A stretch of DNA of 51,103 nucleotides from Clostridia bacterium (lineage in GTDB: Bacteria > Bacillota > Peptococcia > DRI-13 > UBA5745), in assembly GCA_018436095.1 (NCBI GenBank), contig JAHDMJ010000016.1:1-51103 (forward strand), read 5' to 3'. This document shows positions 1 to 51,103 of this stretch, piece after piece. How positions within the stretch are numbered: the stretch's first letter is position 1; every line of letters begins with the position of its first letter. Position numbers and translations under genes: made by a program. A model generated the notes under the pieces. That model worked only from the letters and a program-made list of their open reading frames with translations, searched no databases and was not told where the DNA came from.

Positions 1-165
1 AAACAGCTCCGGCTAGGTTACAAACCTGCAATTTTGCTCAAAAACAGCTCCGGCTAGGTTACAAACCTGCAATTTTGCTCAAAAACAGCTCCGGCTAGGT
101 TACAAACCTGCAATTTTGCTCAAAATAGTTCCAACCAGGTTACAAACCTGCATTTTTGAGCAAAT
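1..165. repeat. 41-bp tandem repeat array, three near-identical units plus one degenerate unit
   Basis: Three copies of a 41-bp unit beginning AAACAGCTCCGGCTAGG follow one another without spacers (cytosines of the CAGCTCC core at 4, 45 and 86). A fourth copy, offset by 40 bp and diverged (AATAGTTCCAACCAGG), ends near 156. Each unit carries the small inverted repeat GGTTACAAACC followed by TGCAATTTTGCTCA. The array starts at the window edge, so its full copy number is unknown. The AACCTGCAATTTTG part resembles the ends of the inverted-repeat elements at 11557 and 18819. There are no spacers, so this is not CRISPR. Function unknown. Confidence 0.85.
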
Positions 166-192
166 GCCCCGCCGCCAAAGGAGGGGGCCATA

Positions 193-218
193 GGGCCGGC
201 GGCCCAGCGGCCCGGCCC
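193..218. other. GC-rich hairpin downstream of cysK
   Basis: GGGCCGG and CCGGCCC arms enclose a 12-nt middle that can itself pair GCC with GGC. It lies about 30 bp beyond the cysK stop. No T-run follows on either strand, so it is not a canonical intrinsic terminator; it could still stabilise the cysK mRNA 3' end. Confidence 0.4.
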
Positions 219-248
219 ATCAATTATTGTCCGCTGTTTGCCGCCTGC

Positions 249-1181
249 TTAAATCTCAAATAAAGGAGTGGAAAGATATCTTTCGCCGGTATCCGGCAAA
301 ATGACCACGATGGTTTTCCCGGCGTTTTCCGGCCGCTTTGCCACTTGTACCGCCGCCCAAAGGGCTGCTCCCGAGGAGATGCCCACCAGCAGTCCTTCGG
401 TCTTGGCGATTTCCCGGCCGGCTGCGAAGGCGTCTTCGTTCTTTACTGTGATGATTTCATCATAAATATCGGTATTCAATGTATCCGGAACAAAGCCTGC
501 GCCGATACCTTGAATTTTGTGAGGCCCCGCCGTGCCGGCGGAAAGCACCGGTGAATCGGCAGGCTCCACAGCCACAACCTTTATTGCCGGTTTTTTCGAT
601 TTCAAAAATTCACCGGCGCCGGTAATGGTGCCGCCGGTACCAATCCCTGACACCAGAATATCGATTTGGCCGTTGGTATCTTCCCAGATTTCAGGTCCTG
701 TGGTTTCCCGATGGACCTGAGGATTAACGGGGTTGACGAATTGGCCCGGAATAAAGGCATTGGGCGTCTGCTCAGCCAGCTCCTGGGCCTTGGCGATGGC
801 GCCTTTCATCCCCTTTGCACCCTCGGTGAGAACCAGCTCGGCCCCGTAGGCTGCCAGCAGCTTGCGCCGCTCTACGCTCATGGTTTCAGGCATGGTCAGG
901 ATAATCCGGTACCCCCGGGCGGCGGCCACAGAAGCCAGCCCAATACCTGTGTTGCCGCTGGTGGGCTCGATGATGACTGAGCCGGGCTTTAGCGTGCCCT
1001 TTTCTTCCGCCTCGCGGATCATAGCCCAAGCAATGCGGTCCTTGACGCTTCCCGCCGGATTGAAATACTCCAGCTTGCCAATCAGACTGGTTGTGATTTC
1101 TTGCTTCGCCGAATAGCCACTCAGCTTAAGTAAAGGGGTTTTGCCGATTAAATCGGTCAGGTTTTTTGCAATTCCAGACAT
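249..1181 (-). CDS. cysK: Cysteine synthase A (O-acetylserine sulfhydrylase)
   Basis: PLP-dependent cytosolic enzyme that makes L-cysteine from O-acetylserine and sulfide. At 310 aa it has the usual family length. The PLP lysine sits in [12 protein letters not shown] (about residue 45), followed by the substrate loop [12 protein letters not shown], the phosphate-binding [10 protein letters not shown] and the C-terminal [11 protein letters not shown]. All are intact. The ATG at 1181 has a GGGAGGTC ribosome site just upstream on the minus strand. It is transcribed away from an Rrf2-family regulator (1392), an arrangement that in Firmicutes often means CymR/IscR-like control of cysteine synthesis; that regulation is inferred. 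The stop is TAA. The CysK versus CysM distinction rests on overall similarity, so a related OAS/OPS sulfhydrylase is possible. Confidence 0.93.
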
Positions 1182-1284
1182 TTGAATGACCTCCCATCAT
1201 GACATAGTAAATATATATGTTATATTGGAATTGTATTCTGCCGGCCTCAATTTGTCAATAGCGAATTTTAGAGAGGGTATTGCA

Positions 1285-1350
1285 ATGAACTATGATTTTG
1301 ATAAGATAGTTGATAGATTCTCGTCTGTTCATCAAAAATATCTGATATAG
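1285..1350 (+). pseudogene. 21-codon ORF resembling the N-terminus of PatB/MalY C-S lyase (remnant or leader peptide)
   Basis: A short ORF with its own GAGAGGG ribosome site (8-9 nt upstream) encodes MNYDFDKIVDRF and then nine more residues before TAG. The opening resembles the conserved start of PatB/MalY-type cystathionine beta-lyases, including the intact paralogue at 36656, which begins with the same DF-K-I/V-R pattern. Beyond about residue 12 the match fades and no further lyase sequence follows. It sits between cysK and the Rrf2 gene, a plausible former site for a sulfur-metabolism lyase. A regulatory leader peptide is the alternative, although it contains no cysteine or methionine codons beyond the start. 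Confidence 0.35.
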
Positions 1351-1391
1351 GCTTAAAATAGTTAAAGAACGAGAGTTTAAGGAGGAACCTC

Positions 1392-1838
1392 ATGAGAATA
1401 TCGGCAAAAGGGCATTACGCGCTGGCGGCGCTGATACAAATCGCCAACAAAAAGGATACGGCAGAACCTGTGCCTGTCATCAGTATATCAGAAACTTTGG
1501 GCGTGTCTAAGATATTTCTGGAACAAGTGGCCACATCCCTGAAAAAAAGCGGCTTAATCACCGCGGTGAAGGGGGCCAAAGGCGGGTATTTGCTGGCAAA
1601 GGATCCTTCTGATATCACCGCTTTGGACATGCTTAAATCCGTGGAAAATGCACTGTTTGAAACCCCGCAGAAGGACCTGCTGGAGCAAACTCCGGTTATT
1701 TCTGATGCCCTGTCTTCTTTGATCTTCACTCCTTTGGACACAGCCATTGAAAATTGCCTGTCCGGCGTAACTTTGCAGGATTTGGTGGATTACACATTGG
1801 ACCAGGGCGACAGTCAGTCCTTTATGTTATATATATAA
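1392..1838 (+). CDS. Rrf2-family transcriptional regulator (CymR/IscR type)
   Basis: 148-aa winged-helix DNA-binding protein. The Rrf2 signature is clear: MRISAKGHYALAAL at the start, a recognition region with SKIFLEQVATSLKKSGL (about residues 38-54), and the KGAKGGYLLAKDPSDIT wing. The three clustered cysteines that hold the [2Fe-2S] cluster in IscR are absent; a single Cys lies near residue 121. It is therefore more CymR-like than IscR-like. A strong AAGGAGGA ribosome site lies 5 nt before the ATG. The divergent cysK suggests a cysteine-metabolism regulon, and the shared 210-bp intergenic region contains AT-rich palindromic sequence (ATATATATGTTATAT) near 1210 as a possible operator. Target and effector are inferred. 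Confidence 0.85.
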   Translation: MRISAKGHYALAALIQIANKKDTAEPVPVISISETLGVSKIFLEQVATSLKKSGLITAVKGAKGGYLLAKDPSDITALDMLKSVENALFETPQKDLLEQTPVISDALSSLIFTPLDTAIENCLSGVTLQDLVDYTLDQGDSQSFMLYI

Positions 1839-1856
1839 TTCCATTGGATGAAACAG

Positions 1857-1885
1857 TTGACAGAGTCCATGGGGTTGGTTATAGT
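1857..1885 (+). promoter_or_regulatory. Sigma-A promoter of the glycine cleavage operon
   Basis: A perfect -35 TTGACA (1857-1862), a 17-bp spacer and TATAGT (1880-1885). Transcription would begin near 1892, about 30 nt ahead of the glycine riboswitch. It lies just after the Rrf2 gene stop, so the gcv operon has its own promoter. Confidence 0.85.
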
Positions 1886-1921
1886 ATTGGTAAGAATAAA
1901 ACAGAATAGGATCGGATGATG

Positions 1922-2171
1922 GTTTTCTGGAGACGCCGCAGTTTGCGGGACCGAAGAGGAAAGCCGTATGAGTCAGCATACGGTGAAGCTTTCAGGTAAA
2001 ATGTACAGAAACCGGACGATTTCCTGGAAAGCCCCTGCCCGGCATCAGCGGTCAGGCGGCGCCGAAGGAGCAAGGGCGGATGGCCTGAAGAAGCAGGCAT
2101 TCACAGAGGCGGTATCTACAGCGGCCGGGCCCGAATCTCTCAGGCGGGATTACATTCTTGGTACAGGAGGA
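1922..2171 (+). promoter_or_regulatory. Tandem glycine riboswitch (two aptamers)
   Basis: Two consecutive glycine aptamers precede gcvT. Aptamer 1 opens with TTTCTGGAGA (1924-1933), has the core GGGACCGAAGAGGAAAG, then CTTTCAGGTAAAA and closes with GTACAGAAA; TTTCTG pairs with CAGAAA as P1. Aptamer 2 opens with TTTCCTGGAAAG (about 2020), has the hallmark GCGCCGAAGGAGCAA (about 2060), then ATCTCTCAGG (2135-2144) and closes with TACAGGAGG (2162-2170). A long insert in aptamer 2 (about 2075-2130) is variable in this family. Tandem aptamers upstream of gcvT are the classical arrangement. The terminator directly after aptamer 2 implies glycine-induced read-through. Confidence 0.93.
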
Positions 2172-2172
2172 G

Positions 2173-2230
2173 GACAGCTTTTATTGGCATGGGATAGGGC
2201 CGATAAAGACTGTCTTCTTTAATTTTATTT
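2173..2230 (+). terminator. Riboswitch-controlled intrinsic terminator (expression platform)
   Basis: GACAGCTTTTATTGGC (2173-2188) pairs with GCCGATAAAGACTGTC (2199-2214), with one bulge on each side, and is followed by the T-rich run TTCTTTAATTTTATTT. The hairpin begins two bases after the closing stem of aptamer 2. Competition between aptamer closure and this hairpin would switch elongation into gcvT; the switching itself is inferred. Confidence 0.8.
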
Positions 2231-2285
2231 AAGTTGGGTTTACGGAAGACCAAATAAGAATTAAGAAAAGAAGGAGGTCTGGCTG

Positions 2286-3413
2286 ATGGCAGGAAAACGA
2301 ACGCCTCTTTTCGGAGAGCATCAGGCCATGGGCGCTAAAATGGTGGATTTTGGGGGTTGGGATATGCCGGTGCAGTATACGTCGATTATTGAAGAGCACC
2401 TGGCCACCCGGGAAAGGGCCGGATTATTCGATGTGTCCCATATGGGGGAGATACTGGTTAAAGGCCGGGGCAGCAAAGAGGCCTTAAATAGGCTGGTAAC
2501 CAATAATCTGGCGGCATTGGAACCGGGGAAAATTATTTATACCCTTTTGCCCAATGACCGGGGGGGCGTAGTGGATGACCTGCTGATCTATATGCTGGGG
2601 GAGGAGGAGTTCTTCCTGGTAGTCAATGCCTCCAACACCGATAAGGATTATGCCTGGCTGGTACGGAATTTAGAAGGGCTGGCCGCCGCGGAACCCTCCC
2701 TGGCTGAAGTGACTGCTGAGAATGTGTCTGCCCAGTATGGGCAAATTGCCATTCAAGGTCCGGCAGCACAAGAGGTTCTGCAAAAGCTTTCGGCCTGCGA
2801 CTTGGACCAAATTAAATTTTTCCGCTTTCAGCAGACGGAGGTGCTCAACCGGCCCGTTATCCTGTCCCGCACAGGCTATACGGGAGAGGACGGTTTTGAG
2901 ATTTATTGCGGCCCTGAGGCTGCCGTCAGCCTTTGGCAAGGGCTGCTGGCCGCCGGCAAAGAGAAAGGGCTTTTGCCTGTGGGACTGGGGGCCAGAGATA
3001 CCCTGCGCTTTGAGGCGGCTTTGCCTTTATATGGCCACGAATTATCCGAAGAGATTACGCCGGTGGAGGCGGGGCTAAGCTTTTTTGTAAAGCTGGATAA
3101 ATGTGATTATCCCGGCAAGAAGATTATCAAAGACCAGATAGAAAAGGGTACTCAGCGCACCCTGGTGGGCATCGAGCTGGTGGAAAGGGGCATACCCCGG
3201 GAAGGCTATGTTATTGCTAAGGATGGCCAGCCGGCAGGGCATGTGGCCAGCGGCACCCACAGTCCTACTTTTAAAAAGGGATTGGCTACGGCCTTTGTGC
3301 CGCCGGCCCTTGCAGCAGTAGATACGGAGCTGGATGTAATCATCCGGGATAAACCGGTAAAGGCTAAGGTGGTTAAGCTGCCTTTTTACCGGAAAAAGAC
3401 CGGCAAAAATTAA
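2286..3413 (+). CDS. gcvT: Aminomethyltransferase (glycine cleavage T protein)
   Basis: 375-aa T protein. It takes the aminomethyl group from lipoylated GcvH, releases ammonia and gives 5,10-methylene-THF. The N-terminal folate-binding domain carries DFGGWDMPVQY and the FDVSHMGEI motif (about residues 49-57), with catalytic Asp expected in the NRLVTNNLAALEPG-to-NASNTDKD region. The SRTGYTGEDGFEIY block and the GLGARDTLRFEAALPLYGHEL block are intact. The C-terminal GCV_T domain contains GHVASGTHSPTFKKG. AGGAGG lies before the ATG. It is the first gene after the riboswitch, and gcvH follows 20 bp later. Confidence 0.96.
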   Translation: MAGKRTPLFGEHQAMGAKMVDFGGWDMPVQYTSIIEEHLATRERAGLFDVSHMGEILVKGRGSKEALNRLVTNNLAALEPGKIIYTLLPNDRGGVVDDLLIYMLGEEEFFLVVNASNTDKDYAWLVRNLEGLAAAEPSLAEVTAENVSAQYGQIAIQGPAAQEVLQKLSACDLDQIKFFRFQQTEVLNRPVILSRTGYTGEDGFEIYCGPEAAVSLWQGLLAAGKEKGLLPVGLGARDTLRFEAALPLYGHELSEEITPVEAGLSFFVKLDKCDYPGKKIIKDQIEKGTQRTLVGIELVERGIPREGYVIAKDGQPAGHVASGTHSPTFKKGLATAFVPPALAAVDTELDVIIRDKPVKAKVVKLPFYRKKTGKN

Positions 3414-3433
3414 AGCAAAACAAAGGAGGAGCA

Positions 3434-3817
3434 ATGATGAGTACAAAGAGCTTGAAGTTTTCCCAGGAACATGAGTGGGTGAGAACCGAGGAAGTAACTG
3501 CTTATATCGGCATCAGCGATTTTGCCCAACAGGCTTTAGGAGATATTGTTTTCGTGGATTTGCCTAAGACCGGAGCCAAGATCAGCGCCGGTAAGGTTTT
3601 TGCCGCTGTGGAGTCCGTAAAAGCCGTTTCCGATATTTTTGCTCCCATATCCGGCAAAATTATCGAGGTGAACGAGGCCTTAAACGACGCCCCGGAATTA
3701 ATCAATGAGGATCCCTATGAAAACTGGATCGTCATGGTGGAAATGGAGGAGCCCTCGGAGCTGCTGAATTTGATGGATAGCGAAGCTTACGATGAGTTTT
3801 GCAAGGAAGGGGAATGA
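3434..3817 (+). CDS. gcvH: Glycine cleavage system H protein
   Basis: 127-aa lipoyl carrier that shuttles the aminomethyl and reducing groups between the P, T and L proteins. The lipoylated lysine lies in VESVKAVSDIFAP (Lys about residue 63), the classical H-protein site. It starts LKFSQEHEWV and has the YIGISDFAQQALGDIVFVDLP core. AAAGGAGG precedes two consecutive ATGs (3434 and 3437), and either could be used. The stop TGA overlaps the cluster of ATGs that opens gcvPA, so the two are translationally coupled. Confidence 0.96.
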   Translation: MMSTKSLKFSQEHEWVRTEEVTAYIGISDFAQQALGDIVFVDLPKTGAKISAGKVFAAVESVKAVSDIFAPISGKIIEVNEALNDAPELINEDPYENWIVMVEMEEPSELLNLMDSEAYDEFCKEGE

Positions 3818-3819
3818 TG

Positions 3820-5169
3820 ATGAATTCTTATATCCCTCATACCGGGGAGGACCGGCAGCAGATGCTGGCCAAAATCGGTCTGCCGGACATGGAACAGTTG
3901 TTCGCCGAAATTCCCCAAGCCTTGAAACTAAAAAGACCTTTGGCTATTCCTCAGGGCTTAAGCGAGATGGCGGTGGCTGCTGCCATGAAAGAGCTGGCCG
4001 CTGCCAATGCCTCCGCCGAAGATAAGATTTGCTTCCTGGGGGGCGGCGTTTATGACCATTATATACCGGCGGCTATACCTCAGCTTTTGCTGCGGCAAGA
4101 GTTTTATACGGCTTATACCCCTTATCAGGCAGAGATGAGCCAGGGAACCTTGCAATCGATCTTTGAATTTCAAAGCCTTATCGCCCGCCTTACGGGTATG
4201 GATATAGCCAATGCTTCTGTCTATGACGGCGCTACGGCCTGTGCTGAGGCCATGTTTATGGCAGCAAATGCTACGGACAGAAATGAAGTTATCATTTTAG
4301 GGGCTTTGAACCCTCAGTACACGGAAACCTGTAAAACCTACGCCAGGTTCCGGGAGATGAAGCTGCGGGAGTGTCCGTGGGACAGCAAAACAGGCCGCTG
4401 TGATTTGGGGGCTTTAGCCGCAGGTATCAGCGGGGAGACGGCTGCCGTCATTGTGCAAAGCCCCAATTATTTCGGCGTCATTGAAGATTTAGCCAAGGTG
4501 AGTCCTTTGGTCAAAGAAAAGGGCGCTTTGCTGATTGTGGCTGCCGACCCCATTTCTTTGGGACTGTTAAAACCTGCCGCTGAATACGGCGCCGATATTG
4601 CCGTAGGGGAAGGCCAGCCCCTGGGCATACCCATGAGCTTTGGGGGGCCGGGCCTGGGCTATCTGGCTTGCAAAAATGAATTGCTGCGCAAGCTGCCGGG
4701 CCGTCTGGTAGGAGAGACTACGGACAAAGAAGGCCGCCGGGGCTTCGTCCTGACTATTCAGGCCAGAGAACAGCATATCCGCAGAGAAAAAGCCACCAGC
4801 AATATTTGCACGAATCAGGCTCTTTGCGCTTTGGCTGCTGCCATGTACATGACCTTTATGGGCAAAGAAGGCATGAGGGAGACGGCGGAGCTTTGCCTCC
4901 AGAAATCCCGTTATCTGTATAATGCTTTGATTGCCGGCGGCCGTTTTACCCCGGTGTTTACAGGCCCCACATTTAAAGAGTTTGTGGTCCGCTATCAGGG
5001 AGACGGGGTGAAATTCCGGCAGGCCATGGTGGAAGCCGGCTTCCTGCCGGGTATAGTTTTAACGGAAGAGGCCGGTCCGGGGCTGGCTGATTGCTTGCTG
5101 ATTGCCGTGACGGAAAAACGGACGAAAGCTGAGATGGACGCCTTTGTCAAGAAAGCAGGTGAAATCTGA
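3820..5169 (+). CDS. gcvPA: Glycine decarboxylase subunit 1 (P protein, N-terminal half)
   Basis: About 449 aa, the usual size of GcvPA in organisms with a split P protein. With GcvPB it forms the PLP enzyme that decarboxylates glycine onto lipoyl-GcvH. Visible family blocks are SYIPHTGEDRQQML, CFLGGGVYDHYIPA, FYTAYTPYQAEMSQGTLQ, the GQPLGIPMSFGGPGLG loop and RREKATSNICTNQ. This half lacks the PLP lysine, as expected. Three ATGs in a row (3814, 3817, 3820) overlap the gcvH stop; 3820 has the best spacing from AAGGAAGGGG. Its end overlaps the gcvPB start by one base. Confidence 0.95.
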   Translation: MNSYIPHTGEDRQQMLAKIGLPDMEQLFAEIPQALKLKRPLAIPQGLSEMAVAAAMKELAAANASAEDKICFLGGGVYDHYIPAAIPQLLLRQEFYTAYTPYQAEMSQGTLQSIFEFQSLIARLTGMDIANASVYDGATACAEAMFMAANATDRNEVIILGALNPQYTETCKTYARFREMKLRECPWDSKTGRCDLGALAAGISGETAAVIVQSPNYFGVIEDLAKVSPLVKEKGALLIVAADPISLGLLKPAAEYGADIAVGEGQPLGIPMSFGGPGLGYLACKNELLRKLPGRLVGETTDKEGRRGFVLTIQAREQHIRREKATSNICTNQALCALAAAMYMTFMGKEGMRETAELCLQKSRYLYNALIAGGRFTPVFTGPTFKEFVVRYQGDGVKFRQAMVEAGFLPGIVLTEEAGPGLADCLLIAVTEKRTKAEMDAFVKKAGEI

Positions 5170-6632
5170 TGAGCAGACAATCAGTAAAAAAATTGATTTT
5201 TGAGTTAGGTGCTAAAGGCCGCCGCAGTCATAGGCTTTCTCCTTGCGACGTGGAGCAAAAGCCTTTGGATCAATTGCTGGAATCCGGACTTTTGCGGCAG
5301 GAACTGGACTTTCCCGAGCTTGACCAGCAAGAGGCAGTCCGCCATTATATAGGATTATCCCAGTTAAATCATGGGGTGGATTCCGGGTTTTATCCCCTGG
5401 GATCCTGCACCATGAAATATAACCCGAAAATTAATGAAACAGTAGCGTCTTACAGCGGCTTTGGCGCCAGCCATCCCCTGGCCGGCCAGGAGCTTTCCCA
5501 AGGCAATCTGGAGCTGATGTATAAGCTGGCGGAGCACCTTGGCGAAGTAACGGGTATGGATAGCTTCAGCCTGCAGCCGGCGGCAGGGGCTCAGGGGGAG
5601 TTGGCGGGGCTGATGGTGATCCGGGCTTACCATGATCACCGCCGTGACAGCAAGCGTCGCAAGATGCTGATTCCCGATACGGCCCACGGCACCAACCCGG
5701 CTTCCGCAGCCATGGCGGGACTGGAGATTGTGGAGATCAAATCTGATAATGAAGGCAATGTGGATTTAGAGGATTTGGCCGCCCATCTGGACGATCAGGT
5801 GGCGGGCCTGATGCTGACTAATCCCAGCACCTTAGGCCTTTTTGAGATCAATATCGAAAAGATTGCCGCCATGGTTCACGAGGCAGGCGGACTGCTTTAT
5901 TATGACGGCGCCAATATGAACGCCATTATGGGTATTGTCCGGCCTGGAGATATGGGCTTTGATGTGGTGCATTTGAACCTGCACAAGACCTTTTCCACCC
6001 CCCACGGCGGCGGCGGCCCCGGCGCCGGCCCCGTTGGCGTTAAAGCCGGTCTGGCGGATTTTCTGCCCAAGCCCTTAGTTTGCCAAAAAGAAGACGGCAG
6101 CTATTATTTGGAGGAGGACAGACCCTTGTCTATCGGCCGCCTGCGCTCTTTCTACGGCAACTTCGGCGTATTGGTGAAAGCTTATGCCTACATCCTGGCC
6201 ATGGGCGGCGAAGGCTTGAAAGCCGCCTCGCAGCAGGCTGTGCTGAATGCCAATTATCTGCGGGCCTTATTAACGGAGTTTATGGAGGCTGCCAGCTCCA
6301 GGACTTGTATGCATGAGTTTGTCCTGACAGCCCAGCCCCAGAAGCAAGCCGGTTTTTCGGCCCTGGATATAGCCAAAAGAATGATCGACTTCTCCATTCA
6401 TCCGCCGACGATTTATTTCCCTTTGATCGTGAAAGAAGCGATGATGTTTGAGCCGGTGGAAACGGAAAGCAAAGAGAGCCTGGATGAGGCGGCGGCGGTA
6501 ATGCGGCAGATCATTGAGGAAGGCTACCGGGATCCCTCAGTCTTGCATAATGCCCCCATGACCAAGGCGGTGGGCCGGCTGGATGATACGAAGGCTGCCA
6601 GGAAGCCGGTGCTGGTCTATCAAGAGAAGTAA
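5169..6632 (+). CDS. gcvPB: Glycine decarboxylase subunit 2 (P protein, PLP-binding half)
   Basis: 487-aa catalytic half of the split P protein. The PLP lysine lies in HLNLHKTFSTPHGGGGPG (about residue 273). Other family blocks are FYPLGSCTMKYNPK, QPAAGAQGELAGL, DTAHGTNPASAAMAG, YYDGANMNAI and SIHPPTIYFPLIV. Start and stop are coupled to gcvPA (ATGA overlap at 5169). A 94-bp gap with no obvious terminator separates it from lpdA, whose own AGCGGAGG site follows. Confidence 0.96.
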   Translation: MSRQSVKKLIFELGAKGRRSHRLSPCDVEQKPLDQLLESGLLRQELDFPELDQQEAVRHYIGLSQLNHGVDSGFYPLGSCTMKYNPKINETVASYSGFGASHPLAGQELSQGNLELMYKLAEHLGEVTGMDSFSLQPAAGAQGELAGLMVIRAYHDHRRDSKRRKMLIPDTAHGTNPASAAMAGLEIVEIKSDNEGNVDLEDLAAHLDDQVAGLMLTNPSTLGLFEINIEKIAAMVHEAGGLLYYDGANMNAIMGIVRPGDMGFDVVHLNLHKTFSTPHGGGGPGAGPVGVKAGLADFLPKPLVCQKEDGSYYLEEDRPLSIGRLRSFYGNFGVLVKAYAYILAMGGEGLKAASQQAVLNANYLRALLTEFMEAASSRTCMHEFVLTAQPQKQAGFSALDIAKRMIDFSIHPPTIYFPLIVKEAMMFEPVETESKESLDEAAAVMRQIIEEGYRDPSVLHNAPMTKAVGRLDDTKAARKPVLVYQEK

Positions 6633-6726
6633 TGGCCATGGGTCAGGCAGAGTGAGAAGATAAGAGAAATAAGTAACAGTTGTGATAGAGGCCAGGTGCT
6701 TTTGACGTTGAGCGGAGGTAAGGGCA

Positions 6727-8142
6727 ATGGATATTTACGATATCATCATTATCGGCGGAGGTCCCGGAGGCTATAATGCAGCCCTGGCCGGGGCCAGGGC
6801 CGGCTTAAAGGTATTGCTGGCGGAGAAGGAGAAGCTTGGGGGCGTCTGTCTTAATGAAGGCTGTATCCCCTCAAAGGCTTTGCTCTATAGCGCCAAGCTG
6901 CTGGAGGGAGCCAGCCAAGGGGAGAAGTATGGGCTGACGGTGGAAAAGGCTTCCCTGGATCAGGGGAAAGTGATTGACCGCAAAAACAAGGTTGTCCGTA
7001 CTTTGGTTTCAGGGGTCAAAGGCGCTTTGAAGGAAGCCGGTGTTACTCTGGTGATGGGCCAAGGGCAGCTTCTGCCGAAGACCGGTACGGCTTTTGCCGT
7101 CCAGGTAGGGGAGCGGCAGTATTTGGGTAAAAACGTGATTCTGGCTGCGGGCTCCCGGCCTCTTATGCCGCCTATCCCCGGTCTTCGCCAGCAGCGGGAA
7201 AAAGGTTTTGTCCTCACCAGCAAAGAGCTGCTGGATTTGCGGCAGATACCGGCAAGCCTTGTGGTTATCGGCGGCGGCGTCATCGGTCTGGAAATGGCCT
7301 GCTATTATAATGCCGCCGGAGCCCAGGTGACGGTTATTGAGATGCTGCCGAAAATCGGCGGCCAGATCGATGGGGATATTGCTGCTTTACTCCAGAAGAA
7401 TTTGGAGAAAAAGGGCATTGTTTTTCATTTGGCGGCCAAGGTAACGGAGATTACCGAAGGAGCGGTGGTTTACGAGAAAGAAGGCCAGACCCACTCTTTG
7501 CCTGCCGGCCAGGTGCTGGCCAGCTTAGGCCGGGAGCCGAATACGGCGGATCTGGGCCTGACGGAGCTGGGAGTGGCCATGGCCGGCAAAGCCGTGGAAA
7601 CCGACGATTGGCTGCGCACCAATATTCCCGGCTTGTATGCCGTAGGGGATATTAACGGCAAAGTGATGCTGGCCCATACGGCTTATTGGGAAGGAGAGCG
7701 GGCGGTTAAGGATATATTGGGACATGAAAAGCAGACGGGGGAAGCCGCCTCCGGAGCTGAGGTTTCAACCTCTGCCGTGGCTGACTATAGCATGATTCCA
7801 GGGGTGATCTATACCAATCCCGAGGTGGCTTGGGTAGGCAAAAGCGGTGACCTGACGGCAGACCAGGAGCAAAAGTTCTATACCCAGACGATATCCATGC
7901 GGTTTTCCGGCCGCTATTTGGCAGAAAACGAGGGCGGCGACGGTATCTGTAAGCTGGTGCTGGATAAAGAGGACCAGAGCCTGGCCGGCGTTCATATGAT
8001 CGCTAACCACAGCGCAGAAGCCATTACTGCCGCAGCTATCCTGGTATACCGAAAGGCTGCCGTTCAGGAAATCAAGGATTATATATTCCCCCATCCTTCT
8101 CTTTCGGAAATACTGCGGGAAGGTATTCACAGCTTGAAGTAA
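6727..8142 (+). CDS. lpdA: Dihydrolipoyl dehydrogenase (L protein)
   Basis: 471-aa flavoprotein disulfide reductase that re-oxidises dihydrolipoyl-GcvH with NAD+. The N-terminal FAD Rossmann motif is IIIGGGPGGYNAA, and the redox-active disulfide is GGVCLNEGCIPSKAL (Cys about 42 and 47). The NAD domain has VVIGGGVIGLEMACYY, and the second FAD contact is GLYAVGDINGKVMLAHTA. The C-terminal dimer domain contains the His-Glu pair in HPSLSE. All parts are intact. Its position in the gcv operon assigns it to glycine cleavage, although it could also serve other lipoyl complexes. Confidence 0.95.
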   Translation: MDIYDIIIIGGGPGGYNAALAGARAGLKVLLAEKEKLGGVCLNEGCIPSKALLYSAKLLEGASQGEKYGLTVEKASLDQGKVIDRKNKVVRTLVSGVKGALKEAGVTLVMGQGQLLPKTGTAFAVQVGERQYLGKNVILAAGSRPLMPPIPGLRQQREKGFVLTSKELLDLRQIPASLVVIGGGVIGLEMACYYNAAGAQVTVIEMLPKIGGQIDGDIAALLQKNLEKKGIVFHLAAKVTEITEGAVVYEKEGQTHSLPAGQVLASLGREPNTADLGLTELGVAMAGKAVETDDWLRTNIPGLYAVGDINGKVMLAHTAYWEGERAVKDILGHEKQTGEAASGAEVSTSAVADYSMIPGVIYTNPEVAWVGKSGDLTADQEQKFYTQTISMRFSGRYLAENEGGDGICKLVLDKEDQSLAGVHMIANHSAEAITAAAILVYRKAAVQEIKDYIFPHPSLSEILREGIHSLK

Positions 8143-8193
8143 AAGAAGCAAAAGGATACAATAACGGGAAACAAAGTGAAGCGAGGTTAATTG

Positions 8194-9195
8194 ATGATTT
8201 ATGCACCCAGTAACAGCAAGGATCCTTATTATAATCTTGCTTTTGAAGAGTATTTGTTCCAGCAGGCGGCGCCGGGAGAAACGTATTTTAGTCTATGGCA
8301 GAATGACAACGCCATCGTTATCGGTAAAAATCAGAACCCTTATAATGAGATTGACGCCGATTTCGTCAAAGAAAATGAGATTACGGTTGTACGGCGGATT
8401 ACCGGCGGCGGCGCCGTCTACCACGATTTGGGCAATGTAAATTTTACTTTCATTGCCCCGGTGGAGGATCAGTCGGCTTTCGACTTCGCCAAATTCACGG
8501 AGCCGGTGATTGCTGCTTTGAGAAGTTTAGGGCTGTCTGCTGAAAACCAGGGCCGCAACGATATTGCTATTGACGGGGCTAAAATCTCCGGCAATGCTCA
8601 GCATGTGTCCGGAGGCAGGCTGCTGCACCATGGCACGCTGCTGTTTGATTCCAATTTGGAAATGCTGGGTAAATGCCTGACGGCTTTGCCGGAGAAACTG
8701 GCGGCTAAAGGCATTACCTCCATTAGGAGCCGGGTAACCAACATCAGAAAGCTTCTGCAGCCGGGCAGTGACCTGGAGGTGGAGGCGTTTATAGACAGGC
8801 TGAGGGAATTTGTTTTCAGTCTCAATCCCGGCTGTACCGGCTGGAGTCCTTCTGAGGCAGACCTGGAGGCGATCAGAACCCTGCGCAACAACAAGTATGC
8901 CACTTGGGCCTGGAACTACGGCTCTTCACCAGTGGGAGATACCGTTTATAGCCGCCGTTTTGAAGGCTGCGGCACCATCACCTTGCGCCTGGCCATCGCT
9001 GCCGGCCGGATTGCTCAGTGCAGCATTTCCGGGGACTTTTTCGGCTCCGGCCAGGCCGCCGATATTGAGGAGCTGCTTACCGGCGTCAAAAACGAGCCTG
9101 AGGCTGTAGCGGAAGCCTTGAAGGACATAAAATTAGCCCATTATTTTTATGGGCTGGAAAAAACAGATTTTATTAAGCTTTTTGAAGGCGTCTGA
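8194..9195 (+). CDS. lplA: Lipoate-protein ligase A
   Basis: About 333 aa. It activates lipoate with ATP and attaches it to the lysine of lipoyl domains, here most likely GcvH. The catalytic-domain signature RRITGGGAVYHDLGNVNFTF (about residues 70-89) and the GAKISGNAQ lysine loop are present. The C-terminal accessory domain (about 245-333) is complete. TTG (8191) and ATG (8194) are both in frame; the ATG gives the family-typical N-terminus (MIYAPSNSKDPYYNLAFEEYL). It is last in the gcv operon, so the operon supplies both the apo-protein and its modification. Confidence 0.93.
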   Translation: MIYAPSNSKDPYYNLAFEEYLFQQAAPGETYFSLWQNDNAIVIGKNQNPYNEIDADFVKENEITVVRRITGGGAVYHDLGNVNFTFIAPVEDQSAFDFAKFTEPVIAALRSLGLSAENQGRNDIAIDGAKISGNAQHVSGGRLLHHGTLLFDSNLEMLGKCLTALPEKLAAKGITSIRSRVTNIRKLLQPGSDLEVEAFIDRLREFVFSLNPGCTGWSPSEADLEAIRTLRNNKYATWAWNYGSSPVGDTVYSRRFEGCGTITLRLAIAAGRIAQCSISGDFFGSGQAADIEELLTGVKNEPEAVAEALKDIKLAHYFYGLEKTDFIKLFEGV

Positions 9196-9208
9196 TTGAC
9201 GCCTTCAA
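9182..9208 (+). terminator. Hairpin at the end of the gcv-lplA operon
   Basis: TTGAAGGCGTC and GACGCCTTCAA form a perfect 11-bp stem with a 5-nt loop spanning the lplA stop codon. No T-run follows, so it may be a weak terminator or a 3'-end stabilising structure. Confidence 0.5.
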
Positions 9209-9218
9209 GCATGCCCTT

Positions 9219-9270
9219 TGATGCATTATTGATGCATTACTGATGCATTACTGATGTATTATTAATGCAT
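9219..9270. repeat. 11-bp tandem repeats (TGATGCATTAC)
   Basis: Four consecutive 11-bp units start at 9219, 9230, 9241 and 9252, with a partial fifth (TAATGCAT) at 9263. The palindrome ATGCAT recurs every 11 bp, about one helical turn. It lies 30-80 bp upstream of the secreted protease gene, where a phased protein-binding array or a slippage tract would be plausible. Confidence 0.8.
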
Positions 9271-9301
9271 ATATCGACATCTAATCGAAGGGACGGCTTC
9301 T

Positions 9302-10411
9302 ATGGCTAAAGAATCCAAAAAGCATGCCGCCGGAAATAGGGCTTTATGGGCTTTGCTTCTGGTCTTTTGCTGCCAGGTCTTTGTTTTTGGCGGCCAGGCG
9401 CCGGCTTTAGCGGCAGCGCAGAATGAGGATATTCGTATTTTGGTTGACGGTGTTTTGATGGCCAGCCAGGACCGGCCTTTAGTAGAAAATGGCCGGGTTT
9501 TGATTCCGTTGCGGGCGGTCACCGAGTATTTAGAGGGTAAGGTTAACTGGTATCCGGACGAACAGCAGGTCATTGGTTTTCGGGGGACTTACGGCTTTGA
9601 TCTGATTCTGGGTTCTGCCGCGGCCAATTTAAGCAACGGCAAAACCTACCCTTTGGATGTGCCGGCCAGAAGTATTGGCGGCCGTACTTATGTGCCTCTG
9701 CGCTTTGCCTCCGAGGCCCTGGGCTGCCAGGTGTCCTGGGATAGCTTGCAAAGGACGGTAACCATTGAAACCGCGGCCTTAAACCCGGAAGAGGATATAA
9801 AGGCTTTAGCTTTACCCGTGGTTTTGCAGGTAACCACTGATAAAAAAAGCGGCAGCGGTTTCTTCTTTTCCAAAGATGGGCAGGTTATTACCAATGCTCA
9901 TGTTGTGAAAGATGCGGCCTGGATTAAAGTGAAGGACAGCCAGGGCATTGAATATACGGCTGAACTTATGGTGGAAGATCATGTGTTGGATCTGGCCAAG
10001 CTGCGGGTGCTGAAAGCCCCCGGTACCGTTTTTCCGGTATTTCGCTATATGGATGACTTTTCCGGCCTTGCTGCCGGTGAGCCGGTTTTTGTTCTAGGAA
10101 GTCCAGGAAGTCCAGGAAGTCCGGCTGGAGAAGGGGCTTCCCTGGGAGCTGCGGCAGGCGAAAGGGCTTCCTTGGCGGCAGGAGTGATCAGCGCCATGGA
10201 GGCGGCAACAGAAGCCCCGGCGGTTCGGCAGCCGGGAGAGATCAATAAATACCGGGTGACGGCAGCAATTACCGCCGCCAATAGCGGCGGCCCTATGGTA
10301 AAAGAAAACGGCGCTGTCATTGGTATTAATTGCTTTAGGGGAGAAGCAGGAGCGGAGATGGCTTATGCCATCCCTATTGAATACGTTTTTACCATGAGGA
10401 ACCGGCAGTAA
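9302..10411 (+). CDS. Secreted protein: copper-amine-oxidase N-like domain plus trypsin-like serine protease
   Basis: 369 aa. A basic N-terminus and hydrophobic stretch (about residues 15-40, ending ALAAAQ) form a signal peptide. Residues about 45-160 match the copper amine oxidase N-like domain common in Firmicute envelope proteins (VLIPLRAVTEYLEGKVNWY, TYVPLRFASEALGC). Residues about 175-369 are a trypsin-like fold: catalytic His in VITNAHVVKDA, Asp in HVLDLAKLRV and Ser in AANSGGPMV, so the triad looks complete. There is no PDZ domain. A low-complexity insert of GSP triplets and Ala/Gly/Glu (about 262-297) interrupts the protease between Asp and Ser. Substrate unknown; envelope protein quality control is a guess. 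A terminator follows. Confidence 0.8.
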   Translation: MAKESKKHAAGNRALWALLLVFCCQVFVFGGQAPALAAAQNEDIRILVDGVLMASQDRPLVENGRVLIPLRAVTEYLEGKVNWYPDEQQVIGFRGTYGFDLILGSAAANLSNGKTYPLDVPARSIGGRTYVPLRFASEALGCQVSWDSLQRTVTIETAALNPEEDIKALALPVVLQVTTDKKSGSGFFFSKDGQVITNAHVVKDAAWIKVKDSQGIEYTAELMVEDHVLDLAKLRVLKAPGTVFPVFRYMDDFSGLAAGEPVFVLGSPGSPGSPAGEGASLGAAAGERASLAAGVISAMEAATEAPAVRQPGEINKYRVTAAITAANSGGPMVKENGAVIGINCFRGEAGAEMAYAIPIEYVFTMRNRQ

Positions 10412-10503
10412 AGAAGGTTTGTATAAGGGCCGGCAGGATGGCAATACCGTCCTTCAGCATTTTTATCTTGAAGTATAAAAAAGGGATAAGTTGCTATTAT
10501 GAG

Positions 10504-10541
10504 AATACAGAAGGCTTTACATCAGCCTTCTGTATTTTTTT
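10504..10541. terminator. Bidirectional intrinsic terminator between the protease and yitT genes
   Basis: AATACAGAAGGCT (10504-10516) pairs perfectly with AGCCTTCTGTATT (10524-10536) around a 7-nt loop and is followed by a T-run. It separates two convergent genes and overlaps the yitT stop. Confidence 0.9.
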
Positions 10542-11400
10542 ACTCATCTATGCTTTTGAAGCCTTCGCCCAGGATTTCGCCGGCGTCCAAAACCACCATG
10601 AAAGCCCTGGGGTCCACTTGGTGAATGATGCGCTTCAGCTCATAATATTGACTTTTGCGCACTGCCGACAGTAAAACCGGACGGTCTATTTCCGTAAAGC
10701 TGCCCCTGCCTTCCAGTATGGTACAGCCCCGGCCCAGATGCTGATGAATCAGGGCGGGCAATTCCGCATGGCGTTCGGAGATGATCATCAGGACTTTGCC
10801 TACATCCAGGCCGTAAAGGATGCCGTCTACCATACGGGAGGATGCAAAGATACAGATCAGGGCGTACAAGGCACTGTCCAGATTGCGGTAAACAATGGCG
10901 GCGCAAATAAGGACGCAGCCGTCAAAAATCAGCATCAGCTTGCCGATGGAGATGCCGGGAGCCTTCTTTTGCGCCAGCCTGACGACAATATCGGAGCCGC
11001 CGGTGGTGGAAGACCGCATGAAGACTAAGCCCAGGCCCAGGCCGCTGAGGACGCCGCCATAAAGGACCACCAAAATCATTTCTCCATGATAGGGCGGTAT
11101 ATAAGCCTCTATAAAAGAAAGAACCGCCGTGAAAATGACTACGCTTTTAAGGGTTTTTACAGTGAAGCTCCTGCCTAAAAATAAGAAGGCCAAAATAAGC
11201 AGGGGCACATTGATGGCGAAGTTTAAAACAGAAATAGGCAATCCTGTCAAGTGATTGATGAGGATGGAGATGCCGGTAACGCCACCGGGGGCAATATTAT
11301 TCGGCGCATTGAAAATCTGGATGCCGATGGCTAAAAATGCACTGCCTGCAATATCAAAAAGGATATCGATCACTATTTCTTTTACGGTATGCCAATTCAC
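10540..11400 (-). CDS. YitT family membrane protein
   Basis: 286-aa integral membrane protein with a cytosolic C-terminal domain. The N-terminal two thirds hold about five to six hydrophobic segments, including GSAFLAIGIQIFNAPNNIAPGG, the typical YitT opening (NIAPGGVTGIS), and RSSTTGGSDIVVRL. The C-terminal 80 residues form the DUF2179 domain (ending VLDAGEILGEGFKSI). Family function is unknown, though distant similarity to transporters has been noted. Transcribed convergently with the upstream protease and alone on its strand. ATG at 11400 has AGGGATAAGG upstream. Confidence 0.85.
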   Translation of the reverse strand: MNWHTVKEIVIDILFDIAGSAFLAIGIQIFNAPNNIAPGGVTGISILINHLTGLPISVLNFAINVPLLILAFLFLGRSFTVKTLKSVVIFTAVLSFIEAYIPPYHGEMILVVLYGGVLSGLGLGLVFMRSSTTGGSDIVVRLAQKKAPGISIGKLMLIFDGCVLICAAIVYRNLDSALYALICIFASSRMVDGILYGLDVGKVLMIISERHAELPALIHQHLGRGCTILEGRGSFTEIDRPVLLSAVRKSQYYELKRIIHQVDPRAFMVVLDAGEILGEGFKSIDE

Positions 11401-11556
11401 TTTCCTTATCCCTCCTGCGCTGGTAGTTTTCCCTATATAAGGTTATCATATGCTCTGAACCGGAAAAGTGCAAGGTTAAAACCGTCAGGACTTGTTCATG
11501 AAAAAAGGTGGCGGACAGCAAGTTTTTGCCGGAATCAGATGTTAGATGAAGCAAAC

Positions 11557-11705
11557 TGCACAAAAAACGAGGCTGTGTGCAATAATTAGTAATCATTACG
11601 GCTTCAAAAGGTGCTTTTTGAGTAATTATGTGCATGATCTTGGCTATTCCGCATTTTTATAGAGAAATTTGAATAAAGTTTCTGCACAACCTCAAATTTT
11701 GAGCA
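11557..11705. repeat. Inverted-repeat element, copy A (about 149 bp)
   Basis: The left end (11557-11581) begins TGCACAAAAAACGAGG and the right end (11683-11705) reads TGCACAACCTCAAATTTTGA and on. The right end is close to the reverse complement of the element ends. A second copy with the same organisation lies at 18819-18978, and the interiors share short stretches (CGGCTTCAA/GGCCTTCAAG near the left, TTGAA...TAA.G near the right). No transposase is encoded. It could be a MITE-like mobile repeat or a structured intergenic element. Confidence 0.6.
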
Positions 11706-11719
11706 ATTTTGAGCAACTG

Positions 11720-11780
11720 GAGCAACTGGCCTTTTGAGCAACTGGCCTTTTGAGCAACTGGCCTTTTGAGCAACTGAGCG
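11720..11780. repeat. 16-bp tandem repeats (GAGCAACTGGCCTTTT)
   Basis: Units start at 11736, 11752 and 11768 (partial), with a variant at 11720, directly adjoining the right end of inverted-repeat copy A. Apparently replication-slippage growth from the GAGCA motif at the element end. No coding function is supported. Confidence 0.75.
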
Positions 11781-11857
11781 CCTGGCTTCTTTGTCCATCT
11801 AGCTCATACTTATTTTCTTTTTTCATGAGCACGCTCTGCTAAATCCGTTCCCCGGAC

Positions 11858-11886
11858 TTGAAAGTACAGGCATAAAACTATATAAT
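11858..11886 (+). promoter_or_regulatory. Promoter P1 in the leader region before the paaK-like operon
   Basis: TTGAAA (11858-11863), 17-bp spacer, TATAAT (11881-11886), then GAGGCAAA. The AATGAGGCAAA overlapping the -10 has a perfect inverted copy (TTTGCCTCATT) at 11943-11953 and a direct copy at promoter P2 (12040-12050). These three boxes may be binding sites for one regulator. Confidence 0.65.
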
Positions 11887-11892
11887 GAGGCA

Positions 11893-12030
11893 AAATATAG
11901 CCCGTCTCCGTTACGTTTTAGTGTAAGCAGTCATCACAATCCTTTGCCTCATTGAAACGCACAGAGGGAAGAAACATTTTTTGAATTGCGATGTTTCTTA
12001 GGAAAAATTTCTACACTCGAAATTTTTCTG
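11893..12030 (+). ncRNA. Candidate small structured RNA or upstream leader from P1
   Basis: RNA initiated at P1 would contain two perfect hairpins: AAGAAACAT (11969-11977) with ATGTTTCTT (11991-11999), and GAAAAATTTC (12002-12011) with GAAATTTTTC (12019-12028). No open reading frame of note is present. The second hairpin is U-rich on its 3' side and could act as a weak terminator, giving an RNA of about 135 nt, or the RNA may run on into the downstream attenuator. No known family was recognised. Confidence 0.35.
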
Positions 12031-12045
12031 CGGATGCGTTATAAT
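12017..12045 (+). promoter_or_regulatory. Promoter P2 of the paaK-like operon
   Basis: TCGAAA (12017-12022), 17-bp spacer, TATAAT (12040-12045) followed by GAGGCAG, the same box as at P1. The start point would be near 12052, giving a leader of about 100 nt before the ATG at 12154. Confidence 0.6.
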
Positions 12046-12068
12046 GAGGCAGTAGCATGGTAGTCTGG

Positions 12069-12133
12069 TAGGGCAATGAATGTTCCCTTGCCTATGGCTT
12101 CTGTGCGTAAATCAGGCCATAGGTTTATTTTTT
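12069..12133 (+). terminator. Attenuator with mutually exclusive antiterminator upstream of the paaK-like gene
   Basis: CCTATGGC (12091-12098) pairs perfectly with GCCATAGG (12116-12123), followed by TTTATTTTTT: an intrinsic terminator ending 20 nt before the start codon. An alternative stem pairs TAGGGCAA (12069-12076) with TTGCCTA (12088-12094), which consumes the 5' arm of the terminator. This is the geometry of a riboswitch or protein-controlled attenuator. No known aptamer consensus was recognised in the roughly 40 nt ahead of it. Confidence 0.7.
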
Positions 12134-12153
12134 GTCAAAGGGGATGAATAGAA

Positions 12154-13455
12154 ATGATATGGAATAAAGAAAGGGAATGCATGGAGCGGCCGGCTATGGA
12201 GGCTTTGCAGCTACAGAGGCTCCAAGAGACAGTGGCCAGGGTTTACCGGCAGGTCCCTTTTTACCGTAAAGCTTTGGAGGAAAAAGGCTTGCGCCCTGAG
12301 GACATCAAGACTTTGGCGGATGTAAGCAAGCTGCCTTTTACGACGAAGCAGGATCTGCGGGATAATTATCCTTACGGGCTCTTTGCCCTGCCCCTTAAAG
12401 ATGTAGTACGGTTGCACGGTTCTTCCGGCACTACGGGCAAGCCTATTGTAGTGGGCTATAGCCGGCAGGATCTGGATGACTGGTCTGAACTTTTGGCTAG
12501 AGTCATTACCCAGGCCACGGTGGGCCCGGAGGACGTGACGCAAATTGCTTTCGGCTACGGTCTTTTTACCGGGGGCTTCGGCCTCCATTACGGTATGGAA
12601 AAAGTAGGGTCCACAGTGGTGCCTATGTCTTCCGGCAATTCAGAAAAGCAGATCATGTTGATGCAGGATTTTGGCACTACCGCTTTGGTATCTACCCCCA
12701 GCTATGCTCTTCATTTGGTAGAAGTGGCTCAAAAAATGGGCATTGATCCCAAAAAGGATCTTAGCCTTCGGGTGGGACTTTTCGGTGGCGAGCCTTGCAG
12801 CCAGGGTATGGAAGCTGCCCTGCAGGAGCTTTGGGGTATTCGGGTTACGGATAATTATGGTCTGACGGAAGTAGGGGGGCCCGGTGTTTCCGGTGACTGC
12901 GGCCTGGGTGAGGGTCAGCATATCAGCGAAGACTTTTATCTGGCGGAGATTATCGATCCCGATACTTGTGAGGTTTTACCTTATGGCGAAGAAGGGGAGC
13001 TGGTCATCACCACCCTGAGAAAAGAAGCCTGCCCCGTACTGCGTTACCGGACCAGGGATATTACCCGGCTGATGCCAGAGCCCTGCTCTTGCGGACGCAC
13101 CACTTTGCGGATGAAAAAAATCCGGGGCCGCAGCGACGATATGCTGATCATTAAAGGCGTCAACGTTTTCCCCTCCCAGATTGAAGTTGTGCTGGCGGAG
13201 GTGGCAGCCGTCGCTATGCATTACCAGATGGTAGTGACGAAAGAAGGCTACAGCGATGCCTTGGAGATTAAGGTGGAATTGGAACCTGCCTATTTTACCG
13301 ACGATTGGCGGCAATTGAAGGAAATCGAGAAAAATATTCTGCGGGTATTAAAGCGGGTAGTCGGTATTGAATGCAAAATCACCCTGGTATCTCCTCAATC
13401 TTTGGAGCGTACAGCCGGCAAAGCCAAGCGGGTGCTGGATTTACGCAACAACTGA
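12154..13455 (+). CDS. Phenylacetate-CoA ligase family (adenylate-forming acyl-CoA ligase)
   Basis: 433 aa, the usual PaaK length. It activates an aryl or related carboxylic acid with ATP and CoA. The P-loop is LHGSSGTTGKPIVVGYS (about residues 87-103), the A5 motif is DNYGLTEVGGPG, and the C-terminal subdomain has the YRTRDITRL hinge region and GRSDDMLIIKGVNVFPSQIE. A catalytic lysine fits near the C-terminus (TAGKAKRVLD). In anaerobes such enzymes often pair with indolepyruvate ferredoxin oxidoreductase in aromatic amino-acid use; no IOR genes are visible here, so the substrate is uncertain. It is preceded by an attenuated leader and followed within 70 bp by the AICAR transformylase gene. 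AAAGGGGATG is the ribosome site. Confidence 0.85.
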   Translation: MIWNKERECMERPAMEALQLQRLQETVARVYRQVPFYRKALEEKGLRPEDIKTLADVSKLPFTTKQDLRDNYPYGLFALPLKDVVRLHGSSGTTGKPIVVGYSRQDLDDWSELLARVITQATVGPEDVTQIAFGYGLFTGGFGLHYGMEKVGSTVVPMSSGNSEKQIMLMQDFGTTALVSTPSYALHLVEVAQKMGIDPKKDLSLRVGLFGGEPCSQGMEAALQELWGIRVTDNYGLTEVGGPGVSGDCGLGEGQHISEDFYLAEIIDPDTCEVLPYGEEGELVITTLRKEACPVLRYRTRDITRLMPEPCSCGRTTLRMKKIRGRSDDMLIIKGVNVFPSQIEVVLAEVAAVAMHYQMVVTKEGYSDALEIKVELEPAYFTDDWRQLKEIEKNILRVLKRVVGIECKITLVSPQSLERTAGKAKRVLDLRNN

Positions 13456-13521
13456 CAAACCACGGTGATTGGAAATGATGCTATCCTTAGATACTTAGCA
13501 CGCAGATGTAGGAGGTTCTTT

Positions 13522-14694
13522 ATGGACGAATTGGTATTGAAATACGGCTGCAATCCACATCAAAAACCGGCCCGGATTTTCCGGGAGGAAGGCCCTTTGC
13601 CTATAGAGGTACTAAACGGTAAGCCCGGCTATATCAATTTGCTGGATGCCTTCAACGGCTGGCAATTGGTTAAAGAGTTAAAAGAGGCCACGGGTTTGCC
13701 GGCTGCCACCTCTTTCAAGCATGTAAGTCCCGCCGGCGCCGCCGTTGGACTGCCGCTGGATGATGTGCTGCGCCAAATCTACCGTGTAGAAGAGTGCCGG
13801 CTTTCACCTTTGGCCAATGCTTATGCCCGGGCCAGAGGCGCGGACCGGATGTCTTCTTTCGGCGATTTTATCGCCTTGTCCGATGTTTGCGACGAGGAGA
13901 CGGCAGCTTTGATCGCCCGGGAGGTTTCCGACGGCGTTATCGCGCCCGGTTATGATGAAAAGGCTCTGACCATACTTAAAAGCAAACGCAAAGGCAGCTA
14001 TACCATTATCCGTATCGATCCGGCTTATGTGCCTAAAGACCTGGAAAGAAAGACGGTTTACGGCATCGAATTTGAGCAGGGGCGCAATGATTTGCTTATT
14101 GATCCCAGCGTTTTGACGAATATTCCTACGGTCAAAAAAGATATTCCCGAAAGCAAAATAAAGGATTTACTCATCGCCTTGATTACGTTAAAATATACCC
14201 AGTCCAATTCTGTTTGCTATGTTAAGGATGGACAAGCCATTGGCATCGGCGCCGGCCAGCAGTCCAGAATCCACTGCACCCGCCTGGCGGGGGATAAGGC
14301 GGACCGCTGGTATCTGCGGCAGCATCCTCAGGTGCTGGCCTTGCCTTTTCGTCCTGACTTGGGCCGGCCGGAACGGGATAATGCTACGGACGTCTATTTG
14401 TCCGGCGATGCCCAAGAGGTGTTGGCCCCCGGCCGCTGGGAGCAGTACTTCAGCCGGCAGCCGGAAGCGCTGACTGCGGCTGCTAAAGCAGCCTGGCTGG
14501 CAGGGTTGACGGGTGTGGCTTTAGGTTCCGATGCTTTCTTCCCCTTTGAAGACAACATTCAGCGGGCAGCGGGCAGCGGCGTCAGCTATATTGCCCAACC
14601 CGGCGGTTCTATCCGGGATCAGCAGGTTATTGCTGCCTGCGACAGCTGCGGTATGGTAATGGCTTTCACCGGCATCCGGCTATTCCACCATTAA
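13522..14694 (+). CDS. Stand-alone AICAR formyltransferase (C-terminal part of PurH)
   Basis: 390 aa. It transfers a formyl group from 10-formyl-THF to AICAR in the penultimate step of IMP synthesis. It begins LVLKYGCNPHQKPARIF, the characteristic entry of the AICARFT domain, and carries the catalytic Lys-His in SFKHVSPAGAA, then RGADRMSSFGDFIA, and ends in AQPGGSIRDQQVIAACD. GTAGGAGG just before the ATG at 13522 decides the start; the longer reading frame from 13465 lacks support. Bifunctional PurH is split here: the cyclohydrolase half is at 21447 in the pur cluster. Free-standing enzymes of this kind occur in various Firmicutes. The operon context with a permease for nucleobases fits purine metabolism. 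Confidence 0.9.
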   Translation: MDELVLKYGCNPHQKPARIFREEGPLPIEVLNGKPGYINLLDAFNGWQLVKELKEATGLPAATSFKHVSPAGAAVGLPLDDVLRQIYRVEECRLSPLANAYARARGADRMSSFGDFIALSDVCDEETAALIAREVSDGVIAPGYDEKALTILKSKRKGSYTIIRIDPAYVPKDLERKTVYGIEFEQGRNDLLIDPSVLTNIPTVKKDIPESKIKDLLIALITLKYTQSNSVCYVKDGQAIGIGAGQQSRIHCTRLAGDKADRWYLRQHPQVLALPFRPDLGRPERDNATDVYLSGDAQEVLAPGRWEQYFSRQPEALTAAAKAAWLAGLTGVALGSDAFFPFEDNIQRAAGSGVSYIAQPGGSIRDQQVIAACDSCGMVMAFTGIRLFHH

Positions 14695-14759
14695 AGATTA
14701 AGCGGAAGCAGAAGAGAAAGCAAAAGCGGCAAAAATCAGGCTGCAAGGAGGCGGAGAGC

Positions 14760-15374
14760 ATGGATGGTCAGCGTCCTGTATGGATTTTTTTGTGGGCCCA
14801 GCGGTATTCACCTATGTCCAATGAAGAGAGGCTGTTGGCTTGTGCCCAGGCTTATGCGGAAGGTACAAACATGACGGACATGCCGGATTTTCTTCATTTG
14901 GAGCAGCCGGCTATTCTCCGGCATCAAAAGGGAAAGCCTTATTTTGCGGCGGCGCCGGGTTTACATTTTTCCCTTTCCCATAGCGGCGATTATGCTGCCT
15001 GCGCTTTTTATGAGCAGCCTGTAGGTTTGGATCTGCAGGTCCATAGCCGCTGCAATAAGGCTGCCATTGCCCGGCGTTTTTTTCATCCCCGGGAGTACGC
15101 CTATTTGGAAGCGGAAAGCTTTGAGTCTTTTTTTGCGGTATGGGCGGCCAAGGAAAGCTATGTAAAATACACAGGCACCGGTATTGCCGGCGGCCTCAAC
15201 CGGTTTTCTGTGGTGGATGGCAATGGGCTGAGAAGTAAAATGGCTGATGTGGAATTCTGCCACTGGGAACTGACGGAATGCAGCATGTCTTTGTGTGCCG
15301 GAGCTTTGCCCGGAATAAAGCTGGTGGACCTCAGGATTAATGGCGGTAATAGCGGTGCGGTCATTAACGGCTAA
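14760..15374 (+). CDS. 4'-phosphopantetheinyl transferase, Sfp type
   Basis: 204 aa. Transfers phosphopantetheine from CoA to carrier proteins. The family motifs are in order: GKPYF...LHFSLSHSGDYAACAF (about residues 59-83), the Mg-binding VGLDLQ (about 88), and FFAVWAAKESYVKYTGTGI (about 123-141). The middle motif reads GLDLQ rather than the common G(V/I)D(I/V)E; the second acidic metal ligand is replaced by Gln, a known variation in some Sfp members. No polyketide or NRPS genes are nearby, so it may serve fatty-acid ACP. AAGGAGG lies close upstream. Confidence 0.85.
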   Translation: MDGQRPVWIFLWAQRYSPMSNEERLLACAQAYAEGTNMTDMPDFLHLEQPAILRHQKGKPYFAAAPGLHFSLSHSGDYAACAFYEQPVGLDLQVHSRCNKAAIARRFFHPREYAYLEAESFESFFAVWAAKESYVKYTGTGIAGGLNRFSVVDGNGLRSKMADVEFCHWELTECSMSLCAGALPGIKLVDLRINGGNSGAVING

Positions 15375-15409
15375 ACCGTAATTAAAAAAAGAATAATGGA
15401 GGGATTTGT

Positions 15410-16672
15410 TTGTCGAGCAGGAGAATTATTCAAGTAGAGGAAAAGGTGCCTTTTTTGACCTTGCTGCCTCTCAGTATTCAGCATGTTTTTGCCATGTTTG
15501 GAGCATCGGTGTTGGTTCCTATTCTTTTTGGATTGGAAGCCGGCATCGTTCTTTTTATGAATGGGGTTGGAACCCTTCTCTTCATTGTGATCACAAAGGG
15601 CAAAGCGCCTGCTTATCTGGGCTCAAGCTTTGCCTTTTTAGCGCCGGTTAGCGCCGTCATTGCCAGCCATGGTTTTGCTTATGCTCAGGGCGGCATAGTT
15701 TTCGTGGGTATTCTCGGCATGATCCTGGCCTTGGTTATCTATAAGTTTGGTACGGAATGGATCGATATTGTGCTGCCGCCGGCGGCTATGGGACCGATTG
15801 TGGCTTTGATCGGGCTGGAACTGGCAGGGGTTTCCGTAGGCGGCGGCGCCATCGGCGCCAATATCACGGGGCCCACAGCTACGGCAGCGGACATGATCGT
15901 CTTTGGCATTACCTTGGCTGTGGCTGTTTTTGGCTCTGTTTTATTCAAAGGTTTTTTGGGGGTTATCCCTCTTTTGGTGGCACTGGCTTGCGGCTACGTT
16001 ACCGCAATTTTCTTTAATATGGTGGATTTTACGCCGATGCTTCAGGCTTCCCTTTTCACCATGCCCAGCTTTACCATAGCCAAGTTTGACCTGAGTGCCA
16101 TGCTGACTATTGCGCCGGTAGCTTTAGTGCTGGCTACGGAGCATATCGGGCACCAGATTATCACCAGTGAAATTGTAGGCAGAGACCTGCTGAAGAAGCC
16201 CGGTTTACATCGCTCTATTTTTGCGGATAACTTTTCTACCGCCCTCTCCGGTTTAGTAGGGGCTGTGGGCACCACAACCTACGGCGAAAATATCGGCGTC
16301 ATGGCCGTTACCGGTGTGTATAGCGTGCAGGTCATCGGCGGCGCCGCCGTAGTTTCCATACTGATGGCCTTTATCGGACCCCTTTCGGCCCTGATTTCCA
16401 CCATCCCCGGCAATGTTATCGGCGGCATTACCTTTTTGCTTTACGGTATGATCGGCACTTCCGGCTTGCGGATACTGGTGGACCGCAAGGTGGATTACGG
16501 CAACCCCCGAAACCTGGTGATGACCTCAGTGGTTATGGTAGCTGGTTTATCCGGCCTTAGCATCAGCGTCGGCCAGGTAGGCATCAGCGGTATGACCTTA
16601 GGGGCTTTAACCGGTTTATTTTTTGGCATAATTTTCTTCATTTTCGACAAGATTAGCGGCGAAAGGGCCTAA
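15410..16672 (+). CDS. Uracil/xanthine permease (NCS2 family)
   Basis: 420-aa integral membrane protein with 12-14 hydrophobic segments. NCS2/UraA features are SIQHVFAMFGASVLVPILFG near the start, a central conserved segment ending in LATEHIGHQIITSEIVGRD (about residues 238-256, holding the substrate-binding Glu), and TTYGENIGVMAVTGVYS. The ATEHIGH form is typical of UraA-like uracil carriers. The start is TTG at 15410, six bases after GGAGGG. It follows the AICARFT and PPTase genes on the same strand and is probably co-transcribed. Confidence 0.9.
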   Translation: MSSRRIIQVEEKVPFLTLLPLSIQHVFAMFGASVLVPILFGLEAGIVLFMNGVGTLLFIVITKGKAPAYLGSSFAFLAPVSAVIASHGFAYAQGGIVFVGILGMILALVIYKFGTEWIDIVLPPAAMGPIVALIGLELAGVSVGGGAIGANITGPTATAADMIVFGITLAVAVFGSVLFKGFLGVIPLLVALACGYVTAIFFNMVDFTPMLQASLFTMPSFTIAKFDLSAMLTIAPVALVLATEHIGHQIITSEIVGRDLLKKPGLHRSIFADNFSTALSGLVGAVGTTTYGENIGVMAVTGVYSVQVIGGAAVVSILMAFIGPLSALISTIPGNVIGGITFLLYGMIGTSGLRILVDRKVDYGNPRNLVMTSVVMVAGLSGLSISVGQVGISGMTLGALTGLFFGIIFFIFDKISGERA

Positions 16673-16678
16673 AGGCTA

Positions 16679-16707
16679 TTTACCAATTGGTTACTGTCAG
16701 ATATAAT
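16679..16707 (+). promoter_or_regulatory. Promoter of the XRE coiled-coil gene
   Basis: TTTACC (16679-16684), 17-bp spacer, TATAAT (16702-16707). Transcription would begin near 16714, just ahead of a long hairpin. Confidence 0.65.
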
Positions 16708-16729
16708 CATGGTAATAAAGGCAAAACCA

Positions 16730-16784
16730 GTGTATCGCTCCGCTCATTTTAGTCATTTGCCTAAGGATGAGCGGGACGCTACAC
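16730..16784 (+). promoter_or_regulatory. Long 5'-UTR stem-loop upstream of the XRE coiled-coil gene
   Basis: GTGTATCGCTCCGCTCAT (16730-16747) pairs with ATGAGCGGGACGCTACAC (16767-16784), 16 of 18 positions, around a 19-nt loop. It ends 5 nt before the GGGGGAGG ribosome site. No T-run follows, so it is not a terminator. A translational control element, RNase processing site or DNA operator are all possible. Confidence 0.7.
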
Positions 16785-16805
16785 CAGAATGGGGGAGGCA
16801 GGAAA

Positions 16806-18233
16806 ATGACGTTTGGAGAATATCTTAAAGAATTAAGGCAATCTAAGGGTATTTCTCAAAAGGAATTAAGCAGCCTAACGAAGGGACAGGTCAGCAATGC
16901 TGAAATCTCCCGCTTGGAAGCGGGGATTCGCAAGAAGCCCTCGCCTGCAGTGCTGAAAATACTGTCTCCCCATTTGGGTGTGCCTGTGGGTCTTTTGCTG
17001 ATGGAGGCAGGCTATATGGACGCCCTGCCCACAGACTTGCTGCTTGAGGATAAAAAAACAGCTTTTGACGGCGAAGGCGGCAATGGAGGCCAGGCCGTTG
17101 ACAGCCGGCAACTGGCCGGCTTGCAAGGATTGGCGGAAGAAAGGGAAGCTCTCCAGCAGGCTAATCGCCGGCTGAAAGAGCAGATTGCCGATTTAAATAA
17201 ACGCTGTCAGGAGCTGATGGCCGGCAATAAAGAGCTGGAGGACAAATGCGGTGATTTCTGGCGGCAGAGTCAATCCGTCAGGAAAGGCAGCGATGAGCTG
17301 GAAGAAGAAAACCGCAGTTTAAGAGAGAAAAACGAAAACCTGAAAGAGGAAAATCGCCGCATTAAAGAGGAAACCATTGTTTTTCTTGAGGAAGGAACCT
17401 CTTTGCGGGCGGAGGCGGAAAGCTACCGCAAGAAAATGGCCCTGGCCGATGAGGAGACACGAAAAGTCAAGCAGCGGCTGGAGGCTTTAGAAGAAGAATA
17501 TAAAGCTTTACAAAAACAGCAGGAGGCGGACCTCCGGCAGTTGGCTGAGCTGAAAGAAGAATCTGGCGATTTGGCGGACCAGGGGGCGGATTGGCAGGAA
17601 AAGAAAGAAGGGCTGGAAAAAGAACTCCGCCGCCTGAGGGAAGAGGCTTTGGATATGCTGGAGAACAACAGCCAGCTAAAGAAGGAAGCCGAAGAGCTGA
17701 GAGAAAGGCAAGGAGCCCTGGAAGAAGAAAAGGCCGGCCTGGCAGAAGAAGTGGAAGCTTTGAAGGAAGCAAAAGCTGCCTTGGAAGAAGAAAAAGAAGC
17801 GCTGCAAAAGCAGTTGGCGGAGCTGCAGGAAGATGACGGTCAAGGGGCTGCGGAAGCCGAAAGCCTGAAGCAGAAGCTGGCAGAGCAGGAGGAGGCCGCA
17901 GCTGCCAAAGCTGAAGAGATTTCCAGGTTGGAGGAGCGGCTAAAAGGCTTAACCCAAACCGGTGAGCAGCTACAGCAGGAGAAAAAAGCATTGGCTGACG
18001 AATTGGCGGCGGCGAAGCAAATCGCTAAAGAAACAGCAGGCCTGACGGAGCTCTTAAGCGGGATCAAAGTAGGAGAGAGGGATTTAGGCGAGCTTTTTGC
18101 CGCTGTGGTCAAAGGCGCCGCTGAAGAAGATCTGGATATGATCGGCCGTTTCATGCAGGCCATGGATAAGGATTCGATCAGGGCTTCGGATAAGAAGATG
18201 CTGCTGGATATTTTGAAACGGTTTGTGAAGTAG
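16806..18233 (+). CDS. XRE-family helix-turn-helix protein with very long coiled coil
   Basis: 475 aa. Residues 1-70 are a Cro/CI-type HTH (FGEYLKELRQSKGISQKELS, NAEISRLEAGIRKKPSPAVL). Residues about 100-415 are almost pure coiled coil, dense in Glu, Lys, Leu, Ala and Gln with heptad spacing. A short C-terminal domain (about 416-475) reads TELLSGIKVGERDLGELF and ends in a basic helix. The true start is ATG 16806 behind GGGGGAGG. The pairing of an HTH with a coil of this length is unusual; chromosome-organising, Noc- or scaffold-like behaviour is possible but unproven. No partner gene adjoins it. Stop TAG is backed by TAA two codons on. Confidence 0.8.
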   Translation: MTFGEYLKELRQSKGISQKELSSLTKGQVSNAEISRLEAGIRKKPSPAVLKILSPHLGVPVGLLLMEAGYMDALPTDLLLEDKKTAFDGEGGNGGQAVDSRQLAGLQGLAEEREALQQANRRLKEQIADLNKRCQELMAGNKELEDKCGDFWRQSQSVRKGSDELEEENRSLREKNENLKEENRRIKEETIVFLEEGTSLRAEAESYRKKMALADEETRKVKQRLEALEEEYKALQKQQEADLRQLAELKEESGDLADQGADWQEKKEGLEKELRRLREEALDMLENNSQLKKEAEELRERQGALEEEKAGLAEEVEALKEAKAALEEEKEALQKQLAELQEDDGQGAAEAESLKQKLAEQEEAAAAKAEEISRLEERLKGLTQTGEQLQQEKKALADELAAAKQIAKETAGLTELLSGIKVGERDLGELFAAVVKGAAEEDLDMIGRFMQAMDKDSIRASDKKMLLDILKRFVK

Positions 18234-18404
18234 GGTTAAGGTGAGTGACGAAAAAAGTGCGGACGGACATGGGCATATGCAGTACAGCAATCCTGGCTAT
18301 TGGGGATGAATGTTTCGGCAGGCCTTCTTTCTACATCTTTACATAATGATGGCCTTTTACTTACGTATACTCCGTTTCCTTGACAGGATCGCTATAAATT
18401 CTTC

Positions 18405-18433
18405 TTTACCTGCCATAAATAAAATGGTAAAAT
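18405..18433 (+). promoter_or_regulatory. Promoter of the small hydrophobic toxin mRNA
   Basis: TTTACC (18405-18410), 17-bp spacer, TAAAAT (18428-18433). The predicted start near 18440 places AGGAACTGTTGCTT at the extreme 5' end of the transcript. Confidence 0.6.
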
Positions 18434-18491
18434 ATTACATAGGAACTGTTGCTTGGCGGTTAGATCCCCTTGAAGAAAGGGGTGATGCCAT

Positions 18492-18575
18492 ATGATCAAC
18501 TACATGGAACTGTTTACGTTCTGTCTGGTTATCATCGGTATCATTGGCTTGTTGCAAAACAAGCCAAAAAAATAA
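18492..18575 (+). CDS. 27-aa hydrophobic peptide, probable type I (holin-like) toxin
   Basis: The peptide reads MINYMELFTFCLVIIGIIGL and then LQNKPKK: a single membrane-spanning segment (about residues 7-21) and a lysine-rich tail, the pattern of small membrane toxins such as TxpA/BsrG and the 'putative holin-like toxins' of Firmicutes. The ribosome site AAAGGGGTGAT is buried in a hairpin with CCCCTT (18466-18488). The mRNA 5' end (18441-18467) is nearly complementary to 18614-18647, so the 5' and 3' ends of the message can pair. An antisense RNA with its own promoter and terminator overlaps the 3' end. Toxicity is inferred from this architecture, not from homology I can confirm. Confidence 0.7.
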   Translation: MINYMELFTFCLVIIGIIGLLQNKPKK

Positions 18576-18652
18576 AACCGCCTATCCGTAGATAAGCGGC
18601 CGGTAAACACCTAGGATCTGGCCGCCCAAACAAAAGCAGCAGTTCCTATTTC
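18566..18652 (-). ncRNA. Antisense RNA, probable type I antitoxin
   Basis: On the minus strand, TTGAAG (18683-18688), a 17-bp spacer and TAGGAT (18660-18665) form a good promoter starting RNA near 18652. The RNA ends at an intrinsic terminator: CCGCTTATC and GATAGGCGG (18578-18599) with loop TACG, followed by TTTTATTTTTTT. The product of about 87 nt is complementary to the 3' untranslated region and last codons of the toxin mRNA. Its first about 30 nt repeat the toxin mRNA 5' end almost exactly (AGGAACTGYTGCTT...CAGATCC). This matches convergent 3'-overlapping type I systems. Confidence 0.7.
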
Positions 18653-18818
18653 TATTTATATCCTAGCATACTTTGATTTATTCTTCAAGCAGCAATTTAA
18701 CTTTGTCTATAAAAGCAGAGGATTTCTTTAAGTTCCATGAGATAGTGGTTCAGAGTAGTTCCAGGAGACTGGGCACTTGTTCTATTTTTCCGTTTGTATG
18801 CAGATGATGGAGGCAGCC

Positions 18819-18978
18819 TGCACAAAAATTGAGGTTGTGCATTGATTTCGCAGGCCTTCAAGCTAAACGGCCGTAATATTTTCGGCTTTATGCCTGTTTC
18901 TTGCCCGGATTTGCAAATCTTTCGGTTGAACCCATATAAGGCACTGCTAACTTCTTGCAAAACCTCGATTTTTGTGCA
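18819..18978. repeat. Inverted-repeat element, copy B (about 160 bp)
   Basis: The left end (18819-18841) and right end (18956-18978) are 23-nt inverted repeats matching at 21 positions. The left begins TGCACAAAAATTGAGG and the right begins TGCAAAACCTCGATTTTT. The left arm is also a small palindrome in itself (TGCACAA...TTGTGCA). It is related to copy A at 11557-11705. No coding capacity. It occupies much of the 600-bp gap between the toxin locus and purE; the rest of the gap (18690-18815 and 18980-19160) shows nothing else I can name. Confidence 0.65.
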
Positions 18979-19177
18979 GTTAGCCCCTGCTTTTGGGCCA
19001 GCGCCGCCGTTCTCGGCATTTATGAATGCGTTCTGCCTGCCCAACTCAGTATACATATACAAAACAATATCAGTGTGGTAATATATTGGATATAAAAATT
19101 GAATGGATCAGCTTCCTATCCGCTTTAGCACATAGCTCAAAAGAAAAAGGAAAATATCCAATAAAGGAGAAAAAAAG

Positions 19178-19690
19178 GTGGCCGGAAAAGTATTGGTTGT
19201 CATGGGCAGTGACTCCGACTGGAATATTATGAAAAAGGCTGTAGAAACGCTGAAAGCCTTCGGGGTGGAGGCGGATGTGCAGGTGGCCTCAGCCCACCGT
19301 ACACCGGAGAAAGCCTTGGCCTTATCGGAAAGCGCCAGAGAAAAGGGGTTCTCCGTGATCATTGCCGGGGCCGGCGCTGCCGCCCATTTGGCAGGAGTTT
19401 TAGCGGCGAAAACCACGTTGCCGGTAATCGGCGTACCCATCAACGGCACGGCTTTGCAGGGCTTAGACGCCTTGTATGCCACAGTGCAGATGCCTGCGGG
19501 AGTACCGGTGGCGGCAGTAGCTATCGACGGCGCCAAAAACGCCGCTTTGCTGGCTATACAGATATTGGCCGTCGCTGACGAAAGACTAAGCCGGTTGCTG
19601 GCCGGGGAAAAGGCGGCTATGGCCGGACAGGTGGAAGAAAAGAATCAAAAGATTCGCCAGCTGGCTGTGGAAGGGGGCCTCTTAAATTGA
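19178..19690 (+). CDS. purE: N5-carboxyaminoimidazole ribonucleotide mutase
   Basis: 170-aa class I PurE, which converts N5-CAIR to CAIR in IMP synthesis. The signature is near the N-terminus: [20 protein letters not shown] and [14 protein letters not shown] (catalytic His about 45), then [21 protein letters not shown] start 8 nt after AAAGGAG. No purK is visible within the window. It is the first gene of a compact purine-methionine cluster; the TGA overlaps the following gene's region. Confidence 0.95.
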
Positions 19691-19692
19691 CG

Positions 19693-20793
19693 ATGTCAGG
19701 GTGTGATAATCCGGCAATGAATTACCAATCAGCCGGCGTAAGTATTGACCGGGGCAACGAGACGGTGGCCAGGATCAAGCCTTGGGTGGAAAAAACCCGC
19801 CGCCCCGAACAAATGGGAGGCATAGGCGGCTTCGGCGGTCTTTTTCAATTGGATACGGCCAAATACAGGCAGCCGGTGCTGGTATCCGGTACCGACGGCG
19901 TAGGCACAAAGCTGGCGGTGGCCCATCAGGCCGCTATCCATAATACCATCGGTATCGATGGCGTAGCCATGTGCGTAAATGATATTTTAGTTTCCGGCGC
20001 GGAACCTTTGTTCTTTCTCGATTATTTGGCTACGGGGATTTTGGAGCCGGAAGTAGCGGAGGCTGTAGTGGCCGGGGTAGCCGAAGGCTGCTGCCAGGCA
20101 GGCTGTGCTTTAATCGGCGGTGAGACGGCAGAAATGCCCGGCTTTTACCGGCCGGGAGAATACGATTTGGCCGGGTTTGCCGTAGGCGTAGTGGAGAAGG
20201 AAGAAATCATCGACGGCAAAAGGATTGCCGCCGGTGACGTAATGATTGGCATTGCTTCTTCGGGCCTTCATTCCAACGGCTTTTCCCTGACCCGGAAAAT
20301 TGTTTTTGAAAAGGCCGGGCTGAAGCTTACGGACCGGGTGCCGGAATGGGCCGGTACCGTGGCGGAAGAATTGCTGACGCCCACTAGAATCTATGTGAAG
20401 CTGGTATTGGAGCTTTTAGCTAAGAGCAAAAAAGGCGGCCCCCTGATTAAAGGGATGAGCCATATTACCGGCGGCGGCCTGTTGGAAAATCCCAACCGGG
20501 TACTGCCAAAAGGCCTGGATCTGCAGTTGGAATGGGGTAGCTGGCCGGTGCTGCCGGTGTTTAGCTGGCTGCAAAAAGAAGGCAATGTAAAGACTATGGA
20601 AATGCTGCGCACCTACAATATGGGTATCGGCTTTTGCTTTTTTGTAGCGGCGGATCAGGCGGCGGAGTTCCAGAAGGAGCTGGGGGCTGCGGGAGAAAAA
20701 AGCTGGATTCTGGGGCAGGTTATTCCTGCCGGCGGGGATTCTGCGGCGGCAGGCGGCAGGCAAGTAGTAGTAGCCAATTTGCCTCAGGAATGA
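19693..20793 (+). CDS. purM: Phosphoribosylformylglycinamidine cyclo-ligase (AIR synthetase)
   Basis: About 366 aa. It closes the imidazole ring using ATP. The PurM signature runs from [13 protein letters not shown] through [34 protein letters not shown] and [11 protein letters not shown], with [11 protein letters not shown] and [16 protein letters not shown] further on. Start choice is open: TTG 19687 overlaps the purE stop, ATG 19693 follows, and ATG 19717 would give the most family-like N-terminus but has a weak ribosome site. Immediately downstream of purE, 13 bp before purN. Confidence 0.94.
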
Positions 20794-20806
20794 GTGGGGA
20801 ACCGGC

Positions 20807-21427
20807 ATGTTAAATATAATTGTATTGGCCTCCGGCAGAGGCAGCAATTTAGCAGCTATCCAGGAAGCTATTGAAAAAGGGGAGCTGCCGGGGCAGATCC
20901 GGGCAGTGATCAGCAATAAAAAAGAGGCGGTTGCTCTGGCCTTTGCCGCTGCCAAGGGGATACCGGCCCTGTGGGTCAATCCCAAAGAGGCGGACGGCCG
21001 GCTGGGTTACGAGAGAAGGCTCCTTAAAGCCGTGGAGGAAATTGGTTCCGATTGTTTGGTGCTGGCCGGCTATATGCTGATGTTGGGCAGCGAATTTATT
21101 CAGGGCTATGGCAAGCCGATTTTAAATATCCACCCTGCCTTGCTGCCGGCCTTTCCCGGCGGTGCAGCCCAAAAGGACGCCCTGGCCTACGGCGTGAAAT
21201 ACAGCGGCTGTACGGTGCATTTTGTGGATGAGGGTATGGATACAGGCCCGATTATTGCCCAAACACCGGTGCCGGTGCTGGATGACGATGATGAAGAGGC
21301 CTTGACGGCCAGGATATTGGCGGAAGAGCACAAGCTCTATGCCAAAGTGCTGTCTTGGCTGGCCCAGGGTAAGATCAGCCGGCAGGGCAGAAAGGTCACC
21401 GTCAGTGGCGGCGGATCCAGCCTTTAA
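20807..21427 (+). CDS. purN: Phosphoribosylglycinamide formyltransferase
   Basis: 206 aa. It formylates GAR from 10-formyl-THF. Motifs are IVLASGRGSNLAAI at the N-terminus, VLAGYMLMLGSEFI, NIHPALLPAFPG (catalytic Asn and His about 106-108) and VHFVDEGMDTGPIIAQ with the catalytic Asp (about 144). The HPALLPAFPG loop is complete. Its C1 donor is the product of fhs, encoded at 48.7 kb. It lies in the pur cluster with short gaps on each side. Confidence 0.95.
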   Translation: MLNIIVLASGRGSNLAAIQEAIEKGELPGQIRAVISNKKEAVALAFAAAKGIPALWVNPKEADGRLGYERRLLKAVEEIGSDCLVLAGYMLMLGSEFIQGYGKPILNIHPALLPAFPGGAAQKDALAYGVKYSGCTVHFVDEGMDTGPIIAQTPVPVLDDDDEEALTARILAEEHKLYAKVLSWLAQGKISRQGRKVTVSGGGSSL

Positions 21428-21446
21428 ATAAGGAGAGAATGATTTC

Positions 21447-22025
21447 ATGAAAAAACGAGCGTTGTTGAGCGTATCCGATAAAACAGGCATTGTAGAATTT
21501 GGCAAGGCCCTGGCCGGTTTGGGCTTTGAGCTGCTGTCCACAGGGGGGACCCATCAAGCTTTGGAAAAGGCGGGAGTACCGGTGACGGCCGTTGCCCAGG
21601 TTACCGGTTTTCCCGAGATAATGGACGGCCGGGTAAAAACCCTGCATCCCAAGATCCACGGCGGCATTTTAGCCCGGCCTATCCCCGCCCATTTGCAGGC
21701 GGCGGAGGAACTGGGCATTGGCCTCATCGACATTGTGGCTGTGAATTTATATCCTTTTCGGGAGACCATTGCTAAAGAAGGCATTCTCCGGGAAGAGGCC
21801 GTGGAGCAAATTGATATCGGCGGTCCTGCCATGGTGCGGGCGGCGGCGAAAAATCACGAGCGGGTAGCCGTGGTCGTTGATCCCGGCGATTATGCCGTAG
21901 TTATTGCCGAATTAAAAGGCAAAGGAAGTATTTCCAGGGAAATAAGAGAGAAACTGGCGGCTAAGGCCTTTCGCCATACGGCGGAGTATGACGGCTGCAT
22001 TGCCGATTATCTGGAAAGTCATTAG
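21447..22025 (+). CDS. purH: IMP cyclohydrolase (N-terminal, MGS-like half of PurH)
   Basis: 192 aa, covering just the cyclohydrolase domain: [46 protein letters not shown] and [15 protein letters not shown]. It ends at [15 protein letters not shown], the natural boundary before the transformylase domain, then TAG. The transformylase is separately encoded at 13522. So this is a real domain split rather than a damaged gene. The TAG is in the same reading frame as purD (22041), so rare read-through would yield a cyclohydrolase-PurD fusion. AAGGAGAG is the ribosome site. Confidence 0.9.
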
Positions 22026-22040
22026 TATTGGAGGGCGGGT

Positions 22041-23321
22041 TTGGTGAAGGTATTGATCGTAGGCAGCGGCGGCAGGGAACATGCCCTGGCCTGGAAATTA
22101 AAGCAGAGTCCCCGGGTGCAGGCCTTGTATTGCGCTCCCGGCAATGCCGGCACCGCTGAGATAGCCGTCAACGTGGCTATCAGCGTTGAGGATATAACGG
22201 CTTTGGTGGCATTTTGCAAAGAAGCGGACATAGGCTTTGTTGTCGTTGGGCCGGAGCTGCCTTTGACCCTGGGCCTGGTGGATGAACTGGCCGCTGCCGG
22301 TATTCCGGCTTTTGGGCCCTCTAAAGAAGCGGCCCGGCTGGAAGGCAGCAAAGCCTTCGCCAAAGATTTCATGAAGCGCTACGGTATTCCTACGGCGACT
22401 TACGGCGTATTCAACAATGGCCAGAGGGCTGAGGCCAAAGCCTTTGCCAAGGAGCTGCCGGGCCCCTGGGTAGTCAAAGCCGACGGCTTGGCTGCCGGCA
22501 AAGGGGTACTGATTTGCCAAAGCCAGGCTGAGACGGAAAAAGCTATCGATTATATATTGGAAGAACAGGCCTTCGGCGGGGCGGGGGCTTCTTTGGTGGT
22601 AGAAGAATACCTGGAGGGCCAGGAGCTTTCCTTGATGGCCTTTTCCGATGGCCGGACCGTGGTGCCTATGCTTACCGCTCAAGACCATAAACGGATATTT
22701 GACGGCGACCAAGGGCCCAATACCGGCGGCATGGGGGCTTATGCCCCGGCGCCTATCGGCACGGCGGCTTTAGTGGCTCAGGCCCAAAAGGAGATATTGG
22801 AGCCTACGGTGGCTGCGATGGCGGCGGAAGGCCGGCCTTTTAAAGGTGTTCTTTATGCCGGCTTGATGCTGACGGAGAAAGGGCCCATGGTACTGGAGTA
22901 CAATGCCCGCTTCGGTGATCCCGAGACAGAGGTAGTACTGCCAATGCTGGATAGTGATTTATTTGATATTATGGAAGCCTGCTCTGCGGGGGGGCTGGCC
23001 CGAATGACCATCCGCTGGAAGGAGGGCAGCTGCGTCACCGTAGTGATGGCGGCTGCCGGCTACCCCGGCGACATCCGCAAAGGGGACGTCATCAGCGGCT
23101 GGCAGCAAGTGCCGGCGGATGTGACGGTTTTCCACTGCGGCACAACCCGCAATCAGCAGGGCCAGGCGGAAACAGCCGGCGGCCGGGTATTGTCGGTGAC
23201 TGCCGGCAACGCTGATTTGCAGCAGGCTGTAGATTTGGCCTATCAAGGAGTGGCGGCTTTGCATTTTGAGGGCTGCCAATTCCGCCGGGATATTGCCCAA
23301 AAAGCCCTCCGCCAGCGGTGA
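22041..23321 (+). CDS. purD: Phosphoribosylamine-glycine ligase
   Basis: 426-aa ATP-grasp enzyme joining glycine to phosphoribosylamine. It begins VKVLIVGSGGREHALAWKL, then VVVGPELPLTLGLVDEL, the GPWVVKADGLAAGKGV ATP-binding loop, DGDQGPNTGGMGAYAP and EYNARFGDPETEVVLP with metal ligands. Starts are TTG (22041) or GTG (22044) behind GGAGGG. It consumes glycine, linking the gcv operon's substrate with purine synthesis. Its end overlaps the spacer to the metY gene by a few codons of alternative frame only. Confidence 0.95.
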   Translation: MVKVLIVGSGGREHALAWKLKQSPRVQALYCAPGNAGTAEIAVNVAISVEDITALVAFCKEADIGFVVVGPELPLTLGLVDELAAAGIPAFGPSKEAARLEGSKAFAKDFMKRYGIPTATYGVFNNGQRAEAKAFAKELPGPWVVKADGLAAGKGVLICQSQAETEKAIDYILEEQAFGGAGASLVVEEYLEGQELSLMAFSDGRTVVPMLTAQDHKRIFDGDQGPNTGGMGAYAPAPIGTAALVAQAQKEILEPTVAAMAAEGRPFKGVLYAGLMLTEKGPMVLEYNARFGDPETEVVLPMLDSDLFDIMEACSAGGLARMTIRWKEGSCVTVVMAAAGYPGDIRKGDVISGWQQVPADVTVFHCGTTRNQQGQAETAGGRVLSVTAGNADLQQAVDLAYQGVAALHFEGCQFRRDIAQKALRQR

Positions 23322-23356
23322 GCGAGCAAAGAGCGATAACGAGGAGGATATTGATA

Positions 23357-24634
23357 ATGACGAAGGAATCATGGGGATTTGATACTTTACAGGTTCATGC
23401 CGGCCAGCAAGCGGATCCGGTTACCGGCTCCAGGGCCTTGCCCATATATCAGACTACGGCTTATGCCTTCCGGGATTCCCAGCATGCCGGGGATCTTTTT
23501 GCCCTGAAAGAAATGGGCAATATCTATACCCGGCTGCAAAATCCCACCACCGACGTATTGGAGCAGCGGATTGCTGCTCTGGAAGGCGGCGCAGGAGCTT
23601 TAGCCACAGCCTCCGGTATGTCGGCCATTATGGTGGCCATGCTGAATATCGTTGCCGCCGGCCAGGAAATTGTAGCCTCCAGCGCCCTGTATGGCGGTAC
23701 CTTTAATTTGTTTTCCGTTACTTTTCCCAAGATGGGCATTAAGGTTCATTTTGTGGATCCGAAAGATTTGGATGGCTTTGCCAAAGCCATTAATGAGAAA
23801 ACCAGGGCTGTTTATGTGGAAAACGTCAGCAATCCCAGCATGGCCGTTATCGACCTGGAGAAGGTGGCGGATATAGCTCACAAAGCCGGCCTGCCCCTGA
23901 TTGTGGATGCTACTTTTACTACACCCTACCTTTCCCGGCCTATGGATTTCGGGGCGGATATCGTGGTGCATTCCGCCACTAAATACTTAGGCGGCCACGG
24001 CAATTCCATGGGAGGGCTGATCGTAGATTCCGGTAAATTCGACTGGGCGGCTAAGGGCCTTTTCCCCGGTTTGACCGAGCCGGACGACAGCTATCACGGC
24101 CTCCGTTATGTGGAGAGCTTTGGAGCTCTCGCTTATATCGTCAAAGCCCGGGTGCAGCTTTTGCGGGACATGGGCCCGGCTATCAGCCCCATGAATTCCT
24201 GGCTGATTCTCCAGGGCATGGAAACCTTGTCCCTGCGCATGCAAAAACATGTGGAAAATGCCGTGGCTGTAGCCCAATGGTTGAAGAAACAACCTGAGGT
24301 TTCCTGGGTTAACCACCCCGGGCTGGAAGATCATCCTGACCATGCCTTGGCTAAGAAATACATGCCTAAAGGTATCGGCTCTATTTTTGCCTTTGGATTG
24401 AAGGGCGGCCTGGCCGCCGGCCAGAAGCTGATCGAGTCGGTGGAGCTTTTCTCCCACGTCACCAATGTAGGGGATACCCGCTCCATCATTACCCATCCCG
24501 GCAGTACCACCCACCGGCAAATGTCGGAAGAGGACCAGATTGCCGCCGGCGTCAATCCCGAGCTGATCCGCTTGTCTATCGGCCTGGAAGATCCCAAAGA
24601 TCTGATTGCCGATTTAGAGCAGGCAATGAAATAA
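23357..24634 (+). CDS. metY: O-acetylhomoserine sulfhydrylase
   Basis: 425-aa PLP enzyme of the Cys/Met-metabolism family. It makes homocysteine from O-acetylhomoserine and sulfide. It starts WGFDTLQVHAGQQADPVTG and has YTRLQNPTTDVLEQRIAALE; the PLP lysine is in VVHSATKYLGGHGNSMGG (about residue 208), with THPGSTTHRQMSEE near the end. Length and the GSRALPIYQTTAYAF block separate it from shorter cystathionine synthases. GAGGAGG precedes ATG 23357. The next gene makes its substrate. Confidence 0.93.
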   Translation: MTKESWGFDTLQVHAGQQADPVTGSRALPIYQTTAYAFRDSQHAGDLFALKEMGNIYTRLQNPTTDVLEQRIAALEGGAGALATASGMSAIMVAMLNIVAAGQEIVASSALYGGTFNLFSVTFPKMGIKVHFVDPKDLDGFAKAINEKTRAVYVENVSNPSMAVIDLEKVADIAHKAGLPLIVDATFTTPYLSRPMDFGADIVVHSATKYLGGHGNSMGGLIVDSGKFDWAAKGLFPGLTEPDDSYHGLRYVESFGALAYIVKARVQLLRDMGPAISPMNSWLILQGMETLSLRMQKHVENAVAVAQWLKKQPEVSWVNHPGLEDHPDHALAKKYMPKGIGSIFAFGLKGGLAAGQKLIESVELFSHVTNVGDTRSIITHPGSTTHRQMSEEDQIAAGVNPELIRLSIGLEDPKDLIADLEQAMK

Positions 24635-24680
24635 CTATTGAAATAGCCAATGAAATAACTAATGTAAGGAGGAGGCCCAG

Positions 24681-25598
24681 ATGCCAATTCGCATTCCCGA
24701 CGATTTACCGGCTGCCACAACCCTAAGTAACGAGAATATTTTCGTTATGTCGGAAAACAGAGCCTATCACCAGGACATCCGGCCTCTGCGGGTAGCCATT
24801 CTGAATTTGATGCCCACAAAGATCGCTACAGAAACCCAGTTGCTGCGGTTGTTGGGCAATACATCTTTGCAAGTGGATATTACTTTTTTGCAGTCCATAT
24901 CTCATATCAGCAAAAACACACCGGAAGAACACCTGGCCACCTTTTATAAAACCTGGGATGAGGTGAAGCGGGAGCGTTTTGACGGTCTGATCATTACAGG
25001 GGCGCCGGTGGAGGATCTGGATTTTCATGATGTAGATTATTGGGAAGAACTCTGCACCATTATGGATTGGTCTACCCGCCATGTCTATTCCACTATGCAC
25101 ATTTGCTGGGGGGCCCAAGCCGGCCTGTATTACCATTACGGCATTCCGAAAATATCCTTGCCGGAAAAGTGCTTCGGCGTTTACCCCCATGAGTCTACCC
25201 GCCAGTACGTCAGATTACTGCGGGGCTTCGATGATGTTTTCTATTGCCCCCATTCCCGCCATACCACTGTGCGGCGGGAGGATATTTTGGCCTGCGACAA
25301 GCTGGATCTGGTGGCCGAATCTCCCCAGGCCGGCGTCAATATCGTCAGAGCCATGAACGGCCGGCAGATTTTTATCAGCGGCCATTTTGAATATGACCCC
25401 CTGACCCTGAAAAACGAGTATGACCGGGATGTGGCTGCGGGCAAGAACATTCAAGTGCCGCAAAATTACTACCCGGACGATGATCCCGCCAAGACGCCTA
25501 TCGTGCGCTGGCGCAGTACGGGCAATCTTTTCTTTGCCAATTGGCTGAACTACTACGTCTATCAGGAAACCCCTTACGATCTGGGACAGTTGGGCTAA
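24681..25598 (+). CDS. metAA: Homoserine O-acetyltransferase (MetA family)
   Basis: 305 aa. MetA fold with catalytic Cys in [15 protein letters not shown] (about residue 142), His-Glu in SGHFEYDP (about 235-237) and the opening [11 protein letters not shown]. The specificity loop reads [11 protein letters not shown], with Glu where succinyl-specific enzymes have Gly (GAPLG). Published work on the Bacillus enzyme links that Glu to acetyl-CoA, so acetylation is expected and agrees with the adjacent metY. The stop TAA overlaps the next ATG (ATAATG). Confidence 0.93.
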
Positions 25599-26989
25599 TG
25601 GACGGGGTTACCGGCGGCCATATTGCAGGGGCCATCGTCACTTTATTAGGCATTTCGGCGGCAGGAGTCTATTCCGGCAAAAAAGTCAAAGGGGCCGCTG
25701 ATTTTGCCACCGGTGGCGGTAAAGCTAATCAAATTATTGTAGCAGGTACAATTATGGGCACGCTGATCGGCGGTTCCTCCACTATCGGAACCGCCCAGTT
25801 GGCCTTTCATTTTGGCATGTCCGCCCTTTGGTTTTTGCTGGGCGTCAGCATGGGCTGCCTGATCTTGGGTCTGGTTTTTACCGAACCCATGCGCCGTTCC
25901 GGTTGTCAAACCATTCAGCAAATCATTGGCCGGGAATATGGTCCCCGGGCGGAACTGCTTTCTTCTATTTTATCTTCTTTAGGCACGCTGATTGCCGTAG
26001 TGGCCCAGCTTTTAGCAGCAACGGCCCTGCTTACGGCTTTTTTAGGCTTGCCGCCCTTAATTTGCGCCCTGATTGCCATTGCCGTAATGATTTGTTACGT
26101 TACCTTCGGCGGCCTTTGGGGTACCGGCCTGGTGGGCGGCATTAAAACCCTCCTGATCTATCTGGCGGTTATTCTCAGCGGCTGGGTAATCCTTACGAAA
26201 ACCGGCGGTTTTTCCGCCTTGTATGAAGGGCTGGATCCCGCCAAATACCGCAGTCTTTTTGCCCGGGGCATCGGCGTGGACGGCGGCGCCGCCCTGTCGC
26301 TTATTTTAGGGGTGCTGTCGACTCAGACTTACATGCAGGCTGTGGTCGCCGGTAAAGACGAGAAAACGGCCCGTCAGGGAGCTTTGCTCAGCGCAGTCTT
26401 GATGCCGCCTATAGGAGCGGGAGGCATGCTGGTGGGTATTTTTATGTCCCGTTCTTCACTGGTTGATTCCAGTCAGGCTTTTCCCGCCTTTCTTATCCAG
26501 CACATGCCGCCTTTTATGGGCGGCGTATTTTTGGCTACGCTGCTGATTGCCATTGTGGGCACAGGCTCGGGACTGGCTTTGGGCATCAGTACCATACTGA
26601 GCAATCTGTATAAAATGAAGCTGGCCAAGGAAAACCGCAAAATGCCCATTAACGAATTATGGTTAGCCAGGGGGTTGATTCTGGCTATCTTGCTTTTGGC
26701 CCTGCTCTTTACTTTGGGAGATATGGGAGCCTTTATTTTGCAGTGGAGCATTATGTCCATGGCTCTGCGGGCGGCGGCAGGCTTTGTCCCCCTATGCAGC
26801 GCCCTGTTTTTCAAAGGAAGGATACCGGCGGAATACATGATGGCCGCTATTATTGCCGGCCCTTGTGTGGTGCTGGCGGGAGAGCTGTTCTATGCCAAAA
26901 CAGTTGATCCCGTGTTTTTTGGCCTTTTAGCTTCTTTGCTGATTTGCATTATCGGAGCTATTGTTAAAAGATTTGTTAAAAAGGTTTAA
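25598..26989 (+). CDS. Sodium:solute symporter family transporter
   Basis: 463 aa, about 12-13 hydrophobic segments. SSS-family features are a GKKVKGAADFATGG stretch after the first helix, GGSSTIGTAQLAFHFGMSALWF, EPMRRSGCQTIQQIIGREYG and YVTFGGLWGTGLVGGIKT. The start is ATG 25598, sharing an A with the metA stop; a longer frame from 25541 would lie inside metA and is less likely. Coupling to metA hints at uptake of a methionine-related amino acid, but the substrate is unknown. Confidence 0.82.
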   Translation: MDGVTGGHIAGAIVTLLGISAAGVYSGKKVKGAADFATGGGKANQIIVAGTIMGTLIGGSSTIGTAQLAFHFGMSALWFLLGVSMGCLILGLVFTEPMRRSGCQTIQQIIGREYGPRAELLSSILSSLGTLIAVVAQLLAATALLTAFLGLPPLICALIAIAVMICYVTFGGLWGTGLVGGIKTLLIYLAVILSGWVILTKTGGFSALYEGLDPAKYRSLFARGIGVDGGAALSLILGVLSTQTYMQAVVAGKDEKTARQGALLSAVLMPPIGAGGMLVGIFMSRSSLVDSSQAFPAFLIQHMPPFMGGVFLATLLIAIVGTGSGLALGISTILSNLYKMKLAKENRKMPINELWLARGLILAILLLALLFTLGDMGAFILQWSIMSMALRAAAGFVPLCSALFFKGRIPAEYMMAAIIAGPCVVLAGELFYAKTVDPVFFGLLASLLICIIGAIVKRFVKKV

Positions 26990-27120
26990 GAAACAGTTTA
27001 AAAATTGCCAACATTTTGGACTAAGATTTATCTGTCGGAATATGATAGAATGTTACTATTCAGTGATTAAAATGTCTGATCGAGAATGAGGACAAATATT
27101 GCACAGAAGGGAGAGTATGG

Positions 27121-29886
27121 ATGAGTAAAGCTCTTAAGAATGTGACTTTTTTTATGTTTTTGGCGATTATTGTAGCCGTCAGCGGTTTAGGCTTTGCCCG
27201 CCAATTTGCTCCGGAACTGTATTTCGGTTTTAAGCAAGGTATAATGAAACTGCCTTTGGCACAAAAGGCCAGTTACACGCTGCCTTCTTTGCCGCCTCTT
27301 TTAGCCGGGGGCAGCGGCTTGATAGCAGATTTTCCGGAAGAGGATATTTTGCCCATGCCGGAACCTGAGGATCTGACCCAGGAGGAAGAGATGCGGGGGG
27401 TCTGGATTGCCACGGTTTTAAGCATTGACTTCCCTAAAGTTCAAGGTAATGCCGAGCAGCAAAAACAAGAGTTGATCAATATTTTGAATACGGCGAAGGA
27501 AGCGGGATTAAACACCGTCTTTTTCCAAGTGCGGCCTCACGGCGACGCTTTTTATCCTTCGGAGCTGTTTCCTTGGTCTGCTTATCTAACCGGCACCGCC
27601 GGCCAGGATCCCGGCTATGATCCTTTGGCCTTCGTTTTGGAAGAGGCGGATAAACGGGGCCTGCGGGTTCATGCCTGGATCAATCCTTACCGCCTGACCA
27701 TGGGCAGCAAGGACAAGCCCCAAAACACCCATGATTTTCTGCCCGCCGGTTCACCGGTAAAAAACAGGCCGGACCTGACCATGGCTTGCGGCGACGGCAA
27801 GCTGTATCTCAACCCCGGGGAGCCTGAGGCTATGCAGCTAGTGGTGGACGGGGTAAAAGAGATCATCGAAAAATACAATGTGGACGGCATCCACTTTGAC
27901 GATTATTTTTATCCCAGCGACGCCTCATACAATGACAGCGCCACTTATGAAAAGTACGGCAAGCCCCAGGGCCTTTCCCTGGAGGACTGGCGGCGTCAGA
28001 ACACCACTGGGCTGATGAAGATGGTCAAGGAAGCTGTTAAAGAAAGCCGTCCCGGCGTAGAGTTTGGCATTTCCCCCAGCGGCATTTGGCAAAACAAGAA
28101 AAGCTCGCCTCTGGGCTCCGATACTAACGGCTTTGAAAGCTACAACAGAATTTATGCCGACAGCCGCCTCTGGGTCACCGATGAAATTGTGGATTATATC
28201 GTGCCCCAGATTTATTGGGCCATCGGCACCCAAGGCAGCGACTATGATGTGCTGGCCCGCTGGTGGCGGCAGGTAGCCCTGGGTACCAAGGTCAAGCTGT
28301 ATGTTGGCCATGCCGCCTACCGGGTAGGCACTGAAGGGGCCTGGCTGGATCCCACGGAAACGGGCCGGCAGATTACCCTCAACAGAGCTCTGGGGGCTAT
28401 CGACGGCAGCGTCTTTTATGGCTACAGCAAAATTGCCGAAAACGCATTAGGATTAAGAGACCAGTTGAAGGATTTCTTCATTGACATGGAGCTGGCTCAG
28501 CCGTTGAAAATCGTTTATCCGGCCTCGGGCTATGCGACTAATGCAGCCAATTCCTATATTATTGGTTCGGCCGACCCCCGCTATCCCTTATATCTCAACG
28601 GTCAGCCGGCGGAGCGTACCGTAAGCGGTTATTTCAGCGTTTACGTACCCTTGGAAGTAGGAGAAAACAAGTTTACCTTTAAGTTCCAAGATGAGGAGCA
28701 GGAGTATATTCTCATCCGCAATAAGGTCATAACCCCGCCCCCCAGTTCCGGCGGCGGCGGCAGTCAGGGGCCGAAAATAACCCAATTGGAAAAGCCCCTG
28801 GTTTACGTTACGAAGCAGGATCAGACAGTGGTCAGGGCCGGGGCTTCCAGCAGCGCTACCCGTCTGCAGCCCTTGAAAAAAGGTGTCCAGGGTTATGTGG
28901 TGGCGGAATCCAACGGTTATTATCTGATGGAATCCGGCAACTGGACCTATAAACCCAATGTGGAGATTTTGAAAGACGCCAGCCTGCCCACATGTCAGAT
29001 GGGCTCCGCCCAGCTTATGCCCGGAGAGTCTAGTGTGGCGGTGTCCTTCCAGGTGCCTTTCTTTGCTTCCTACTATGTGGACGTCACCGATGATGAAATT
29101 TGGCTGACTCTCCATGAGACAAAAGGCCAGCCTATAGTGCGGCAGGGAGAGGATCCTCTCTTTGGTGAGATTACCTTTACCCAGGACGGCAATCATTCCG
29201 TCTACCATATGCCCTTGAAGAAAACCGGCCGTCTCTACGGCTATACCATTAATTATGACGAGACAGCCAAATTGCTTACGTTCTTCTTCAATAACCCCAT
29301 CACTCCCGGTACTGCGGAGCAGCCTTTAGCCGGTAAAACCATCGTGCTGGACGCCGGCCACGGCGGCAGCGATAACGGGGCTACCGGTCCTGCCGGCGAC
29401 CGGGGCAAGCGGGAGAAGGAACTGAATCTGGAAGTAGCCCTGGTTTTGGAGGGGCTGCTGAAGGAGGCCGGCGCCCAGGTAATCATGACCAGGACCAGCG
29501 ACGTCTATCTGGACCTGGAAGCCCGGGCCAACTTGATCCGGGAGAAAAAGCCGGATCTGGCTATCTCCCTGCACCGCAATTCCATGGGCGCCGATAAGGA
29601 CATCAGCAGCTACAAAGGCGTACTGGCTTTATACAGCCATCAGCAGTCTGCCGCTTTAGCCCAGCATCTCAGCGATGCTTTGGTGAAGGGAACCAACCAT
29701 TATTACGATGGTATCCGCTGGCAGAGCCTGGCCCTTTGCCGCATCGAGGAATGTCCGGCAGTCTTGCTGGAGCTGGGCTTTATCACCAATCCGGCGGAGT
29801 ATGAGCGGATGAACCGGGTATCCACTATCCAAAAGGAGGCTCAGGCCATCCTGCGGGGTATTGAGTCCTATTTGGCCGGCAGTTAA
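27121..29886 (+). CDS. Large cell-wall hydrolase: GHL10 glycosidase-like domain fused to N-acetylmuramoyl-L-alanine amidase
   Basis: 921 aa. Residues about 8-26 are a signal or anchor segment. Residues about 93-455 form a GHL10 (DUF187/YngK-like) TIM-barrel: MRGVWIATVLSIDFPK, FFQVRPHGDAFYPSE, HAWINPYRL, the acidic DGIHFDDYFYP and GISPSGIWQN. After a PPPSSGGGG linker (about 540) come an SH3-like segment (about 558-625) and an AMIN-like region (about 640-735). Residues about 738-921 are an amidase_3 domain with Zn ligands in VLDAGHGG (His), GKREKELNLEVA (Glu) and ISLHRNS (His), and catalytic Glu in LLELGFITN. It is alone between the symporter and a terminator, and acts at the envelope. The reason for the fusion is unknown. 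Confidence 0.85.
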   Translation: MSKALKNVTFFMFLAIIVAVSGLGFARQFAPELYFGFKQGIMKLPLAQKASYTLPSLPPLLAGGSGLIADFPEEDILPMPEPEDLTQEEEMRGVWIATVLSIDFPKVQGNAEQQKQELINILNTAKEAGLNTVFFQVRPHGDAFYPSELFPWSAYLTGTAGQDPGYDPLAFVLEEADKRGLRVHAWINPYRLTMGSKDKPQNTHDFLPAGSPVKNRPDLTMACGDGKLYLNPGEPEAMQLVVDGVKEIIEKYNVDGIHFDDYFYPSDASYNDSATYEKYGKPQGLSLEDWRRQNTTGLMKMVKEAVKESRPGVEFGISPSGIWQNKKSSPLGSDTNGFESYNRIYADSRLWVTDEIVDYIVPQIYWAIGTQGSDYDVLARWWRQVALGTKVKLYVGHAAYRVGTEGAWLDPTETGRQITLNRALGAIDGSVFYGYSKIAENALGLRDQLKDFFIDMELAQPLKIVYPASGYATNAANSYIIGSADPRYPLYLNGQPAERTVSGYFSVYVPLEVGENKFTFKFQDEEQEYILIRNKVITPPPSSGGGGSQGPKITQLEKPLVYVTKQDQTVVRAGASSSATRLQPLKKGVQGYVVAESNGYYLMESGNWTYKPNVEILKDASLPTCQMGSAQLMPGESSVAVSFQVPFFASYYVDVTDDEIWLTLHETKGQPIVRQGEDPLFGEITFTQDGNHSVYHMPLKKTGRLYGYTINYDETAKLLTFFFNNPITPGTAEQPLAGKTIVLDAGHGGSDNGATGPAGDRGKREKELNLEVALVLEGLLKEAGAQVIMTRTSDVYLDLEARANLIREKKPDLAISLHRNSMGADKDISSYKGVLALYSHQQSAALAQHLSDALVKGTNHYYDGIRWQSLALCRIEECPAVLLELGFITNPAEYERMNRVSTIQKEAQAILRGIESYLAGS

Positions 29887-29931
29887 AGGATAACGAAGTT
29901 GAAGCCTGAAAGAAACTTTAATTAATCAAAA

Positions 29932-29974
29932 AAAGCGCAGTTTCCGTTTTGGCGGGAGCTGCGCTTTAGTGTTT
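29932..29974. terminator. Terminator between the amidase gene and hxlR
   Basis: AAAGCGCAG (29932-29940) pairs with CTGCGCTTT (29959-29967) around an 18-nt loop. An A-run precedes it and T-rich sequence follows, so it can serve both convergent genes. Confidence 0.8.
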
Positions 29975-29976
29975 CT

Positions 29977-30381
29977 TTAATAACATTCGGCCATGAATAA
30001 GTCGTCTTTGCTCAGATTATTGTCAAAAGAAGCACATTGCTTACAGAAAAAACATTGAACGGGCTCGGGCTGTTGAGAACTAATAGATAGCCCGTATTTT
30101 CTTAATTCTCGAATTACTATGAAGATCCTTTTTCCTTGTTCACTTAAACTATATTCAACACGGGCCGGAATTTCCGCGTAAACCTTACGGAGGATAAGCC
30201 CGTCATTTTCCAATTCTCTTAACTGCTGTGTCAATACCTTGGCACTAACGGTTTGAATGCTTCTTGTTAATCTGCCATGACGAACCGGACCCTTTTGCAG
30301 CTCAATTAATATATTTATCTTCCATTTTCCGCTTATTAATGATAATGTACTTTCGATAGGACATTTATTCTTCATATTCAT
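29977..30381 (-). CDS. HxlR-family transcriptional regulator
   Basis: 134-aa winged-helix regulator. It opens with MNMKNKCPIESTLSLISGKWK, typical of the family, with the N-terminal Cys (residue 7) that in YodB/HypR-like members senses oxidants or electrophiles. The HTH lies about residues 40-70 (RLTRSIQTVSAKVLTQQLRELE). Unusually the tail carries CFFCKQC and a final Cys, perhaps a metal or thiol site. The 216-bp upstream region holds a palindrome inside a plus-strand promoter, so it probably controls the divergent genes starting at 30597. Effector unknown. Confidence 0.85.
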   Translation of the reverse strand: MNMKNKCPIESTLSLISGKWKINILIELQKGPVRHGRLTRSIQTVSAKVLTQQLRELENDGLILRKVYAEIPARVEYSLSEQGKRIFIVIRELRKYGLSISSQQPEPVQCFFCKQCASFDNNLSKDDLFMAECY

Positions 30382-30430
30382 CCTCCTACAAGCTTGCTAA
30401 CTTAATTTACCCGTACATTACAATAAAATA

Positions 30431-30464
30431 GATACTTGCAGATAACGAGTATCCTCCCTATAAT
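30431..30464 (+). promoter_or_regulatory. Promoter with embedded palindromic operator, divergent from hxlR
   Basis: TTGCAG (30436-30441), 17-bp spacer, TATAAT (30459-30464). The inverted repeat GATACT-N11-AGTATC (30431-30436 and 30448-30453) overlaps the -35 and spacer. This spacing suits an HxlR dimer, which would block RNA polymerase. Confidence 0.65.
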
Positions 30465-30596
30465 AGACGTATAGAAAACCGGGTAATCGGATGATTGGGA
30501 AAACGGTTCGCCCGATTTGAGTATAAATGAAAAAATTTTCTGTGTCAATAGTCAATGTATTATGACACTTTAAACTTTTAGAAGGAGTGAATTTAC

Positions 30597-31331
30597 TTGC
30601 TATCGAATCAAATTAGAATACAAAGACTCTCTGTTAGTGATCAGATTTACGATTATATGAAGGATGCAATAAAAAGCAATTTATGGGCGGTTAATGAGAA
30701 GATCCCCTCTGAAGCCGAGCTGTCTGAGAAATTCGGTGTTAACCGGCTGACTGTCCGTGTTGCCCTGCAGAAATTAATTGCTATAGGCGTACTCGAAAAA
30801 CGCGTAGGTGATGGCACCTATGTTAAGGAGTTTGATTTTGATACCTATATGCAAAATGCTACGGATTTTTATATGAAGCCGGAGCTTTTAGAGCAAGTAG
30901 GCGAATTTCGCAGAACCTTGGAGTTGGAATGTGCAAGATTAGCCATAGAACGAGCCACGGAAGAAGAATTACAAACCTTAAAAGAAATCAGCGAGAAGTT
31001 TAAAACAGAGAAAATTAAACTTCAAGGACAAAAATATAGGGACTATACCGACATCGTTCAGGTTGAATTGGATTTTCACAGGCAAGTCTGTGTTATGGCG
31101 CACAACGATTTATTTCTGAATGCTTTTGATATGGCAAAAGAAGCAATCAAGCAGTATTTGCAGGTAATCGTATATAAGAGAATCGAGTTATGGGTAGTCG
31201 AACAGCAACGGGACATTTTGGAGTGGAAGGATATGCACGAAGAAATTTATCAGGCAATCAAAGCAAAGGATTTCGAGGCGTGCAAAGAGCTTTTTTATGG
31301 TATGATTGATCGCGAATATGTAAGAAGTTAA
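30597..31331 (+). CDS. GntR/FadR-family (FCD) transcriptional regulator 1
   Basis: 244 aa. Residues about 1-75 are the GntR winged helix (KIPSEAELSEKFGVNRLTVRVALQKL, then GDGTYV). Residues about 90-230 are an all-helical FCD effector domain, with metal-ligand candidates in ELDFHRQV and ELFYGMI. TTG start, 9 nt after AGAAGGAG. A clear paralogue is encoded on the opposite strand at 39455, and the two enclose the redox cluster. FCD members usually bind small organic acids or amino acids. Confidence 0.87.
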   Translation: MLSNQIRIQRLSVSDQIYDYMKDAIKSNLWAVNEKIPSEAELSEKFGVNRLTVRVALQKLIAIGVLEKRVGDGTYVKEFDFDTYMQNATDFYMKPELLEQVGEFRRTLELECARLAIERATEEELQTLKEISEKFKTEKIKLQGQKYRDYTDIVQVELDFHRQVCVMAHNDLFLNAFDMAKEAIKQYLQVIVYKRIELWVVEQQRDILEWKDMHEEIYQAIKAKDFEACKELFYGMIDREYVRS

Positions 31332-31359
31332 ATCAATAGAGAAAAGCCTGATATCAGGC

Positions 31360-31389
31360 AGGGTGCTTCATATGAGGCACCCTTTTTTT
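31360..31389 (+). terminator. Intrinsic terminator after GntR 1
   Basis: AGGGTGC (31360-31366) and GCACCCT (31377-31383) form a stem with a 10-nt loop, followed by seven T residues. Confidence 0.9.
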
Positions 31390-31514
31390 GCTCTGATTTC
31401 TTTACTTATGAACTTTTAGGTTAGTATCTTTCTAAATAGTGCGTACTTGTATTGTTTTTTAAGAGGTGGTATTTTTAGAGCGTCCCGGAGATTAAAAGGT
31501 TAGGAGATATAACG

Positions 31515-31925
31515 ATGAAAAGAGAGAGACTAAGCTATGATCAAAGACAAAAAATGATTGATTATTTGGTTCATAAAGCGCAGGAGAAGAGCAAGCCTTT
31601 AACCATTTCAATCTATGATGACAGCAGAGTCTTAATATCCTTAACAATGATGGACGGAATGCATCCCCGAAGCTGCTTTATTTCAGGAAAAAAAGCTTAC
31701 ACATCAGCACTGATGGAACGCCGGACCCAAGAGTGGTGGAGCTTCATCAAAGAATTGGGCATTGAATTAGATGCATTCAGCGATCCTCAGATGACCTATT
31801 TGCCTGGAGGTGCTCCAATTATCAATAAAGATGGAGATTTGCTCGGCGCCATTGGCATCAGCGGGTGGACCATGGAAGAAGACCAGCAGTTAGCAGATGA
31901 AGCGGTGGCATTGCTGGAGCTTTAA
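31515..31925 (+). CDS. GlcG/HbpS-like (heme-degrading-like, DUF336/UPF0303) protein
   Basis: 136 aa, one compact domain. The sequence runs KAQEKSKPLTISIYDDSRV, MDGMHPRSCFISGKKAYTSA, and GGAPIINKDGDLLGAIGISG, the last being the typical GlcG/HbpS end motif. Members are found beside alpha-hydroxy acid and diol utilisation genes, and biochemical roles are mostly unknown. Preceded by TAGGAGATATAACG-ATG. Separated from the redox genes by a strong terminator, so it is a single-gene unit with its own upstream motif GTGCGTACTTGTATT (31439). Confidence 0.7.
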   Translation: MKRERLSYDQRQKMIDYLVHKAQEKSKPLTISIYDDSRVLISLTMMDGMHPRSCFISGKKAYTSALMERRTQEWWSFIKELGIELDAFSDPQMTYLPGGAPIINKDGDLLGAIGISGWTMEEDQQLADEAVALLEL

Positions 31926-31960
31926 TAATAATTGAGTGTTTATAAGATATCAGCCGGTAA

Positions 31961-32015
31961 AAGGCGTAATAAGCATGCAGGTCTTAACCTTGCGGCAGCT
32001 TATTACGCCTTGTGT
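31961..32015 (+). terminator. Intrinsic terminator after the GlcG-like gene
   Basis: AAGGCGTAATAAGC (31961-31974) pairs perfectly over 14 bp with GCTTATTACGCCTT (31998-32011), with a 23-nt loop. Only a short T-rich tract follows (TTGTGTAT). Confidence 0.75.
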
Positions 32016-32136
32016 ATATATGATAGATACTTACTTTTTGGTAAGGGTGTTACATTAAAGTGCATACTTGTGCCAATTTTGCAGACGAGTAGAATGAACT
32101 TGCATGTTCAGTATTTTTAGGAGGAGGTCTCATCCT

Positions 32137-32457
32137 ATGGAAATAACGGAAGAACTAAGAATTAAGAATCACCCCATTTTGCAGGAGCCGGAAGTTCAAA
32201 AAGAAGTAACAATTTTCTATAATGGAGAGCCGGTCAAGGCCTACGAAGGAGAACCAATCTCTGCGGCATTGATGGCAGCGGGTATTAGAACCTTTCGCCG
32301 TACTGTTCGGCGCAATGAGCCTCGGGGCGTTTTCTGTGCCATCGGCAGATGTACTGATTGCATGATGGTTGTGGACGGAAGACCGAATACCCGGACCTGT
32401 ATGACGATGGTGCAGGACGGAATGCGCATTGAGCCGCAATTTGGTTTTGGAAAATAA
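32137..32457 (+). CDS. [2Fe-2S] small subunit of a flavin oxidoreductase (HcnA/OoxA-N type)
   Basis: 106 aa. Ferredoxin-like [2Fe-2S] domain with ligands in GVFCAIGRCTDC and a fourth Cys in RTCMT: the C-x4-C-x2-C...C pattern of the small or N-terminal part of HcnA, sarcosine oxidase alpha and opine oxidases. AGGAGG (32120-32128) fixes ATG 32137; an earlier in-frame ATG at 32104 is not supported. First of four genes that together encode a multi-subunit amine or amino-acid dehydrogenase. Confidence 0.83.
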   Translation: MEITEELRIKNHPILQEPEVQKEVTIFYNGEPVKAYEGEPISAALMAAGIRTFRRTVRRNEPRGVFCAIGRCTDCMMVVDGRPNTRTCMTMVQDGMRIEPQFGFGK

Positions 32458-32485
32458 ATTTTCACAAAAGGGACGGTGAAGTACA

Positions 32486-33613
32486 TTGAGAAAGATAAGC
32501 ACAGAGGTAGCGGTAATTGGCGCCGGCCCGGCGGGGCTATGTGCTGCTATAGAAGCTGCAAAAGCCGGCGCCCAGGTGATGTTATTCGATGAAAACGTAC
32601 TGCCCGGCGGTCAATTATTTAAACAGATTCATAAATTTTTTGGATCAAAGGAGCATCTAGCCGGAATTCGCGGATATGAAATCGGCAGGCAATTATTAAA
32701 GGAAGTCGAGCAAAGCGGTGCGCAGGTTATGCTTAACAGTGTGGCCTACGGCATATTTCCAGGGTTATCTATCGGTGTTGTTCAAGGGGAGCATCATTAT
32801 GAGGTCACCGCAAAAAAAATAATTCTGGCAGCAGGCGGCAAAGAGAATTATATGAGTTTTCCCGGGAGCACCCTGCCGGGCGTTATGGGGGCAGGCGCGG
32901 CCCAGACCTTAATTAATGTTAACCGTGTAATGCCCGGCAAACGGGTTTTGATGGTGGGTTCGGGAAATGTTGGGCTGATTGTATCGTACCAATTGCTGCA
33001 GGCCGGCATATCTGTGGCGGCCATCGTGGAAGGAGCACCTTTGATTGGGGGGTATGGAGTGCATGCCGGCAAGATTCGCCGTGCCGGTGTGCCGATCCTG
33101 GTATCCCACACAATTAAAGAGGCTTATGGAAAAAATGCCGTAGAAGGTGTTGTCATCGCAGCCCTGGATGAACAGTGGAAAATAATACCCGGCAGCGAAC
33201 AAGATATGGCGGTGGACACTATCTGCTTAGCTGTAGGGCTTAGCCCTATGACGGAGCTTGCCTGGATGGCCGGCTGCGAATTTATATTCATACCTGCCTT
33301 AGGCGGCCATGTGCCGATGCATGACGAGAATATGGCCACTACAAACCCGGATTTACTGGTTGCCGGAGATGTTACAGGCGTTGAAGAAGCATCTTCGGCG
33401 ATGGAGGAAGGCAAGCTTGCCGGTATTGCCGCAGCCGAAGCATTGGGGTATCTCGATGCCGGCGAAGCTGAAAAAAGAAAAACGGAAGTCCGGCAAAGGC
33501 TTAGCATCCTGCGTACAGGCCTGTTTGGCGAAAAGCGCAGAAGCGCAAAATCTTCCCAAATAGATGCTATGAAAAATTACCTGAAGAAAAATCTGCCGGG
33601 AGGTGGGATGTGA
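32486..33613 (+). CDS. FAD-dependent pyridine nucleotide-disulphide oxidoreductase-like subunit (HcnB/OoxA type)
   Basis: 375 aa. First Rossmann fold VAVIGAGPAGLCAAIEAAKAG at the N-terminus, PGGQLFKQIHKFFGS (FAD contact), a second dinucleotide fold KRVLMVGSGNVGLIVSYQL, and the FAD contact LLVAGDVTGVEEASSAMEEG near residue 290. No redox disulfide is visible, as in HcnB and the alpha subunit of dye-linked proline dehydrogenases. TTG start. The stop TGA overlaps the next ATG. Probably carries electrons from the catalytic DAO-type subunit to acceptors. Confidence 0.84.
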   Translation: MRKISTEVAVIGAGPAGLCAAIEAAKAGAQVMLFDENVLPGGQLFKQIHKFFGSKEHLAGIRGYEIGRQLLKEVEQSGAQVMLNSVAYGIFPGLSIGVVQGEHHYEVTAKKIILAAGGKENYMSFPGSTLPGVMGAGAAQTLINVNRVMPGKRVLMVGSGNVGLIVSYQLLQAGISVAAIVEGAPLIGGYGVHAGKIRRAGVPILVSHTIKEAYGKNAVEGVVIAALDEQWKIIPGSEQDMAVDTICLAVGLSPMTELAWMAGCEFIFIPALGGHVPMHDENMATTNPDLLVAGDVTGVEEASSAMEEGKLAGIAAAEALGYLDAGEAEKRKTEVRQRLSILRTGLFGEKRRSAKSSQIDAMKNYLKKNLPGGGM

Positions 33614-34425
33614 TGGAAAAAGGAGTATGTTTCACCGGGATACCCTCAGCAGAAGAATTAGCCAAGGCCCCGGGAGTTCCTGCCAGATCAGAAATGAACA
33701 AAGGTCCGGTGGCGGTTATTGAATGCGTACAAGAGATCCCCTGCAATCCCTGCGAAGCAGCATGCCCCAGCGGTGCTATTACAGTAGGCAGCGATATTAC
33801 CAAGCTTCCGGTATTAGATGCAGAAAAGTGTATAGGCTGCGGCAATTGCCTGGCTCATTGCCCGGGCCTGGCCATCACCTTAGTCAATGTAAACTACTCA
33901 GAGACAGAGGCCGCAGTATCCTTTCCCTTTGAATATTTGCCCTTGCCTAAAGTTGGGGATGAAGTTAACGCAGTAAATCGCGGAGGCGAGGCTGTATGCA
34001 AGGGAAATGTTCTAAGTGTACGCATGCCCCAGTCCTATAAGCAAACCTGTATTGTTACAATTGCCATTCCTAAGAAATACGTTGAAGATGTTCGCAGTAT
34101 GGAGCTGCCTATAAAAAGAGCTTTGCCGGAACCGGCGGCAAAAAAGGAGATTGACAAGAGCAGCTTAATATGCCGCTGTGAGGAGCTGACACAGGCCGAT
34201 ATTGAAAAAGCCATCGAAGAAGGGGCAACAACTCTTGACGGCGTCAAAAAACACTCCCGGGCCGGTATGGGCTTGTGTCAGGGAAAAAGCTGTGAGCGGC
34301 TTGTAGCCAGGATCATTGCTGAGAAAACGGGTCAAAAGGTTGAGAATCTTTTGCCGGCAACTCATCGGCCCCCGGTAAGGCCAATCAGGCTGAAGGTCGT
34401 CGATGATGATGCCGATATCGAATAA
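33613..34425 (+). CDS. 4Fe-4S / BFD-type [2Fe-2S] electron-transfer subunit
   Basis: 270 aa. A two-cluster [4Fe-4S] ferredoxin part has CNPCEAACPSGAI and CIGCGNCLAHCPG (about residues 43-90). The C-terminal BFD-like [2Fe-2S] domain reads ICRCEELTQADIEKAI and GLCQGKSCERLV (about 190-240). The start is ATG 33613, coupled to the previous gene. In fused relatives the BFD domain is joined to the flavin subunit; here it is joined to ferredoxin clusters. It likely connects the flavin subunits to a soluble or membrane acceptor. Confidence 0.82.
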   Translation: MEKGVCFTGIPSAEELAKAPGVPARSEMNKGPVAVIECVQEIPCNPCEAACPSGAITVGSDITKLPVLDAEKCIGCGNCLAHCPGLAITLVNVNYSETEAAVSFPFEYLPLPKVGDEVNAVNRGGEAVCKGNVLSVRMPQSYKQTCIVTIAIPKKYVEDVRSMELPIKRALPEPAAKKEIDKSSLICRCEELTQADIEKAIEEGATTLDGVKKHSRAGMGLCQGKSCERLVARIIAEKTGQKVENLLPATHRPPVRPIRLKVVDDDADIE

Positions 34426-34443
34426 AGGGAAGGGGTGGTGTTT

Positions 34444-35655
34444 ATGAACAATAGGTTTGACGTCATAGTGATCGGTGCAGGCTTAATGGGTTTAAGCAGC
34501 GCTTATTATCTTTCCAAAAAAGGCTTGCGGGTATTGGTTGCAGAGCAGGGGGCCGGTATTCTGAACGGCAGCGGCGGCGCTACAGACGGCTATATCATGC
34601 ACAACACGAAAATGCCCGGTTATCATAATCAAATCGGCTGCATGGGTTCGGATATGTATCCTCAATTGCTGGCGGACCTTGACGATAACTGTGATTATGA
34701 ATCGGGCTGCGGCGGCTATTTGATCTGCGAAGATGAGGGCATATTTAATGCGATGTGTCCCATTGTCGAGAAACAACGGGCCGGCGGAATTGATATCCGT
34801 ATGATCGACGGTTATGAGCTGCGGCAATTAGAGCCGGAATTATCTCCGCACTTAAGAGGCGCCACTTATACGCCCAGCGGCAGCAAAATAGATCCAATAA
34901 AATTTGGCTGTGCTATGTAGCGGGCTGGGAAAAGGCAGGGTGTCCGGTTTGTTTTTAATGCGCCTGTAACAAAAGTTTTAGTAGAACAAGGCAGAGCTGC
35001 CGGTGTACGGACGCCTGCCGGCGTATATCATGCTGATCATGTTGTGAATTCAGCGGGCTCTTGGGCAGGCATAGTTGCAGAGGCTGCCGGGCTTTATGCC
35101 CCGGTTAAGCCCCGCAAGGGACAAATGGTTGTAACGGAAGCAGTGGCTCCAATGATACGGGGAGTCATGTCCAGCGCCGCTTTTATGGCAATGAAGTTTT
35201 ACCCGGATATGCTTGATTGTTTTAGTGAGAAATCAAAAAAATTAGGCCACGGCTTTGCAATTGAGCAGACAAGGGAGGGAACGGTATTGCTCTCCTTTAC
35301 CAATGAATTTGCAGGCTTTGACAAGCGTACGACTATGGAAGCCATTGAATTGCTGATCAAGGAGACCTGCAGGTTTGTGCCCCGTCTGCGGAATCTGCAT
35401 TTTATCAGATCCTTTGCCGGGTTTCGTCCTTATACCCCTGATAATTTTCCTATGATAGGCCCAACCGCCCACCTGGAAGGATTTTATTTTGCAGCTGGCC
35501 ACGAAGGCGGAGGCATTGCATTAACGCCAATTACCGGCTTGTTGATTAGTGAAATCATTTGCGGGGAAGAACCCAGTATAACTTGGGAGCCTCTAGCCCC
35601 GGACCGCCTGGTAAAACCGTTAGGCAGCTGGATAGCTGCCGATCCCCTTATATAA
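34444..35655 (+). pseudogene. DAO-type FAD amine/amino-acid oxidase subunit (HcnC-like) interrupted by one in-frame TAG
   Basis: 403 aa if read through. It opens RFDVIVIGAGLMGLSSAYYLSKKG (FAD site), and ends with the family C-terminal block SFAGFRPYTPDNFPMIGPT and GHEGGGIALTPITGLL. The only fault is TAG at codon 159 (34918-34920), between KFGCAM and RAGKRQGVRF, in a helix where the family often has a polar or small residue. Frame and homology continue perfectly on both sides. Possible explanations are a recent nonsense mutation, sequencing error, suppression, or recoding. TAG also ends other genes here (purH, XRE gene, the formate channel). It is expected to be the catalytic subunit of the four-gene complex; substrate unknown. 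Confidence 0.85.
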
Positions 35656-35676
35656 AAAAGAAAGGTGACGAAGGAA

Positions 35677-36666
35677 ATGACATATCAAGTGCTTATTCCA
35701 AGACGAGACAGGATGGATCTTGCTCTGCCTTATTTACAGGAAAATGGCTGTGAAATTATTCCCAATAGCGGAACAACACGTAATGATTTTTTGCATGACC
35801 TGAGAAATTGTGATGCTGTGCTTTCCTTTGAGACTTTATTGGATAAAGAAGCTATTGACGCCGCTCCAAAACTGAAAATAATAAGCTCCTTCAGCGCAGG
35901 CGTAGACACGATTGATGTAAAGTATGCTGCCGAAAAAGGCATAATGGTGGCTAATTCCGGCGCCGCCAATGCAAATGTGGTTGCCGAGCATACCATGTAT
36001 TTACTGCTGGCTTGCGCTAAACGGGCTAAAAAAATGGAGATGTTGGCTAAAGCCGGTAATTTTACCTCTAACCAATCGTACTACAGCAGGGAGGTGGCCG
36101 GCAGCACCCTGGGATTAATCGGCTGCGGGCGTATTGGCCGCATTGTAGCTGCTAAAGCCTATGCTGGCTTTGGAATGCGGGTAATTGGGTATGATCCATA
36201 TCTGAAGGCGGAACAAGTACCTCCCGAGATTGAACTGGTGCAGGAAATCGATGAAGTGCTGGAAAGGGCAGATTTCATCAGCCTGCATTTACCGTTAACA
36301 GAATCCACAAGGCGCTGTATAGGGGCGGAGCAGCTTAAAAAAATGAAGTCTGATTCCTATCTGATCAATGCTGCCCGGGGAGAGTTGATTTGTGAAAGTG
36401 ATCTGGTGACGGCCCTTAAAGAAGGGTGGATTAGCGGCGCAGGATTGGATGTCTTTGAACAGGAGCCTGCCGATCCGCAGAACCCCTTATTTGCGCTGGA
36501 TAATGTAATCGTTACGCCCCACAGCGCTTCTAATGTGCGGGAAACCTGGCTTCATATGGGACTGAACGCGGCAAAAGGCATTGTTGCCGCATCAAGGGGA
36601 GAAAAGCCGGAGTTTTTGCTTAATAAGCCAGCAGCTTTGCAGGGGAGGGGTAGCCTTGAAGCATGA
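35677..36666 (+). CDS. D-2-hydroxyacid dehydrogenase family (SerA-like)
   Basis: About 329 aa. NAD(P)-binding motif STLGLIGCGRIGRIVAAKA (about residues 143-161), active-site Arg in NAARGELI, Glu near DVFEQEP, and His in VTPHSASNV. It lacks the ACT domain of longer SerA proteins. It would interconvert a 2-oxo acid and the D-2-hydroxy acid. ATG 35677 has AAAGGTG at good spacing. It overlaps the following gene by 11 bp. In this cluster it may reduce the 2-oxo acid made by the oxidase, which is an inference. Confidence 0.82.
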   Translation: MTYQVLIPRRDRMDLALPYLQENGCEIIPNSGTTRNDFLHDLRNCDAVLSFETLLDKEAIDAAPKLKIISSFSAGVDTIDVKYAAEKGIMVANSGAANANVVAEHTMYLLLACAKRAKKMEMLAKAGNFTSNQSYYSREVAGSTLGLIGCGRIGRIVAAKAYAGFGMRVIGYDPYLKAEQVPPEIELVQEIDEVLERADFISLHLPLTESTRRCIGAEQLKKMKSDSYLINAARGELICESDLVTALKEGWISGAGLDVFEQEPADPQNPLFALDNVIVTPHSASNVRETWLHMGLNAAKGIVAASRGEKPEFLLNKPAALQGRGSLEA

Positions 36667-37825
36667 TTTTAACAAAGTCATAGGGCGGCGTAATACCGAT
36701 TCTATAAAATGGGATAAAGCCGATGAAGATATCCTTCCTATGTGGATTGCGGATATGGATTTTGAAGCGCCAAAGCCTGTTGTAGATGCCATGGTAAAAA
36801 GGGCGGAGCACGGAATATATGGATACCCTCTGCCATCGGCAGCTTACCACCAATCGGTCATCGACTGGATGAAGAGAAGGCATCAATGGGAAATCAAAGA
36901 AGAGTGGATTGCGCACAGCATCGGCATCGTTCCAGCCCTGCATTTTGTTGTTCAGGCTTACACCGAGCCCGAAGATAAAGTGCTGATGCTGAAACCGATT
37001 TACTACCCCTTCATGGATGCCGCCAATATGAATAAGCGGGAGATTGTCTCCAGTTCTTTAATCTTACAAAATGGCCGCTATGAAATTGATTTTGAGGATT
37101 TTGAAAAAAAAGCGGCAATGCCTGGTGTTAAGCTTTTTCTCTTATGCAGTCCTCACAACCCGGTGGGAAGGGTATGGAGCCATGCAGAGCTGAGCCGGTT
37201 GGGAGAGATTTGTCTCCGCAACCAGATCATCGTGGTTTCTGATGAAATCCATCAGGATTTGGTTTACAAACCCCATCGCCATATCCCCTTTGCATCAATA
37301 CAGGATACTTTTGGACAAAACTCGATTACTTGCGTATCGCCAAGTAAGACCTTTAATCTGGCAGGTTTACAGACTTCTTTTTTGATTATTCCCGCTGCCG
37401 CTGTCCGGCAGAAATACATAGATTACCTGGAAACCCACTGTATTCGAAGGCCCAATACCTTTGGGGTTGTTGCTGTTCAGGCCGCTTACCAATATGGGGA
37501 GGAATGGTTAGAACAGCTATTGGATTATCTCCAAGAGAATCTTAATTATCTAAAAGGTTTTATTAAAGAGCACCTTCCCTCAATTAAGGTAATAGAGCCG
37601 GAAGCAACCTATCTGATTTGGCTGGATTGCCGCGGATTAGGAATGGATGGGCCAGCTTTACACGAATTTTTCATGAAAAAGGCAAAAGTGTTTTTGGATG
37701 AAGGCTATATTTTCGGTGAAGAAGGGTACGGTTTTGAACGTATTAATATAGCCTGCCCCCGTTCAATGCTTACGGAAGGGCTGCAAAGGATTGAGAAAGC
37801 CTGCCGTACGAGCAATCTTATTTAA
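36656..37825 (+). CDS. PatB/MalY-type aminotransferase-C-S lyase
   Basis: 389-aa fold-type I PLP enzyme. The opening KHDFNKVIGRRNTDSIKWD and ILPMWIADMDF are the PatB/MalY signature; LCSPHNPVGRVW and VSDEIHQDLVY follow, and the PLP lysine is in SPSKTFNLAGLQTSF (about 236). These enzymes cleave cystathionine, cysteine or S-substituted cysteines, or transaminate. TTG 36656 is chosen: GGGAGGGG lies 6 nt ahead and the product starts at the conserved residues. Coupled to the dehydrogenase. Its N-terminus resembles the remnant at 1285. Confidence 0.85.
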   Translation: MKHDFNKVIGRRNTDSIKWDKADEDILPMWIADMDFEAPKPVVDAMVKRAEHGIYGYPLPSAAYHQSVIDWMKRRHQWEIKEEWIAHSIGIVPALHFVVQAYTEPEDKVLMLKPIYYPFMDAANMNKREIVSSSLILQNGRYEIDFEDFEKKAAMPGVKLFLLCSPHNPVGRVWSHAELSRLGEICLRNQIIVVSDEIHQDLVYKPHRHIPFASIQDTFGQNSITCVSPSKTFNLAGLQTSFLIIPAAAVRQKYIDYLETHCIRRPNTFGVVAVQAAYQYGEEWLEQLLDYLQENLNYLKGFIKEHLPSIKVIEPEATYLIWLDCRGLGMDGPALHEFFMKKAKVFLDEGYIFGEEGYGFERINIACPRSMLTEGLQRIEKACRTSNLI

Positions 37826-37937
37826 CAGAATATTTTATTGACAGGTGAATGGAGGGGATTTTACAGGGTAAAAGAAAAAGGAGGCAGTAGGTTAGTAAAG
37901 CAGGTATCCCGGATTAAAGTATATAAGGAGGTCTAAG

Positions 37938-39347
37938 ATGTTTTTTATTAGATTATTTGTCCCCGTGGCTTTAATGCTAAGTATTATGTTTGTTAAAAGG
38001 ATACCTAAGATTGGTGGCAGTATTCCGGTAGGCATGGCGGCGGCAGGCATATCTGCCATGCTGTTAGGAGGGATCTATAATCCTGTAACAATGCTTTTTC
38101 ATTGGGTTCAGGGCATTGATCAGATTACCTGGATTATAGGGCTTACGCTATTTGGGGCTATATTAGCGAGAACGCAGAGCGAGCTGGGTGCAATAGACTT
38201 AATTGTAAATTTTCTGCGGGCTTCGTTTGGGCGCAGTCCCCGGGGTCTGGTCGTTGCTTTAATTATTGCTCTGGCATTTATGGGTTCATTGCTTGGTGAT
38301 GCTGTAGCGGGAGCGGCCACTGTCGGCATTTTGTTCGTTCCAGCTCTTGTTGATATCGGTCTTTCAGGGGAGCTCATCGTTGCAATTATTGTAACGGGAG
38401 CCAGTATGGGCTCTCTCATGCCTCCTGTCAGCGGTGAGATCGCCCTTGCCGCTTCACTATTGAATGTTAACCCGGACCCTGCCATTCAGCCGGCCTTTAT
38501 TACAGTGGGCCTAGGTTTGCTTTTGGTTGCTGTAGTATTTACTTTCTTTTATATGAAACGGATAACTCATATGCCGGAACACCTTATACCCACGGAAAAG
38601 GCCTCCGCCATCCTGCGCAAAGGCTGGATAGTTCTGATGCCTACCATTTTACTGTTTACCATCATCATCATCCGTATAATCCCCGGCCTGGAATTGGATA
38701 TCATCCCAATGGTGCTCAATCATATTGTGATAGGCGGTGTACCTTTTCTTGATTGGGTTTCCGGCATCCCTATTCTCAAGTTGTTCTCAAATATCGTTTG
38801 CCTATGTATGCTTTTATCAACGCTGGTTGCCATAATCTTCTACTCTAAAGTGCGTAAAAATGCGGGTGCTGTCCTTAAAGAGGGAATTCTTTCAGCTTGC
38901 CATGTAATGATTCCGCTGATTTTCATTGCTCTCATGCTGGGAGGATTCAATGCCGGCGGTCAAATTCAGATGGTTAAAGATTTTGCGTTTAGCCTTAGTA
39001 ATACAGCTCTTATCTTTGGCGGCGCCTTTGCAATGATTGCTGTGGGGATGCTTTCCGGATCAGGATCAGCCTGCCAGTCCACCATTTTTGTTTTCCTTGG
39101 GCCAGCGCTTTTGGCAGCCGGATTCAGCCCGATTAACGTAACAATTTACGGCTCTCATCTTGCTCAGGCCGGGCAGGGCTTACCGCCAGCCGACTTGCTC
39201 ACCTTCATGGTGGTTGGTCTTGTTGGGCCAATGATCGGCAGGAAGGATATCAACCCCCTTAAATGTATGGCCTATTCAAGTATTTTCGGCATATATTTAA
39301 CAATTGTAGGCATATTGTTTATGTTTTTACCTGCTTGGGGCATTTGA
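37938..39347 (+). CDS. Ion-transporter-superfamily permease (TRAP-large-subunit/NhaC-like)
   Basis: 469-aa polytopic protein with about 12 hydrophobic segments and two similar halves. Motifs such as GSLLGDAVAGAATVGILFVPAL and GASMGSLMPPVSGEIALAA in the first half, and GMLSGSGSACQSTIFVFLGP and GSHLAQAGQGLPPADLL in the second, fit the IT superfamily (DctM, DcuC, NhaC). No periplasmic partner is next to it. It is probably the importer for the substrate of the cluster. AAGGAGG precedes ATG. A terminator follows. Confidence 0.7.
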   Translation: MFFIRLFVPVALMLSIMFVKRIPKIGGSIPVGMAAAGISAMLLGGIYNPVTMLFHWVQGIDQITWIIGLTLFGAILARTQSELGAIDLIVNFLRASFGRSPRGLVVALIIALAFMGSLLGDAVAGAATVGILFVPALVDIGLSGELIVAIIVTGASMGSLMPPVSGEIALAASLLNVNPDPAIQPAFITVGLGLLLVAVVFTFFYMKRITHMPEHLIPTEKASAILRKGWIVLMPTILLFTIIIIRIIPGLELDIIPMVLNHIVIGGVPFLDWVSGIPILKLFSNIVCLCMLLSTLVAIIFYSKVRKNAGAVLKEGILSACHVMIPLIFIALMLGGFNAGGQIQMVKDFAFSLSNTALIFGGAFAMIAVGMLSGSGSACQSTIFVFLGPALLAAGFSPINVTIYGSHLAQAGQGLPPADLLTFMVVGLVGPMIGRKDINPLKCMAYSSIFGIYLTIVGILFMFLPAWGI

Positions 39348-39381
39348 AGACTACCGTAACATGTAACATTTAAGCACTAAT

Positions 39382-39419
39382 AAAAAGAGGCCGCTTGCTT
39401 GATGCAATAGCCTCTTTTT
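39382..39419. terminator. Bidirectional terminator between permease and GntR 2
   Basis: AAAAAGAGGC (39382-39391) pairs with GCCTCTTTTT (39410-39419) around an 18-nt loop. Confidence 0.85.
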
Positions 39420-39454
39420 TATATGCCGGTTTTTCCATTTGAATAGCTCTGGGC

Positions 39455-40231
39455 TTATTTAATATTATCAAAAATGATGTGATGATCAACCATTTCCATA
39501 TAGTGTTTTTTACAGGCCTCATAATCTTTTGCCTTGATAGCGGCACACAATTTGGGGTGTAGTTTAAAAGGGTAATTGTCGTGCCCATCAATGTAACGGT
39601 CCATGCGCTGTTTTAGTATTACCTTAAGAAACTGATATACCGTGCCTTGGGCCACCGTAAAGGCATTATAGAGCAATGTATTGTGGGAAATTTGACAGAT
39701 ATAGCTATGAATATCCAAATCAAGCTCTGCAAGCTTTTCAATTATTGCCTGCCTTTCTTGCGGGGGCTTGCCGATGTTTTTTATATATTCGGGCTCATAT
39801 TCCTCATAAGCTATGCACTTATTTTCAAGCTCATCCAGTTCTTCCGGGGTTGCCCTATCAATGGCCAAAAGGGCGCATTGAATCTCTACAACTTTTCGGA
39901 ATTCACAAACGTCATCCAGTAATTCCGGCGCCAAAATGAATTCATTTATATCTTCCAAATGCTTTTGCAGACTAAAGGGGATGACATAGGAACCATCGCC
40001 TATACGGGTTTCAACTATACCAATGGTATTTAGCTTTTGTAAAGCTAACCTTACCGTAAGCTTGTTGACGCCATACATCTCGGCAAGTTCCGCTTCTGAA
40101 GGCATTTTGGAATAGTTCTGCCAAGTGCCGTTAACGATAGTTTGCTTGATACGTTCCGCCACCTGATCGGCCATAGATATTCTTTTGATTTTGGCGCCGG
40201 CCAGTGAACTTGCCATATAGCTAATCTCCAA
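39455..40231 (-). CDS. GntR/FadR-family (FCD) transcriptional regulator 2
   Basis: 258 aa. Winged helix with KMPSEAELAEMYGVNKLTVRLALQKL and GDGSYVIPF, then an FCD domain (about 100-250) with ELDLDIHSYI. Strongly similar to GntR 1 at 30597, including the PSEAEL and LTVR-ALQKL recognition region, suggesting a common ancestor and possibly related operators. It is divergent from the enolase-TRAP-LarA operon, which it probably controls from the palindromes at 40357-40405. Confidence 0.87.
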   Translation of the reverse strand: MEISYMASSLAGAKIKRISMADQVAERIKQTIVNGTWQNYSKMPSEAELAEMYGVNKLTVRLALQKLNTIGIVETRIGDGSYVIPFSLQKHLEDINEFILAPELLDDVCEFRKVVEIQCALLAIDRATPEELDELENKCIAYEEYEPEYIKNIGKPPQERQAIIEKLAELDLDIHSYICQISHNTLLYNAFTVAQGTVYQFLKVILKQRMDRYIDGHDNYPFKLHPKLCAAIKAKDYEACKKHYMEMVDHHIIFDNIK

Positions 40232-40356
40232 TTTATAAATATAAACGAATTATAATATAGAGGCATGGAAGTGTCAATGATGGCGGCATAATATGGCGTT
40301 TAGCAGCCTCTGGTTAACAAAGAAAGTATTAAACAGCTAAAATAGAAAGCATGATT

Positions 40357-40405
40357 GATTAGACGGTTAATCATAATAAATATGCACTAAATTAAACGTT
40401 TAATT
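40357..40405. promoter_or_regulatory. Two spaced palindromes, probable GntR operators
   Basis: AATTAAACGTTTAATT (40390-40405) is a perfect 16-bp palindrome. GATTAGACGGTTAATC (40357-40372) is a related imperfect one. Their centres are 33 bp apart, about three helical turns, in the 297-bp divergent region between GntR 2 and the enolase gene. The region also shows AT-rich sequence but no other gene. Confidence 0.6.
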
Positions 40406-40528
40406 AATAGTAAATTGATAATTATTAGAATTTAGCTAGTTGACATTAAAAAATGGTTATGTTACTTTATAATTAGGCGAACAAGTGATTATACTGCTAG
40501 GTGAGAAGGATAAAAAGGAGTGGGGAAA

Positions 40529-41716
40529 TTGAAAATTACCAGCGTAGACATCATCAAACTGAAAGGAGAGAGCAGTGTTCCCGGCATGGATTGGTTCCCT
40601 ACCTGTGTGCGGATCAATACGGATGAGGGCATATGCGGCTATGGCGAAGCCGGCGTTTGCTATACCTCCGGTGCTGATGCTGCAGTGGGGATGATCAAGG
40701 ATTATGCCAAGCTTATTATTGGAATGGATCCGATGAAATCGGAGGCAATCTGGCACAAGTTGCAGCGCACCACTTTCTGGGGCATGGGCGGCGGTACGAT
40801 CATTTTTTCCGCAATCAGTGCCATTGATATTGCACTGTGGGATATTAAAGGCAAAGCCTTAAATGTTCCGGTATATCAGCTTCTTGGCGGTAAAACCAAT
40901 GATAAATTACGTGCCTACGCCAGCCAGATTCAGTTTGATTGGGGCCCCAAAGGGATTCCCATGAAGACGCCGGAAGATTACGCCGAAGCTACCCGCAAGG
41001 CTATGGCCGAAGGATATACCTGTGTTAAGGTAGATCCCGTCGGTTTTGACGAGGACGGGATTTGGATGCGCTGGAGCAATTATGGCCTTCTGGAATACGA
41101 CCAGATGAAAGTTGCTGTGGACCGGGTGGCCGCGATCAGGGAAGCAGGCGGCCCTAAAATGGACATTATTATTGAGCTGCATGCGCTGACAGACACCAAC
41201 ACCTCCATACAGCTTGCCAGAGAGCTTGAGAAATTCCGGGTATTTTATCTGGAAGAACCTACTCAGCCCCTTAACCAGCGCTTATTCCGGGAAATTGCCC
41301 GGGAAGCAAAAATGCCCATTGCCTCGGGGGAACGCATTTATACCAGATGGGGATATAGCCAGTTTTTTGAAGACCGCAGTTTAAGCATCATTCAACCGGA
41401 TTTGTGCAACACCGGCGGAATTACGGAAGGCAAGAAAATTTGCGATTACGCTCATACCTATGATATTGGGGTTCAAATTCATATCTGCGGCGGTCCTATT
41501 TCAACGGCGGCCGCATTGCAGGTAGAAGCTGTTATTCCTAACTTCGTGATTCACGAGCATCACCAGTGTTCATTGATTCCCCATAATATTGCTTTGTGCA
41601 AGTACGATTATCAGCCCCATAACGGCTATTTCCAGGTGCCGGATTTACCGGGTATCGGCCAGGAAATCACCCAACAAGCCATTGACAACGCTGACGCTTT
41701 CTTTACCGTTTCCTAA
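40529..41716 (+). CDS. Mandelate racemase/enolase superfamily acid-sugar dehydratase (DgoD/ManD-like)
   Basis: About 395 aa. Enolase fold: N-terminal capping domain with TFWGMGGGTIIFSAISAIDIALWDIKGKA, then the barrel with CVKVDP, the metal-ligand and base motif IIELHA (Glu and His), YLEEP (Glu), ASGER (Glu) and QIHICGGP (His). The E-x-H and C-terminal IHICGG motifs fit the D-galactonate/D-mannonate dehydratase group, so removal of water from an aldonic acid is likely. TTG 40529 behind AAGGAG is preferred over GTG 40520. First of an operon with dctPQM and larA. Confidence 0.82.
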   Translation: MKITSVDIIKLKGESSVPGMDWFPTCVRINTDEGICGYGEAGVCYTSGADAAVGMIKDYAKLIIGMDPMKSEAIWHKLQRTTFWGMGGGTIIFSAISAIDIALWDIKGKALNVPVYQLLGGKTNDKLRAYASQIQFDWGPKGIPMKTPEDYAEATRKAMAEGYTCVKVDPVGFDEDGIWMRWSNYGLLEYDQMKVAVDRVAAIREAGGPKMDIIIELHALTDTNTSIQLARELEKFRVFYLEEPTQPLNQRLFREIAREAKMPIASGERIYTRWGYSQFFEDRSLSIIQPDLCNTGGITEGKKICDYAHTYDIGVQIHICGGPISTAAALQVEAVIPNFVIHEHHQCSLIPHNIALCKYDYQPHNGYFQVPDLPGIGQEITQQAIDNADAFFTVS

Positions 41717-41757
41717 CGTTGCTGTCACACCGGAAAATTTGAGGAGAGAGGTGCACA

Positions 41758-42960
41758 ATGAAAAAAGTTTTTAAATCCGTCACCATAATCCTGGCTTGTC
41801 TTTTAGTGCTAAGTTCTGTTCTGGCAGGCTGCGGATCTAATAATTCCCAGGGAGCCGCCACCACGCCGGCAGGGAATCAAGGGTCAACGGAGCCCAAAGC
41901 CACAGAAGGCAGCGGAAAAATTGATAAAATCGCCTATGCCATGTCGTTAGCCACTCCGCTTTCGGCTGAAGATGCCGAAATATACAAAACTCTTACTGAT
42001 AAATCAAATAACCCTGACAAAGTCGTGATCCGTTATGGCATCACAGTGCGAAGTATCGACGAACAGGCTCCTACCAGGGCAGACAGACAATTTATGATTG
42101 AAATGAAAAAAAGGCTTGGGGATAAGGTGGAATTTCAAATCTATCCCGGCGGTACCCTGGGTACTACTGCCGATCAGATTCTGGGCGGCCTGCAAAACGG
42201 CAACTTCGAGATGTTCGGCTGGAACCTGGGAGCCATGGCGGAATATACGAAAGCCTTTATGCCTATGGATATCTTCTTCCTGGTACCTGACCTGGCCACA
42301 GCCGATAAGATATTGTCGGGAGAGCCCGGTGAAATCATGCGGCAGAGATACATTGAAGATACTGGCCTGGATGTTTTGCACTATGTCCATTGGGGTATGC
42401 GTCATATTGCCGTTTCCAATAAAGAGATATTGGTGCCCGGTGATTTAAAAGGCCTGAAGCTCAGAGTGCAAAATAACCCCGTTTACATGAAACAAATAAA
42501 TGCCATGGGGGCCTCCGCCACGCCTATCTCCTATTCCGAGGTCTATACAAGTCTGCAGCAGGGCGTAGTGGATGGACAAGAGCAGCATATCAGCGGCATG
42601 TTTGATATGAATTTTGATGACGTCCAAAAGTATATGTCAATCAGCAATCATATGATGACGGGCGGCGCTTGTATTGTGAATCATGAATGGCTGATGGGCC
42701 AGAGTGATGAGTTTAAGCAAGCGGTGAAGGAAAGCTCGGCTATAGCGCAAAAATATGCTTATACCGAGTTGGAAAAGGTTGAAGACGGTATCTTGGATTA
42801 TTTAAAAACAAAAATGGACATTACCGTCTTAAGCGATGAGCAGCTGGCTCAATTCAAAGCAGCCACTGAGACGGTCAAAGACGAATGCGTAAAAACCATG
42901 GGTGAAGAGTATTACAAAAAAGTAGAGGATGCGGTAAAAAGGACCCTGGGCACTCCCTGA
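41758..42960 (+). CDS. dctP: TRAP transporter substrate-binding lipoprotein
   Basis: 400 aa. A signal with a lipobox (VLAGC, Cys about residue 25) anchors it outside the membrane, followed by a Gly/Ser/Thr/Lys-rich linker. The DctP fold follows, with FQIYPGGTLGTTADQILGGLQNGN, the Arg-containing GLKLRVQNN (carboxylate binding) and TSLQQGVVDGQEQ. Residues about 45-90 form an extra stretch before the usual start of the fold. It delivers an organic acid, probably the sugar acid handled by the dehydratase and LarA. Confidence 0.9.
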   Translation: MKKVFKSVTIILACLLVLSSVLAGCGSNNSQGAATTPAGNQGSTEPKATEGSGKIDKIAYAMSLATPLSAEDAEIYKTLTDKSNNPDKVVIRYGITVRSIDEQAPTRADRQFMIEMKKRLGDKVEFQIYPGGTLGTTADQILGGLQNGNFEMFGWNLGAMAEYTKAFMPMDIFFLVPDLATADKILSGEPGEIMRQRYIEDTGLDVLHYVHWGMRHIAVSNKEILVPGDLKGLKLRVQNNPVYMKQINAMGASATPISYSEVYTSLQQGVVDGQEQHISGMFDMNFDDVQKYMSISNHMMTGGACIVNHEWLMGQSDEFKQAVKESSAIAQKYAYTELEKVEDGILDYLKTKMDITVLSDEQLAQFKAATETVKDECVKTMGEEYYKKVEDAVKRTLGTP

Positions 42961-42996
42961 ATTCCGGCGAAGCCTGTATAGGCAAGGATTTACTTG

Positions 42997-43031
42997 TTTT
43001 TGCGTGGCTGCTTTAAGCAGCCACGCAAAAC
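42997..43031 (+). other. Intercistronic hairpin between dctP and dctQ
   Basis: TTTTGCGTGGCTGC and GCAGCCACGCAAAA pair perfectly (about 14 bp) around a short loop, followed by CTTTAGGAGG, the dctQ ribosome site. It likely stabilises the dctP message or reduces read-through, giving more binding protein than membrane subunits. Confidence 0.75.
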
Positions 43032-43045
43032 TTTAGGAGGAGATA

Positions 43046-43552
43046 ATGTATATGGATGCTATTAAAAAGATCCTGGGTCAATTTGAAACCTATGCCGGAG
43101 CATTCTGCCAAGGCCTAATGGTTATCATGCTGCTCCTGCAGGTTATTTCCAGATATATCTTTCGCAATTCCATACCCTGGACGGAAGAAATTGCACTTAT
43201 CTTATTCGTGTTATCTATTTATTTCGGAGCTTCCGCCGCTATTTATCGCAAACAGCATCTGCGGCTGGAAGTATTAACATCGAAGTTTAGTCCCAAAGGG
43301 CAGTTAGCTATTGGCATAGTAGGAAATATCTGCTTTTTCTTCTTCAATTGCGTTATCCTTACCGGCTTTCACCGTTTAATCGGCCGGCTGCATCAAACCG
43401 GTGTGGCTACGGCTGTTTCCGGTATACCCAAATGGACGTTTTATACTGTTATCGAAATCATGTTTGTTGTTATGGCCATTAGGCTGATACAGGATAGTAT
43501 TTTGCTGTACCGGGAAATGAAGACGGTTGATGGAGCCGGCGCCAGCAAATAA
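43046..43552 (+). CDS. dctQ: TRAP transporter small permease
   Basis: 168 aa with four hydrophobic segments. The DctQ motif RNSIPWTEEIALILFVLSIYFGASAAI is present near residue 40. AGGAGG precedes the ATG. It works with DctM in the membrane. Confidence 0.88.
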   Translation: MYMDAIKKILGQFETYAGAFCQGLMVIMLLLQVISRYIFRNSIPWTEEIALILFVLSIYFGASAAIYRKQHLRLEVLTSKFSPKGQLAIGIVGNICFFFFNCVILTGFHRLIGRLHQTGVATAVSGIPKWTFYTVIEIMFVVMAIRLIQDSILLYREMKTVDGAGASK

Positions 43553-43576
43553 CCAGTGAGATGCAGGAGGTGACTT

Positions 43577-44851
43577 ATGGCAACAGGAATTTTATTTATT
43601 GTAGCGGCAGTGATGCTGTTAATCGGTGTTCCGGTAGGTATAGCCCTGGGTTTGGGCATAATGAGCGCCGCTTTGCTGTTTAATGTAACAAGTGTTTCAT
43701 TCTTGGCTCAGGCTATGTATTCCGGCTTTGAATCCTTGCCTCTGACTGCAATTCCCTGCTTTATGCTGGCGGGAGCCATTATGGATACCGGCGGCCTGTC
43801 AAAGCGGCTGGTCAATGTAGCCATGAAAGTCGTAGGCAATACCACCGGCGCTTTAGGAACAGTTACGGTTTTGGCCTGTATGTTTTTTGGCGCCATCTCC
43901 GGTTCCGGACCGGCTACGGTAGCGGCCATCGGCGGTATTATGATTCCTCATATGGCGGCGGCCAGATACGACAAGGTCTATGCCACAAGCCTTTCTGCCG
44001 TGGCGGGGGGGCTGGGCGTTATTATTCCTCCCAGTATTCCTTTTGTGGTTTATGCCGTTTCTACCAACACCTCAATAGGCGACCTGTTCCTGGCCGGCAT
44101 TGGCCCCGGCATCGTGGTTGGCGGCCTGCTGGTTATTACGAACCTTTTTCTGGCAAGAAAGCTGGGCTATGTTGGCAGCGCGGAGAAGTTTAGTTTTAAA
44201 GAGCTGGGCTTGGCTTTATGGGATGCAAAATATGCTTTGATTATGCCCGTGATTATTTTAGGCGGAATTTATGGCGGAATTTTCACCCCCACGGAAGCGG
44301 CGGTGGTGGCAATTGCCTACAGTATACTTGTCGGCATATATGTATATAAAGAGCTTACCTGGAAACAGCTGCTGAAGATACTGGACAACAACGCCTCTTT
44401 TGTGGGCGGCATTATGCTGACTTTTGCTCCTGCTTTCGCCTTGGGCGCCGTATTTTCTTTGCTTGGCGTAACCAACAGTATTACGGAATTCCTTCTCAGC
44501 GTCACCGATCAAAAATGGGTTATTCTGTTGATTGTCAATCTCTTCCTGATCGTGGTAGGCATGATTATGGATACCAACTCCGGCCTGATTATTTTTGCGC
44601 CGATGCTGCTGGCCGCTTTAAGACCCTATGGCGTGGATCCCGTTCACCTTGGCGTAATCATGGTCGTTAACCTGGCCATCGGCTTTGTCACGCCGCCGGT
44701 AGCCGCCAACCTGTTTGTGGCGTCAGGGCTGACGAAGATACCTATGGACCAAATTGTGAAACGAGCCTGGCCCTTTATCATTGCCATGTTTGCAGCTTTA
44801 ATACTGATTACTTATATACAGACCATAAGCACATTTATACTGGGGTACTAA
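43577..44851 (+). CDS. dctM: TRAP transporter large permease
   Basis: 424 aa, about 12 hydrophobic segments. DctM motifs are FGAISGSGPATVAAIGGIMIP, GGLGVIIPPSIPFVVYA, FTPTEAAVVAIAYSI and GFVTPPVAANLFVASGLT. ATG after GGAGGTGACTT. It forms the Na+- or H+-driven channel subunit. Nearest partner of dctPQ; the operon then runs into larA after a 75-bp gap. Confidence 0.93.
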   Translation: MATGILFIVAAVMLLIGVPVGIALGLGIMSAALLFNVTSVSFLAQAMYSGFESLPLTAIPCFMLAGAIMDTGGLSKRLVNVAMKVVGNTTGALGTVTVLACMFFGAISGSGPATVAAIGGIMIPHMAAARYDKVYATSLSAVAGGLGVIIPPSIPFVVYAVSTNTSIGDLFLAGIGPGIVVGGLLVITNLFLARKLGYVGSAEKFSFKELGLALWDAKYALIMPVIILGGIYGGIFTPTEAAVVAIAYSILVGIYVYKELTWKQLLKILDNNASFVGGIMLTFAPAFALGAVFSLLGVTNSITEFLLSVTDQKWVILLIVNLFLIVVGMIMDTNSGLIIFAPMLLAALRPYGVDPVHLGVIMVVNLAIGFVTPPVAANLFVASGLTKIPMDQIVKRAWPFIIAMFAALILITYIQTISTFILGY

Positions 44852-44926
44852 ATATTCATAACGTTTTGATACTGTTGCAAGAATCGCTGATTCTGCATCA
44901 GTATTAATTTTTATAAGGAGATATTG

Positions 44927-46201
44927 ATGGAAATAATCAAAATACCCTATTATACATCTACTTTAGATTTGCATATTGAAGAAAAAAACCTTAAGGCTGT
45001 TTTATACCCGGGAATCCATGAAGCTAAAACTGAGGCGACAGAAGAGGAAATTGTCCGTAAGGCTCTGGCAAACCCTATCGGCACAAAGAGGCTTTCCGAA
45101 ATTGCCAAAGGCAAGAAAAAAGTAACTCTTGTAACAAGCGATCATACAAGAGCTATGCCCAGTAAAATTACCCTGCCGATACTTTTGGAAGAAATACGGC
45201 AAGGCAGTCCCGATGCGGAAATCACAATTCTGATTGCCACAGGGCTGCACAGGAAGACTACCGGGGCGGAACAACGTAAAATGTTTGGGGATACCATTGC
45301 GGATAATGAGGTGATTGCAGTTCATGACGCCTTTAATGATGAGAAGATGGGTTATGTGTGCAAATTGCCGTCGGGAGCGGAATTTGTAGTAAATCATCTG
45401 GCTGTTGACTGTGATTTGCTGGTTACGGAGGGATTTATCGAACCCCACTTATTTGCCGGATTCTCCGGCGGACGGAAAAGTATTTTACCGGGTATTTGCT
45501 CCCAGGAAACAGTCAATGAAAATCACTCCTTCAAGGCACTGGCAAATTCCAATTCCGTTGCCGGAATCACCGATGGCAATCCAGTTCATGAAGATATGAT
45601 TTTTGCGGCCCGAAAAGTTAATGTCCAATTTACCTTTAATGTGGCTTTGGATGCCAATAAGAAGATTATAGCGGCCTTTGCCGGCGATCTGGTTGAATCC
45701 CACCGTATTGGATGCGATTACATAAGAGGTTTAGCCCAGGTGCCGAAGGTAACCGGTGATATCGTAATAACGAGCAACGGCGGCTATCCCCTGGATCAGA
45801 ATCTTTACCAGGCGCCTAAATCCGCATCAACCGCAGCGCTATGCGCAGGTGAGAACGGCGTGATTATTATATGCGCTTCCTGTATTGACGGCATTGGCGG
45901 CGATCATTTTGCAAAGATGATATCCGACGGCGCCATTGATGAAATAAACGAAAGAATATCAAAAATCCCGCCGAAAAATACAATTCCCGAACAATGGTGC
46001 GTTCAGTTTATTGCCAGAATCATCAAGAAGCATAAAGTGATTCTCGTAACCACTTATCTTGACCATAATATCGTCCGCAAGGTAAACATGATACCGGCGT
46101 CAAGTCCTGATGAAGCTCTGGAGATCGCTTATGGAATTAAAGGCAAGGATGCTCAGGTAGTGGTTATTCCCGATGGAGTAGCGGCACTGATCGGCGATTG
46201 A
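44927..46201 (+). CDS. LarA-family nickel-pincer racemase/epimerase
   Basis: 424 aa. LarA hallmarks are in order: SDHTRAMPS (about residue 65), TGLHRKTT, EPHLFAGFSGGRKSILPGI (holds the Lys that binds the nickel-pincer cofactor), NENHSF, and QNLYQAPKS near residue 288. ATG 44927, 7 nt after AAGGAG. The original LarA racemises lactate, but many homologues act on other 2-hydroxy acids such as aldonic acids. With an enolase-family dehydratase and TRAP importer, an epimerase for a sugar acid or short hydroxy acid is the likely role. The cofactor genes larB, larC and larE are not in the window. Confidence 0.85.
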   Translation: MEIIKIPYYTSTLDLHIEEKNLKAVLYPGIHEAKTEATEEEIVRKALANPIGTKRLSEIAKGKKKVTLVTSDHTRAMPSKITLPILLEEIRQGSPDAEITILIATGLHRKTTGAEQRKMFGDTIADNEVIAVHDAFNDEKMGYVCKLPSGAEFVVNHLAVDCDLLVTEGFIEPHLFAGFSGGRKSILPGICSQETVNENHSFKALANSNSVAGITDGNPVHEDMIFAARKVNVQFTFNVALDANKKIIAAFAGDLVESHRIGCDYIRGLAQVPKVTGDIVITSNGGYPLDQNLYQAPKSASTAALCAGENGVIIICASCIDGIGGDHFAKMISDGAIDEINERISKIPPKNTIPEQWCVQFIARIIKKHKVILVTTYLDHNIVRKVNMIPASSPDEALEIAYGIKGKDAQVVVIPDGVAALIGD

Positions 46202-46230
46202 CGGGTGTAATTCTATAGTAATAAGAAATA

Positions 46231-46277
46231 ACAAAACAGCGGGACAGAACTCATTGGATTCTGTGCCGCTGTTTTGT
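46231..46277 (+). terminator. Terminator after the LarA-family gene
   Basis: ACAAAACAGCGG (46231-46242) pairs with CCGCTGTTTTGT (46266-46277); the nested ACAG and CTGT pair as well. The T-rich 3' arm and following TTGTTG support termination. Confidence 0.8.
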
Positions 46278-46332
46278 TGAGGAGGGGATAGCAATAGAAA
46301 TAGGAATAGTTCGCCGAAAGCCGGGAGCAGCT

Positions 46333-47178
46333 CTAGCTTTTCCGGCAGTGGCAGCTCCAGAGGATGGCGGCAATGCCGGCGCCGCCAATAATATTACCAA
46401 TGGTCGCCGGCAGCAGATTCATGATAAAGCCGCCCAGGCTCAGTGCTGCGGTATTAATGCCTGCTTGGGCCGCCGCTTCGGCATAGGCAGGATTCAGAAG
46501 GGCAAAAAGTCCCGCCGGGATGTAGTACATATTGGCCACACAGTGCTCGAAGCCGCCCATGATGAAAAGAGCCACCGGAATGTAGGCGCCCAGAATCCGT
46601 CCCGTGGTGTCCTTGGCCGTCAGGGAGCAGAGCACTCCCAGACATACCAGAATATTGCACAGAATGCCCAGAACCACTGCCGGTCCAAAACTTAAAGAGC
46701 ATTTGGCAGCGGCCACCTTGATGGCGGCCACAGCCATGGCGCCGCCCCCCAGGTTCAGCACGCCGCCGTAGACAATTGCCGCCGCCAACAAGACAGAGCC
46801 CGCCATATTTCCGAAATAGACATACAGCCAGTTTCTCAACAGGGCCTTAATGGTGATGCTTTTGTCCAAAACCGAGATAAAGATCATGGTATTGCCCGTA
46901 AAAAGCTCACTGCCCATGAGCATAACCATTCCAAGGCCAAAAGGAAAGATGAACCCTGAGATCATCCGGGCCAGGCCTGGGTTGGCCACGGCATGGCTGG
47001 CTATACCGGCAGCAACTGCACCAAAGCCGATCATCCAGCCGGCTGCGATCCCCAGCAAAAACAGTCTGCCTGCCGGGCTTTCCCCTTTCTTTCTGCCCAG
47101 CACTGAGGCGTATTGAGCCATAACCTCCGGCCCGGAAAAGATGTTTTTTAATTCTATCGTTTGATTCTGTGCGGTCAT
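46333..47178 (-). CDS. Formate/nitrite transporter family channel (FocA-like)
   Basis: 281-aa FNT channel with six hydrophobic segments. It includes GMVMLMGSELFTGNTMIFIS (about residues 85-105), and LLRNWLYVYFGNMAGSVLLAA, then CVANMYYIPAGLF and LPATIGNIIGGAGI. The ELFTGN and NxxxxGN motifs identify the family. Formate rather than nitrite is favoured because it follows folD, fchA and fhs. Stop codon TAG. It is the last gene of the minus-strand C1 operon. Confidence 0.87.
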   Translation of the reverse strand: MTAQNQTIELKNIFSGPEVMAQYASVLGRKKGESPAGRLFLLGIAAGWMIGFGAVAAGIASHAVANPGLARMISGFIFPFGLGMVMLMGSELFTGNTMIFISVLDKSITIKALLRNWLYVYFGNMAGSVLLAAAIVYGGVLNLGGGAMAVAAIKVAAAKCSLSFGPAVVLGILCNILVCLGVLCSLTAKDTTGRILGAYIPVALFIMGGFEHCVANMYYIPAGLFALLNPAYAEAAAQAGINTAALSLGGFIMNLLPATIGNIIGGAGIAAILWSCHCRKS

Positions 47179-47181
47179 GGG

Positions 47182-48036
47182 TTAAGCCCCGTTCCCCCGC
47201 TGGGCAGCGGTTATCACATTGCCTGCCAGTACGGAAGTGGTCACTGTTCCCACCCCGCCCGGCACGGGAGTAATGGCCTCCACGATTGGTTCGGCAGCCG
47301 CAAAATCAGCGTCACCGCACATCCTGCCCTCCGCGTCAAAGTTGATGCCCACATCGATGACCACTTGTCCCGGAGAGAAGAATTCTTTCCCTACGATACC
47401 GGCCCTGCCGGCAGCCACAATGAGAATTTCCGCAGCGCGGCAGATGTTATGCATATCAATGGTGCGGGTGTGGCAGACGGTGACGGTGGCATGTCTTTCC
47501 ATCAGCATCATGGCTACCGGTTTGCCTATCACTAAGCTGCGGCCGATGACGGTTACCCGCTTACCTTTGAGCTCATAGCCGTAGTAATCCAAAATCTCAA
47601 TGCAAGCTTGGGCGGTACAGGGAGCAAAGCCCTTTTTTGTCCCGGCAAAGACGCCTGCCAGGGAGCTGTCGCCAATGCCGTCAATATCCTTTTCCGGAGC
47701 CAGGGCGTTGCGAACATCTTCGTCATCCATATGTTCCGGTAAGGGACGAAACAGCAGCACTCCGTGGATAGAGGCATCCCGGTTTACCCTATCGATCAGC
47801 GCCAGCAATTCTTCCTGGCTGGCGCCGGCCGGCAAGGTCATAACCCGTACGTCTACCCCCACGCTCTCACAGCGTTTGACGGCTCCTTTCTCATAGGCGA
47901 TGTCGTCTTCCCGTTCCCCTACCCGGATGATGGCCAGAGCAGGGGTGATGCCTTTAGCCTTCAGAAGGGCTACGGCCTCCTGCTGCTTCGCTTTCAAAGC
48001 GGCAGTGACTTGTTTGCCTTCCAGCAGTTTTGCCAT
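47182..48036 (-). CDS. folD: Bifunctional methylene-THF dehydrogenase / methenyl-THF cyclohydrolase
   Basis: 284 aa. The active-site Tyr-Lys pair fits in DIAYEKGAVKRCESVG (about 48-63). The dinucleotide-binding segment is GRSLVIGKPVAMMLMERHATVTVCH, followed by GIVGKEFFSPGQVVIDVGI and PGGVGTVTTSVL at the end. The gene upstream (fchA) may duplicate the cyclohydrolase step. GGAGGAGT lies before the ATG. Confidence 0.93.
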   Translation of the reverse strand: MAKLLEGKQVTAALKAKQQEAVALLKAKGITPALAIIRVGEREDDIAYEKGAVKRCESVGVDVRVMTLPAGASQEELLALIDRVNRDASIHGVLLFRPLPEHMDDEDVRNALAPEKDIDGIGDSSLAGVFAGTKKGFAPCTAQACIEILDYYGYELKGKRVTVIGRSLVIGKPVAMMLMERHATVTVCHTRTIDMHNICRAAEILIVAAGRAGIVGKEFFSPGQVVIDVGINFDAEGRMCGDADFAAAEPIVEAITPVPGGVGTVTTSVLAGNVITAAQRGNGA

Positions 48037-48039
48037 AGT

Positions 48040-48678
48040 TTACTCCTCCTCATAGAATCTTGCGGCTACTTCTGTAAAGATTTCGTCTGCTTTCACCGTA
48101 TATTGGGCCAGCATTGCCTTTGCCTGCCGGTTGTTTTGCTCCGCCAAAACCCGGTCTTCCATACTCTTGGTGTTGATAAACACATTGAGGCTGGCAGCCT
48201 GTAATGCCGCTTTGCAGCAAATGACGCCGCAGCCCACATCGCTGATGGCGATGGCAGTGCCCTTGAGGGCAAATTGCTGATGCAGATCGATGGCTTGGCA
48301 GCAGGCTGCCATAATCCTAAGAGGTACTTGGCAGCATTCCTCAAGACACCGGGCCATGGTCCGGGACCTGGCCGTCTTTTCCTCCTCGGTCTCCTTAGGC
48401 ATGCCGTAGGCCCGGGCAAGAGGCTCAAAAACCTCGGCATCCTGTTTTATTAAGGCCAGTAATTCTTTCTGCAGCGTGTCCGCTTTGTCTTTGAGGATGC
48501 CGATGTCCTCTTGCACATCGGCATATTTCTTTTTGCCCAGGGTGAGACTGCCTACCATATTACCCAGAGCCATACCGATGGCTCCTACCAAGGCGGCGGC
48601 CCCGCCGCCGCCGGGAACAGGCTCCTTGGAGGCCAGGACCTCGATAAATTCTTCACAGGAAAGTTTGGAAAACTCCAT
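48040..48678 (-). CDS. fchA: Formiminotransferase-cyclodeaminase family protein, probable methenyl-THF cyclohydrolase (FchA)
   Basis: 212 aa, alpha-helical cyclodeaminase fold. Signatures are EVLASKEPVPGGGGAAALVGAIGMALGNMV near the start, and AISDVGCGVICCKAAL (about 147-162). Stand-alone members in acetogens and clostridia hydrolyse methenyl-THF, converting the product of Fhs. Located between fhs and folD, so the three give formate to methylene-THF. Histidine-degradation use is less likely because no hut genes are visible. AAGGAGTAAT precedes ATG. Confidence 0.87.
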   Translation of the reverse strand: MEFSKLSCEEFIEVLASKEPVPGGGGAAALVGAIGMALGNMVGSLTLGKKKYADVQEDIGILKDKADTLQKELLALIKQDAEVFEPLARAYGMPKETEEEKTARSRTMARCLEECCQVPLRIMAACCQAIDLHQQFALKGTAIAISDVGCGVICCKAALQAASLNVFINTKSMEDRVLAEQNNRQAKAMLAQYTVKADEIFTEVAARFYEEE

Positions 48679-48705
48679 AGATTACTCCTTTATAAGAATA
48701 GAAGG

Positions 48706-50388
48706 TTAAAACAGGCCGCTGATTTTGCCGCCGGCGTCTACGTCAATTTTTTCAGCACTGGGTATCCTGGGCAGGCCCGGCATAGTCATGATATCGCCGG
48801 TAAGCGCTACGATAAAACCGGCTCCCGCCGAAACTTTCAGGCTGCGCACCGTGATCTTGAAGCCTTTGGGGGCGCCCGGAAGCTTTGCGTCGTCCGAAAA
48901 GCTGTATTGGGTTTTGGCCATACAGATAGGCAGATTACCAAAGCCTAAGGCTTCCAGGCGCTCCGCCTGTTTCTTGGCTTCGGGGCTAAGCTCTGTGCCG
49001 TCGGCCCGGTATATCTTGGTTGCAATAGAGTTTAGTTTTTCCTGGATGGAGATATCCAAGGCATAGCTCTGATTAAAGCTGTTTTTTTCTTCGCAGAGCC
49101 TGACTACTTCCTGGGCCAGTGCTCTGCCGCCTTCGCCGCCCTTGCCCCAGACTTCGGAAAGGGCCACGTTGACGCCCAGTTCCCTGCACTTTGCTTCAAT
49201 GAGCTGCAATTCTGCTTCCGTATCGGTGGGGAACCGGTTAATGGCCACTACGGCCGGCAAGCCGAAGACTTTCGTCATATTTTCCACGTGCTGCAGAAGA
49301 TTGGGCAGGCCTTTTTCCAGGGCGGCGATATTTTCAGCTCCAAGATCCTGTTTGGCTACGCCGCCATGATGTTTAAGGGCCCGTACAGTAGCGACAATTA
49401 CTACAGCGTCAGGGGAGAGGCCAGCCATACGGCACTTGATGTCGAAGAATTTCTCCGCGCCCAGGTCGCCGCCAAAGCCTGCTTCAGTAACGACATAGTC
49501 CCCCAGTTTCATTGCCATGCGGGTAGCCATGATCGAGTTGCAGCCGTGAGCAATGTTGGCAAAGGGGCCGCCGTGGATAAAGGCGGGGGTTCCCTCCAGG
49601 GTTTGTACCAGGTTGGGCTTAAGGGCGTCTTTGAGCAGGGCCGCCATGGCCCCCTCGGCTTTGAGCTGGCCGGCGGTAACGGGTTCTTCATCGCGGGTAT
49701 AGCCAACGATGATACGTGCACAGCGCTCTTTGAGATCAATGATATCCTTAGACAGGCATAGTATGGCCATGACCTCGCTGGCTACAGTAATTTCAAAGCC
49801 GTCTTCCCGGGGGAAGCCGTTAACCCGGCCGCCCAGACCGTCGGTGATGTTGCGCAGTTGCCGGTCATTCATATCTACAGCCCGCCGCCAGGTAATACGC
49901 CGGCTGTCAATTCCCAGTGCATTGCCCTGGAAGATATGGTTGTCCAGCATAGCGGCCAGCAAGTTGTTGGCTGCACCGATAGCGTGCATGTCACCGGTAA
50001 AATGCAGGTTGATATCCTCCATGGGTACCACTTGGGCGTAACCGCCGCCGGCAGCCCCGCCTTTGACGCCAAACACCGGGCCCAGACTAGGCTCCCGCAG
50101 TGCTACTATACTATTTTTGCCAATCCTGCGGAGGCCATCGGACAGCCCCACCGTAGTGGTGGTTTTACCTTCGCCGGCGGGGGTGGGGGTAATAGCCGTT
50201 ACCAAAACCAGCTTAGCGTTGGGCCGTTCTTTTACCGTCTCCAGGAAGTTATAGTCTATCTTGGCCTTATAGCGGCCATACTGCTCAATGTATTCTTCCG
50301 GAATGCCCGCCTTTGCCGCTATTTCGCTGATAGGCTTCAACTTGCATTCCTGGGCGATTTCAATATCCGATTTAAAACTCATCGACAT
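48706..50388 (-). CDS. fhs: Formate-tetrahydrofolate ligase
   Basis: 560 aa, typical length. It makes 10-formyl-THF from formate, ATP and THF. The P-loop is [16 protein letters not shown] (about 66-81), with the conserved [19 protein letters not shown] and the [17 protein letters not shown] block. It feeds purN and the AICARFT in this window. Ribosome site AAGGAGG before the ATG. Head of the fhs-fchA-folD-FNT group, 17 bp from the folT-like gene. Confidence 0.97.
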
Positions 50389-50405
50389 TGCCTCCTTACA
50401 ATAAT

Positions 50406-50939
50406 TTAGTGTACTGCCAGGTTTTCAGCCTCGGCGGCCTCTGGCATCCCGGAGAACAGATATATTCTTTTGGAAAGTACCCGGAGCAGGATGATTTGAA
50501 TGGGGGTCATGACGGCGCTTTGCAGCAGCCGGGAGGGTAGCAGAGCGATAAAGCCTTTGCCATAGAGAAGGGATATCCAGTAGGAGTTAAGGCAGAGGCC
50601 AAAACCTAAGGTAATGGCGGCCACGCACAGAATGATGCGGAGCCAGGTGCGCTTTTTGTAGAGAAGCAAACCGTAAGCTAAGCCGGTAAGCCCGGCGGTA
50701 AGGGTGAAGCCGGGAAAATAAGGACCGATAGGGAAGAGGGTGGCTCCTAAAAGATCAGCCAAGGCAGCGGCTCCACCAGCCCATAAAGGGCCGTAAAGCA
50801 TACCGGCCAGAGCAATAGGCAAAAAGCCAAAACCGATTTTCATATTAAAAGTAGAGATAGACAGAAAGCGGGATAAAAGGATCTCAGCGGAAATTAAAAC
50901 CGCCACTTGTACCAGTTTTTTAAGCTGGTTTTTTTCCAT
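50406..50939 (-). CDS. folT: ECF transporter substrate-binding component, folate type
   Basis: 177 aa, about six hydrophobic segments. Family features are [21 protein letters not shown] (residues about 31-51) and [16 protein letters not shown], then [19 protein letters not shown]. This pattern matches FolT S components. It supplies folate or reduced folates for the C1 genes next to it. ECF energising subunits are not in the window. Confidence 0.85.
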
Positions 50940-50960
50940 ATAAGTTACTCCTACTCGTTT

Positions 50961-51103
50961 TTAGATCACCGGACCCAGGCAGTAGATATCCATGGTGGCA
51001 AAGTAGTTAAGGGCCTCGTTTTTCGTCAACTGTCCGTTAAGGACCTTCAACAGCAGGGCAAAAGCTTCCTCCCCAACCTCCTCAATGCTTTTCTCGCCAA
51101 TGA
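50961..51103 (-). CDS. UxaA-family hydrolase, C-terminal fragment (cut by window edge)
   Basis: The last 47 codons read IGEKSIEEVGEEAFALLLKV and then LNGQLTKNEALNYFATMDIY before TAA. The SIEEVGEE-(I/A)F-x-LLL-x-V-x(2)-G-x-LTK pattern is the end of altronate/galactarate dehydratase (UxaA) large domains. The catalytic part is beyond the window. A sugar-acid dehydratase or sulfolactate-type lyase are both possible. Confidence 0.6.
   Translation of the reverse strand, partial: IGEKSIEEVGEEAFALLLKVLNGQLTKNEALNYFATMDIYCLGPVI

Follow-up and report, generated by a model that had tools for sequence, protein, structure and literature searches.

A candidate lineage-specific attenuator before a paaK-like/AICARFT operon of a Clostridia bacterium and the palindromic repeat that may have replaced its promoter

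What governs transcription of a small set of metabolic genes that begins behind a terminator-like hairpin? The question is raised by a locus on the forward strand of a 51,103-nucleotide contig of a Clostridia bacterium (the window; genome G000). The first gene (12154–13455, +) encodes a member of the paaK-like phenylacetate-CoA ligase family (TIGR02155, PF14535, PF00501); because its TIGR02155 score of 531 bits lies under the equivalog cut-off of 646, it was placed at family level and no substrate was assigned. The second (13522–14694, +) encodes a stand-alone AICAR formyltransferase (AICARFT; NF005492, 677 bits, over the cut-off of 415). A phosphopantetheinyl transferase gene and a uracil-permease-type transporter gene follow 3′ of it, making up a putative four-gene operon. 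Elsewhere in the window, a glycine riboswitch aptamer was found at 1917–2018 (Rfam RF00504, 50 bits), with a dihydrolipoamide dehydrogenase-like ORF (6727–8142) some kilobases downstream.

A preliminary description had treated all of 11858–12153 as the leader region, with two promoters, P1 (11858–11886) and P2 (12017–12045). Both promoter sequences were found where it had placed them. P1, the original promoter, reads TTGAAA-17-TATAAT on the forward strand and shares 93 % identity, over 45 nt, with the corresponding sequence of a congener (G008; record JAHDPO01, a metagenome-assembled genome of a Clostridia bacterium, leader locus L060), in which the gene order at the locus is the same. In the congener, 7 nt separate the P1 TATAAT from TAGCATGG, a direct junction to the leader; this empty site thus consists of TTGAAAGTACAGGCATAAAATTATATAAT, seven bases, and TAGCATGGTAGTCTGG. 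In G000, 159 bp lie between the end of the first TATAAT and the end of the second, against a single TATAAT in G008. The comparison reveals an insertion with duplication of its target, in which the duplication and the end of the element are indistinguishable. The net insertion of 159 bp can be placed at 11887–12045 or shifted across the duplicated TATAAT, and GAGGCA (12046–12051), which flanks it, is also part of the repeat palindrome. Hence only 12052–12153 of the region first described stands as leader; 11887–12051 (+) is an inserted palindromic repeat with many partial copies in the genome. Its left hairpin has the arms AATGAGGCA/TGCCTCATT, and a long right hairpin comes next; a covariance model of the repeat matches 11945–12051 with 66.8 bits. 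The right end (12002–12045, +) consists of the hairpin AAAAATTTC-TACACTC-GAAATTTTT followed by TGCGTTATAAT, and it contains P2, with TCGAAA at 12017–12022, a 17-nt spacer and TATAAT at 12040–12045 on the forward strand. On the other side of P1, about 370 bp of the window (11480–11840), composed of tandem TTTTGAGCAACTGGCC-type units, are missing in the congener; a similar stretch also stands before another copy of the repeat, at L038, ahead of a purB-like gene.

The leader RNA (12052–12153, +) is kept in both G000 and G008. Its length is about 102 nt because the start codon lies at 12154, if transcription starts near 12052 as deduced from P2, which fits the earlier estimate of about 100 nt. The intrinsic terminator that had been proposed for 12091–12133 (+) is present in full, with a perfect 8-bp stem CCUAUGGC/GCCAUAGG and the U-run UUUAUUUUUU. 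The 5′ arm CCTATGGC (12091–12098) pairs with the 3′ arm GCCATAGG (12116–12123), and the U-run TTTATTTTTT (12124–12133) stands directly 3′ of the stem. The isolated hairpin has a predicted energy of −15.2 kcal/mol in G000 and −14.1 kcal/mol in G008. Dinucleotide shuffling of 11858–12153 produced a terminator-like pattern, picked post hoc as a perfect 8-bp stem with at least 4 G/C, a loop of at most 20 and no fewer than 7 T among the next 10 bases, once in 3000 trials. The overall fold energy of 12050–12140 is not exceptional (z −1.45). By sequence and folding, an intrinsic terminator stands between promoter and first gene, as in an attenuation leader.

Energy-based folding of 12052–12133 gave as the best structure in both species not the terminator but an extended antiterminator hairpin (12055–12106, +). 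Its predicted core, GGUAGGG (12067–12073) paired with CCUUGCC (12086–12092), has pair probabilities of 0.75–0.98 and overlaps the terminator stem by 2 nt; the rest of the terminator 5′ arm is sequestered by outer helices (12055–12060/12101–12106 and 12062–12065/12096–12099). A second predicted hairpin (12107–12128, +), formed by GUAAAUC (12107–12113) and GGUUUAU (12122–12128), also occupies the terminator 3′ arm and the U-run. The full terminator fold is worse than the antiterminator by 3.8 kcal/mol in G000 and 4.2 kcal/mol in G008, and in a folding series of the growing chain the antiterminator forms before the terminator. A mutually exclusive antiterminator of better predicted stability is thus present in both species. 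When only the part upstream of the terminator was shuffled, the observed gap was matched in 12 of 1000 cases in G000 and in 61 of 1000 (6 %, which is weak) in G008, from which the competition between the two folds probably exceeds chance, the shuffle test not being decisive. The overlapping antiterminator anticipated in the preliminary description exists, but the pairing given for it, TAGGGCAA with TTGCCTA, lies 4.2 kcal/mol above the best fold.

Between the two species, the leader differs by 5 substitutions and 2 single-base indels in about 100 nt, whereas 56 of 204 fourfold sites (27.5 %) of paaK have changed (dS 0.48; Fisher P about 1e-6 for leader substitutions against these sites). Since it has accumulated 5 changes per about 100 nt against 27.5 % at the fourfold sites, the leader is, on this sequence comparison, constrained. 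The terminator stem carries no substitutions. Position 12080 lies in the apical loop of the first antiterminator hairpin, 12100, 12104 and 12107 in the terminator loop, and 12148 in the spacer ahead of the start codon. G12107A in G008 turns a G·U pair of the second hairpin into A-U, the one pairing change offered by only two leader homologues. T12104C disrupts one outer antiterminator pair, and the outer helix is predicted to be regained in G008 by a shift in register.

The distribution of the leader is narrow. Among 46 genomes of the class that were searched, it was present only in G000 and G008, which belong to one genus, and absent from the other 44. The only extra DNA match, in G012 (37 nt at 82 %), lies amid unrelated sequence, was missed by the model and was rejected. 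Of 24 other paaK loci, those outside the congener are mostly preceded by coding or unrelated sequence and showed no comparable leader, and the region upstream of a paralogous paaK in G000 also lacks one. In another genus of the family (G001), paaK adjoins the AICARFT gene without the leader.

It is somewhat more probable than its opposite that 12052–12153 is a lineage-specific attenuator which is read through by default and whose promoter was replaced by a promoter-bearing repeat. The 5′ half of the nascent leader would fold into the extended antiterminator and tie up the 5′ arm of the terminator, and for this reason read-through is proposed as the default. Were the 5′ strand (12052–12073) occupied or melted before the polymerase reached about 12130, the terminator would be freed and the operon switched off. 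In the B. subtilis trp leader (PMC3913778) and in rplJL (PMC4538822), a 5′ hairpin likewise overlaps the 5′ arm of an intrinsic terminator located before the start codon, with read-through as the default fold. The present leader differs in that no sensor was found, the gene for TRAP is absent, and the triplets are too few and too widely spaced.

The main rival is a fixed brake, in which a constant share of transcripts passes the terminator, as fixed by it and the hairpin overlapping it, and nothing is sensed. An aptamer, a regulator site and a leader-peptide pattern were all searched for and none was found, the leader is short and lineage-specific, and a conserved terminator could equally be such a brake; yet for a brake there is no need to keep about 40 nt ahead of the terminator nearly invariant. 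This reading has a modest chance of being right. Alternatively, a protein might bind the 5′ strand and block the antiterminator, causing termination in a TRAP-like manner. Its candidate site is perhaps the set of three GUAG units, 8 nt apart (12052, 12060 and 12068), as GUAGCAUG-GUAGUCUG-GUAGGGCA is 100 % conserved and constitutes the 5′ strand of the antiterminator. However, no gene for TRAP (PF02081) was detected in G000 by a search whose control detects that of B. subtilis, and a TRAP-regulated leader was rejected on this ground. TRAP triplets are spaced more closely than 5 nt. While the layout matches the B. subtilis trp leader (PMC3913778, PMC4027176), TRAP binds 11 (G/U)AG repeats there (PMC4027176), against only three triplets with 5-nt spacers here. 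Protein-dependent attenuation is for these reasons improbable.

A ribosome might select the fold instead, by translating the mini-ORF AUG GUA GUC UGG UAG (12057–12071, MVVW), which lies within the 5′ strand of the antiterminator, is identical in both species and has its Trp codon next to the stop. Yet a transcript beginning near 12052 would lack a ribosome-binding site, the ORF has four codons, and it is no better conserved than the stretch around it, all of which is invariant; the proposal is very doubtful. The TRAP and mini-ORF ideas are both weak because of the absent TRAP gene and the lack of a ribosome-binding site downstream of the presumed start, respectively. The preliminary description had suggested a new small riboswitch, or else a protein-dependent attenuator, linked to aromatic-acid activation or purine supply. 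A terminator/antiterminator leader does stand ahead of the paaK-like and AICARFT genes and is conserved in the two species, and, as had been stated, no known aptamer precedes the antiterminator: no Rfam covariance model matches the leader. The sub-threshold Rfam matches, among them a CRISPR-repeat-like one, fall in the inserted repeat, and a known riboswitch or other RNA family was rejected. The layout before metabolic genes and the absence of the leader from Rfam would suit a new class, but only about 40 nt precede the terminator, there is no relevant Rfam match even at E up to 10, and the 44 other genomes of the class hold no homologue. With no positive evidence and a leader confined to two species of one genus, the riboswitch reading is unlikely, with hardly any probability left to it. 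The suggested metabolic link fares no better, as the gene pair is kept in G001 without the leader.

The repeat that separates P1 from the leader belongs to a sizeable family. A 122-base probe gave 31 DNA matches in G000, several of which are parts of one copy, and the covariance model matched 29 times in G000, 18 times in G008 and 3 times in G023, a few of these being opposite-strand duplicates or partial; the remaining 22 genomes of the order gave no match. Every copy has at its right end a hairpin and, after it, GAGGCGTTATAAT or a near variant. This hairpin is supported by covariation across 17 aligned copies: two-sided changes occur in 9 of 19 pairs and 95 % of cells pair, whereas shuffles gave 2.1 such pairs and 89 %, and sliding lowered the pairing to 43–50 %. 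Upstream of a prmA-like gene (L004/L156), the arms are GAAAAATTTC in one species and AAGCAAGTTTC in the other; both pair and both keep GAGGCGTTATAAT. Tandem repeat copies or short extra GAGGCGTTATAAT units occur at L046, L051, L034 and L002, where the TTATAAT is common to neighbouring units. The hairpin also occurs at L192, L195 and L198 of G023, whose family within the order is a different one, yet closer relatives are without the repeat; this patchy distribution suggests horizontal movement or repeated loss.

A −35-like hexamer (at least 4 of 6 matches), 16–18 nt before TATAAT, is found in 21 of 27 copies, against 9–13 % (about 11 %) of control positions. A same-strand ORF starts within about 220 nt downstream of 19 of the 23 G000 copies examined, most within 131 nt; the genes concerned include rpsO, prmA, fba, purB, polA and coaBC, named by eye from translations and not by family search. 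The copies that do not face a gene start are L005, L007, L008 and the plus-strand copy of L035, and L005 points at the far end of an apparent RNase P RNA gene. At L008/L152 (G000:C17:188725–188802, G008:C55:29189–29266), a copy and the start of a second lie in frame in an ORF of about 560 amino acids, which carries the repeat at the matching place in both species; there, the protein apparently includes the translated repeat. As copies face same-strand gene starts, P2 is, as judged from its sequence, the repeat's own outward promoter. The leader would now be served by a promoter lying at the outward end of a palindromic repeat that looks mobile.

In being short, non-coding and dispersed in many copies, the family answers to the description of a promoter-bearing MITE of the Correia type. 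Correia elements of Neisseria are promoter-bearing MITEs, and other promoter-bearing miniature elements are known (reviewed in PMC10969869). They share with the present repeat its palindromic character, a location mostly just 5′ of genes and σ70-like promoters, which are here a sequence match only. In contrast to Correia elements, which occur in an unrelated group of organisms and have long terminal inverted repeats, the present repeat has its junction at a TATAAT −10 box and ends in TTATAAT direct repeats with sub-terminal hairpins. Terminal inverted repeats of a known transposase were not found; the ends are direct repeats with internal palindromes. Sub-terminal hairpins and direct-repeat-like ends are reminiscent of the palindrome-associated, nonautonomous elements of the IS200/IS605 type. 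However, no Y1 transposase that might be a partner was found in G000 or G023, and within 1.5 kb of the Y1 gene of G008 no matching ends occur; an IS200/IS605 origin was rejected.

Since the repeat sits exactly at the P1 TATAAT, TATAAT stands at both of its ends. At L047/L143 and L046/L154, a TATAAT present in G008 likewise marks the edge of the insertion, while at further sites this edge is unreadable or lacks a TATAAT. Tentatively, the repeat may use the −10 box TATAAT as its insertion site and itself end in TATAAT, detaching the old −35 with every insertion but restoring a working promoter through the −35-like arm of its hairpin. Host promoters, also those in front of essential genes (rpsO, polA, fba and purB), could in this way be exchanged with the gene left functional, and here the exchange would have taken place before an attenuator with a new sensor.

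On the favoured reading, if correct, this leader would be a lineage-specific attenuator not described before, whose default state can be tested. The inserted element would then illustrate how a promoter can be taken over cleanly, through an insertion into its −10 box that brings a replacement with it. Such a takeover could explain why copies lie just upstream of essential genes and have been kept there in two species.
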